In this document: piece after piece, positions 1 to 64,000 of the stretch | Layout of the letters: the number at the start of each line of letters is the position of its first letter | How positions within the stretch are numbered: the first letter of the stretch is position 1 | Source of the DNA: Saccoglossus kowalevskii | Lineage: Eukaryota; Hemichordata; Enteropneusta; Harrimaniidae | Assembly: GCF_000003605.2 (NCBI RefSeq) | Contig: NW_003121425.1 | Location: 83,949-147,948, forward strand | DNA: 64,000 nucleotides | Reading direction: 5' to 3' | Position numbers and translations under genes: made by a program | Notes under the pieces: model-generated | The model's input: the letters and a program-made list of their open reading frames with translations, nothing else | Databases searched by the model: none | Told to the model about the DNA's origin: nothing

Positions 1-717
1 ATTTTTTATGTATTGTTTTTGATTTGATAACTTTGAACTAAACATATTTTCTATTAGCTTCAGATCTTGATCAAAGTTAGGCACCCAGTTCATAGGAGTG
101 CTTATATTGATTTTCTGACATCTTGTTTTCTGTAAAGATTTTATTGGTAGGTTTGCAAATGTGTATCAGACTGTGCAATCTCTCCATGAGTTGGTTTTGC
201 AACCCAGTATGGGATTCTGAGATACATTACCAAGGATATTATTACAAGATAAATCATTTGCTTCATTGAACACATACAACAATGCATATTTCCACTGAGA
301 TCAGTGACCTTTGATGTGTATCACCAGTGATCAGTCAAGTAGAAACAGTCAAAATATTTTATCAGATTTTCTCAATTTTTGCATGATATTTTCATACAGG
401 ACATCTGTTGTTCAAACTCAGGGAAGACTTTATACTGATGAATAAGGTGACCAAGTTTGATAAAGTTTGGAATAGAATTAGTAAAGTTATTATGCACACA
501 ATAACAATTATTAACGACGACGACGACAACAACGACAACGCCGGACAAAATTTGTCCCTTAATATACCTTTCCCTTCCATCTTTGATGGTACGGGCAAGG
601 TAAAAAGTGAAACTCTGCCTTTCTAGTTAAATTACTAAAACTTGGGGTGCGGCTTCTATTGCAAACAATTGGCTGAATCTAAAATAACATGGTGCTGGGA
701 TATGCAAATTAGACATG
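1..717. other. Probable INPP1 intron / no gene seen
   Basis: INPP1 should continue leftward on the minus strand, yet none of its expected later motifs is found here, so this is most likely intron. A short run of GAC/AAC trinucleotides lies near 515-545. No convincing reading frame or RNA gene was seen. Confidence 0.5.
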
Positions 718-1161
718 TCAAGGGTTAATGAGATGCACGCAATACTTCAGGCGCATAAACAATGGGGCACCACGGGGCAAAAAAAAAATATCACACACAT
801 TCGAATAAACAAAAACATACATCATATCTTTTTGTAAACGGTATACTCTTTTGGGAGGATGTGGTGGCCCTGAAAAGGGCCGTTGGTTTTGTGTATGAAA
901 GTTTCTACACGATGTCACGGCAAGAAAATCTTTGTCGTGAATGAAGAATACATCAGCAATCTCTTCACCAAGCTCTTCATCTGTCTCAAGATCTTCATAA
1001 ACCAGGTTATTTTCAGTGCCATCAACAGCGTTAGATATACCAGTCTTTTTGAAAGACTTTATGACAGTTTGAGACGGAACTTTATCCCATAATGCGACGA
1101 CCCATTCCACTACAGTCTGCTTAGTTGGGGCTTTGCGCTTTCCATTCGTCCCATTGGGCAT
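718..1161 (-). pseudogene. Pogo-like transposase C-terminal fragment
   Basis: A 147-codon open frame opens MPNGTNGKRKAPTKQTVVEW and continues through KSFKKTGISNAVDGTENNL and an acidic stretch (YEDLETDEELGEE). This is the typical tail of pogo-like DDE transposases, after the catalytic domain (basic linker, then WxxV, then KSFKxxGISNxxDGTE). The DDE core is absent, so it is a 5'-truncated relic or a small domesticated tail. It lies downstream of INPP1 exon 2 on the same strand, probably inside an INPP1 intron. The frame runs through a perfect histone-type stem-loop at 866-881, after which the translation no longer looks transposase-like. Plain DNA transposon family; related pieces lie at 57013-58300 and 61150-61340. 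Confidence 0.7.
842..890 (-). promoter_or_regulatory. Histone-type mRNA 3' stem-loop with HDE-like downstream element
   Basis: On the minus strand the sequence reads CCAAC, then GGCCCTTTTCAGGGCC (6-bp stem, 4-base TTTC loop, 866-881), then ACCACA. This matches the metazoan replication-dependent histone stem-loop bound by SLBP, including both flanks. About 13 bases downstream the strand reads CCAAAAGAG, a purine-rich stretch in the place of the U7 snRNP-binding histone downstream element. No histone reading frame is seen immediately upstream; the adjacent sequence is a pogo-like transposase tail. The motif match is direct; function is inferred. Confidence 0.7.
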
Positions 1162-1277
1162 GCATGTGACCTTTTAGTGGTTTATTTACGCCAACAGACA
1201 GAAGAAGGGACATCAAACCATCAACTTGAAACCCTGAAATAAACCATCGCAACTGAGCAAACAATATAAACACTTAC

Positions 1278-2376
1278 CAATAGGATCAATCCAGACAGCC
1301 AATGAACTAACTTCAATATCTAGATTACAACTCTGCACTTTTTCATCTTCCACATGTTGTATGTCTTCATGTATCACAGAAGCCAGTATATCAGCCGCTG
1401 CAGTGTTACCATCCAATGCAATTGATAGAAGAGTTGATGTTTCTTCTTTGGTAGCTTTCACCCCTACAGTAATGGTTTCACCCAATGTATTGGTAAATGT
1501 GTTATCTTCCTCACCATATATGTGATCTCGCATGCTTGGAAACTGAAAAACATGATGAATGAACGGATGGAAGGACAGATGGACAAACAATATTTGTTTA
1601 ACGTTTCCAGCCATTGAATGTCACTGTATACCTCTCCCGAATTTTGATGTGAACCAATTGCACAAAAATGAAAATATATATAGTACCGACACCATTTTCC
1701 ACAAAAAACATAATCCATGTTCGGGACTATGTGATACTCTAATAAGACTGTGTAGCCACTGATCTTCCTAATATAAGTTTATAGCAATGTGATGCCATGC
1801 TGAACACAAACAAGCGGACAGACAGATTCTCACCGACTCTGATGATATAGAGATTGGATATTACATTGAGCTGTCAAGATGCTCAATAAAAAAAAAATTG
1901 ATGTAAAATGCATGGCAGATTTCTGATTAACACATATAGAGGCTGCCATTTTCCCTGTTATTTTAGTTTTTCAAAGTATTCTGTGCGGATTTGTTTTGAA
2001 ATCTAACAGACCCCTGCGTTTTTAATGGTTAATCGCTTATACACAGTATATCATTTATATTAGACAACCTAATTGATAATTATTGGATTTACTAATTTAT
2101 TGATTGAGTATTTATTGATCCCTGACTGAATTATACTAAATCTAAAAGTTATTGAGCGATAAATAAGATTACCTTAGTTCCAATTTCATGTCTGACCATC
2201 TCTTGAATCAATACATCTGCCAAGGTCTTGAAATCCTGTATGAATCGTTTATTCTTCGCCTCACCAGTTTTCTCTTCAACCAAGAGCTCAAATAATGTCT
2301 GTTCCGACCGAATCGCCCGGGCCAGATTGGCAGACTTTTCGGACACCGCGACGAGAGACCTGAGAAAATCTGCCAT
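1278..2376 (-). CDS. INPP1: INPP1, inositol polyphosphate 1-phosphatase (partial: first two coding exons)
   Basis: This is the N-terminal part of a lithium-sensitive, Mg-dependent phosphatase that removes the 1-phosphate from inositol 1,4-bisphosphate and 1,3,4-trisphosphate in the cytosol. Coding exon 1 is 2376-2173 (start codon 2376-2374; it opens MADFLRSLVAVSEKSANLAR, close to human MSDILRELLCVSEKAANIAR). Exon 2 is 1542-1278. Splice sites are clean (donor GTAATC at 2172; acceptor TTTTTCAG at 1543; donor GTAAGTG at 1277) and phases fit: exon 1 ends phase 0 and exon 2 ends phase 1. The protein reads DFKTLADVL, then GEEDN (metal-site glutamate region), then WIDPI, whose next residue, the expected metal-binding Asp, would come from the next exon. 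About 156 of about 400 residues are present; the rest must lie left of base 1. An acceptor-like TTTTAG at 2389 suggests a separate 5' UTR exon. Recognition is by family memory, not alignment. Confidence 0.93.
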
Positions 2377-2389
2377 GTTGCAGTCGTTC

Positions 2390-5300
2390 TAAAATACTTC
2401 TCTAGAACCCAGTCTGCTGACGAAGAAATGAACAGTATAAATATTTTATGTTTTGGAGAGGTAATTTGATATGAATTTCTTAGAAAGGAAAACTGCCACA
2501 AGGAATTTGTTTCAATGACGACATATCAATCACACAGAAAAAACTAGATACACTAGATAGAATTTTATTACAGCCATGTTAAAAAAGTACATTCCACTTT
2601 CAACTGAGGGACCATGGGATAGAAGGGATTGATGGGGTAGACAATTGCAGAGTATTTTTTTTTTAAGAAGCACTACCTTGGTGTCAGCTTTGATTACCGT
2701 TTTTTTCAGTATTATTTATTCATATTTAATTTTTTGTATGTATGTGTGCGTATGGTAAGAGTATTAGTTTATATCCCTCTGTCATTACCAGCCATCCACC
2801 CACCTAAAGAATGGAATAGCCCATCACTAAGTATTCTGGGTAGGTGCATTAAAGCTTAACAACACTCATGATATAATGGCAGTCAGACTTCTGTCGTGAT
2901 GAATTACGCTGACTTGCAATTACCCAAGTAATTGATGTCTTGAAAATTGATGAAGTGTGTATTTGTAAAAATGTATTTGCAGAGAAATTGTTAAACATTC
3001 AATATTCTCTTTTATCATTACATGTTAAAACACTGCATATTGAGTTTGAAGAAGATTTGAAGATGTTTGTTTTCAGCCTGTTAATATTATAAAATAACAT
3101 TTGATGAACATGCTAAAACCATTATAGAATTATCTGTATAAGGATTAATTATTAACTTGATTTTATTTTCGCTTATTTCACTGATAGCCAAACTAAAATC
3201 TCGTGAACATAAAAAGGTTAACCACAGAATGTACCTCTTACTTCTCAAAACATAGTCACTGAGAATTGTCCCAGCAACACCAAAAATTCAAGTTGGTAAC
3301 TATTTTTCCATTTATTAGTAAAGCAAAGTTTGCTGTGCAAGAATCGATCAGTGAAATAAAATCCCGAAAAAATTCTTTTTTTATTGTACTGTAAAGTACT
3401 TTATTTATTTGTTAGGGGAATTATTTTTTCAATGAAAAGACATTTTGGTTGTTTTGTATGAAGTTTATTTTCACTGATTTGTGGTGAGTTGAAAAAATAC
3501 ACTGGATTTTATATTCACTGATTCATTCCTTCAATGTGTAATAAATTCCTACTGTGTGTAATAAATCTACAGTATTTTATATTCAAAAAAATAAAATTCA
3601 AAAAAATAAGCCCAAATGCCTTTTAGTGAAAATTAATTCCAGCCAAAATAAAGTAATTTACATTATAAAACGTATATTGTATTTACTCTATTAGTAGTAC
3701 TTGTGCATATGTAAATTGTAGAGATGTTCCTACGAGTCAAAATAAGAAATATAATTCAACAATTCAGTACACAGCAAATGCAATTGTTGGTTCATATGTA
3801 AATCTAATAAAGCAAATTTGATATATAACACATAGAGAAAATGCAATAATGTAGGAAAGGGAGATTTACAAGTGAGCCACTGCGAAACTAACATCGTAAC
3901 GTATTTAATAGCAGCATAGCCAGCTCATTAGTAATGTAGCTTTCTGAATGAATGTTGACATTGCAGCAACCTGATAGACAAATAGGTTAAGAGCCTCAGA
4001 GAATATATGGAAAATAGGAGGAGAAAAAAAACAAATTAATTGGAAATAGTTTCTATTCTTGTTTGGTTTTCAAGCAACAGCTGTCAAAAATACACAGTAA
4101 GATACCCGGTAGTTAAAATGTATTGTAGACATGGTCTGATTAATAGCATATTATATATACCTGTATCATATTATTATACAACTCGTAGCATATGTGCTTA
4201 TGTAAAAACCAGGTGTTTTTAAGGTCAACATAAAATAATGTATCAACAATTCAGTATACAACACAGGGGCGGATTCAGAATTGTATTTTACTTAGTTCGG
4301 TTCTATACATGTAAGAAAAAAAAAATATATAAATCTTTTCATTTTCATACTCCCCTGCAATAAATGCAATTGTAAGATTATATACACTTCTACATTGTAT
4401 TGTCGATGTGCTTCTAATAGAGTAAATATGGTATTTTTAGGAGCATAGTTTTTTTGTGTCTTCCACTACAACTTAATTGTTCAGGTTTGCATAATATTCA
4501 GTATGTAAATAAGTTAAACATGGTCACCACTTCCACAGAAAAACAATTTATAGATGAATCAAATAATATTACTATCATTATGATTCAAATATAATAGATA
4601 GATAAATAGATATTTTATTCAATGCAAAATTTAATATTAACAAAAATAAACTAAACTAAACTTAGAAATAATTTAAAATAAATACATTTTCCCAAGCCAT
4701 TGACAACGAAGCTATCTTTGGTGCCTGGCAAGCAAATTTCTTAAGATTGATAACTTGCAAATGTTGTCATCATAAATTACTAATTGAGCAAATTTAGTAT
4801 GAGTATGTACAATTGACTATTTTTACATGTGAGTAAGACATGAAATTCATCACCAATAGCCTGTTCATTACACAATATAATTCAGTGATTGAAATATACA
4901 TGGCGTGCACATCAGGTAACATCAGCTGAAAAACAACATGCATTGTGCCACAAAGTATTTCACAAACCCTGAGGGATCCAATATCTAGCATTTTACTTTG
5001 GCATAGTCAATTGATTTTTTTTTTCTCACACTAGACTTGACATGATTGATTATTCGTGTGCAACACTTGTCATTCTTTTGGATTCTAATTGTTAGGATAT
5101 CGGCATGGTGATAATTTCAAATCAGTCATTGTGAATGAGTTCAAGTCAATAATTTTAGTTTCATTTTTGGAATCAATATAAAATCACAGAGATTGTGAGT
5201 TTAAAAGTGAAGGTACAACACATGTAGTCACTTTATTTGGTTGATTTCAGAGAAAGACAGCCAGTAGGATATGATCTCAAAAAAATAAATATATAGTGCA

Positions 5301-7440
5301 CCTACAACCTATATGTAATACTATATTTGCTCTATTGACCTCTTCTGAGTTCCCTCAAATGTGCTATTATGTTGTACAAATGTATAATTTCACTGCAAAT
5401 GCGCATGTATCAAGTCTAATTATGATCGAGGTCAAAAATCAATGCGACGGCTACAATTTATATATGTGAATTAACTTCGCAATTGCTTAAAAACTAGTTC
5501 ATTTGACAAACTTTGCACAATCTGTTTAAACATAAATGTGTACAGTGTCATACTTTAATTATTATCAGATGAAAAAAATAGAAAAATATTAGCAATCATG
5601 ACATGCCATGCTTACCAATCTACAGAAACGCGTATAGTTAACAGGTGTTAATATTCCAGTAGCAGTTAAAATAAAGTATTTGTGTATATATTTTCAGGCC
5701 TTGAATGATAATAGTTCTGTCAAGTATGTTTACAAAGAACTCTAAAATCTGCAGTTAGTAATGCAAAAGCTTACGTGCTATTGGCCACTGAAAAGATAAA
5801 TTGTTTTATGTTTTTAAAATATCACAATTTCTCTATTAGTAGCACATGTGCTGACATAAATAAAAAAAAAATGTCTGGTTACAAAACTTTCTGTAACAAA
5901 CTACCTTGTCAGCTTTTAGTAGCACACTCCTACCCAAACTTTGCAAATGTGCATTTCAATATCTAATTTTGGGCAATTGCTGCAATTGGAAGTCTAAATG
6001 TTAAACCACAGAATTTGCAGCTGAATGATGCTGAACAGTTGTGTGCTTAAAACCACAGAAAAATAAAACCGACGTGACCACCAATTGAACAATTTACAAT
6101 ATAAAATATTATTTGTTGTCTATACCAAGTTTGAATAAAATTAGTTCAGGCATGCCCAGAATCCGGTTAATGACATGTTCAAATTTTTTGATTTCTGTTT
6201 TTCTGGACAAAAACGACTGCCAGTCAGTCATAAAATTCATAAGAATGAAAACAACGAAAAGGAACATTCATACCATAATTATGCCTGGTATATGTACTAA
6301 ATACAAATAGAATCAATGAAAGAGTGTCTGAGAGGTGTCTACACTACATTTCATTGAAAGTCCATTTTGTCAAATGACCATTTCATCAAAACTCAAAATT
6401 ATTGTTATTTAAGTTTTACACAATGTGGTACAAATTAATGGAATCATTGCTCACAATTGCCTGTGGTATAGGAGAAATGATTTTCAAAGACCCAAAGTAA
6501 GAAAACCACAGCTTTTATCAGGTTGTTGATAGCACATGATTTACTGCAAATTATGTTCCAAATATGGTGTTTGTCTGGTGTCCTTGAACACTTATCGGTT
6601 TCCCCATAGACAGTCACGGTACTGAGACAGGAAGTATGTCACAAAGAATTGTATACAGTGTCTTTGGGTAAATGAATGACACCTATGGATGTGTGAATTA
6701 ACTCTGGTGAAACACACTATTATACTTTTTTAACATCAACAAACCACCAAATATTGATGACATTGAACCTCTTATTTTTTTACAATACAATAAATGCACA
6801 GCAAAATGGTATCAATTTATAACTACTAGATATAAGAGAGTTATCAACATTAAAGTCTAAAGATCACCATTACCTTTCAACAAAACAAACTTTTGATGTA
6901 ATTTAATCTGAATGATGAGTGACCTACTAGAAAACTGGCTTTTCGTTCTTGCAGATCCCCAAACATCATTTTTTTTTTTTTACACAACTGGCAATTACAC
7001 ATGGTATTTCCTTAAATTCATACAACATTTTCTGGTATTTTAATACTTGAATAACAATATATTCAAGTTTCAACAAAATAGTCATTCAACAAAATGTCTG
7101 AGAAAGGGTAGGAAGCACTGAAAATAAAAAAAAAAATAAAAATGGCCACTGAACACTGAATAAAATCATACAGAAGTTTCAGCAACAAAATATCAAAAAA
7201 TGATTTAAACTCTGAATAATGAGTAAATTTCATAATATATCAGCAGTAACTATCCACAAGGGTAGACTGGCATTTATTGAGGTAAATTTTGTGTATTCTT
7301 GTTTGTGGTTATTTACACAAAGAATAAAAATTGAAGATATAAATCACTCATTTGCAATTTTATCTATAGCAGAGAGCTTCAAAAGATTATATCACCCTAT
7401 GACAAGAACCTGGTTCATGCAATAATTTCAGAGATATAAT
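2390..7440. other. Gene-free AT-rich intergenic or 5' intron region
   Basis: Between the INPP1 start and the foldback element the DNA is very AT-rich. Short frames here (for example 4040-4222, 5775-5966, 7219-7425) show no family signature or splice context. It holds scattered MITE-like pieces: one at about 3389-3660 of the TACTTTATTTTCGC type, a pair of inverted stretches sharing CTCTATTAGTAG near 3685 and 4415, and a possible LINE-like A-rich tail near 4610-4690. An upstream INPP1 UTR exon could lie here, but I could not place it. Confidence 0.5.
3389..3660. repeat. MITE-like repeat, related to 37600-37804
   Basis: The left end reads TACTGTAAAGTACTTTATTT, and the right end reads GAAAATTAATTCCAGCCAAAATAAAGTA, an approximate inverted complement. 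A closer inverted structure with the same GAAAATTAATTCCAGCGAAA-type motif lies at about 37600-37804. No coding capacity is seen. Probably a non-autonomous DNA element, diverged. Confidence 0.45.
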
Positions 7441-7460
7441 GATTTGTTGAATAACTGAAG

Positions 7461-8157
7461 GGGTGCTGGACATCTCGACCCATTTTTCATTGGACATCTC
7501 GACCCAAGACCCCTAGACATCTCGACCCACCTATTTCAGACGACCCGTCGTCTCAACCCAATCCCAACAGCGTCGTACTTTTCCCAGTGCGCCTAGACCA
7601 CAGTGTTTGTTTCACTGATTTATTATTTTTTGCTGCTTTTGCTGTTCACTTCACAGCACGCGACCCCTGAAAGTGACGTCATTTTTGAATTGATCCATTG
7701 CGCTTAATGGGTGATAAGTTATTCTTCAAGGAGGTGACACCGAAACGTGTTGCCACTAATATTGACACGTAACAAAGGGCGTGAAATGGCGTTAACAAAC
7801 TACTACAGTAGTATTTGTTTTTATCTTGTAGACATGCAGACTTATATTTGAAGCACCGCGTGTGTTATTCAAGATTGGCTAAATATTAAATCAATTCGAT
7901 CATGTTCCCTGTGTTCAATGTTTCAAATCAATACATGTAGATGTCGTTCATTCAAACACAGCATTCATATACAGCACAATACACAGGATCGCGAGAATTT
8001 TATATTTTTTCGAAGGGCAACATTATCAACGTTCAACTAGATAGAGGTTCGCGTCGATGCGGTGGGTCGAGCTGCCCAGGGTGTCTGGGTCGAGATGTCC
8101 AATTTGGGTCGAGGTGTCTTGGGTCGAGAAATTGTTGGGTCGAGATGTCTATAAATC
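7461..8157. mobile_element. Foldback-type element with iterated terminal repeats and 8-bp target duplication
   Basis: The left end carries three spaced copies of GACATCTCGACCCA (about 7470, 7494 and 7515). The right end carries several copies of the complement, TGGGTCGAGATGTC, between about 8060 and 8150. The element is flanked by AACTGAAG at 7453-7460 and again at 8158-8165, a direct 8-bp target-site duplication. The interior has no convincing protein, so it is non-autonomous. The 8-bp duplication fits hAT-like or foldback elements. An open frame (7941-8171) running across the right arm is incidental. Confidence 0.8.
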
Positions 8158-8644
8158 AACTGAAGCACTGACTATTTTTAATGATGGAACTCTTGATAAT
8201 GTGTTGCTCTTTCTTTTTCAAGCCAAATAGAATTATGTACAAATATATGTTATCGACAAATGTTATCAACCTACTTGACACAACAACATTTGTTATACAC
8301 AGTATAGCCTGATTTCTTTATCGTTTGACATTACATAATAACTTCTTCATTACATAACTTCTGGTAGTATTAATAATTTTATGTTGATTACATATTATTG
8401 TGGCTAATTTTGGACAAAACAGTTCTAGCAAAAGATTGTCCGAGTATATTGCCATAATTTGTCATTTAAATACAATCTCATCTGAAAATAATGCCTATTT
8501 ATATTAAAATAGCCTTGAAAAACAATTTTTCATTTAATATTGAATATTAATTACTTTTCACAAATAGTAATGATTATATTAGCGTAATGAATGGACATTT
8601 TATTTTTAGTTTGAGAAAAAGCGTTAATCTAATAAAAAAACGAA

Positions 8645-8674
8645 TAAGAAAAAAAAAAAAAAAAAAAAAAAAAA
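8645..8674 (+). repeat. Poly-A tract
   Basis: An uninterrupted run of about 25 adenines follows A-rich sequence. It could be a retroposon tail or simple replication slippage; no body of a retroposon is recognisable upstream. Confidence 0.7.
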
Positions 8675-8994
8675 CTAGTAATATGTGTTAGTTGTCTTTT
8701 ATACGCTCCAGAAATGGAGTGTTCATGCAACCACAGATCTCCAGGAAAACGAGCAATGTAAACAACCGTAAATGACACCAATTTCACTACTAACAATCGA
8801 CTACCTAATGATAAAATAGCAATTACCTTATGGCGAGAGATGGCGATCCTTGAAGAGCTCTTAAGCTGACTCCCCCCCTCGTCTGTGTTTGCTCAATTAC
8901 TATTCATGTTTGATCATTTGATTTTAAATAGGATCAGGCAGTAATTACAATTTTAGATTTTCAAACAATCCAGCTTGTGTAAATACGCCTGTGT

Positions 8995-9140
8995 ACTACG
9001 TCATCAGGTTCTGCGTGCCTGACCCGGAAGTACAACCAGTTAGTGACCCCACGTGACATGTCTGTCCGCCATTTTCTTTATATAAGAGGTGTTTGTCCCT
9101 CTGGTCATTCATTGTTTCTTCTAAGGCATGTCACTCGTCG
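8995..9140 (+). promoter_or_regulatory. MPLKIP promoter region
   Basis: Within 190 bases of the start codon lie ACTACGTCATCA (8995-9006, with a CRE/ATF-like core), an ETS-like CCGGAAGT near 9025, an E-box CACGTGAC near 9051, a YY1-type CCGCCATTTTC (9066-9076) and a TATA-like TATATAAG (9079-9086). GC content rises locally against the AT-rich flank. The 12-mer and the YY1-type site recur, in the same order and orientation, upstream of WDR24. Motif calls are by eye. Confidence 0.55.
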
Positions 9141-9184
9141 TGTCGACAGTGTAATCAGGTGCGTGTAGTAAATATCGTAACAGA

Positions 9185-9907
9185 ATGTATCGTGGAAACC
9201 AACATCAGCGCTTTGACAGATTCCAGCGAACGCCAAGCCCCGGATTTCCTGGTTCATCACCGTAAGTAGCTTACTGCAGAACTCTCACTGATCGCTTGCA
9301 TTTTATAGGGTGAAATAATTATTGTTGGGTGTATTAATTGCGACTTGTTTCGTCTTGGAAGCACTTTCTCTACCAAGCACGAGGTAGTAAACTTTGAATT
9401 GCTCTTTATTTTCCCTTAGTCAACATCATTTTCAACAACCACAAAATCGTTTCCGATCGCCGCCACACCAACAAGGCTTCACATCACCACAGTTTTCGCC
9501 GTATTCGCCGACGCCTGGGCCAAGTCCGAGACAATATCAACAGAGATCTCCGTACTACTCGCCGCATAGGTATCAGTCGCCACACAGTTTTCAAGGTAGT
9601 ACCCCAAGGCATCGAGGTGGAAAGCGTGGCGGAAGAGGCAGATTCCAGCAAGTAAGTGTATTGTATATTGAATGTTGATTGAATCACTACCCGAAATTTG
9701 TTCACATTACAACTTATATTTTCGATAACAATTCGATACAAACTGGATCAAGTCGCACTAATAGACTTTTTATTCTAATTATAGAATTGGGGTAGAGGAA
9801 ATCAACCTGTCAGTGAACAGGATATAGAGAGGCTGTATTACAAACATTCCATGGTAAAAGATCCATGGGCTAGCATGAAACCTGTCAGCGTCGAAGGTCA
9901 AAGGTAG
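9185..9907 (+). CDS. MPLKIP: MPLKIP (TTDN1), M-phase-specific PLK1-interacting protein
   Basis: A small nuclear protein whose human orthologue binds PLK1 and is mutated in non-photosensitive trichothiodystrophy; it is linked to gene expression rather than repair. Three coding exons: 9185-9261, 9420-9651 and 9785-9907, with GTAAGT donors and TTAG/ATAG acceptors, joining in frame to 143 residues. The N-terminal two thirds is low complexity, with SPxF/SPR repeats and many Q, S, P and R residues (FSPYSPTPGPSPR, YYSPHRYQSPHSF), then a GGKRGGRGRF stretch. The C-terminus carries the diagnostic conserved block (YYKHSMVKDPWASMKPVSVE; human YFKPSMLEDPWAGLEPVSV). Human is 179 residues; this one is shorter because the low-complexity part is shorter and the tail beyond the block is missing. 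The gene lies tail-to-tail with CDK12/13. Confidence 0.9.
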
Positions 9908-11010
9908 CACTGATGGAATTGCACCATCCATGGTTATAATGTAGAACCATGTCGCTTGAAGTGCTATGATTAACTGTCAAAAGTCAACGGATCCATCTTC
10001 GTATATAGGATATATATATATATGAACAGGAGCTGCACCACTGCATACACTTGACATGTCTGTGAAGATAGATACAATATATAATTTAGATTTTAAAGTT
10101 TATTTTAACTTTTTAGATGTAGAGGAGACAACTGCCCTCCAAGTTTCAATTGACTTTACTCCGAGTGGAGTATTCTGACATATCAAACGATATTTTAATT
10201 TTTTAAATCAATTTCATTTATTGCGTGCATTCAAACAAAATTAAAACTGATAAAATTAAAACTAAACCCTTCTCTGTATATATCTTTTTTTAATGCAGTA
10301 TTGTGGATTTTTTGTATCCACTTTTAATGTTTCTATTTCAGGTTTTAACCATTGTATTGTTGCTCTAAGAAATCTCTACAACTCAGCAGTGGCTTTTAAG
10401 ATTATTTTTAAATTGCAAGGCAATATTTACTTTTCCACCCAGCTGTTTTACATCATTGATGGGAGTTTTCAATTCAATTGTCTGTCATATGTGCGAACAT
10501 TCCCCTTGCATTGTGATTTTTGTGCCAGGTGCATCACTCAGATATATATCAGGTGTTGATCATTCACACTGCATTGTTATCTGCATCACTCAATCCTGCA
10601 TTGTGGAGCGAGTATTGTTTCGCCTGGGTACATTGTTACGTAGTGCCCAGTTCTTTTTTTTTTACATGTAACATTTTTAATTTTTATCAGCACAAGTATA
10701 TTAGGAGTAATATAGGATTTGCTGATATGATTTTTTTATAAACTATAAAACTGAAGCAGGTTTGACTAAATGTTGACATGCATTGCTGAAGCTTATTCGC
10801 AGGTTCATATTTTTAGCAGCTTCACCCGTGTCAGTTGTATGTCAGCTTATTTTTTTTTTTTTTTAAATAGACTTTTTTAAATGATTTTAGATACATTTTT
10901 AAACTACTTTCGATGAATATCACTACACAATGGACTTTGTGTTATTGGCAGACTCACTGTGGAAAAGGTGGTGGCAAGGGTGTACTCAATGGTTTTGATA
11001 AATAAATCAC
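9908..11010 (+). other. Probable MPLKIP 3' UTR and flank
   Basis: No further coding exon is needed after the stop at 9905-9907. A first clear AATAAA lies at 11001-11006 and an ATTAAA-like site near 10238; I cannot tell which is used. Short frames at 10293-10741 have no recognisable features. Confidence 0.35.
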
Positions 11011-11512
11011 TTTTATAACAAGTCTATTGGTGTTCATTGTGTACAATTGCACAGTATTTACTTTTGTGATGTCTGACAACTTTTGGGAGCCTGCATCCTT
11101 TAAGTGGACATCAATTTGCATATCATTGATATTGCCATGGAAACAATCGAAGGCAGTGAATGACTGATGGAAGGTAACAAAGCAGCTCAAAATTTGTCTA
11201 ATATAAATCATTTATTCCATTAAAAAAATATCATTTAGTTTGAATTTCCAGTGTTGTATTAAAATGCTGACCATCAAATAAACATTAATGAACTGCAGAA
11301 ATCGGCAGTGGTTGTTGGTCAAATTTGTGATGACAAATGCGCAACTGTCAGTCTAATGGTAACACGTCTGGATTAATGTCACCATAGAAACAAAATACAT
11401 GTTTGCCAGTCAAAATTCAGATTGTGTGAATAAACATTCGCTGGGTTTTAATTTTTATAAGTCCACATAAAATTACATAGAAAAAGTTGCACCTTAATAT
11501 TCATGGCAAATT

Positions 11513-11712
11513 ACTGTAAAATGACTAATTTTCACTGGGTTTAAATTTCCCCGATTTACCATTTCAGGCATATTCAGTGGGTTTTAAATTCACGGTTTTA
11601 TCATTTAGATAATGTGTTCTAAGCTAAATTTTACATATTCACTGGGTTTGAATTTAGCGAATTTTCCAGTCAGCAAAATTAAAACCCAGTGAATAATTAA
11701 TCTTTTTACAGT
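11513..11712. repeat. Short MITE, ACTGTAAAA family, copy 1
   Basis: About 200 bases begin ACTGTAAAATGACTAATTTT and end in TTTTTACAGT, so the ends are inverted repeats. The interior repeats TTCACTGGGTTT on both strands. A near-copy in inverse orientation lies at 30556-30754, and diverged relatives occur near 27160, 31736 and 43145. No coding capacity; a palindromic non-autonomous DNA element. Confidence 0.7.
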
Positions 11713-13053
11713 GCCTGGTAAATTAAATGCATGTACCAGTAAAAATTAATGCCTTTGGAGTACAGATTGATGAAGTTGACATTAGAGTAGTCAACAGTTC
11801 AACAAGTAACATCTATGAAATTAATTTTCACTGGAATTTGTTAATAGTAGAAAATAAGTAGAACTAGACTGAACAGTAAATTGAGTTATTGTTGTACTGT
11901 ATAAATTGTTTTCACTACATTTATTAAAATTGTCACCTGGTGGAGTTTGTGCATATTTGGAGAGCGCCCTCATGAGGCAACTTTTTCACATTTTCTTGCA
12001 TAAAAATGGAAGAACCAATACTACCCAGGCATTAAGAAAAAAAATGCTTACTGTGACTGTGGGTACAACAGTTAAAAAATATCAAGTCAATTAAATTGTA
12101 ATATTGGGTGACCCTATTTAAAAATGATTTAGTGTTCTCAACTCACAATGAAAGTACAAATAAAATGACATAATCCACAATTCAGTCTATGCTATCATTT
12201 TTCTTGCCATATGTATGGTCTAATATATTCTGTTAATTTTGAACAAATGATCCAATTTTTTTGGGGATCCAGACAAATGCATGTTACTTTATTTTACAAA
12301 GTTACAAAATTGGTTCAGAGGTATTTTTATAATATGCAATATTACTTGTTTGAATAATTTGGCTTGGCTTCATGGTTGTTTTAAAAGTTTTTCTTGAGGA
12401 AGTTGGCAGCTATAATGTACAACAAATGCATCAAAGGTCAGGCAACAACATCACCAATGCCCTCCAGACAAGATTCTGAGCAAATTACCCCCCCCCCCAC
12501 TCTCATTAATACAGGGCTATTTGATGTCTATGGTTATTTAAGAGAATTACCATATGCAGAGAATACTTGAGACGCAACATATTATCCTTTAATCATATTA
12601 TATACATTGCAAAAACAGTATCTACAAATGCCAAATTTCATTCATTGTTATAAATTGGCTTAGTCTTAAATGCTTACTATCAAAACGTACTAGTTTCATC
12701 ACAATTCCTTTCTACATTTTTAATTTGCTACATTATTGTGAGAACATTTTTCTCCGATGTCTTTAGAACATGTATGCACTTGAAACTATGTTGCATGGAG
12801 ACTATATTAGACATGAGCATCAATACAAGTCAAGTCCAATTAACAAGAAAGTGATTTAAAAATAACAGGTTAGATTCATTTACAAGTTAAATGTCAAATT
12901 GTGTGATCTGCATATTCATCCAGTTAGGGGGGGGGGGCATCTCGAGTCCAGATTGAAATTTGACTATTACAGACCCCCCCTCCACAAAGTAACTCTCTAC
13001 TAAGACCTTGTAGACATATAGGTCACATGTTTCGGCACTTACGAGTGATATAT

Positions 13054-13410
13054 AAGGTTATCACGAGGATACCCCAAAGTATGCACAAAGACAGTATCGA
13101 CAGAAGCACAGCGGAGGTCGTTGCAACAGTGTACTGTCTGACTGCATACTGTATCCTCGTAATAACCTTATTACTATTATACATCTTTTCCTTCCATGGG
13201 AATGTCAAAATCCAAAAAGTTTAGAACAGAAGCAGCGAATTTCTTTGTGTGGAGTCCAAAAAAACCCTGGTGGCAGTCATGATTGTTTTTATTTTTAGAT
13301 GCTTATGCGCGTAATAGTTCCACTTTTGATATTCAGATTTCCTATGTGGTAGGATGGAAATACCCAAAAATTATGGCACACTGTATGGGTTACGGTGACA
13401 GATGTATAAC
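13054..13410 (+). repeat. Palindromic dispersed repeat, copy 1 (plus orientation)
   Basis: A long imperfect palindrome (13054-13171) begins AAGGTTATCACGAGGATACC and ends ATCCTCGTAATAACCTT. It is followed by a non-palindromic tail of about 240 bases that includes AATCCAAAAAGTTTAGAACA, AACCCTGGTGGCAGTCATG and ATGCTTATGCGCG. The whole unit recurs in inverse orientation at 20870-21265. Short open frames in it (13027-13224, 13283-13582) are not conserved between the copies. Confidence 0.75.
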
Positions 13411-16400
13411 TGAAATGCCAATAAACTGGTACAATGCGCTTTTTATCTGTATTCTATGCCACACCCATTCTTTCATGAATCCACATCATCTTATGGCCAA
13501 CATGTGCTACTCTACTTTATTCCAATCCCTTTTTACAATGCATCATATTAAAACACAATTAAGAGAAAGATCTCTAATTTGATATGTCATTATTCAGAAG
13601 TGGATAGGTTAAAACTAGTGGCAATTATAATTGTCACTGAAGTTTGTTAGTGAATGGTCAAAATACAATTGTTCAGAAATGTAATGGGTTTTTGAATGAA
13701 TTCTCCACTTCAATGGCATGTAGAAAAAAAAACAAATGTTCAGAACTCCTGCCTATGAGGGCGCTTTTACAACTGATTATGAAGCATCCAGTAGACATTA
13801 TGTATATTGCAGAAAGATTCAAAAGACAGTGAATTTGATAGAGAAATAGCCATTTAAATTCCAGTACAGTATAAGCAGTAGTCACCCAGAAGGAAAATAG
13901 ATTAGTCCATTGACAAATGTTCTTAATAGAATGCTATACCCAAAATTGTATTCATATCTCTAAGCTCACTCATCCAAAATGTGGGGGGAGAGGTTTGAAG
14001 AACAAGGTGGAAGGGGCTAGTCTATAATGCTCAAAAGTCAAGACCAAAGTCCTAGTGAATATTTCTTATACAGTATTCAATCTTTATTTTGTTTAAATTG
14101 TCACTCATAAAGGTCGTTTCAGAATTAACATTTTTTTTGTTTTCAATTTTATCTAAATATGTGAAGAATCAAGTTCTGTTTTGGAACTACACAGATCTTG
14201 TTAGGAGCTTCAATCTGATTTTTAGTTGTTTTAGTAAGGTTAGTTCCTTATGAAAACAAGTTTTGTAATTCTTTCAAAAGCCTTGCACTTTGCATCATTG
14301 CCCATCCACAATTTAAATAATTTCATTATTCACATCTATCATCTACAAAGAATACTTTTTTTTGTCCAAATGACTATGATTACTATTTTCTATATATATA
14401 CATACTTTAAAACTTGCTCTTTTTATAGAAAAGGCCTTTTACAAAAGAAGAAATTTGTTGTACGTCTGAATTTTTATGAACTACACGATTGTATTGTCGA
14501 TATATTATTTCAAGCTCTCTTTCATAACCTTTATTTGTGAATGTAATAGTTATTTAAGGTGACTTATAAGTCCACTGGGCTGGACAGTTCTCTAAACTGC
14601 AGGTCACTTTAATAAATTACTTACTACTTACTATATATTAATTGGTCCTAGCTACTTTCATTCATTTTATAATAGAAACAATACTGATGTCTGGACTGAG
14701 CATGGCTGTCAAAATTATGGCCATGTTTGCTCCCAACTTGACAGATGCAAAACTTTGTTATTACAAAACATTATCTAACCTTTAAGTTCATTGGCAGGCT
14801 GAAATGACTACAACTTCTTTTTTTTTGTTTAAATTTTTATTGAACATGCATGAAACCAATCTTGCATCAAGTTTGTTGTGATGCACACTTATTATGAAAA
14901 TGATTCACCATGTGCACAGATTGGCGTTATCATACATTTTACTATTTTGATAATATGCACTTTGGTTTTAATTTCATGCATTTATAAAGAAAACTTCTAT
15001 GGCAATTTCCATGTCGAGTGGATTTTCCTCAGAAAAATTGAAACACGAGTTTACAGTAAACTGGTGGCTTATTGGCTGCATACGTTTGCCACAGATTATT
15101 CTAGTAACTAGCATACCTATTTAATATCCTACGTTGCAGTATATGGCCCTTTAATTACCAATGTATACATTGCCTTATGAGACTTGTACACGTGCAGACC
15201 ATGGGAGTACTTTTCATGCATGCGTACCAGTTTTGAAAGGTGTTGTAGTCTGCTTCAAGCTGGGGCAGACACCTTGAGGTTTGAATTTATGCAAATTCCA
15301 GAAAGTACTGAAACATTAATATATCCACGACTTTCAGCACATCCAAATGCTGGTAATTGATTCGGCAATTTATATCAACGCACATCTTGCAAGGCTTGGA
15401 CTGGTAACATTGAAAATAGAAATGGTTGGTTGGTTGGTAGATAGAACTTAATTTTATTTGCTAGACATTTGAATGGTAATTTCAACTTTAAATACAGTTG
15501 CAATGGGAAGAGAGCACCTAACCAATGACCATATTCCAGTTAACCATAAAAAGTTGCAAGACTCGCGCTAAACCCCTATCACATTATTTCACACATTTTA
15601 ATTTGTTTTATACAAATGGTCACAATTGCCAACTTCTAACAAAATAAAAGTTTGGTACATCAGTTGTTTTTACCCAAATAGATTTGACACAAAATTATTA
15701 ACTATTTTTAGTACTGGGTATAGTTAATTTTACAATCAGATCAGTGGGCTGTTTAAGTTCCTATTTTGTGGGTGTCCTCGTATTATTGAAAATTTACCTC
15801 AATAACCATATAAATTTATTCCAATGTCACAAATGGGGCAGCCACATACTTAGCTGATAAGTGAGAGCAGAGAATGTACAATTGTTCAGAAAATTAGTAT
15901 ACATGTATTAAGATTAGCAGTGTGCTATTTTTATCAGCTAATTAACATCATCCATCAACTGTTTAGACCTTCCAGACTGCTACAAGGGCTCTCAAAATAG
16001 AATGGTAACCAAGGCTACAAAACGTCCTGCTGTAGCAATTTGACACTTAGTAATCTGGACATTTCCATTTTGAATGGCACCTCTTTCAATTCTAAATAAA
16101 GTTCTGATATGTCAACTGTCCAATTCTGACAAGTCTTTCTGCTCATCTTACGTTTGAAAAGTCAGAAGAAAATTATACATTTTGGCTAAATCATGTGCAA
16201 AGATAATGGACATGGCAACCTGCAAAAGCATCTTGAGTGCAACAATTGTCTTTTAGACTAATTGGCTCTAATAATGTATACACTTGTATAGATTACTGAA
16301 GTATTTCCATGGTCAAAACAATATTTGCTTTGTGGTACTAGAAAATACTTTATTTTTTTTAAGTAATTTATTCTATCTTGGGGAATCATATCATTAATGT

Positions 16401-17750
16401 GGGCATATAGTATCACTTCAAAACTCATCGAAATGGACACTATCGAGTAGTTGTTTTTCTAAATTCATTTCTGCACAAGAATGAGTTTGCAAATTCTCTT
16501 AGTCTCAAAGCAGAACGTATCAGTAACTTGTGTATAAAGACTACTGGCTTGTATGACAATCCATTTTTGCAGATTCGCCCTTGTTTAGCATTCCGTTAAA
16601 TAATTGTTAGATGAACTCAAATGTGTTTTCTTGAAACAGTGATCACAATATAGTGATCCATAACAAAAATAATTCAATCTTTATCCAAAGACCACTTGTC
16701 TATAAAGACAATTTTAACAAAGTACTTTGGGTGTGCAATAACGAGATGCATACTATTAGCCGATATCACTGCAACTCTCTCCAATTGAGAGATTTAGTCT
16801 GGACGTTTTCGAAAGTAATTTTATATGCTGTTTAATTATTCCTAGGTTTTTTTTAACATGCACATCTGTCAACTTTAAAACCTCTGGGCTAGGGATCCTT
16901 GCCAAGTAAAACCTGAATTATGAAGTGAGCCAAAATGGTGTTGACTCTGCACAACATGCGGGTATTTCTGGAAACGAATCAGACCCAATGCAATGTACAA
17001 TTACATTTTACGAATAGATATTAAAAAGAACAAAGATCTGTATTGCTTATTATTCGCAAGTTTTACTTTTAACATTACAAGTGCATGCTGGGTTAAATTG
17101 TGTATTCTGAGATTATTAATTATGAAAGCGCTACCTTCAGTAAACATCCATTTTTCAACTCTTATTGTATTAATAGACTAATCTATTGTTGACTGTGTGC
17201 AATTCTTTGTTGCTATGAACATTAATAATACCAATTTTTTGTTTAAGCAAACCGAAAAGTTAGGCAGGAAACTTTCATTTTATGAGATCTTGTACCATTG
17301 AAACGTGCGTAATACTACTGTAATGTTTTCCATGCAGGGAATTTTCAAGTTTTAATTAAATTGTGTTTGGGAGGACAACGGTCACTGAAACTTTCCCTGG
17401 TTAACATTCACTGCTACAAATTATTCTAATTCTCTAGAATTTGCATTAAGTGGAGGCAAAACACTGCAATTAATGAGCTAATAAATAAGACTTTTTTGCA
17501 TCACGTTATATCCATTAATCTTTTCAATGTTTGAAACCATCCTGCGTACATTACTCAAATCATCAGATATGCTGAGACAATTCCAAGTCGTATTTTATTT
17601 TTGTCCCTAGTTAAGTTTAAAGGGCATCTTTCATGAAACACTTTGCAAGAACCCTTTTTGTACAGAATTTCAGTTTATGTATTACTTGTATCAGAGGGCA
17701 ATTTGATGTGAGAAATTCGAAAATTATATTTGGTAGGTAGGACCCTAAGC
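13411..17750. other. Gene-free intergenic region
   Basis: Several short open frames (14250-14540, 14878-15111, 16653-16835) show no family motifs, and I could not chain them into spliced genes. The DNA is AT-rich with homopolymers. I see no tRNA, rRNA or clear transposon. Confidence 0.45.
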
Positions 17751-17794
17751 ATTACCTTTGACTTGTGAGGACCATGGTAATTGGGGATGCATTT

Positions 17795-17934
17795 AAGACT
17801 GAATCGCCACTTACCGTCCAGTCTTTGATAGTTATAGCTGCCAACAATCCGCACAGTAAAGATCCAAATGCAGAATAATACTCCAGGTTAACACTATTTT
17901 TATTCCATCTCGGCATACAGTAAAATTTCCTCAT
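17795..17934 (-). other. Candidate orphan first exon (unrecognised small membrane protein)
   Basis: On the minus strand an ATG at 17934 opens 46 codons (MRKFYCMPRWNKNSVNLEYY, then a hydrophobic stretch SAFGSLLCGLLAAITI, then KDWT) that end at a strong donor, GTAAGTGG. A CCAAT motif (AGCCAATC) lies about 35 bases upstream, in a locally less AT-rich patch. I could not find a following exon or name the family. This could be a real short transmembrane protein gene between MPLKIP and CDK12/13, or chance. Confidence 0.18.
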
Positions 17935-18995
17935 GCAGGCAAGGTGACAGATTGGCTGCTGCTATGGGCGTGACATCTGATGCTTATCGTGGGTTGTCAC
18001 ACATAACCCCACTCTAATCTCGCAATCTTCAGACATGCGAAAAGCGGTTGAAAGAGACAGGGCATGTAGTGAGATCATAGTACAACTGGTTTTACTTTTT
18101 AAAAAGCAAAATTAACATCATGAAGGACAAAAAATAGAACATTTGTTGGTACAATTATTCAAAGTTTCACAACATCAGAACTGGAGAAATTGACCAGTGC
18201 AGATTCGACAAGTATAATGTACAGTCTTTATCAAAATACATTTAAATTCAGCAACTTGACACACAAAGCAGCTTGAAAAAGTACATTCACTACATCATGA
18301 GAAAACAATATTCATGATGCTTATCAAATTAACAATTCATTTCATCTTAATACAACCTCTAATACATTGGAAATCAACTCTGAAGCACCTTTACCAATAT
18401 TTGTTACATCTTGTTAAATTTAAGAAGAATACAATGTCAATTGAAATGAGCTCAAACGCTTAAATAACTCTGGCCAATTTTACTGAAATCAGTCTGTCAC
18501 CATGCAAGATGTTCAGGATGTTAGATTGTTTGGCAAGACTTTTAGTTTTTACAATCTAAATTTGTTGAAATGTATCCTGTTGTAAATGTAGCCAAAAAAG
18601 GACACCTACTTATTTCAACACAAGCTAGTTTGTGATAAGATGAAATTTATAGCAAAGTGCAGAAAAAAAGCTGTACATCCTTTATTCACATTAACAGTGC
18701 CACGGATCTATCTCCAGTTATCAACTTTAAATTTAACAAAATTTGTAATGATCACATCAAATGAAGATCCACTTGATAGAAAATGTACTTTTCTTAATCT
18801 GTCAGAATCCCATGTCTGGACAAATGATTATGAGGAGCTTAGATTGCTTGTTTAACCTCCACATTTCCACATTATTTTCAGAAGTCAAAACCAGCAGCAA
18901 CTTATGCATTTAGTATTCATTGTGAATGGCATTTTCTCTTCAAAAACAGTACCCACTGATTATTTCTTAGCAGTGAGAGAACATCTCTTATATGT

Positions 18996-19010
18996 AGATC
19001 CTTTATTTAC
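18996..19010 (-). terminator. Likely CDK12/13 polyadenylation signal
   Basis: AATAAA on the minus strand (TTTATT at 19002-19007) lies about 160 bases after the stop codon. Others occur further down, so the 3' end used is uncertain. Confidence 0.35.
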
Positions 19011-19163
19011 ACAATACTACACTTAATAAAATGTCTTGCTAATCATGCATATCCATGGTGGCTCACAGGAGTAATTGCAAAACAAAATATTTAAAAAAAT
19101 TGTGAACTTGGTCCTTTTGTTCAGCCGTACAAACTAGCTTAAATATCATACACGTAATCAATT

Positions 19164-22100
19164 CTAGAGGGGTCCAGCCTGAAAATTCCCCGATCCTCTA
19201 CCTCTATCCTCAGCACCCCGACCTCGTCCTCGTGCCCTACCTCTAAATACACCCATTCCCCTGCCAATTGGAAAATCTGTCTGTGTATTTGCAGCCTGCT
19301 CTTGAGCAACTTTCTGGTGTTGGTTGATATACTTTTGAACTTTCAGACGCAGAGGAACGCCACCGAGTTCATTGGTATTGGCTACATTACCGCCATTAAA
19401 TCCTTTAGCTTTTGGATCTTCACCGGGAATGTTTGTGGGATCTTCAACTGTGGGTGCCACTGCTTGCTTAGACACACCTCTGCTATTGGTAGATAAACTT
19501 CCCTGGCTGACAGACCCAGATGCTTGCTGGTTGTATACAGGTGCTGGAGGTTCTGGTGGCTTTGGTAATGTTACTGATGGTTGTGTTGTTGGAGGAGCTA
19601 CATTCTGTGGCGGAACTTGTGCTGCTCCTTGTGCTTGTTGGGCTAGCATCTGGGCCAAAGCTGCCTTCACACCTTCATACAGAGGTGGTGGTTGCTGCTG
19701 CTGCTGCTGCCCTTGTTGTTGTTGCAAAAGCACAGTCTTTTCATTCTGTGACTGTTCAACATTTGCATTTTCCTGCTTTGATGGTGGCTGTTCAACATGA
19801 ATTATTGGTTCACTTTCAACAGGTGTAGCAGGGTCAAGCTCCATACTACTTTGCTGAGAATAACTCCTGCCATAACCACCATCAGTTGTTTTAGCTGATA
19901 TCTCACCACCGCCGCCACCAGTAGGAGTGCTAACCTGTGATACATTACCTGTATGCACTCTCACTCCCTCAAGGCTAGAAGAACCAGATGTATTAATAGT
20001 TGCACTATCACTAGGGAATGAAGCAAAACTTTGTGTAAACTGGGACAATGAACTAGTACTACTTGCATGACTACTACTGACACTAACTGAAACTTTCTGC
20101 TGTTGCTGCTGCTGCTGCTCAGTACCAGGTTGCACTGGTTCTTTACCCTGACCTTGACTTAACCTTGTTGATGCCGACAATGCAGTACTTGCTTTAGCTA
20201 AAACTGCTAATAAAGATGCATTCAATGCTGCCTGTGCAGTCAAATCCATCCCCTCCCCATCCAATTGACTCTGAGCAGCAGCCGCTGCCAATAACAACTG
20301 CATATTGAGATTCTCCAATAACTGTGTAGTACTAGGATCCATTCGGACATTTAAAAGCTGGGCCAATTGACTTGTGTTTAAACCTGGCTGAGATCGCAAT
20401 AGGGTAATGACATTATGCACCTGTGAGGTCTCAGTTTTAACGCTGGGGCCACCTGCTACCTGTGACGATGGTTTGCTGTCGGTGGGCACATCACTACTGC
20501 TGGTATTCTCACACACTTTACCAGCTTCTTTGCTTGCATCAGGTGGTAACTTTTGTGGTGCTCCTGTTGCTGGCACTGGTGGGGGTTTTACAACCTCTTC
20601 GCTGGGCTGAGAGGTCCCTTTTCTTCTTCTTCTCTTGCTCCAAAGTTCATGACAATCTTGCCACGTTGGAAGACTAAAACAAAATTGAAAAATTCCATGC
20701 ATGTTAAGTGTCATAACGTAAAGATGCCCGATGAAAAACACAAACAACCATGTTCTTAATTTATTTCAAGACAGAAATGACAATGGCACATCATTTGTTT
20801 GGATGATGGATCTAAGATATAGTGGCCAATCATACACTTTATGCCTTGTCTTCATCTAATAAAGATAATTATTATACATCTGTCACCGTAACGCCACAAG
20901 TTATAGCGCGTTGTAATTTTATGGGGTACTTTCATCCTACCATATTAGGAAATGCAAATTCCAAATATGGAATGATTGCGCGCATAAGCATTCTCTAATG
21001 ATAAAAACAAACATGGCTGCCACCAGGGTTTGACCGGACTCCAAACAAAGAGGTTTGCTGATTCTGCTCTAAACTTTTTGGATTTCAGCATTCGAATGAT
21101 GTATCCTTGGTAAGAAAAGATGTACAATAATAATAAGGTTATCATGAAGATATCTCAAAGTATGCACTCCGACAGTACGCTATCGCATCTACCTCTGCTG
21201 CGCGTCGGCCGATACTGTCGCTGTACTGTCTTCATGCATACTTTGAGGTATCTTCGTAATAACCTAAAATTAATCTGAAAACGCCGGTGTGATCAATATT
21301 AAAGCCCGTCTACCTGGTCCCAGGTAGGCAGATTTCTAACAAGCAACTAGTATGCCATACAGGTATGAAAATTATGGGTTGCAAATGTTGTAAAAAAACA
21401 TACATTTTAACAACCACTTCTTGAATTGCACAGGTTACTTTAGATTAACTTAAATTCCTGGATACACACAATGTATTAAATCTATTTCTGAAATAATCAA
21501 TATAGACGACTAGTAACCATCTGGCGTTCTGCCAACGCTATTAAAGTATTTACACATTCTATTTTTAACTATGGGTTTGAAGGATATAGTGCTATTGTAG
21601 AGACTTAAAGTTCGATTGTGACGTCCTTTTAAAAACTTAATGAAACTAAAATTCACCACAACAGTACTTGATTCAAGTAAGTCTCATTTCTTAGTATTAT
21701 TATACACATACAAAGAAAGTCTTTGATACGACTGTACACAAATACATACATTCTCGTATTATTACAGTACTCAAACACGTCATAGTCCTACTAAACAAAC
21801 TTGTATAGTATGAATTTTGATTTTCAATCAGGTCACATGTCAAACTCTAATTTTAATGAATAAAGGTCCTGATTGATTTTCTACTTTGCATGATTCTTTC
21901 ATATAATCAGATTTTGAGGAGTGACCATACAAGTGACGGTTCAATTGAGTGCAATTTAATGTTATTGTCAGAAACACCTTTTTCCCCCCCTCACAACATA
22001 AGTGAAAATGTTTCGGTGCTAATTTCATACCAACGATTATGAATACAGCATCAGTATTAATATATTTTATGATTGAAGTTGAAATTACTGACATAGTAAT

Positions 22101-25100
22101 GCTGAATATGTACATCAGTCAACAATGTATGTGTACATGTATGCACGTTTGTGTGTGGTTGTTTATTACTGTATTTGTCAATAGATTACCTTGGCGGTCG
22201 CATCTTATTAGCATCCAAAGCTTTCAACCAATTACAGTCTAAAGCCGTATCTGCTGCAATTCTCTTTGACGGATCTAATGTCAACATATTATCCATTAGA
22301 TCTAAAGCACCAGAAGGCATACTAAAATAGGAAAACAAAATCTGAATGTTTATTACATTAAACAAGCATAGCAAAAATCAGATTTCAACAGTTTAATAGG
22401 CTGGAGGTGCTATTTTCATGTTTGATGCTGGTTCCATGTGACATATATAACATACGTAAAAATACATAAAACCCTATGTCGGGTGAGCAGGTCACTGATC
22501 AATATTTATTGGCATTTACCGGTTTGTTTATTTGACTTTGCAGCCATTTATATTGGTAATTGTGGCATAAAATCACTGATATAATATTTAGACATGCATA
22601 TTCAATTTGGGGCAATGTAGGTACCTAAAAGCCAAAAAAAAAAAAAAAAAACGAAAACAACTAAACTTGATAGGTAAATTTACAACAGGTAGACTTGAAA
22701 GAAACTGATATCCATTTCCTAGAGTCCATTATAAATCGTGCATGGGCCCTTTAATCGTGGCACGAACATCATCACCACCCTTTAAGATTTGATGATTTGT
22801 AAAATTTGGATACTAAGTTGTATATAAATTCTACCCCAACACAAGATTAAGGAACTGACAACATCTATGAGATTATGGCAGATCTCTTTCAGCTGAACAC
22901 AAAGTACCAGGTCAGACTAAAATTATAACTCCAGCACCAAAATAAACTGATTAGCAAAAATGCTATTTCCGTTGCGACATTGTAATATTCTTAGGACCAC
23001 TACCAGTAAAATTTAGCTCCAACCATTAAAATTAAATACACTAATTAGGATAATCCAAATTCTCGAATGTTTAGACAAAGTGCCAAAGACAACACACCAC
23101 TGAAAATGGTCCTAGGTATTGAAATGTGGCAGGAGACACTGACAGACGTTTTTTCTGATCCATTAATTTTAGAGCCAGCAGACTATGTAAAAATTTGGTT
23201 TATATTTCAGATATAGCTGAATTATCTTCATCATCATAGCGTATATACATGTGTAACAGATCAGATCTGGATATCACGTGGGATAAATTTGGGATATTAA
23301 CTAATTAATAGTTAAGAAACAAAGTTTTTATAAGCCAGCAGTATACTTGCACCATCACCGATGTCAGATTGACATTGCCATTCAGGCGCCAATTCCTTCT
23401 ACAATGTCCCTATACTGACTTCAAATATTTTGAAAAAAGAACTGACAAGAGTATCCAATTACGTACAATTGGAATTCTTCTCGCAATCTTCTTCTATACT
23501 GTTTCTTTGCTTTAATAGTATTGAAGTATGGCAACTTGATGACATCAGGCCACACAGCTGGGCACGGTGTTCCACATGTCCTGCTTATAAGCTCAAACTG
23601 TGCTATCTCTTGATTAGCTTGAAATATTGGTTTCTTTGTAAATAATTCCCCTAGAATACACCTGTAAAATACAAATAAATACCTTTATTCACACTCAATA
23701 GAAAAGTTTCAAGTTTACTGTTACCTCAGAAATTTGTGCACTCTGGTGTAAAAACTTTCCAATTTCATCTGCATAATTTTGCCACATAAACATTTGAGAG
23801 CTTATCCAAACATGAAGAACCAGGAAAACCAGCACAAAAATTGCACAAGCTAGAAATCAACCTTCCACGGAAACTGTAAAACATGTCTACTGACCACGTT
23901 TTTGCTAGAGGGTGGGAACAAACTAACCACCACCAAGATAATGAGCCTTGTAACCAGGTAGAAAGGTCAGACTAAGTTATAACATTTTTTAACTTCACCA
24001 CTCATCTACAATAAGGTCCTTAATGTTTATCTAATTGACATATCATGTTTTATGAATTTATTTGATTTCCCTGTCAGATGTGAGCCACTGAAAATATGCG
24101 ACTAGAAACATAATACCAATACACATATACTTGACTTGATTCTAGAAATATGGAGAAAGTCAACCATATTTTTCTTTAAATAACTTCTGATATTCTCATT
24201 CAAAAAATGTTTAGCTTTGTTTTAATTCTTTTGCATTGGGTTGAAAAATGCTATCTGTATTCTACACCACACACCCATTAATGCTTGGGACAGGTTAATT
24301 TTTAGCAGAAATTTAACCAAAGCGCGTACCTGCATTCAGTAATATTGTGCCTTAGTATTAGGCTTAAAGAGTCACACATTCCCAGAAATAAAGATTTTGA
24401 ACTAATCTCACATTACAGCAATTTGAAAATAGGCCATTAACCCCAACAGGGGTATTAGATGCAATGAATTTTATCCCAGAATCGCGTCCATGTATTATTC
24501 TAAGCAGAGGATAGAATCTAGGATTTACTATTTCAAAATTTTAGATGCCTAGACAATTTAAAAACAGTGGAAGGATTCTAATTATAGCAACATACATGCT
24601 GGGCATTACTAACATTCTCTAAATGAACATGTGTGGGGTTTGGGGATAAATGGCAGTTTTCAGCTCACTGCAAGAACTCCCATAATGCACAAGTAGCATG
24701 TTCTGAAAGTCTACTGTTTGTCAAATCCCATATGATGTTTTGACACCAATATGATCTTTCGTTGTCTAGTTTTCATATTCTATTTTGCGCATAATATGAG
24801 ATCTCGCACGTAACAACGTGGATGTACTCACCCAAAACTCCATATATCAATAGATGGACCATATCTTTCTTCACCAAGCAGTAACTCAGGAGGCCTGTAC
24901 CATAATGTAATTACTTTATTTGTGTAAGGTTACTCTTGTCTTCAGCATGATAAAGACGAGCTAAACCAAAATCACCAAGTTTTATTTGGCCCTGGAAAGA
25001 TTTACAACACAAAAAACATTATGAATGGAGGAATAACTTATGTGACAGTCTAGTACGAATAATAGCAATACCGTATTTGCTCCATTAGACAATGCATGCA

Positions 25101-26201
25101 CATACATACATACATACATACATAAAAAGAACTGAGGTCAAAGGTCAAAATAAGCCACATTTTAAGAACCCAGCTGACAATAAATGCAATTTTTAGTCAT
25201 GTTAACTTCTGACAGTGAGCAGAATTATAGTTTTTACAGTCACAAAAAATTACTTAATTCTTCCTAGAATCAACATGCCTTCTAGGTCATGTAGAACTCA
25301 ACTACCTTTATTAGGGTCGAATGTTCATGTATATTATCAGTCAGATGCAAATAACAATGTTGGATTAATTTGTTGGTGGTCATGGTACAAATAAAGAAAA
25401 AAAAGAGCGACCCCTCAAGAAAAAATTAAAATATGGTTAGAATATTTCACATCTTTTCTGATAAAATTCCAATAAAACATTGTTATTTGTCAATCATTAA
25501 GCAACTTGCTGGCACAATGCACAGTGAGCTAAATCATACTCTTTTATGGACTTGAGATAAGTTTCACATATACATTTACTGGTGGGTTAATATTTCGCCT
25601 GATGACTGTTTTCTCCTTTCATTTTGGCTATCTGCAAAGGCTTTTAGCAGGAAATGCATCAATCATTAACTAGGTTTTATTTCCTTTTATTTCGCCATTT
25701 CATAAAATGCATTGAATTAAAACTGAATATTTAAATAAAAATAAAAATTGCAGCATTTCTATCACAATCCAGTGATTTTAAAACCTAGTGAATATCATTC
25801 GAACATCAAATACACCGAAATTAAAAATTGTTACATTGCCATGGAAGATGATAAAAGTTTCTTAAAATCCAACCGTTTATATCATCACGTACCTTATTAT
25901 TAAGTAATATATTAGAACATTTGATATCCCTGTGTAAAAAATTCTTCTTGTGGCAGTAACAGAGTCCATCAAGCAGTTGTTTCATGAAACATCGTATATC
26001 ATCCTCTGATAGGTTGACTAACCCGGATTCTAGCAGTCCCATCAAGTCATGGTCCATGTATTCAAATACTAAGTAAAAAGCACCTGGAAAAAAATAATAG
26101 AATTAAGTCACTGTCAATTAACTATTAACTGACTTAGCCAGAGGCAATATCCCATCTAACAGTATCACACTGCAGACCAAGCTTTTAGCCAGCCTGCCTG
26201 C

Positions 26202-26272
<71 letters not shown>

Positions 26273-29200
26273 CCAGCCAGTCTGCCTGTGATTTTAGACA
26301 GGCACTCCATTAGTAGATTACCGGTAGTTAGACTAGTACCAAATTTTATTTGACGAGCAAAATTTCTACAAACTTGTCCAATTCTCATTGAAAATTCCCT
26401 GTAAATTACAAAATAACTATTAATAATCAACAAAAAATAGACCAAGTCTATGGGGCTATAGACAAGCAACTGCTATTTCTTATTATTTTAGTTTTTAAGA
26501 CTCAACTGTCTGGCTATAACTTTGCTGCTGACTTCAGCATTTTTTTTTTTAGTCATTGCCTCCATGGCTGTAAATATTGATCTCTTCTAGCTAGTTTTGA
26601 AAAACAGAAAAAAGATCTTCTTGCTGTCTACATGTGCATAGTTTGTACTAATATTTGTGTATACAAGAATAAGGACAACATATGCCCTTTATTATTTATT
26701 TATTTATTTCATTATTTTCTAGAAACGAAACTGTTTTCATCAAAAACTGATGGTATACTTATAATCTAAGAAAACAATTGAATTATCCACATTTGGCACA
26801 TGAGCAATACCTTATTTTTTAATGCTTGTGATCACTAGCCAAAGATCAAATATTTTAATAGCATTAGCTTTTGTAATAAATCACGGTATTGTGCCTAGGA
26901 GAGCCATTTTTAGTCCAAGGTTATTTTCCCCAAAGCAAGGCAAGGTCTGTGAACGTACAAGAACTTTGCTGTACGTAAGTACATGTATATGTATTATTGC
27001 GATAATGATCAGACTGTGAGATCATTTACAAAATTGAGCCTACATGTTGACTCTAGAGACAACTATTTAATTAAGAACCATATGGGTGAAGTTAAATAAA
27101 GGAAACCACCTGTTAATCATGCACAAACAACTTTCAATCTAAATTACATTTCTCAAACTGTAAAAAGTACTAATTTTCACTCTTGAAGTATTTTGATTAT
27201 CCATGAATCTATAAGTTCTGTATGTCATCTGTTTATGAGGAATTAATTTTGTGAATTTCACCTATCAGCAAAAATAAAATTCAGTGAATAATTAAAGTAA
27301 TTTGTAAATTTTATCATATCTGTTTTGATTGAAAATTTTTTTCTTGTATTTATAATTCATTTCAAATTATAAATGCTTGTTGAGTTTTATTTAAAATTTT
27401 CAATAAATTTAACAATTTACTAAACCATTCACAAATTATCTCCACTTATTTTTGAGTTGACACAGCTTGACAAATGTTTTCATTACCACATTGCCTGCTG
27501 GATCTTTTTCATACAATAGATATCAGCAATCTCTGACCATCTATGAAGGCTATCAATGTGTTACAGAAGGCACAGATTTTGACAGAAAATAGGTTTTATC
27601 TCAAATGACCTACTTGTTGAAGTAAGACATGATAGCACTGATTATTTATATACCAATATAGTTAAACTCTTTTATTCCCGCCAAAATGCTGATGTAGTAT
27701 TTTTTGCACATTTTTGTGTAATTTTCTTTAATTATGAACAAAATAGAGAATTTTCCATTGCTTACAGGTCTTAATCCAATTTTCTGAAGAACAGTCAACT
27801 GATTATGTAGGCTTAATTTGGAAAAGACGACAAAAGTTAGCTTTGCATTTTAAGTGTTTATGTCCTAGTAAATACTGTCTAATTTACAAGGAGCAAAAAC
27901 ATAAAAATCCCCTTGCCTGCATAAAAACTAAAAGAGAATCATCAGGGATTTTTTTTTTAACAGGGGTGCAGCACCCTCATGCCATGGCCATGCGCCCACT
28001 TACCCTGGGGAGCAGATTCTCTGGCAACCATAAAATTTGATTGACCAGGGATCATATGCGGCCAGTCTTTAACTATGACCTGTCTGATAGTAATTTTGGT
28101 CCAAAGGAAGCCATGGAATGCTCCATTTTAACTTAGAATTATCAAAAACTCAACACCCTGGTAGCGAGAACCCCAACTCCCCCACTTGGTGGCTCCGCTG
28201 AATTGCAGTGCTCCCTCTTGTAGTTTTTTTTTCTAGAAAAACCCCTGATCATCAAATTCAATTTTTATGTTCGATTGGAGGCAGAATTGGGGAAGCTTCA
28301 ACTTTTCTACGCAAAGTAATACTTTAATTTTTTCGTTCAATAAAAGCTCAAAACAGTTTTAGCGATACATGAAGTACACAGAACTGCTTCCACCACTCTG
28401 CAAGCAAACAGTTTTCTTAAAGTGGCTGTTAAATCAATTCAAGTAAAAACAGCATACAATGTTCTGAGCATCGTAATACTGGTATACACTATTAGCTATC
28501 ATCAAATTTTTAGCACAGAGCTCTTTGTAAGCTCATGCATTCTATAAACAAACACTCGTAAAAGATTAAAAGTACAGATACAAATGAAATTACCTTTATC
28601 TTTCCTGAAGTCCATTGCATCCTGTTTATCAGTCACGATTTCTCTCAAGCAAACTATGTTGGCGTGGTTGAGTTGACGAAGAATTTTTATTTCACGGACA
28701 GCAGTGATAGGGAACCCTTCTTTCTCATTGTCTGTACGTACTTTCTTCAAAGCAACCAGTTCACCTGAGAAGACAATACATGCAAGCTTGTTTATTTATC
28801 TAACTTCTATCTTCTAAGCAGAGATATTTATAAGCCTGCTTGATCTATAAATAATTTTAAACATCAAGCTTTGAGAATTTAGTAATAAAACCAATAAGTA
28901 CATATATTTTGGTGGTATTTCCATGTCTAATGTGCTATACACATGTGATGGTCAATTTTGATAAGGCAAGGGTATTCAAATGTGATATTCTCCCCTGAAA
29001 GATTGGCATTTTAAAGAAATTCAAGTACAAAATCAAATCATTCATTTTTTGAGGCAGACATTTGGTTCGTGCCATCCATACAAAATTAAGATCGCGCAGT
29101 GAGCAGAAAGGCCAGATTAGTCATGACACTAACCCAAGGTATATACAATATTGCTGTGGTATAACATCTACTTCTATACATTTCAGGTAAACCAACACAT

Positions 29201-31687
29201 TGGAAAGTAATTACCTGTTTTCTTATCCTTTGCTTTGTAAACTTGTCCGTAGGTTCCTTCCCCTATCTGGCTAACTATGTCAAACACATCCACACATCGC
29301 TCGCCCCAGCCGGAATCGCAAGATGCTGCCCATGGTATCCTTGGTCTTTTCTTCTTTAGTAATCTTGGAGTTAACATTTTGGCTGGTGTAGTTGGGGTGC
29401 TGTCACTATCACCACAACCACTGCTAACACCACCACCAGGTAGTGGTGGCATAGGCAGATCTTTGAGACTGCGGTATTCTTCTCTGAATGTTGGTGCAGC
29501 AGGAGACTGCTTTGCCCTCTTTTTAGGTGGTGGTGTGTCAATTTCATCCTCTTCTTCCTCCATGTAATCATCCACAGGTCCCATGGGTGGTAGAGGAAGC
29601 GGTGGCAAAGTTGACACTGGTGGCAGTGGTGGTTTCTCCGGTGGAGGGGGTAAAGGGGGTGGCGCAGGGGCCTCAATAGCTGGTGGTGGAGCTGCAACTG
29701 GTTCCTCAGGTAATACTGGTACATGGGTATTTGGGATTTCATTCACAACTGGAATCTGTTGATATACTTCCGGCTCTGGTAGCTCTTTTACTGGTACCAC
29801 ATCTTTTGTTTTGGCCTTCTGTCCCTTTGCAGATTTTGTCGGGGAAGTTTTTTTAGGTTTTGCTTTTTTCATATCAAATGGGCTATTAGTTCTACTTGCC
29901 TCAGCTCTCTTCCTTTTATGAATCTCGGCTCCTAATCCAGATCTAAGAAGTGTCGTCTTGCGAGGTGACGAACTTCGACTGCGGGTACGCGAGTGCGACC
30001 TCCGTGACCTGCCATATGGTGAACGACTACGACTGCGGGTAAACCGTGATCTACGACGCCGACTGAAAAATAAATAATCATTGTAATATAATAATGCTGA
30101 CAGACCTAAACAGATTAAATATTACTAAAGAAACGCCTAAATAATGACTATTGTAATTCCACAAAAAGATTTCTTCTGTTGCTATAGTGATGATAACCTG
30201 TCAATAATGCATGTTGTAAGGCATGGTATAAGCACTAGAAATATTTACAAAAAAAAAATCATTACAGGTTGTCCCGACACCTCTCGCTCGAAACTCCCGA
30301 ACGTCGAAAGGATCGTAAATGTATTGTTTAGTTGGCCCTACTGAAACACGAATAAATTAAAAACAAAATCAAATATATATATATATATATATAAAATGAA
30401 ACACTACTATGAAAACAAATAACTCATTTATGTTTTTTTGTTATTTATGTCACTGACACATTTACGAATTACAAAAAAATTAATTCTATGTATGATTTTG
30501 GTAGTTGAGTTGGGCTACTACTGAAAAACTTAATATTTTGAGCCCAGATTTATATACTGTAAAGGGGTTAATTATTCACTGGTTTTTAATTTTGCTTATT
30601 TCGTTGACTGGAAAATGCGCTAAATTAAAACCCAGTGAATATGTAAAATTGAGCATTGAACACATTATCTAAATGATGAAACCGTGAATTAAAAACCCAC
30701 TGAATATGCCTGAAATGCTAATTCAGTGAAATTTAAACCTAGTCATTTTACAGTATACTTTTTGTATGCATGTTGGGTCTGTAGACAACTATACTAATTT
30801 CTTCAGAAATATACATATAAAATATACCTGTAAGTAGGACTTCTACTTGGTGATCTTCCACGCCTGTATGGACTTCTAGATCTGTTGTATGAAATCGGAC
30901 TTGGTGTTCGTCTGTACCTTGGACTTGGTGTTCGCCGTTCACGATATCGTGGACTTGGACTCCTCCGGTATCGAGGACTTGGAGTGCGCCTATACCTGGG
31001 ACTAGGTGGTGTTCGTCTATAAACTGGCGATGCATTTCGTCTGGGTATTGGTGATACTCGTCTCCTAATATCAACTCGCCGCATTGGAGGACTTGGAGTT
31101 CTCTGTCTGTATGCTCGAGGGGGCTCTGGAGTTGAGCTCCGAGTCCTGATGTTGCGATTTCTCCCTGAATAAGACGATCCTTCCCCATGCTGCATTCTCA
31201 TTGGAGAGTTTCTATCATGCAGGTTTTCATTACGGTAAATATTAAGAGCAGTGGCAGGAGATGCATCACGACTACTTGGTCGTTTATCAGAATCTGAGGT
31301 TACGCGAGATCTATTAGCAGGGGAAGAGCTTCCACCATCAACCACAGAAAAGTCCTCTGAATCGCTACTAATTAAATCATACTCGACTAGTGGCTTAACT
31401 TTGTCTTGCTTTTTTCTATCGTCTTGATCCTTCAACCGTTTGTGTTTTTGACTGCGTTTATGTCTTGACGACTTTTTGTGTTTTCGGTGTCCATGTTCTG
31501 ATTTGCTTGATCCATGCTCCTTTGACGATCTGTGCTTTGATGAAGACCCAGATTGAGAACTATCAGGCTCCTTTCGCTCCCTTCTTTCTTTGTGATCACG
31601 ACGTTTCTGGCTACTATGCCTGCTCTTGGCACTTGGAGTTTGACCTCGACTTTGACTTCTCTTCCTTCGATTCTTCGAACTTGGCAT
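19164..31687 (-). CDS. CDK12: CDK12/CDK13 orthologue, RNA polymerase II CTD kinase
   Basis: Cyclin K-dependent nuclear kinase for Ser2 of the polymerase II tail. Coding exons (minus): 31687-30828, 30062-29215, 28764-28594, 26083-25893, 24991-24832, 23661-23467, 22321-22190, 20673-19164; about 1355 residues, against about 1490-1512 in human. Exons 1-2 encode an RS domain with RYRRTPSP-type repeats, then the conserved [11 protein letters not shown] motif. The kinase spans about 545-840: GEGTYGQV loop, [17 protein letters not shown] (the PITAIRE helix), [30 protein letters not shown] with the activation threonine, and the C-terminal DCHELWSK helix that contacts ATP. Exon 8 adds a long tail with Gln and Pro runs and RG repeats ending AGPL. 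Exon 5 is one base short, between EDKS and PYTNK (near 24930), breaking the frame; all other junctions fit. It is equally close to CDK12 and CDK13 and probably pre-dates that duplication. Confidence 0.95.
20870..21265 (-). repeat. Palindromic dispersed repeat, copy 2 (minus orientation)
   Basis: Lies in the last intron of CDK12/13. The palindrome is 21134-21265 (AAGGTTATCATGAAGATATC to GGTATCTTCGTAATAACCT), and the tail runs back to about 20870. Read on the minus strand, the tail matches 13171-13410: AAATCCAAAAAGTTTAGAGC, AACCCTGGTGGCAGCCATG, ATGCTTATGCGCGCAATCA, GGTGACAGATGTATAA. Family unknown. Confidence 0.75.
26187..26288. repeat. (CCAG)n/(CCTG)n tetranucleotide array in CDK12/13 intron 3
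   Basis: About 100 bases of CCAG and CCTG units: a block of AGCC repeats followed by a block of CCTG repeats, with short mixed ends. It lies about 100 bases upstream of coding exon 4 (acceptor at 26084). Open frames across it are artefacts of the 4-base repeat. Confidence 0.9.
27158..27310. repeat. ACTGTAAAA-family MITE remnant in CDK12/13 intron 3
   Basis: AACTGTAAAAAGTACTAATT near 27158 and AAAATTCAGTGAATAATTAA near 27285 match the ends and interior of the family at 11513-11712. Degraded. Confidence 0.4.
27941..28249. repeat. MITE-like element with ATCAGGGNTTTT ends, copy 1
   Basis: Starts ATCAGGGATTTTTTTTTT and ends AGAAAAACCCCTGAT, so the ends are inverted repeats of about 13 bases. It lies in the intron between CDK12/13 coding exons 3 and 4. 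The interior shares the AGGGGT...AGAGGGAGCAC order with 42983-43136, in opposite orientation. No protein is encoded. Confidence 0.55.
30556..30754. repeat. Short MITE, ACTGTAAAA family, copy 2
   Basis: Begins ACTGTAAAGGGGTTAATTAT and ends GTCATTTTACAGT; it is the reverse complement of 11513-11712 with moderate divergence. It lies in CDK12/13 intron 1, about 75 bases downstream of the exon 1 donor. Confidence 0.7.
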
Positions 31688-31735
31688 CTTTCTATTGGCT
31701 CTAAACACAAAAATAAAATATTGCAATAAACCAAT

Positions 31736-31898
31736 ACTGTAAACACATCAGTTGTTCAGTGTTTTAGTTTCACTACAGATGAATTAAATCCACGCAAACA
31801 TGTAAAACAATATAAATTACTTGTTTTTAAAACTCTGTGAATATGCTCAAAATGTCAAAATAGTGAAAAATAGCAATGTAAATTACTGCTTTTACAGA
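31736..31898. repeat. ACTGTAAA-family MITE remnant upstream of CDK12/13 coding exon 1
   Basis: Begins ACTGTAAACACATCAG, ends CTGCTTTTACAG, and includes AACTCTGTGAATATGCTCAA, like the family interior. It lies between the 5' UTR exon and the first coding exon. Confidence 0.45.
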
Positions 31899-31948
31899 AC
31901 AATGACACACTGAAAGTGCACAAATCTTTTGAAACTAAAAGTACTCAC

Positions 31949-32150
31949 AGGTCCCGATCTTCTGCCAGAACTGTTTCTTTAGTTGAGCAGTACCTGTAGA
32001 CTGTTCCGACCGAACCCGAGCACCGGTCGGCGAATCGTGTAACGACAGCCGGCTACCCCAATAAACGTCTTTCAATCAAACATTCGGTCATTGCATACAG
32101 ACTGTGAGGATATATCTTTCAGACTTTAGTCTCGTAGAAATGACCGATTC
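31949..32150 (-). other. CDK12/13 5' UTR exon (approximate upstream edge)
   Basis: A good donor (GTGAGTAC on the minus strand, 31948-31941) and the acceptor TGTTTAG just upstream of the first coding exon (exon edge 31700) imply a non-coding first exon here. The upstream edge is a guess from local base composition. Confidence 0.4.
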
Positions 32151-32159
32151 AGTTTTACA

Positions 32160-32638
32160 ACACAACCGACACTAACACACTGCTAACATGTGCTTGGAAA
32201 TTATCCTGCACAATAACGGGACTACGTCATCAAGTTAAACTCTTCCGCCATTTTGCCAGACAAGTGGTATCCACTAAACAGAGCGAAATTACGTTATTTT
32301 TACTGATTATATCGACCAAAAATTTCTCTGTTGTTACAAGTTATCTATATAGCGTAAGGATGTGGCAGATTTTGGTACTAAATTTGTCTTTTAGAGTCGA
32401 TGAAAGCGGATAATTATTCGAAAAGTGGGAGCAATTTTGCAAGACCACCGGGAATCAACCATTTACAAATACACTTGAATCATGGGATACATACACATAT
32501 TATTGTGACGTAAAACACAAGTTTTGCTACAGCTGATATAGATCTATGCGTGCAAATGCGGATCTCAAATGCTTGCTAGCTATGCTTAGAAAATATTGAA
32601 TATTCTATAATGACTGTGTACATTTTAAAATTATTGAT
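32160..32638. promoter_or_regulatory. Bidirectional promoter region of CDK12/13 and WDR24
   Basis: The two start codons are 951 bases apart, head-to-head. The region holds ACTACGTCATCA (32221-32232) and a YY1-type CCGCCATTTTG (32245-32255), with no obvious TATA box. The same two motifs, same order and orientation, precede MPLKIP. The transcription start sites cannot be set from sequence. Confidence 0.55.
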
Positions 32639-35600
32639 ATGCAGTCTACAGTAATATCGAAGGCGGCGCAGGCCGATATTCACGATTGGGGTGAGCTTGC
32701 TTTGTGTTTTTATACATTTTTATGAGAAAAAAACAAAACAGAATTTGGCGATGAAATTCCAAGTGGGATCAAGTTCGATAAGGTCGATCGAGTTCCCGCG
32801 ATCGCATTTTATTGGTTAAATTGATCACACTAATATCCCACATGTTGATGGTTTAATGATTGAATAGGAATACATAGATACACAGCTGCGCTCCACGCTG
32901 TGCCCGTGCATGGGGTCATACCACAAGAGTTCATGAACTCTTACGTTAAGGTCACCATTAAAATAACATTCATTATGTTTTATGGGAAGTTGTATTTATA
33001 TCTGAATAGTTAAACAGGCCTGCTAGTATTCTTCAGTTGCATAATCTTCATTGGACTGCTTAACTGCAGTGAAAAAATGTAATTTGTTAAAATCACCTGG
33101 CCTTGTATCTAATAAACACTGGTAAACAATAGAAAATGTAAAAAAAAATAACAAAATAAAACATTTTATATATTTGTAATAACGAAATTAAGAAATAACA
33201 CATAGTAGTGCATTGCAGACTCTTGTAAAACACCCCTCTTGCATAGTGGTCTGCCCATCAACTGACAGGTAAAGGTCACTGTGAGCTTGTTGGCACTCAG
33301 TCTGCCTGCGGAAGTGAATGTGGCATAGGACTTAAAAACTAAACGATGTCAGGACTGTTTGGTTCAGAATGGGAGACATTGGGTTCAGCGGCAATACGAA
33401 AGCCAAAAACCCAACTAAGCTGTGAGCAACTTATTACATTGTATTGTTATTTATAGATGTAACATTTTTAACGTGTGTATAACATCAGCGCACCTACCCC
33501 GGTATATACAAGTGACATATCCCAGAGTATGAGAAATACACACATATATTAAAATCTTTCTTGTTAATGATTTTAAATATTATAATATTATTTGATTTTG
33601 TTTCAGTTACTACCAGCATGGGCCGGACGATGCACATTGAGTTGGAAACCCCTGCCAACACACTCAGCATCTGTAGAGATGCATCACAAGTTGTCATCGC
33701 TGGTAGAACTTGTAAGTTGAATTTAAACTTGATTTAATGATTATGGCTATAAGGATTTCAGACCAGTGGAGTTGCTGTAAGCAATTTAAAAAAAATATCA
33801 TCTCCAGCTTTGTAAAAAATATTAGGCAGTTACTGTATTTACTTTCACTTTCATATCCTAAAGAAATAGATGCAGGGTTCCGTCTTACTTGCCATGTACC
33901 TATTATCTGTATGCATTGTTGCAAAGAAAAAAGTGTACACTTGGGAACCCAACATTAAAAAATGGGGTTACAATAGGGGATTTTCTGTTCATCTCAGGAT
34001 CTTACATATTGCACTAGAATCGAATGATTTGATTTTCAACTTAAATTTTTTTTTATAGTTCAATGTTGAAACATTGATCTTTGCGAGGGAAATATGCCAC
34101 TGAGGTATTTTTACTGCATCAAAATTGACTGTCATCAAATGTGTATAGCACATAATCATTATGAAGCATAAAAAGTATCCCCTAAATATTGTTTGCGTTC
34201 GTTGAATATCCCGTGTAGTGAATAACAAATTGTCAATTATTCTTTGTAGCTCTAGCATATTCTGATGAATATAATTTAACACTACTTTTTACATACAGTG
34301 TGGAACTGAAACAAAACTCTTACCTCAATACACAGGCATAGTGAATCATCTTGAGAGTGCACCATGAACACATTATGTTGGACAGGTGTACTAGGGTGTA
34401 ATCTGAGCCCTTCACTCTTTAACATTTTTATTAATGACATAACTAATACCCTGGACCATGAATCATGTGATCTACCAAATTTAAATAACACACCAATCAG
34501 CTGTCTAATGTATGCAGATGATATAGTTATTCTTTCTAAATCCAAAAGTGGCCTCCAGAATGCCCTTGATAATGTCTCAAAATACACACAGAAATGAAAA
34601 CTCGCTGTGAACACAGAAAAAAACAAAAATTATGGTTTTTAATAAAAATAATAAACTCTATGACATTCTTTTTTGAAGGGAATGAGATTAACATCGAGAG
34701 AAATTATAATTATTTAGGTATTGTTCTCATTCCTAATAGAAAATTTAAAGCTGCTATGAAACATCTGAAATACAAAGGAATGAAAGCATTATTCTCTTCG
34801 AAAGCCAAATTAGGTCATAATGAAAGCCTCAGTCCCTCACTATTGTTATCATTGTTTGATAAACTAATAAGACCAATTCTTACATATGGATGTGGAGTCT
34901 GGGCTGAAGAAAGTTCATTCAACTCTACTATAGAAGATGTACACCTCAGCTTCTGTCGCTTCATTCTAGGTGAATCAAAAAACACTTCGAAACAGGGTAT
35001 TTATAGTGAGTTGGGTAGATATCCTATCAATTCATTTATTAAAAAGCAGTTAATAAAATATACAAACCACCTAAACAAAATGAAAAACCCTATTATTAAG
35101 GAAGTTAAAAGTAAGTGGTACAATGAACTTAACTCAGTACTGAAATCTACAAATACAACACTATCAGATATTAACAATAATGAATTAAAATCGTCACAAT
35201 TGTCACAGATATATGATAAAATAAAAAATATATTTATAAAGCATTGGATTAACTCAATTAATGGTGAAAAAACAAAATACAAATAATACAAAAAACAAAC
35301 TGAGGACATACAACAAATTTAAAACAAACTTCATTTTGGAAAACTACTTAATTAAGCTAAAAAATAAAGAACTGAAAAGTACCCTAACTAAATTCAGACT
35401 TAGCAATCACAGTTTAAAAATTTAAAGTGGAATACACAACAGAATCAAAAGTAGCGACAGAATCTGCAAATTGTGTAATAAAAATGATATTGAAGATGAA
35501 CATCACTTCCCCATAATATGCCCAGTATATAGTAAAGAGAGGGTCATTTTATACAATGAAGCTGAAAAGATTATTCCTGACTTTACAAATCTTACACCTG

Positions 35601-38600
35601 AAAATAAATTCATTTAAAATAATGTCAAATAATAACTTTACAATTCCCCTGGCACAATATCTGAAATACAGCTTTGTTATTAGATAGCAGCACCTACTTA
35701 GTCATCGACTTTTTATTTTTATTTATATCTATTATGTGTTCATTGGGTTTTTGTTTTTATATTCAGTTTATAGTTTTTTGTCGTTGTTTCATTTTATTTT
35801 ATTATATATTTCCGTTACTAACTTCAATTTAGTCTGTTTTTGGTTGTCCTTTAAACTATTAGCCATTGTAATTTGATTATTAAATTGTCATCTGTAATTT
35901 TCTTCAGTAGGTTGTTATGAGTAATAAATACTTATTTGAACTAGGGAACTGAAACTGGATTTTTTTTAAGAAGATTCTAATAGAAATCTCTAATTGATTG
36001 CAAATTTCACTCATATATGTGAAAATCATGCAACATGCCTTGTCTAAATATACCCTTAATGTACCTACACAATTATTTTTACAAGTGTTATTCACATCTC
36101 CAATGGCTCACCCATCTACACACACACACACACACACACTACTGAAATTATTGATTATGAAATTGTTGCATAGCATGTACCTTGCATGTATCAGAGAGGA
36201 ATTATGTTTATTTACATGGAATTCAAACACGCGCCGCACGACGACCACCACGCTTTAATTGATCAAATTTGATGTGAGTACTACATCTGGGACATATTGA
36301 ATCATCACATAAAAAAAAAATGATTTTATTGCATGGAGATTTATTAACGTATGCAGAGGATGTTTTATTATTGGGTAATTCTCACAAGTGAAATGTATAA
36401 ACACATCTTTGTTATTCAATCCTATATTAATTTATTTTTTTAATTTTTGGTTAGTGTTCAAGATTTTCTGCATCGAAGATGAAGAGTTTGTTGAGAGAGC
36501 TAATTTACGTGTTGGTAAAAAGAATCTAAATTATAGTAGCGTGGATGTAGTATGGCACCCCAATGATGGTAAGTCATCATCTACATCGCTATTTATTATG
36601 TATTTTTACTGATCATGATATGACTACTCTACTGTTTTAGGGCCGAGGTATTGTAAGAGTCTAAGACGCGTAACTTGATGAGGCCCCTAAACATTAATTA
36701 CATTTAGCAGCAGAGTATGTTATATAGTAAATTTTTGGTGTTTTTTTCTGCAGCCCATAACGAGAATTGTAAGTTTTCACAGTATACATGTTTTATCGGT
36801 ACATAATGTCGTTTTTATAGAAGGACAGTAGGCCAATGACCTTTAGATATCTCAGCTGATATATGTATCATAGTGAACTACATGTCACATTTCATCACAA
36901 ATCACCTGCTTAGCTTCAGTAGAGTGGCCAGGCATCCATAATCTGGACACTGTTTGTTCAAATCCAGAGTGTCACTACTCAAAAAAAAAGTGGAATGGTG
37001 ATGTTATGAAATTTGTTGGATGTAGAAACAAAAGTGAAGACAGAACCAGATGTTAGTACTGGTGATATATGCTCTCCAGGACCTGTTTATTAGCCATTCG
37101 AAAACAGGGACTTATGAATTGACCTCTGTGCGTGTGTGCATCACATTCACACATACATCATACATAATATTATACACATTTGTTTCACCTTCAATTTGTT
37201 TCACCATCTGATACAAGATGGCTGAATGGCGGCCATTTTTGTGCTGAATAATCATCAAAATTTCTGGCATTCTAGATCCAAATCTTGGCTGTTTACAGAT
37301 TGATTTCGTTCAAACTTGGTACATACATTGTTTTTTAATAAATGCTGTTTCAGAGCAATAATACGGACAAGTACTTGTATACTCAGATACAAGATGACTG
37401 AATGTCAATCATTTTAATGTTAAAAAATCATCATAATTAAGAATCAGCTTCTGGATCCATATCTCCGACATGTTTCTGTTCAATCAATATTACTATAAAA
37501 AAAAAATATATATATCAAATTTAATAGCTAACAGGGGCTGTGCCATGTTCTATTCCCACTAAATTTTGCTTTGATACTATATATACTATACTCGGGTGTA
37601 CAACTGTAGAATACTTTATTTTCGCTTGGAATTAATTTTCGATGAAGAGATGATTCCGTGAAAATAAAATCCAGCGAATATACTTTTTTTCCTGTATTTC
37701 ACATTAAACTCATCAAAAATCAGTGAAAATAAATTCCACACAAAATGCCCAAACAGCCTTTTCAGCGAAAATTAATTCCAGCGAAAATAAAGTATTCCAC
37801 AGTATATACTACCTATTATACAGCTTATGTATTAATCTATAAAGGAAATTGAGATTAATACTTATATTATTTAATTTGTTCATGTAATTACGATGACCTC
37901 ATTGTTCTTTTTCATCGAGTATGTTCATTGTTCGGTTGTATCCCATCCTGAATTCTTATTTGTTACCCAATATTAAAATTTTCAGTGGACAAGGTTGTAA
38001 TAGTTACGCTATGTTCTTATCTGCATTAGATAACGTTTTAGCCTCTGCTGCGACAAATAGTGCAGTTATCACATGGAATCTAGGCAAGGCATCAGGATTT
38101 AAACAAGATCATGTCTTCAACGATCATCGTAGAACAGTAAATAAAGTGTGTTTCCATCCCCGTGATGACATGCTGCTTAGTGGATCACAAGATGGACTTA
38201 TGAAAATTTTTGTATGTATTGCTTCTTCCATTATTCTTCATCAGCCATTTTGTTTCTGCTATACGACTTGCAAGTGTAAACCTGTGCAGTTGCAATAGGT
38301 TTACCATCATCAAACCTCAACATTCAATAAATTTTTAACTGTATTTTAGCCAGATTGAATTAAAAAATGATCATAATTTGGAAAATCAAAAATAAATTGA
38401 ACTACCCAAATCATATGATTTGTGAAATGCGCTAAAGAATAATGATGCACCTCAAAAATAATTCCCAATTCTGCTATTCTAGACACAGATCTTGATCAAA
38501 TTACACAGGTTGATTTCATTTAGACTTGATGTGGTAAGAACTTACTGGTAATATTCATTATTTTATTTTGACAGATCTGATTAAAATTTCACACCTATGG

Positions 38601-41600
38601 CTGCTTTATTTTCAAATGTGTTGTTTTTAAAACAATATCTCTCACATACCTGGATTTGATTACATCCAAACACATGTATGAATTTATTTGATAATCTTAT
38701 TAGAGATGGCTGACACTTTTTTTAGTTGGTTTTTCTAATCAGCCTAATAAAGCTTATTTTAATGTTACTGTCAACAGAATAATACAGGTACATCTCAAGA
38801 GTATATAATCCACGAAATTTATATTTCTGTTGTGTTTATTTTAGGATCTAAGGAAGAAAGAGGCAACCATTACCTTTAATGGTCAATCGGAGAGTGTTCG
38901 TGATGTGCAGTTTATGCAGTTCCAATACTTTTCATTTGCAGCAGCTTTTGAAAATGGGAATATCCAGGTATGTGATCCAGTGGGTTGGGTGGGTTTGGTG
39001 TGAATGTCACATATGTGATCCGTGGGTCGGCTGGGTTTGGTGTGAAAGTCGCATATGTGATCTGTGGGTCGGGGTTGTTGTAAAAGTCGCATATGTGATC
39101 TGTGGGTCGGGGTTGTTGTAAAAGACGCATATGTGATCTGTGGGTCAACTGAGTTTGGTGTGAAAGTCGCATATGTGATCTGTGGGTCAGCTGGGTTTGG
39201 TGTGAAAGTTATATATGTGATTTGTGGGTCGGCTGGGGTTGGTGAGAAAGTCATATATGTGATCTGTGGGTCAGCTGGGTTTTGTGTGAATGTCGTATAT
39301 GTGATCTGTGGGTCGGGTGGGGTTGGTAAGAAAGTCGCATATGTGATATGTGGGGTTGGTGAGAAAGTCGCATATGTGATCTGTGGGTCGGGGTTGAAGT
39401 AAAAGTCACATATGTGATCTGGGGGTCGGGTGCGTTTGGTGTGAAAGTCGCATATGTGATCTGTTGGTCGGGTGGATTTGGTGTGAATATCTCCTATGTG
39501 ATTCACAAGTGGGGGGTTGGGGAAGCTGCATATTGATCCCTGGGTTGGTGTGAAAGCCACATATGTGAATCAAATGGCTCAAAGGCCTACATCCCAACAT
39601 ATTTTTAAATTCAGTCAAGCATTTATTAACCGTTGCCACTTGTATGCAGAGAACACCACTTATATTCAAGATAGCAGCACACTTACAAAAGTTTGGCTTA
39701 ATTTTTGTTAACTGCTGATGTATGTGATTGTTATGAAAGGCATGTAGGAAACATATTATGGTCCAGATATGAACATTTGTGTTCGCCTAATGTTAGACAA
39801 ATCATCTCCTACATCAAACACAACTCCCATATTTGACCTTGCAGTAATATATACTCGTACTAGACATATAAGACACTAGAAATAAACACCCATGAGAAAC
39901 ACTATTTATTTTAGTAATTAATAAATATTTCTCTCACAGATTCACTAACTCATAGCATTTCCAGAAATATGTGTTTGTAATGTTGTAATTATCTTGAAAT
40001 TCATGTGACTATACCAATAAAGGCAGATCATGGGCATCCAACCCCAATAAGGCGAAACAAATTATCACAATTTTTCATTTCATAAGTTGTGCATAATTTT
40101 GACATGTCTTCAACTTTTTTTTTTGCAGTAATAATTATTGATCACTAGAATGTCTCAATAATTCTTGACAATCATAAGTTACTATCTTATACAAATCATT
40201 TTTCATTTTTTCCATGTATGTAACCATGTACTACATGAAATGGCATCTTCTTTGCGCATGTTAGTTGCACTTAACTTATAAAGCATTGATACCGCTTGTG
40301 ACGAAGTCAGTCAATACACAATTTAATCGGGTCAATAAAGATTACATCTCAATAGATTCCATAGTATCAATAATATGCCCGAGATGTCGGGTCATCTAGG
40401 GTCATCAGCATTACACACTGTAACCATATATCACATAGTAACCATATATCACATAGTAACCATATATCACATAGTAACCATATATCACATAGTAACTGTA
40501 TATCACAGCTTTACATAGCTTGACTTAGAGTAATGTACTAGGATGTAGAGATCAGTGAGGTCAAGGGTCAGTTAATAATACATTGTATTATAAAGAGTCA
40601 ACAGAAACATGAACAGTGGCTTTTTTATTTTGTAAAATATCCATCTTCCTTAAACCTGTACTAAAAGTTGTATAATAAATTGGAGATATACTTGCCATTG
40701 TATCAAAGTAGAAAAAGTGCCCTCCCCCTCTCTCTTTCCTGAATATCACATGTTGATTGAGGTCAAGTTTTGGCAAACTCTGTCGATGCTTGGAGCATAA
40801 GTCATTTACATTTACATCCTGGCTGTTAAGGCAGTTTGAGTCAAATTGAAATTTTGCTCCACTGCGCATGGTACTAGTACCTCACACATATATGCAAGGC
40901 ATTATGGGAGATAATCTCCTGTGGTATATAATGGAAAACTATTATCACCAGGCATCTTACTAAATAATGTGTAATTTTTGTTATTGTTTTCAAAATATTA
41001 GGATGCATATTAATAATAAATATATGTGACTTTTCCATCCCATGTCACTAAAAATCCCACCATAATGCCAATTTTGACCCTGTCCCTTGAGATTTGAGAC
41101 TTGTCTGATGACCCAAACGTTTTTCATTTTCCACAATCTGATATTTTAAACTCATAATGATAAAAATCTCTAATTTTAAACCCGACACAATTTAACATAT
41201 TTAGTTAAAAAGTGTTATTATCAATTTCCTTCTTCATAAATTATTTGTATTCAATAGTTATTTATATATTTTTATTATTCAGCTTTGGGATATCCGAAGA
41301 GCTGATAAATTTTACCAGCAGTTCACCGCACACAATGGTCCAGCATTTAGTTTAGATGGGCATCCTGAAGAAAGACAATGGTTAGCCACAGCTGGTCGAG
41401 ATAAATCGATAAAGGTATGGAGAGTAGACTGGTGTGGATCGTTATATTGTTATGATGACATAATGCACAACAGTTGTTGCATTAGTTCTTTTATTCACAC
41501 TAGGCACTTCCCCAGAAACCATATTCCATGTTTAGAAGATAAATCTGATGTAGATAAAGGCCTTGCCACTTTAAATACACAATCACTGGTTTATGGTCAC

Positions 41601-44600
41601 TAATGTACAATGCCTCTATAACATATATTCCATTTGACCAACTACCGGTACCTATGCAAATTGTCTTTAGCGGCTGTCAGCCAATGAAAGCATGCCTTAC
41701 CTAAAATAAGGCTGTCATTTTAGAAACTGGCCTGTAATACAAATTCTGATTGGTCATGCAAGACAACATGATTTTGATCTGATGTATTTAATATGAGGCA
41801 TGTACATCGGTGGCGATAAACCTGTGATGTATATTAAAAAAACAACCTATATCAGCTTTCCATCAGATTGATATTACACAAAACTCCTATTACAGTATAT
41901 TTTTGAAAATCACTGAACAATTAGTTGAGTGGCTTGCAGGATTGATTGATGGGTATTTCATTTATAGTATACTTCTGTGCATAACAATTAGCTAATTTAT
42001 TATGCAAATGTTCTACATGTTCTTGAGTATTTCACATTGAAACAAGAACTAGTATGATAAATCTGACAATATTTGTTTCATTTCACAGATATGGGATCTA
42101 CAGTTCAAGCCTGTCTTGATGCACACAGTGCAGACAATTGCACCTGTCACGCGGGTAAAATGGAGACCGCAGCGGAAATTTCACATATCTAGTTGTTCTT
42201 TGGTGATAGATCACACCATTAATGTATGGGATATCAGGAGGCCATATATTCCGTTTGCTACATTTGAAGAGCATAAAGATGTTGCCACAGGTAAGTAATG
42301 GGATATATGCATATTGATTGGCCATGTAATGTGGATAATTATGTATTTATATTGGTCAATCATGCACTGTTCATATGTACCGTATGCATATTTGCTGTTC
42401 ATATAATGTGCATATGTATTCATATCTGTTGGCCATGTAACATGCATATGTATCTAAATTGGTTTTACATATAATTTGCATTACGTATGTATATTATTTG
42501 GCCATGTAATGTGCATACATGTATGTGGGGGGGGGGGGGTATATAGTCATTTCAATTGGCCATGTAATGTGTGTAATATATTCATTTCAATTGGCCATGT
42601 AATGTGCATATATTATATTTATTCATGCCATTCTGCAATTATTTGAGAGCGAAATCAAACAGGTGTCTACATATTTGAAATAAAAACAATGGCTTCCTAG
42701 ACTATGTGATGTAGATCCTATTTCTCTATAATTCCATGTTTATTTTCTCTGCCAAGGTGTTGTATGGAGACATGATCCACATATATTTTTATCTGCTTCC
42801 AAGGACTGTACACTATACCAACATGTTTTCAGAGATGCCAAGCGCCCAGGAGATAAAGCTGTAAGATTTTTTAATAACAGTTGAAAATTTTAATTGAAAT
42901 AAGTTTAAAATTATATCAACAATTTGTGTTTTGTAATTATAAAATCTGAATTTAATGAAACAGGATTTTTTTTTCCGTAAGATGCAGGGGTTATTTTAGA
43001 AAAAAAATTTAAGAGGGAGCACACCGTTGTTACCATTTGTAACACTGTTCATAATCTACTGACTGTTCCAGGTTCAGTAAGAGGGCTCAAGCTGCCCCCC
43101 TGTTCCTCTCTGTGGAAGAACCCTGAGATGTGTTATCATTCTACTGTAAAAACATTTATTTTCACTGAATTTAGTTTCGAGCATATTCACTTGGTTTTAA
43201 GTTTATGAATTTGCCAAGGAAACAATGGGTTCTATTATTATTTCACTTAATATCAAAAATCGAAAAATTAAAACTGAACAAATAATCAAATAGTTCGTAT
43301 TAATATTCGGCAGATGTGATGTCATCATTACTGTGGTAAACTAATTCGATTTGAAGATGATCCAATGTGTAGAAATCTTACATCAATTAAATTTTTTTGT
43401 ATTATTTTCAGAATCCTGTTGGTGTAGATATCAACATTTTCGGTGATGTCTGTCACGCAGCGAGTGATAACTTGGGTGGTGGTAGCCATAACAGAGGTAC
43501 AACTGCTAGTTACTCCTCTACTAAGGTACCATCATTCTTTAGAAAGAATCCAGAACCAGAAGAGCAGACTCGAGCTGTCTGCAGCAATGTATATGTATTT
43601 ACAAATAAGCAATCTAGGGTTGGTATATTTCCATCATACAAGTTTCTTAATGACTGTGTACACATTACACTTTAAAACATTGTCTGCTGAAACCCTCAAG
43701 GGGTAGCCAAAGTGACTGAGAAAAAAAAAACAGTGCCAGCAGGCAATGTACTAAGTAAAAAAACACAAAAACTATAAAATAATTAACAGATGCTGAGTCT
43801 GATGCTTTTACATTACCTTAAAAAAGTTAACTTGTTTCTCATTGTGTAGTTGGTCTTACTAACATTTTATTACTTAATTATTTCACATCTTTTTCTTTTT
43901 TTCCCCAAAAAATTGATTGCCTTATCAAAATGTGATGGCTATGCGATTTGTAGTTCAAGTTTATTGCAGAGTACATGTCTAAAACTGTTTCCATGTGAGA
44001 ATGAACTTTGCCATTGTTCAATTTCATTTCCCCATGTGCATGTGTTTCTCACTTGCATGTATATTTGGCTACAAGAAGATTACCAATCCTAGAGTGTTGA
44101 TGTATCTAGTATTTGCATTCAGCTAACTGATTTTTGTGTTGTGTTATTGTAGTTTTCTGATTGGTTCTGTCTAAGTGCTATGAAATATAAGTTATCTGAT
44201 CGACCATTTGGCGAGCTGTGTGACCACAATGCTCAGGTAGCAGAGAATTTTGGGAGACACCAGGTAAGTCCAAGTAACATCTATAAGCCATTTCACCACT
44301 TTTGTCTCTGTAGTGTTCTTAAAGAATCATTATGAGACAGTTTATCTGAGGTGAAAAACTGGTTTGTTCATTTAACCAAAATGATGATTGTATTCCTGGT
44401 TGCTAGGTGCTACTGAGCATGCCTGCATAATTAATTAATTACAAGACAAGTCTAGGTCAAAGGGCACAACAATACAGCAGTCACTACAGTCTCCTATTAT
44501 GATATGGTTCTGGTTAATTGTCTCTATTCAGGAAATCATTTATAAATAGTTTTTGTCATGACTACGAGATCTAACTAAAAATACAATTGGCATAGATATT

Positions 44601-47600
44601 GATCTGCATGTGAGACAGATCATATTTGGACAAATAAGGATCTAAACTCATGCCGAACTTTATATAACAAAAATCATGGTTATATTTTGCAGGTTTTCAC
44701 AAGACTAGTTACCGGTATATTGAAAAGTTTCTGTTCAATTCAGCTTTGTGTTTTTGGCAGTACCACTAGAAAGAATGACTTCGTAGTTATTAATTCTTTG
44801 AAAGAAGTATCCATATATTTACCACTAATATAAAACAAATTGTTACGTAAATAAATAATAATAACGCAAATGACATTAACTCACATAATAACTCAATCAT
44901 GAACACTGTTTCAAATGTTGTCTCTCAGATTTGTCAATCATGGAAGATGTTAAAATTACTGTCTGCACCTGATGTGTCAAGTTCAACATCAGCAACTTTC
45001 TTTGCTATCCCTACTACATCAGATAAGGAAGATAAAGGTAAAAAAAAATAATAATTTAAATTTTAGATAAAAATGCGCAAGGTAGGACTCAGATTAATCA
45101 TGTCAAAAAGTGCTTGAAACCTCGTTCCAATCAACACAATTCTATTTCTAACTCCAAATGTACTGCTGTACGTTTATATATATTTATTATGGTTTGCAAA
45201 TCACCTAAAAACTGCATTGTGTTGTGAAATCACATAAGGCATACTTTATGAAAGTATGACATTTATTATATTTTTCTGCCCAATAGTATGTCCTGGACAG
45301 CCATTGGTAGGGACATTATGCCATTGTGAAGACATAATACACCAATTTCATGCCAGCTTGTGTGATTTATCGTTGAACTTTGCTCAGCTGTTACAGGTAC
45401 AGAGGTCCCGCTCATGAGGAACGAATCGCGCACTGACACCAACATGGGAGATTCCACTGGATTGACAAGTGAGAATGAAGAGTCGGAAACTAGTGATGTA
45501 GAACACGACAGAGCTATGACATCACTGGCTAGCAACATAGCCTCACATTCAGTATTTTTCGGAGATGGAGAAGATGACCTCCTGGACATGTACCGATACG
45601 ACTATTCCGGTAACGAAACTACGGAGGACTGGCACCTACCGACAGAGGCATTCCAACCAAGACACGAGATACGTGATAGGTAATATTGACCCTTTCAACT
45701 ATTGCCAAATAATTTGGTGTGGTTTACAAATTAAATGTTAAACTTTTGAACGACAAAGACAACTTGTATCTCATTTCACAGAATAAACCTGCATAACTTT
45801 TTTTTCCTAAAATTTTCATCTAGACCTTGTAGCTAATATTTAAACGTTATTTTTATTTGATCTGAAATTAAAGAAAAATTATAAAAAAAATTTGAACATT
45901 TTTGGCCGAAATAATTAAGGCATTCAAAAGGATAGCCAGCTAGAGTCAGATCAAACTTGTACAAAAATATATTCTTCTCATGTACACCAGCCTGACACCA
46001 TTTTTGGTATGGACTGTATCCAAAGTAACGTTGTTATGTAATGTAGTCTTGTTCTACGTAAACATGTTTGAACTTACCATAAAATCTGTATTAGAAGCCA
46101 TATCTCTAATAGAAGTTGCACCCGTTCTTTTTGAACAATTGAGAACCAAAAATTCACCATTTTTCATATGTGTTGATGCTCTAATGAAACCACTTCCCTT
46201 CTGCTGCATTATACCATTTTAATAGAAACTGCGACTTCTAATACAGATTTTACAGTATCATACTATTTTATACATGTATTTAGTTAACCACATTTATGGG
46301 TAATTAGGTAAATTTTGATCTTTTTGAATTTTTGTCTGCCAAATTTGTCTAAATTATAATATTGGATTAAATGTTATGCCATGGAGCCTTCCCATTTCTT
46401 TAGAGACTTGAAACAGAATTTGTACTTTATACTATTCTCAATCTGTTATCCTTACTGTACTCACTGTAATCTTTGTTGTTCTTAACTCCAACACGATATC
46501 ATTTCAGATCTCCGTCACCTGACCAGTTACAGCAAGTTAGACCTGAATCTCCATCCAGGTGAGAACTCACCACTGAATGCTTTATTTTAGTCACAATGTG
46601 CAAGACTTATACTTGGCTATAACCAAAATAAAATTCTGCATATTAACAGCACAACACATGTCATTGTGAATCACCATGCATTAGCATGTATTTGTTGGCA
46701 ATGTATTACTAATGTTTGTTTATTTCTTTTAATTCTTTTAATTTTCCATGCAGCTGTAATGATTCTGAGACACTGAGTATACACAACCAATTTTTATCAA
46801 TCCCAACATCTGATAATATAAATCCTATGCCGATGTCGGCAGTAATCTCAACATCACTTCAACCATGGCAGTTCAAGCAAATCATACGTGACATGCTACA
46901 TTTCTATGCAGAACAGGTGAGACATTGGTGGCTGACAACCACTTACCAATACACATAGCGTATATGCTGGATTGCATCCTTATAATAAAGGTGTATGGTT
47001 TGGTATGTGCTCTATTAAAACCAAATTTCTAATTTGTACCTTATCTGCTCTATCTGAAATGGAGATACAAGCAGAATATTATAAAACAACATTGTGATAA
47101 AGTAATCTCATCCAGCTTCTGTCAGGTAGATTTGATGGTTTATAAAATCTGGAACCTGTGAATCAACACTCACACATCCGCCATGAAAAGTGCAACAATT
47201 AACTTAAATTTAGTTAAATTACATTAAATCAAAGTTACCAGTAATTCAACTCAGTAAAATCACACTCGTATACAGAAATATACATTTTAATTACTATTTA
47301 ATTAAACTTAAAACTTATATACAATGCAATTTAATCACAGTTTATAATGAATTTAAATTTAATTTAACGTGTCTTGATATTAGGATTAGGATAAAAGCAT
47401 AGGTAGTTATACTGTATATCAACCTAACTCTAAACCTAATACCAAGATACATAGTTCTTTAACGTGACTTTAATATTACTCAATATTAATTTTTCAGCTG
47501 TGCCCTGTTCTAGTTTTAGAATAGCTATGCAACAAATTATATTCTATAACCTTAGTAATAGCGCCCTCTATGGTATTCTTTTCTTTTACGATTTCTTTGT

Positions 47601-50600
47601 TTCTAGGGAGATGTTCAAATGACCGTTTCAGCATTAATAGTTCTTGGTGATCGTATTCGTAATTTGATTGATGAAACGACACAGGAACTTTGGTTTATGT
47701 CATACATAGGTAAGTCAACACTGAGAATTGTTTATGTGTGCGGTACCTCCATTCAGTCTGATCTTTTTGATGTAAAATCATTGCTCATGGATCGTTTGAC
47801 CAGAAGAACTGTTAGGAAACTCAAGCAGTTGTTTTCTTAAGGTAGAAGTCTACTCATAATTGAAATTACCCAGAATTCATTTAAATTTTACAATAAATTG
47901 TATTCCGAGGCAATGTAAGGATTTTGACTCAAAAAAAGTTGGGGGTCACCGGCCTAATTTTTGAGAAAAATTATGGGTATATTTTAGTGGATATTTGCCA
48001 TTTTGTCTTATAAGACTTTTACCATAGGTTCCCATGGCAGGGATATTATGCCATATCTCAAATTATGGGCTGTTGACATAGGCTGAAAAAATAATATATT
48101 GTTGTTGGTACTTTTTGTTGCCCTAATTCTGGGTTTTTAAAAAAATTTCAAAAATGCAATATTTTTTTAACGTTGTGTTCTGTGGAATTTTTCTGAAAAT
48201 AGCGATTTTCACACAAAAGAATCCTAGATTATTGTGCTATGAAACATTAATTTTATGATTGTGCATAATAAACGAATGAACATTGTCTTGCTATTTATGA
48301 CCAATTTTTAGCTCCGCTGTCGACGAAGTCGAGCGGAACTTATAGTATTACTGATTGTCTGCCGGCGTCGTCGCCGTCATCGCCGTCGTCAACTTTACAT
48401 TTTCGACTTCTTAAAAACCACAGACTGTATAGCTGTGAAACTTTCTAGGAAGGTACTTTGGGTGCTTTTCTCTCAGATTTGTTCATTTCGTGTGGATATG
48501 TTCAATTGTCTTATTTATAGCGAATTTTTTTGTCATTTTTGGTCAAAAATGCTATTTTTGACTTCTTCTTGAAAACCGCTAGCCCGAATGCTTTGATACT
48601 TGGTATGTAGGTACCTTAGGTGGACCTCTCTCAGATTTGTTAATTTTTTGATGATATCTTTAATTCTCTAATTTTGATGAATATTTGTTGTCATTTCTGG
48701 TAAAAAGTGATATTTTCGACTTCTTGTTAAAAACCGCAGGCCCAATTGCTTTGATACTACATTTCTAGGTACTACATGTGGACCTCTCTCAGATTTGTTC
48801 ATTTTGTGATGATATCTTTAATTCTCTAATTTTGATGAATATTTTTGTCATTTTGGTAAAAAGTGATATTTTCGACTTCTTGTTAAAACCGCAAGTCCAA
48901 TTGCTTTGATATTATATATACTACATAGGCATATAGGTAGACGTCTCTCAGATTTGTTCATTTTGTGATGATTTTGTTCTTCAATTATCTAATTTTAATG
49001 AATATTTTTGATAAAAAGTTATAAAAAGTCTGATTGCTTTAATACTATACATTCATTTTCGAATGATATCTTCTGTTCTTTAATTGCAATGTGCATTGAT
49101 AACAGCGGAGCTATCTCAGCGGACAGGCTGCTTGTTTCAAAAATTGTATGGGTAGGCTTCTACCTTAATATACCTATAAACATTGAAATAAACAAAGCAA
49201 CAAAATGTCTGCTCATTGGTGGACTCATTGTGATGTCAGGTTTGAAAATGTTAAATTAGAATTGTTTGAATGTATGTATGTTTGAAATATACATTGTACA
49301 TACAGTTCAATAACATGAAATATAATTGTATGAAGAAACAATTTGTATTAGTTGTAGCATAGACCATGTTTATTTATTATGGGACCCATACTATGTATAC
49401 ATATTTGTCAAATATGTTGTTTGTTGACATAAATTTTGATTGCACCTGGCTGTGATGACCACTGCATTTTAAAGGGGAAGTCAAGACAAACAACATACTG
49501 CTCCCAGATGAAAAAGCTCCTACAAATGTAGGAGAATGATATTTTCAGTTTTTTTTTTTATATCACTTTTCATTCTCTAGATATTCAGCTTTACATTAGT
49601 ATTATGTCATCTCCGTTTTCTCAATTTCTCACAATTGTGGTTATGATGTCATACGTTACCCATAATCCTTTACTGAAGAATCAAAATGGCTGACTACATA
49701 ATACTGATAACAAGTTGAATATCTAGACAATGAAAACTGTAAATTGCATTTTCTTACATTTGCAGAGCTCTTTCGTCTGAGAAAGTTGTTAGCCTTGACT
49801 TTAAACAGTCTAATCTCTCACAAATTGTATTTCTGTTTCAGAGTTATTATGTAGATTTCAATTATGGGTAGTAGCAACAGAAATTATTAAACTAAGTAAT
49901 CATCATGCTGTCGGTGCATTAAATCAGGTGAATATACTTCTCAAATATTGGCAATATGTTAATATTTATATGCTCTTTAGGCCACTAGAGGGCGCCTTTC
50001 AATGTACATGTATATTGCTGCCACTGAGAAACCATTTACCTTGCTTTTAATTTAAATCAGGGTTGTGTTTCATATATTTTAAAACTTAAAAAAACCAAAA
50101 GTTTTGTCTCAGGCAACACGATAGTGCCGGTCAGTGTTGTTTCCCCTGACTTTTCTGTTCCCAAATTACCAAAGCAGGTGGAACATACATGACAGGGTTG
50201 TTTGAACATATATATTTTATTAATTGTTATTATTGTACCTCATGTGCAAGAACATCATGTTGATTGGTCAGAACGTGGTCATGTGGTGGTCAATAAAACA
50301 CATCATATATACATCATTATATACCTAGCTCTGTAACCTATGGTGTTGAGCACTACAATAATTTTTGTTATTGTACTCATGTTATTGTACATGTTAATCC
50401 CTTCTTAATTCCAATGTTTGATTCATATTCTGTTAATTTATTTGATAGAATAAAACATATAGTTACCTCAGCAATATTCAGTTTAAATGACCCTCATAGG
50501 AATTATTAACCTTGGCTGCTCCTTGATCAGATGTGTCCTCTCCAGGTCATTAAAACAGAATATTAACATCAACTTCGGTAACTATTAGTTTATTAATACA

Positions 50601-52531
50601 TCCACTTCTGAAATCCTCCAGATATCTATTACCGTACTCGGCCGCGTTAGCGCCCATGCTCGGGCAAGCGCCCACCCTCCACTTTTGCGCTATTTTTATA
50701 TTTGGGGTCACATTCAGCAAAGCGCCCACCCCTTCAAAATGCAACTAATTTAAAACTTGGTCATGCGTAATGAATCTTGGTAATCGTTTTTATATGATAC
50801 AGCGTGGACATCGATCGCTGTGAACATGTTGTGAATGCGTAGAACACGGTAACCGTGCGTAAACTACGCTTCGACAATGACCTGTTAATACAAGTAAAAT
50901 GCGATAAATATTTCATGCCATATTCAGTTTACCTCTCAAAAATGGCTAGTTACTAGTTTTTTGGAAAAACCATATCGTTTATTCGCTGAAATCAATTCCA
51001 ACAGATCGTACTTCGACATCGATTATTCACTTCCGCATTGCGTTACCGGAAAGTCTTCGGGAATTTTCGAAGAATTGCGTCAGTACAACACAGCATTCTG
51101 ATTAGTTAATAACCAACTTTGACCCATTGGGTCAAATGACACTGCTGTAGGTCAAATCTGCAATTGCATCATGGCAGAAAGTGATTTTCATCGAGAGTTT
51201 GCGTACGATCCAACAACTTCGTCAGTGGAAATAATATGACAATTTTGACTACAACTGTGTTCCAACAGACTCAAATGTTTTTAATTCAGTAAATTATGGT
51301 GGTACGTAATTAATATTGTAATAAAATGTGCATATTTTTTGTGATCATTTCTGTTTCTTCATTGTGAAATCAATGACGATGCAAATTAATTTAGTAATTT
51401 GATTTTCCCTCAAAGACGTAATCTGTCACTTGATGAATCAAAATTTTCATTTGCACTCTTTTTCGAGGGGGGTGCTCGGGTAAGCGCCCACCCCTACAAA
51501 ATTGTGATTTTCTGAGTTGAGGCCCCTGGGCGCTAACGCGGTCAAGTATGATATATAAAAAAGCTCCAGAAGGAAACGTGTTAATGCCACTTAATAAACC
51601 ATGAGTAGAATTTGAACACAGCACCAATTGATCATTCATCACAAAAACAACAATATCAGTGTAAGTGCCTCTAGTTGCGTGCTGATTGACCTACAGTACT
51701 CACAGGTGCTCTAGCGGGTGATTTCCACTGTTTTTTTTTATGCAAATAGTATTGCTGAACAATGTGGTGCAGTGCTCAGTTCCAGATCTCTGCAGTACCG
51801 TAATTTGTAACTCAATTTATCTTTTATTTGTCTACATATATTTCCATATATGTATTTACTATATATGTGCTTGTTTTGCTTCATTACTAGGTATCAGGAA
51901 TGGTCAAATAGCATACACAGAAGGTTGAAATATAGTGGTACGGTCATAGTCTGAGGGATAATTATCTTTGTTTTTGTGTATTTCAGGCTTCAACTACTAT
52001 TCATACAAACTGTAATAAGTGTAATAAATCTCTCATAACAAGTGGATGGGTGTGTAATCGTTGTCAGAGTATTACTAATACATGCTCAATATGGTGAGTG
52101 TCTTTAACAAAAGGGTTTGCAAATAGTCGTATGATAATAATATGATGTTTATGTGTGGTTTAATCATTGGAAATATATTTCAAAAGTTTGTTGATTTTGC
52201 CTGATGATAATGACTTTCCTGTCAGTATTTACCCATGATGCAATGCGTGACACAGAAATATATACCTTCATATTTGAGATACTGATAATCCATTACCAAC
52301 ATTTGCTATTAGAACCTGCCATAGACACAATGGGGTTATGTAAAAATTTTCCCATATGAATACTAATGAATGTAATTTTGACTTATGTTTTTTAGTCATC
52401 ACGTTGTGAAAGGTTTATACGTTTGGTGCCAAGGTTGTTCCCATGGTGGACATTTACATCACATTGAGGAGTGGCTGAAAAGCAGTTCATGGTGTCCAGC
52501 AGGCTGCGGGCATAAATGTGAATACAGCTGA
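32639..52531 (+). CDS. WDR24: WDR24, GATOR2 complex subunit
   Basis: Part of GATOR2, which relays amino-acid sufficiency to mTORC1 at lysosomes by opposing GATOR1. 18 exons: 32639-32690, 33607-33711, 36455-36568, 38030-38211, 38845-38967, 41283-41414, 42089-42290, 42757-42860, 43412-43618, 44153-44263, 44929-45037, 45397-45679, 46508-46558, 46754-46916, 47607-47709, 49842-49927, 51987-52093, 52396-52531. They total 2370 bases, 789 residues (human 790), with all phases consistent. Residues about 25-395 form the WD40 propeller ([39 protein letters not shown]). The middle is acidic and poorly conserved; the [14 protein letters not shown] helical region follows. The C-terminus (about 710-789) has zinc-binding CNKC...CNRC...CSICHHVVKG...CQGCSHGGH...[12 protein letters not shown]. 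Exon 1 is least certain (it gives VTTS, matching human VTTA); the exon 9 donor (GTTGGT) is weak. A Gly replaces the conserved Trp in DWHPE. Confidence 0.96.
34364..35950 (+). mobile_element. 5'-truncated LINE (non-LTR retrotransposon) in WDR24 intron 2
   Basis: Translation in successive frames gives [15 protein letters not shown] and [11 protein letters not shown] (reverse transcriptase catalytic YADD), then a stop plus a one-base insertion where [11 protein letters not shown] would be expected (near 34598-34635). It continues [31 protein letters not shown], and at about 35460 a zinc-knuckle-like RICKLCN...[13 protein letters not shown]. These are the second half of a reverse transcriptase and the C-terminal cysteine motif of jockey/CR1-like LINEs. 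The endonuclease and first half of the reverse transcriptase are missing, as expected from 5' truncation. An AATAAATACTTATTTGAA-like end near 35920-35940 may be its 3' tail. Same orientation as WDR24. Confidence 0.8.
36117..36139. repeat. (CA)n microsatellite
   Basis: About 11 CA units in WDR24 intron 2, just downstream of the LINE. Confidence 0.9.
37080..37500. repeat. Dispersed repeat with internal near-duplication
   Basis: Contains TTGACCTCTGTGCGTGTG and then two diverged modules, each with ATACAAGATG(G/A)CTGAATG and a following ATCATCA stretch about 170 bases apart. A relative at 59610-59840 has TTGACCTCTGTGTGTGCGG and CAAGATGGCCAAATGG. No coding capacity; family unknown. Confidence 0.5.
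37600..37804. repeat. Palindromic MITE of the TACTTTATTTTCGC type
   Basis: Left end AATACTTTATTTTCGCTTGG, right end CCAGCGAAAATAAAGTATT; the two are inverted repeats, with more inverted symmetry inside (GAAAATAAAATCCAGCGAAT). It lies in WDR24 intron 3, about 225 bases before exon 4. A diverged relative is at 3389-3660. Confidence 0.65.
38968..39570. repeat. Minisatellite (unit about 39-42 bp) starting at the WDR24 exon 5 donor
   Basis: About 15 units built on TATGTGATCTGTGGGTCGG followed by a GGGTTTGGTGTGAAAGTCGCA stretch in 39-42 base periods, with GGTTGTTGTAAAAG variants. The first unit begins with the intronic part of the exon 5 5' splice site (GTATGTGATCCAGTGGG). Because most units are multiples of three, frames stay open on both strands (a 225-codon antisense frame at 38883-39560 and a 112-codon sense frame). 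These are repeat artefacts unless shown otherwise. Confidence 0.9.
40421..40508. repeat. 18-bp tandem repeat
   Basis: Nearly five copies of TAACCATATATCACATAG in WDR24 intron 5; the first four are identical and the last is partial and diverged. Confidence 0.92.
42311..42630. repeat. Degenerate minisatellite downstream of the WDR24 exon 7 donor
   Basis: Six to eight irregular copies of TTGGCCATGTAATGTGCATA plus a variable ATGTATTCATAT part. They start about 20 bases after the exon 7 donor (GTAAGT at 42291) and are interrupted by a run of 14 G (42526-42539). Confidence 0.75.
42983..43136. repeat. MITE-like element with CAGGGGTT ends, copy 2
   Basis: Shares AGGGGTTATTTTAGAAA and AAGAGGGAGCAC with 27941-28249, in opposite orientation; its right end GAACCCTGAG matches the left end of copy 1 inverted. 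In WDR24 intron 8. Confidence 0.45.
43143..43320. repeat. ACTGTAAAA-family MITE remnant
   Basis: ACTGTAAAAACATTTATTTT, then TTCACTGAATTTAG and ATATTCACTTGG; resembles 11513-11712. The right end is eroded. In WDR24 intron 8. Confidence 0.4.
47838..49168. mobile_element. MITE with TTAAGGTAGAAG inverted ends, carrying a nested element
   Basis: Left end TTAAGGTAGAAGTCTACTCA; right end TGGGTAGGCTTCTACCTTAA, a close inverted repeat of about 20 bases. TTAA at both outer edges suggests a TTAA target (piggyBac-like), though TA is possible. A second element with AGCTCCGCTGT ends sits inside (48311-49112). No transposase is encoded. In WDR24 intron 15. Confidence 0.65.
48311..49112. mobile_element. Nested AGCTCCGCTGT element with internal ~155-bp tandem modules
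   Basis: Starts AGCTCCGCTGTCGACG and ends AACAGCGGAGCT. Inside, a module (TTTTCGACTTCTTGTTAAAA, then GCTTTGATACT, then CTCTCTCAGATTTGTTCATT, then CTAATTTTGATGAATATTTT) recurs about four times from 48400 to 49010, roughly every 155 bases. A short GTCGTCGCCGTCATCGCC run follows the left end. Non-coding; family unknown to me. Confidence 0.65.
49470..49807. repeat. MITE ending about 34 bases before WDR24 exon 16
   Basis: Left end TTTAAAGGGGAAGTCAAGAC followed by AAACAAC; right end GTTGTTAGCCTTGACTTTAAA. The two are inverted repeats with small gaps. The insertion is so close to the exon 16 acceptor (exon starts 49842) that it probably sets the upstream limit of the branch-point region. Confidence 0.6.
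50633..51549. mobile_element. Non-autonomous TIR element (ends TACTCGGCCGCGTTAGCGCC)
   Basis: Left end TACTCGGCCGCGTTAGCGCC; right end GGCGCTAACGCGGTCAAGTA. Subterminal CTCGGGCAAGCGCCCACCC and GCTCGGGTAAGCGCCCACCC occur at both ends, in the same orientation. About 0.9 kb, a possible TA duplication, GC-rich ends and AT-rich core, with no transposase. In WDR24 intron 16. The TA target would fit a Tc1/pogo-type element. Confidence 0.7.
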
Positions 52532-52599
52532 CAGAACCACGCCATCTATGGTGAGACATGGAAAAGGACTTTAGTGTGAATCATCTTATAATGTGTATC

Positions 52600-52615
52600 A
52601 TGGGAATAAACTTAG
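52600..52615 (+). terminator. Likely WDR24 polyadenylation signal
   Basis: AATAAA at 52605-52610, about 75 bases after the stop; a second cluster (AAATAAATAAA) near 52931. Confidence 0.4.
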
Positions 52616-53029
52616 ATTGTTTATTCTGAGAACTTGGCTGGTCTCATCTCTTCAAATTCTATTCAGAAGTTATAAGAATCCATAATGAAAACAATGTCTC
52701 TATGTATTCTGGCTCGCAGACAAGATTTGATTGTGCACTTTGACCTGATGTAATGGATATGTGATCTCTGACCTGAATACAATGTCATCTGAATTGTAAA
52801 CACTAAGGACTCCAAAATAACTACCTGAAAATAAAATGTGAACTATGACATTTATTTTGTCTACCATGTGACACTTGTGACTTAAAGAAATGAGACATTG
52901 ACACAATTATTTGAACTAAGCTGACATACCAAATAAATAAACTTTACAGTGTGTACAATTGTAGTTAAATTTAATTTTACTTATTTATTAAAATCCCCTT
53001 GCTCCCTTTTGTCGCATACGACTTGTTTA

Positions 53030-53480
53030 CCACTTCCGTGTGACTGAGAATGTTCTAGATTTTGTTTAGAAACTGGTTGAATAGGTAATAGGACACTGTA
53101 GGAGGCAATAGAAGGTAATGGAACATTCTAGAAATTGGCAGTAAGTTCCAGACTCATTATGTATGCTGATGTAATGCTCTATTTATAAACAGTGTGGGTA
53201 TATATAGGGGAGTTGTTCAGCACTGAGATCAGATCGGAGATCTCGTTGAATTGTGTTGGAGTTTAAGTATCTAGTTATTGGAGTAGTGGAGTTTTACCAC
53301 GTTATTGTACTTGATGTTTGCAGAGTATAATAATACCAGTACCAGTTGAAACTTCACCTGTTAGCTCCGTGTTCGTATTTTATCATCACCGCCAGGGAAG
53401 TCTTTCTGTTACTGTTGCCATTTTGGTATTTGAACCATCACACCTGTACTATACCAATTATGGTAATATTACGTTGCGTG
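53030..53480 (+). mobile_element. Possible solo LTR (fossil)
   Basis: Holds paired GAATGTTCTAGA/GAACATTCTAGAA motifs, then a TATATATAGGGGAG promoter-like stretch, then GAGATCAGATCGGAGATCTC. This order is typical of LTR U3/R regions. No second copy in the window proves it, and the edges are guesses. Confidence 0.25.
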
Positions 53481-53984
53481 TGACACCTTTCATTATAAGT
53501 CTTAATATATGCATTAAAGACTCAAATTTGCGCAATGTATAATTTGGCAATGGCTGATGCCTTCCTCAATTTGTGTACATAGTGTACTTACTTTGAGGAA
53601 TGTTAGCATATGAAGAGTTCACTAGTCTACTAGTTTCTTTTTCAGGATTGGATTTTGAATCTTGCTATTGGACTAAATCATATAACAAGTGCCTAACATG
53701 TCTTCTGAAGACATTCACAACATAACAGTTTAAAATCAACTTACTAGATTGTGTAATTACTGCTCTCATATAAACACAGCATATAAATGAGTATGTTCTA
53801 AGTTTCACTCGGTAACTTGCAACATATCACACACATTTTTTCTAACCCAACTGACATCTTTAAGAACGGTAACTAATCGTAATGATTTTTTAAAATAAAA
53901 TTACTTGCGTTGGTTGTCTTCATTGAATGGCCACCAATAGGAACGTCGTAGTAAGCTTGAAACAGGCTAATTCACTACATTCAA

Positions 53985-56900
53985 TCAAAATGACTATTTT
54001 GAACTGTAGGCATTAGTCTGCGATTCAGCCAATAACGGAGAGAGAAATCTAGGTCAGAGGAAGCCCCATGACCTCAAGATTTTCTTCCTCATCATGTAAC
54101 ACATGATGAAGGTCAAGAAGTCAGCGCCATCTTGCTTTATGTTCACTCTCTTTTTTCTCCGCACCGAGTGTGCATTGTAGCAAAACAGTGCGGTTCAGTC
54201 AGCAGTTTTTCGACTGAGTTTTCTGAGGTACTCCTTCTGTGACTGTTGGTAACAGTAAGACGTGGTGTCTGGTAGGATAACATTTTTCCTTATTCTTATT
54301 AGGGGCCTGTGTCCTTTTTGTATCGCACACAAAAAAACTCGGTTGACACATTTGAACACTTTTGTAGGGCTGTATTGTGTCACTTTCAACTGCATACCTT
54401 GTTAATTCTTAGTGTAGCTAGAATGGCCGACTAGAAGAAAGGAAGCAGAGCTCCTCACCTCCTGTGTTGTCACCCCATAAGTCAACTCGGCCTTGCGGAA
54501 TTACAAGAAGGGGGCCAAGCAGGGCAGGATGTTGGTTTCGTCTCTCCCCCGCTTCCTGCCAGCCAGGGATCATCAGTCGGAGCCAGTACCAGGGGTTTTT
54601 CCCAGAGCACTGCCTCCTCATCCTCCTTGGAAGACCTGCAGGCGTTCCCAGAGGGGACTGACCCGCCTATCAGAAGTTTCATACCCTCACCCTCGATTCC
54701 GAAGAAGTCACTCTCGGTAGTGTCATGGCTTCCAGGATCCCAGGTGATGGATCCAATGCAACATCTAATGTTCGGCTCCCCTGGTCCGGCAGATTGCTGA
54801 ATGTGGCGGGCGCACAGGTGGTGTTGATGGGAGGACGTTAGTTGCCTGGGGAAGAATATAGTCCTAAGAGCCCAGGGTGGGATAACCTTATGACTAATAC
54901 TTTCTGCTGGACCGGTGTTTTTTATGGTACCGGAACCAACAGAGTCTGGAGCTAAACCTCACGCCCCGAAGGGATCCCTCGGTTCCTTTCCCCAGCCCAG
55001 GTACCATGAACTTAATTGGTAGGACAGATAAAAAGGGATTGCCGTGTTCTGTGGAGTTTCTCTGCATTTCAGTCAGAAACAGTCCAGTTGTGACCCATTA
55101 ACTTTTTGTCTGAAATCTCAGAGGCCAAACGCACCAGCCTCCAAAACCAACAGACACAATTGTTGGCTAGACATCGCATGGCCATGTGTGATATCCTGCA
55201 GTGTCATCTGGCTCTCTCGACAGGGAGTACCACTGTGCAGTGGGATGTCATTTTGGCAGTTTGTGTTTTTGCCGGTCACTGGGTGTGTCACCGCCTCAGT
55301 TACTAGACCTCCTCCTCCTCTTCAGGGAGCCACTGATCAGATGGTACAGGTGGAATCCTAGAGCCAGTTGGCTGCTGTCAAGGGCAAGCAGATGGGACTC
55401 CAAGCAGAGAAAAAGCAGCAGCTGAAGTCGGCGCCCACTGGCCAGAAGAAGCCAGGAGGCAAGTGCCCCTAATCTCCCAGGAAATAGAAGAGTAACACAG
55501 GATTTACTACACCCATAAGGCTTTCTAGTAAATCTAACAACTTCCCATCCACACCCGTCACATCAGCTGGTGTTTCTGGCCATGGACAAAGTAGCAAGCT
55601 TGGTGTGTCCATCGCAGTCTAGACAAACGTCTAGTCAGTATTCCCTCTGGCCCTCCAAGAATGCATGAAGAATGTCAGTTCACAGGGTAGTTCGTCAAGC
55701 TGCACTGTGGAGCCGCCCAGTGTAACACACTTTGTTGCAATACTGGTCATACTGGAAACTGGAGAGGCAAGTAACTCCATCGGACCAAGTGAGGGATGCC
55801 TTGCCCTTGTGGATGGCAATCGCCAACATCAGACAGGGGTTCCCTTGGACCCACTCACCACGGGTATGACTTCGATAACGGATGCCTCCCTCACAGGTTG
55901 TGGAGTGCACCTAATGGACGAACAAGTCCAAGGAATATGGCCCCTGCATTGGATTCAGGGTCGCCATATCAATTGGCTCGAACTGAAAGCAGTACACTTA
56001 GCACTGATACACTTTCTACCCATAGTTCGTGACCACAGAGTCTTGCTTCACACAGACAACACAGCGGTGGTCTCCTTCCACTCCAACTAGGAGGGGAGGC
56101 CATATTTCCATCGTTGTCAGCTCTGGCGGAGCAAATTCTCCATTGGTGCCTGAAATTCTATGTGGAGCTAATTGCCTTCCAGGGGTGATGGAACAGTAAA
56201 ATGGATACCCGCTCAGGGTTTCTAGAACACAGTGTTGTAGGTACCCAAATGGGTAGATTCCAGACTGCTGTGAGATGGTCCCACGATAGACCTGTTCATC
56301 ACATCCCTGAATGTCAAGCTCCTTACGTACGTGACATCCCTCCTGACTCCAGGATCATCTGCCATGGACGCATTATCGATCCAGTGGGCCCACATGGACG
56401 CATATGTCTTTCCTCCTTCTCGCTGTTTCACCTGGTAATCAACAAGGCCTGGCTTCCACTACTGTTGGAAATGTTAGTCAAGACAATGGTAGTGCTTCCG
56501 AACATTCCATATCTGCTGTCCCAACCAGACGGCACACTACCAATGAGCCCAGCAATCTACCATTTACACGCATGGAGGCTCTCAGTAGGCTCGCATAGAC
56601 GGAAGGTTTATCTGAGCGGGATGCCAATGTCTTGGCCTGGGCTAATAGGGGTTCAGGGCACGATCCACAGCTGATCGTCATCCCTCATTTGGCCAGTATT
56701 GTCAGCCAAGAAGTTCAGGAGAAGTTGCTTCTATGCCCAGTTCGAGCTTTGAGTTGCTATGAGAGGAGTACTAGGGAGTTGAGGCAAGGCAGCAAGCACA
56801 TGTAACGATTTGCTTTAAGTCCTCATATATGGAGAAAACAGGGGAGTGAGCATAAGGCAAGGTGGCGCTGACCTCTTGACCTTGGTCACGTGTTACATTA

Positions 56901-57007
56901 CGTGGAAGAAAATCTTGAGGTCATGGGGCTTCCCTTGACCTAGATTTCTCTCTCCGTCATTGGCTGAATTGCAGATTAATGCCTACAGTTCAAAATAGTC
57001 ATTTTGA
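53985..57007 (+). mobile_element. DIRS-like retrotransposon fossil with inverted terminal repeats
   Basis: Inverted terminal repeats of about 165-180 bases lie at 53985-54165 and 56845-57007; the outer 100 bases match at about 95%, less further in. Parts in order: a gag-like low-complexity region (about 54420-55450), a reverse transcriptase/RNase H remnant (about 55500-56440; the RNase H has ITDAS, WLELKAVHLAL and HTDNTAVVSF), and a tyrosine recombinase remnant (about 56500-56830; HLHAWRLS). Inverted repeats plus this domain set are typical of DIRS elements. At about 3 kb it is shorter than whole DIRS elements (about 4-6 kb). It is broken in many places (at least five) and looks moderately old. 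Confidence 0.8.
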
Positions 57008-57012
57008 CTGAC

Positions 57013-58300
57013 CGGTGTTTTTGGCGGGTATGAACTACTAGTAGAGTGGTTGATGTTGGGTTGGGTTGGGTCATCTACGCCGTTATTCATTCCTGAACAC
57101 ACACGGTCGCCATACAAATTCTGCAATTCTCGCTTCATTGCATCTTTAAAGATCTTATTCACGGACAAGTCAGGGGGCTGAAGACGAGCTGTGCAGCATG
57201 CTGGCACAAATACTACAGAGATCGTTCAACTTCTTCAAAAGTTCTTGACCGCGATGTGCTTTAAAAACATCAATTATGGCGACTGCCTGGAAGTTGAATC
57301 CTCGTCCTGGTTGCATTCACATACGTTATAATGATGTTATCGACGTATAGCATCATGAAATTATGATTTGACCAATGACTTTCTGTGTGCAAAACATCCC
57401 AAGCATCGGGAAAATAGTAGCCTGGGTGACAACGATCGGTAGTCCCCTTATATAATATCTGAGGTGGTAAAAAATTACCTGAAGCAGTCAATGCAAACAA
57501 TGCAGTAATTTGCTGCTTGTCATTCAGTCCAGCTATTGTGACTTGATGTGATCCTTGTTCTTCCATTGTCCGCTCGCCTGCTGGAATTATCGCAACACCG
57601 GTCTGGTCCCAGTTTATAACAAGCTCTTGGGTTACCCGTTCAGGGAAAGCTGCTTCAACGGCGGGAAAGTCATCTACAATTTTTTGACAGCATTTGTACC
57701 TTTTCTCTTAACGTAACCCATGCGATGAAGCAGCGATTTTGCTCGGTCCACGGTCAAGTTGATGTGACCCTCAAACTCTTGTAGTAAATTTCGATTTCCA
57801 TGTAGAAGTATACCTCGACCGATTGCAATACAAACGGCTGAATTAACAACACTGCCCTTGATGTGTTGCCATCGTACGAGTGATTGTACCTTGGAGTCGA
57901 GTTCACCACCAAACAGTACGGAACGTCCCTTTGTTGTCGGCAATGTGTTGACATTTTCTTTGCCACTCGGAATTGCTTTAAGATTGTTTCACTCACGAAC
58001 AACACCAAGCCTACCAAGTTCTTTAGTGAATTTTCTAGCAGCATTCATCACTCCGTTTACTGCATATTTGCCGATTTTAGCTCGAATATTTTCATCATAG
58101 TGCTGATAATTTCTGTGTTTTCGTTTCCGACTAGCGGATGTTATCTCTTCATTGGCAATGGCAATTACTTCAGGTGACAGTTTGTACTGTTTGATGTCGT
58201 TGATGTTATTTGGATCGAGCAAGTTTGTTTCACTTAGTGACGGTAATGGTGCTTTTTTCAAACCTTTTTATGAGATCGGTAGCCATGTTGTTGTGTCGGT
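57013..58300 (-). pseudogene. Pogo-like DDE transposase, broken
   Basis: Read on the minus strand from about 58290: an N-terminal part (about 58261-57989: KLSPEVIAIANEE and YQHYDENIRAKIGKYAVNG, a psq-like helix-turn-helix), then after a frame change a CENP-B/Tc5-type DNA-binding part (57950-57674: GRSVLFGGELDSKVQ, HINLTVDRAKSLLHRMGYVK), then the catalytic core in another frame (57690-57270: ELVINWDQTGVAI with the first Asp, FLPPQILYKG; then AIIDVFKAHRGQ with the second Asp near 57260), and finally LQPPDLSVNKIFKDAMKREL (57190-57130). At least three frame breaks, so not active. No clear terminal inverted repeats; the downstream end abuts the DIRS-like fossil. A plain DNA transposon of the Tc1/mariner superfamily. 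Confidence 0.85.
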
Positions 58301-60600
58301 AAATTGCAGACGATGATTCATGTATGTTTACTACACAGAAGACTGATTTTTTGGAGGAAACAAGCCCACTTTTATACACTCATTTCTCTCATGTCAGCGC
58401 TTCACACGGTTTACGGTAGAGATGCCGTTTACGTGACAGGTATTTTAATTAGTTAATTAGGAAACCAAGATGACCTCCCTCCACATCTTATTTTCGGAAA
58501 GCTTATTGTATGAATTTTAAAATTTTGTTAGTATTTTTTTATGGACAATGTAGTTTGAAATATGCACAAAAATGTGCTTTTTTGGTCAAAAGTGATTTAA
58601 AAAAAATAGCTTCTAAACCATGCTTGTGTTTCTGTCAAAGTTGGTGTATGGGTCCATCTGTTTACTATGAAGAAAGTGCCGTTTTGAAAACTGTCTACCA
58701 GTTGTCAATTTTGCAGGGCAGCATCTCAAATTTCACTACTTCAAGTTTATGCATAAATTAACACCCAGGCTAGTTAGATGTACGATTGTTGTAACACTGT
58801 TCAACCAAAAACAATGCCCCGATGGCGTTTTGAAAATAAACACATTGTCAATCATTTGTGAAAATTTCAAAGCAAAAGATCAAAGCGTCTAGGAGCTTGT
58901 TTTTTTAAAGTTCTGGGATGTGCACTAAGCTGAGATAAATTCTAATTTGCATAACAATTCACTCAGTAAGAAGTTTGCTCTTGCTCATAATTAAAATGGC
59001 TGTAAGAGTTTCAAATTTAAATGTATTATCGTTTTGTAAAAAGTTAAATATAGTGCATAATATGGAAATCCCGTCATTACTTTTTTTCACCGTGTTTCTG
59101 TTTATTATTATGTACAGCCTTGCTAAATCTTGCTAAGCATTCAAAAGAGAGAATATTTGCACATGTTATCTATATTTTAAAATCATTTTTTGCGTATGTT
59201 CCACTATTCACAATTCTACAAAATTTTAATAGTCTATAGCCAAGACTGTTTGGATAATAAAAAGCAAAAAAAAATCACTCCCAAGTGCCCGTGGACCTGC
59301 ATCACCACCTTAATACCAGAAGACAGTAAAACAATGAATAATATTTACAAGTGCGAAATACATAATAGTCTGAGTGCATACGATCGTCTGACACTGTGTT
59401 GATCCCATTGTATTTGTTTTGCAACAAGGTGGGACGGAGATTGGCAAGATGTTTATAAAACTATAAAACTTTAAAAACGAATTTAAAACACCGCTAAGTC
59501 GTCCGAAATTAGGAATGCGCGAATTTTCAACACCATAAAAACTAACTTCTTTACAGTAGGTGAATAGGAGGGTTGAAACTCCTCAGCCTAAATTAGTCCC
59601 TGTTCGGACGTAGTCCATAAACGTATGGATTGACCTCTGTGTGTGCGGCCATACCTATATCTTAGACGTGCCTGGACTGATTACATTCAAACTTCACACA
59701 TAAAAGATACATACTAATATTCATATTTACATTTTTTTTTTTCAATTTTTTGCACGATCTGTTTCAAGATGGCCAAATGGTGGCCATTTTTGCACTGAAA
59801 AATCACCAAAATCATAGATAAACAGATGTATTGGTTCGACCACTGGTGGCTATTTTGTTTTAATTAATGCTTAATTAGTTTAATCATACTAACAGTAACT
59901 AATAGGACTGAGCCATGCATGACTTGTTCCTTTTTTTCTCCAGCACATTAGTTTTAATTCACATCTATTAAATAGACGAAATATGTAATGATAATGTCCT
60001 TTTGCAGATTTTTTTGTTGCTATTTACCCTTTAGAAATCTAAATACACGTGGTACGCATTTGATATTTGTGAACGTTATATTTGTAGGGTAATGTACATT
60101 TCACACAAAAACTGTGCTACAAGTCTGATTGAATAATGTTAGTTCCTGGACCTGTTTTTCGAACTTGCATTCACCATATATGATACAATGTTGGATAACC
60201 AAATTATGACTTGGGACATAAGTCATATGTATAGACCATAACATATTTCATCAGCCAACTTTTAAGTGTATGGTAATGTACATTTCATTCAACCTTAGTG
60301 TAGCATAGATTTGAAAGTTATTTTGCAATATCATAGTAAATTGATTCCATGAATTAGTAAGTTAAGTATTCATGAAGATTATTGTGTGCCATTTGGCTAA
60401 CACAATCAAATATAAGATTGATGAAACTTCTGGTTTTCATCACCGAGTTTGTACTCTTAATGTAGGTTGCAACATACATGCGGATTTACTTCTAAAATTC
60501 AAATGCACGAGACTTCATTTGCAACTCCTCATTGTGTGATAAGCAAACATTATTCAAACATTAAAACTGGTAATGCAACTGTGCGACATTTCCGCTATAG
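58301..60600. other. Gene-free repeat-bearing region
   Basis: The only recognisable structure is the dispersed repeat near 59610-59840 related to 37080-37500. Short frames (58510-58761, 59190-59402) have no family features. Confidence 0.45.
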
Positions 60601-60637
60601 CTTTTATATACATAGTTCCAGTCCTCTCTGACCCTTC

Positions 60638-60853
60638 TTGGGAGTCAGGAGAATCGATATTAAGAATTATGGAAGAACAGCAAATTTATCGACCCCTTTT
60701 CTAGAATGGCATAGAAATATCGGGGAAATAGCTTTTAGTGCTGAACTATCAGAGAGGGCTCTAGCTATATATCACACTGATTGGGATAGAGTTAAGCTTC
60801 ATATGCTAACTACATATAACCATACTAAGGTAGGGTATAGGGAGAAGTTTTGA
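60638..60853 (+). pseudogene. Gag-like fragment of an LTR-type retroelement (fossil)
   Basis: A 71-codon frame contains FLEWHRNIGEIAF and a basic region ending YNHTKVGYREKF. The pattern resembles the SCAN-like region of Ty3/gypsy gag proteins. No pol or LTR is attached here. A short isolated remnant, broken. Confidence 0.4.
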
Positions 60854-61149
60854 GAAGGAAAGCCCTCAAGATGATACGGTAAAAAGAGATTCATTTGGTA
60901 AGCCATTTACAGTGATCTCGTGTATTTAATGTAGCCCATCTTATATTCCTAAAGTGAATAAAAGCCCGCTTCAAATATTAGTAATTCACACAGATAGATG
61001 AAATAGAAGGCTTACAGCCAAGCCCTATTGATTAAGTAATGAGTGCAGATGCTAACTACCAATATATAGCCATAGCCAATCAGCATGGATCAGTTTTAGT
61101 GTGGATGGCCGTGTGTCGAAATGAACGATGGCTGTTGTTGGTGTCTTTG

Positions 61150-61345
61150 TTTTCGTTTCATTTTGATTTGCCGTGAACTTCTTGACAGGAGTTAAAACAT
61201 GATTTCAAAACTTCTTTTATGGATAAGTCAAGTGGCTGTAATTTGTCTGGAATAAACAACACCTGAATGCTATTTCCTGCTTTGAAGACGTTCAACAAGG
61301 CAAGTGATTTGTGGTCTAGTGGCAATAAGTTCCTATTATCAGAAA
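61150..61345 (-). pseudogene. Pogo-like transposase fragment
   Basis: On the minus strand: LNVFKAGNSIQVLFIPDKLQ, then PLDLSIKEVLKSCFN, then a stop. This matches the segment after the second catalytic Asp in pogo-like transposases (compare 57190-57130: LQPPDLSVNKIFKDAMKREL). The rest of the enzyme is not recognisable nearby. Old and truncated. Confidence 0.65.
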
Positions 61346-64000
61346 GATTTAATCAAGATCCACTGGTTTTTATTTTTGCAATACGTCAAACACACTGTCG
61401 ATGAAAGATCAAACTGCTTGAGACTACAGGGAAGGATTGTACAAGATCAGTAGGTGATGTTTGAGGTGGACAAAACCCAACTACCAAAGCGAAAGAGATT
61501 TTCAAGATAATTCACTTGCCACATACTTGTACAGTTTAAGTTACTGCGTCTTCAGGAGATGTATGGTGCCTTGCATGATAAAATATTATTTTTGTGATAG
61601 ATGTATTGTAAATTTGTTTTTGAAATTTTCAATTTAAATATCTACATAAAATAAGACAATGCAAATGTATCATTATTACTTTATTTTTATCACCAAACAG
61701 ACTAAAACAAACCCAACTAAAATATGTACTAAATACTTAAAGCCCTTTAACCCTCTGAAGTTACTCTTATGTTAGAACTATTTTGCTATATGTATCTGAT
61801 CATTTGTTCATCATGATTTGATATCGAGAAGAACAGGTTTACCTTCCAAATTAATACTCTGTTCCAACTCTTTCCTGGGACATTTGTTTCCAAACGTCGT
61901 TCCCTGGATTAGTGCTCTTCGATTATTTGCTTTGAAATAGAATGAATCTCAATTTGGTGGTACTATAAAAAGGTTACATCGTAAACTTCATTATATACAT
62001 CTGAACAATAAGCTAAAGTTAAATCGTTTGATATTGGACAGGCATTAAAACATGCAAAATATAACTTGTGTTTTTGTCTTGTAAGCTTTTTTGACAAATC
62101 CTTATGTATATCTAGGAATATGTTTCTCTTTATTACTCACCTGCCCTGGAATGTTTTCACCTTCTTTGTCAATTCCTGTGCGGGTCATTTGCTGTATTAT
62201 AATTGTTTCAAAGATTGCATCAGAAATGGTTACCGAGTTCAATATTCTGTCATGTACCAACATACTTAAATTACGAACAGCATTTCTTAATTTTGATAAA
62301 GAGCTAAGTCTGTGGTACTCCTCAAAAAGATTATCCTCGACTGCAGCTAAAGAAACATGTATCATCAACTGCTATTACAGGCAACACAAATTTAATTACA
62401 GAACTCAGGCTCTAGGCATTATCACAGTAATATGAATTGAAGATAGATAGTTGATAGAAACATGAAAGTATTGCAAATACCTTATCAAATTTTCTGTCTT
62501 TTTGCTCTTCTGTTGAGTTCACCATTCAACATACAGTTAACCTTTTCTTTGTCTGTAATATACAGACAGAAATCACCAACCAAAGTTACTACTCAACCCT
62601 CTAAACTATTGGGATTCAACGTTATATATAGTCTATTTTATAATCCTAATAGTAACTTTACAGATAATAGGGGTGTCGCTAATGTCGCAATTTTGCTGAA
62701 TAAATTCCACAATTGTCTCACTATGCAATATTGTTTAATGATATTACCTATGTCTTTGTATCATATGTCTAAATAGCATTTAACATATCGCCTATTAAAC
62801 CAATGTTTCCATATTGACAGTGCAAACGTGATACTAAAGACTGACAACTCAGAACTCTTGCATAAAAACAGGTAAATGAGTGTTATTGACTTTAAATTTC
62901 TAAACCATGTGTTGAAATTCATAAATATATATAGTTGTTTTCGTAATCATGCCAATAAATATACCAATATTGCGTGTGCTTTGGCAATGGTCAGTCCATG
63001 AATAGGAATGACCCATTCAATATAGGGAAATAGCATGTACGTGTGCGTTTGCATGAGCGAAAGAGGCTGGTGAGACTGCGTCACAATGTGTTCTATTTAT
63101 TTCCAACGCACGTGGTCGGCGCTTTTGATTGCGTTTATTTTGTATTTTTATTTTCCAAATGTATCACTGGCTGGGTTTGTTTTGTCATGTCTCGTAACTG
63201 AAAGTTCAAGCTGACTTGGTTTTGGCTGTATATGATTTTTTTAGATTAAATTATATTAAAAACAATATTTGTTATGCGTCCATACTAGTGTATTCACCAT
63301 ACCCTAGATAAATTATAATAATTCACCAGTTGTGACACCACTCATTTGCCATACGGATGCACCATGATTTTGAAACTGGTGTACTCACAATAACATAATA
63401 ATTCATCTTCACAGAAACAAACATGACATCAATTTGGTTTTAATTTAATTGTTTCGTGCGCAGCTACTGAACAACTAGGCAAAGGTCTCTTTATTTTTTT
63501 TTGTTAGGCTTGGTTCAAAAGATTTGTTTCATGGTTAGTTAGGAAGTTAGTGAATCGCACTCCCAGCTTATGTTTGGGTATTCCTTTCATTAAACATCTA
63601 TTCAAACCTACTAGTATTTAATACTGCAGGCAATGTCCCACTGACTTCTCTACAGTTGATGTCCAGTTCACCATATGTTCCTGTTAAATTGGTCTAAATG
63701 GATGACTCAAACTTGTATATATACTGTTGAATTCCAACAGCCTAGTCTTTATTATGATCTTACCACGAATAATACATACATATATTAGTATGTGCACATT
63801 GTATATGCAATGGTCAATCCATGAATAGAATTGTTGCCATTATCCCAATTTTCTGAATAAAACTCTAGAAATGTCTGTCTATGCATAATGCTGTTATGAG
63901 TTATTAAAATATTATCTACATATGCTTTTATTTTGTTTTAGTATGATTTCCAAATTACTTTCTAAATTAAAATTAATAAATCAATAGAAGAAAATTCACT
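61346..64000. other. Gene-free region with diverged repeats
   Basis: Short frames (62066-62269, 62091-62435, 62462-62776) have no recognisable domain. A sequence around CAATGGTCARTCCATGAATAG recurs near 62975-63005 and 63810-63830, and a TTTTGCTGAATAAATTCCAC-like piece near 62690 matches 63852-63870, so a dispersed repeat is present in two or three diverged copies. Confidence 0.4.

Follow-up and report, generated by a model that had tools for sequence, protein, structure and literature searches.

A histone-type stem-loop and downstream element behind pogo-type transposases, a candidate replication-coupled mRNA 3′ end in a transposon family

The stem-loop 3′ end is, to our knowledge, practically private to the replication-dependent histone genes, in whose pre-mRNAs ACCACA marks the cleavage side of the stem. 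For transposons of the pogo/Tigger type, poly(A) ends are the usual state. The Drosophila pogo transposase reportedly binds PCNA, and a connection with replication would be in keeping with that; in the open-access literature we found no paper that treats pogo and PCNA together. Among the papers listed from the same literature, judged mostly by title and start of the abstract, none links a transposase to a histone-type 3′ end. Among histone genes as such, one paper describes a stem-loop plus HDE in Hydractinia (PMC5011920), and another reports that histone mRNAs of the bivalve Lucina have a palindrome near the stop, to which some of them add purine-rich elements (PMC6210712). The subject here is a block of this type that is found next to transposon sequence.

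In the window, by which we mean the whole 64-kb stretch of DNA that was analyzed, the minus strand carries an exact histone-type 3′ stem-loop, GGCCCTTTTCAGGGCC, at 866..881. The preliminary description had called it perfect and named its flanks, and both are present, CCAAC on the 5′ side of the stem at 882..886 and ACCACA on the 3′ side at 860..865. Read on the minus strand from 886 to 838, the order is CCAAC-GGCCCTTTTCAGGGCC-ACCACATCCTCCC-AAAAGAG-TATACCGT. An HDE-like element had been named as well; its core, AAAAGAG, is confirmed at 846..852 (−), but the context given for it had to be corrected to CCCAAAAGAG. The core begins 13 nt past the stem, which is the spacing seen in the host histone rows; of 18,270 stretches of 20 nt drawn at random from the window, 26 contain the 7-mer. 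TACCGT follows the HDE at 838..843 (−) and is, in the aligned rows, common to host histone genes and most of the transposon copies read. Rfam model RF00032 aligns at 886..841 over 46 of 46 model positions with 37.5 bits against a gathering score of 34 (E = 2.4 × 10−7), CCAAC lying inside the match. It is the only Rfam family to reach its gathering score in the window, where no second RF00032 row appears at E up to 5. The stem-loop is predicted to fold as a hairpin at −12.5 kcal/mol (z = −3.28), with 1 of 200 shuffles equally good. With up to 3 mismatches allowed, the only match to the 16-mer in the window is the one at 866..881; at that tolerance, 8 of 100 shuffles have one.

For the 21-nt pattern of flank plus stem, AAMGGCYCTTTTMAGRGCCAC, a second-order Markov model predicts 2.5 × 10−7 occurrences in the window, counting both strands. 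In a 257-Gb prokaryote collection the pattern has 1 match, in a Parabacteroides MAG (L001), which reads as chance, and in viral contigs it has 0 matches; searching viral and prokaryote contigs for the pogo C-terminus and the stem-loop gave nothing useful. That no histone gene lies nearby was also correctly noted before: tblastn with five histone probes finds none in the 64 kb, with a best E of 0.9, and a histone relic in the window is rejected on the same result.

What precedes the stem-loop is a piece of pogo transposase C-terminus at 934..1161 (−), or C1422:84882-85109 in genome coordinates, in a broken frame with no stop before the stem-loop. The pogo-like C-terminal frame of the preliminary description is borne out by matches to other copies in the genome, among them the C3323 copy, which has a DDE_1 domain (E = 4 × 10−17). 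A preceding piece, the VNKPLK region at 1133..1219 (−; C1422:85081-85167), is in a different frame and was matched at 72% identity in a genome search with a longer pogo query. Pfam gives no significant match to the window piece alone, BLASTP finds no similarity between the two pieces, and a search for solved structures of the pogo C-terminus gave none. The interval originally drawn, 842..1161, was too short, and the whole alignable remnant runs from 1220 to 601 (−), with 565 of 701 columns identical and 85 gap columns in a blastn alignment to the C59 copy. Its right terminal repeat is missing, and so is the 5′ part, which to judge from the C3323 copy would be about 1.6 kb. Three imperfect inverted pairs of 14–17 nt around it were considered as terminal repeats and none was convincing, because the ends of the remnant are missing. 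In the alignment to C59, the stop codon of C59 falls in a 23-nt gap of the window copy; the window frame changes between the pogo pieces and runs through the block without a stop. The window copy is therefore a fossil, a fragment left by one family of pogo-type DNA transposons, and, being broken, probably makes nothing. The preliminary description had offered either a transposase transcript that ends as histone mRNAs do or an old histone-gene junction taken up by the element. For the window copy, broken as it is, this is borne out only in part. The pairing of C-terminus and block is a trait of the transposon family, seen at 9 of 13 other loci, so that one refuting condition named in that description, a stem-loop not conserved in related copies, does not hold.

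The host gene at this place is INPP1. Its first and second coding exons are at 2173..2376 and 1278..1543, both on the minus strand (E = 1.5 × 10−18 and 1.8 × 10−15 against INPP1 in the PDB; exon ends read by eye), and the stem-loop and pogo piece lie in an INPP1 intron, 3′ of coding exon 2 and in sense orientation. Elsewhere in the window, 56983-58267 (−) holds a second pogo-like relic of another kind, frameshifted, with a weak DDE_1 match (E = 0.046) and no RF00032 match nearby, and open frames at 34355-35286 (+) and 55635-56090 (+) resemble, by eye, pieces of non-LTR and DIRS-type reverse transcriptases.

The genome of the window (572 Mb in 4,830 contigs) was searched with the 76-aa pogo C-terminus, and 14 loci were found, including the window. 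They were found by protein, and therefore the stem-loop was not a selection criterion. Other pogo-like copies, to which the preliminary description had pointed for comparison, do carry the stem-loop: at 9 of the 13 other loci (C59, C3323, C2732, C2746, C1466, C2242, C1491a, C3902, and C1358) a stem-loop/HDE block lies downstream on the same strand, 58–194 nt past the protein match, and each of the 9 scores above all 200 shuffles of the same stretch. Relative to GGCCCTTTTCAGGGCC, the stem has no substitution in C3323, C1358, and the window, while six stems are mutated, with 1 substitution in C59, C2746, and C3902, 2 in C1466 and C1491a, and 3 in C2732. At C3902 (L019), two tandem stem-loop blocks stand behind one transposase, of which the first, AGCCCTTTTCAGAGCT, is degraded. 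The octamer ATTTGCAT, which we take to be the one known from H2B promoters, is found behind the stem-loop in pogo copies, at about 700–710 (−) in the window and at about +150 to +190 in L024 and L025.

The block is absent behind the C-terminus at the other 4 of the 13 loci, C1491b and the three that form a block-less clade in the same genome, C1946, C3427, and C4080. A single origin of the block was tried on the 13-row transposase tree and dropped, as the tree needs two changes and is weakly supported; a loss in one clade and another in one degenerate copy would fit it. A longer query brought in nine more contigs with weaker or partial matches (C2073, at 63–65% identity, C2222, C4313, C3574, C2268, C3943, C11, C1271, and C2261). 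None of them has an RF00032 row among the matches listed, a list that is also without six of the block-bearing loci (C59, C2732, C1466, C3902, C1358, and C1491a).

The C3323 copy gives the anatomy of the whole element. It is 2,290 bp long including both TA, with 764 internal bases read as N, and it starts TACCGTAAAATATCTAATTG and ends in an inverted copy of this with 1 mismatch in the first 24 positions. Its DDE_1 domain is in the last 173 codons. The C2746 copy has DDE_1 at E = 9 × 10−13 and also HTH_Tnp_Tc5, of the CENP-B/Tc5 type, at E = 3.2 × 10−4, just under its cut-off, where C3323 reads N. The right end of C59, with terminal repeat and TA, was recognized by eye. Between the terminal inverted repeats of C3323 the block lies shortly behind the stop codon. 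The stop-to-stem gap is 31 nt in C3323, C2746, C1466, and C2242, and 54, 60, 78, and 95 nt in C59, C2732, C3902, and C1358, respectively; in C1491a, as in the window, the frame runs through the block. Comparison with the 3′ ends of the host's histone genes, another line indicated at the outset, puts the 31 nt of C3323 inside the 24–33 nt range of 15 host genes. Around the block, C3323, C2242, and C3161 differ at only 0–3 of 417 nt, and their flanks are unrelated past the terminal TA, so these copies moved recently and took the module with them. The letters TACCGTA directly past the histone HDE are also the terminal letters of the pogo elements and of the T1 elements described below, an identity that may be coincidence or may hint at the route by which a module was captured.

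The block has been conserved better than its surroundings. Mean pairwise identity over nine diverged pogo copies, taken in ungapped register with C2242 and C3161 excluded as near-copies of C3323, is 0.88 for the stem-loop and 0.89 for ACCACA, drops to 0.61 over the spacer, and is 0.76 for the HDE (0.92 among the six closest copies). On the 3′ side of the HDE it is 0.43 directly behind and 0.28–0.34 from 45 nt past the stem, and on the 5′ side of the stem it is 0.79, then 0.65, then 0.33–0.40 from −15 outward, the ungapped comparison understating the identity of flanks that have indels. The blastn match of the window to C3323 likewise stops at about +70. Synonymous difference is 0.58–0.93 in 34 of the 36 copy pairs, and the two close pairs are C59/window at 0.17 (97 codons) and C2746/C1466 at 0.22; nonsynonymous differences across the 36 pairs are 0.06–0.46. 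Over the 34-nt block, pairs without C1491a differ at 1–7 positions and pairs with it at 9–12. Stem-loop and HDE are thus kept between pogo copies whose synonymous sites are near saturation. A counter-example is C1466, whose stem is damaged and whose block departs at 3 of 34 positions from that of its close relative C2746.

Many host histone genes have a second hairpin, for example GTATGCCTAGCATAC, that ends 10–13 nt before the stem, and transposon copies have a hairpin at that position too, but with a different sequence: GTGTAGTTTTCACAC, GTGCTAACTTGCAC, GTTTTTACGTAAAAAC, GTGCTTCGGCAC, and GTTTCTATAAGGAAAC. Counting Watson-Crick pairs in stems of at least 4, the hairpin is present in 9 of the 14 representatives taken from transposons and in 8 of the 15 histone genes; shuffled sequences gave means of 1.70 and 1.42, respectively, and none of 300 shuffles reached the observed count in either set. 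With G-U pairs allowed, the counts are 10 of 14 (shuffle mean 4.83, 1 of 300 as high) and 12 of 15 (shuffle mean 4.71, 0 of 300 as high). The 14 representatives leave out the window copy, C1466, C2242, L055, L060, and further copies of the 1.5-kb family. In the window, 893..910 (−) is a degraded remnant of the accessory hairpin, with a best stem of 3 and no stem of 4 left.

Within 300 nt behind the protein match, AATAAA or ATTAAA is found in 0 of the 10 pogo copies with a stem-loop, the window included, versus 4 of the 4 without one; the 300-nt cut was chosen after the data had been seen, and at 400 nt 3 of the 10 become positive, C1466 having its signal at 301. This contrast is only suggestive, because the pogo copies are related.

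The block is found behind further elements in this genome. The strict stem pattern has 372 occurrences, versus 30 for a reversed control, and there are at least 73 RF00032 rows, at least 65 of them above the cut-off, from a scoring of 75 among 50,532 candidates. These sort into 17 histone, 5 pogo, 28 T1, 3 T2, and 2 T4 rows, 2 that were read and fit no group, and 16 unsorted; among the matches listed, the 57 classified rows thus have 38 in repeat families and 17 behind histone genes. T1 is a high-copy family of about 1.5 kb with terminal repeats TACCGTATTACCCCGGGCACGCGCCC and TA ends; the 8 copies for which both ends could be located measure 1,388–1,630 bp. No transposase was seen in the T1 copies read, where there is only a HIRAN-like scrap (E = 1.6 × 10−4, under its cut-off). 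Scored by the 3′ part alone, 20 of 40 T1 copies have an RF00032 row among the matches listed, and by eye the strict stem pattern is retained in 4 of the 10 T1 copies that lie on contigs up to C1112; the T1 stem shows no sign of constraint. T1 copies also have AATAAA 62–81 nt after the stem start in 20 of the 20 read, an argument against this family relying solely on the stem-loop.

T2 is a Tc1-type element of about 1.5 kb at three loci, with one intact 343-aa frame that matches DDE_3 (E = 4.1 × 10−20) and whose stop is 33 nt before the stem of the same histone-type block. Its ends, TACTCCTTC.. and ..GAGCTGTA, are weakly inverted, and two of the three copies share sequence past the left end. 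T4 (C26, C46, and C96) has about 270–340 nt in common on the 5′ side of the stem; in its C26 member (L003), an open frame at about +218 to +788 past the stem resembles, by eye, the start of a Penelope-like reverse transcriptase. C439 and C1112 hold tandem arrays of GGCCCTTCT[C/G]AGGGCC, with a spacing that is for the most part near 1,084 or 1,325 nt, that may or may not be a histone array; the TTCT loop occurs in one H4 gene elsewhere (L058).

We propose, with a probability of about 0.75 and on the strength of sequence comparison, that pogo elements captured the 3′-end module of histone genes and use it for a replication-coupled transposase mRNA without poly(A). The source would be the replication-dependent histone genes of the host. 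The module in the pogo family is complete: a short 3′ UTR containing the accessory hairpin leads into the SLBP-type stem-loop, and ACCACA, the HDE, and TACCGT follow. SLBP would bind the stem, the U7 snRNP would pair with the HDE, and the pre-mRNA would be cut just past ACCACA. The transposase mRNA would then lack poly(A), be abundant in S phase and early embryos, and be destroyed when replication stops. Transposition would in this way be coupled to the phase in which DNA replicates and cut-and-paste elements are able to increase in number, and this would be its benefit. Use as in histone genes is the simplest account because the block is in a full transposon, at a histone-like distance from the stop, has been kept, has moved, and also stands behind an unrelated transposase. 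A tie of transposase production to replication is probable because the signal was kept while the surrounding DNA diverged. Rfam finds no U7 snRNA match in the genome of the window, and likewise none in the control genomes; a U7-like pattern is at the control level, 13 versus 19. We lean slightly toward a wider claim, that unrelated families (pogo-type, Tc1-type, and the high-copy nonautonomous one) took over the whole module and that making transposase without poly(A), and coupled to S phase, is a strategy which mobile elements adopt recurrently.

Of the other ways to account for the block, the one that deserves most attention is repeated exchange of 3′ ends with host histone genes, by recapture or gene conversion, in which case the similarity would reflect recent exchange and not retention. 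It is a live rival because identity between pogo blocks and those of host histone genes reaches 95% (over 56 nt); moreover, blocks of several transposon families are 95–96% identical to one host histone block, and CATCCT, a spacer like that of histone genes, is present in the window, C59, and C1358. Still, five of the nine pogo copies have the spacer ATATT instead, and pogo copies have accessory hairpins of their own, and we regard exchange as possible and rather doubtful as the main source of the similarity. Even so, it would suggest that the module is advantageous, or at least easily acquired. Less likely again, and in our opinion improbable, is that an ancestral element acquired its stem-loop by recombination with a histone 3′ UTR and has since carried it unused, its real end being a poly(A) site downstream. 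The block is short, and T1, with its RF00032 row in half of the 40 copies scored among the matches listed and its AATAAA behind the stem, does retain it like a passenger; against this, diverged pogo copies are 0.76–0.89 identical in stem, ACCACA, and HDE versus 0.28–0.61 in spacer and flanks, with synonymous sites near saturation.

It is very unlikely that the block acts as DNA, drawing elements or integration to histone loci or insulating them, and is not an mRNA 3′ end. The resemblance of HDE plus TACCGT to the element termini TACCGTA would suit such a role, but sense orientation, a histone-like distance behind the stop, and hairpin pairing kept despite differing letters are features of RNA, and the insertions read are on many contigs, away from histone genes. 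We give as little weight to a use by the host at the window locus, where the block would provide INPP1 with a truncated, histone-type transcript end in the intron. Sense orientation directly past coding exon 2 and a perfect stem-loop behind a broken transposase frame speak for it; however, only a short stretch of INPP1 from its N-terminus would be made, and a fragment as near to C59 as this one could have kept its block by chance. A chance match, finally, which the preliminary description had already held unlikely, has a negligible probability and is rejected on the expectation for AAMGGCYCTTTTMAGRGCCAC, the RF00032 match, and the recurrence of the block at 9 of 13 related loci.

If pogo elements do use a captured histone 3′ end, transposition would be timed to replication in a new way, and the elements would supply natural non-histone substrates of SLBP and U7 that could show what the module alone confers. 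Their presence would also be a warning that stem-loop counts differ from histone-gene counts. To place these elements among known systems, they are like metazoan replication-dependent histone genes in stem-loop, ACCACA, HDE, TACCGT, stop distance, and accessory hairpin, and they differ in that the upstream gene is a transposase and that the processing would follow the histone pathway by analogy. They are like other pogo/Tigger-type transposons in DDE_1, inverted terminal repeats, TA ends, and a length of about 2.3 kb, and they differ in the histone-type 3′ end, which the C1946/C3427/C4080 clade does not have. T2, in turn, is like Tc1/IS630-type transposons in its DDE_3 domain, its length, and its intact frame, and differs from them in having the histone-type block closely behind the stop.
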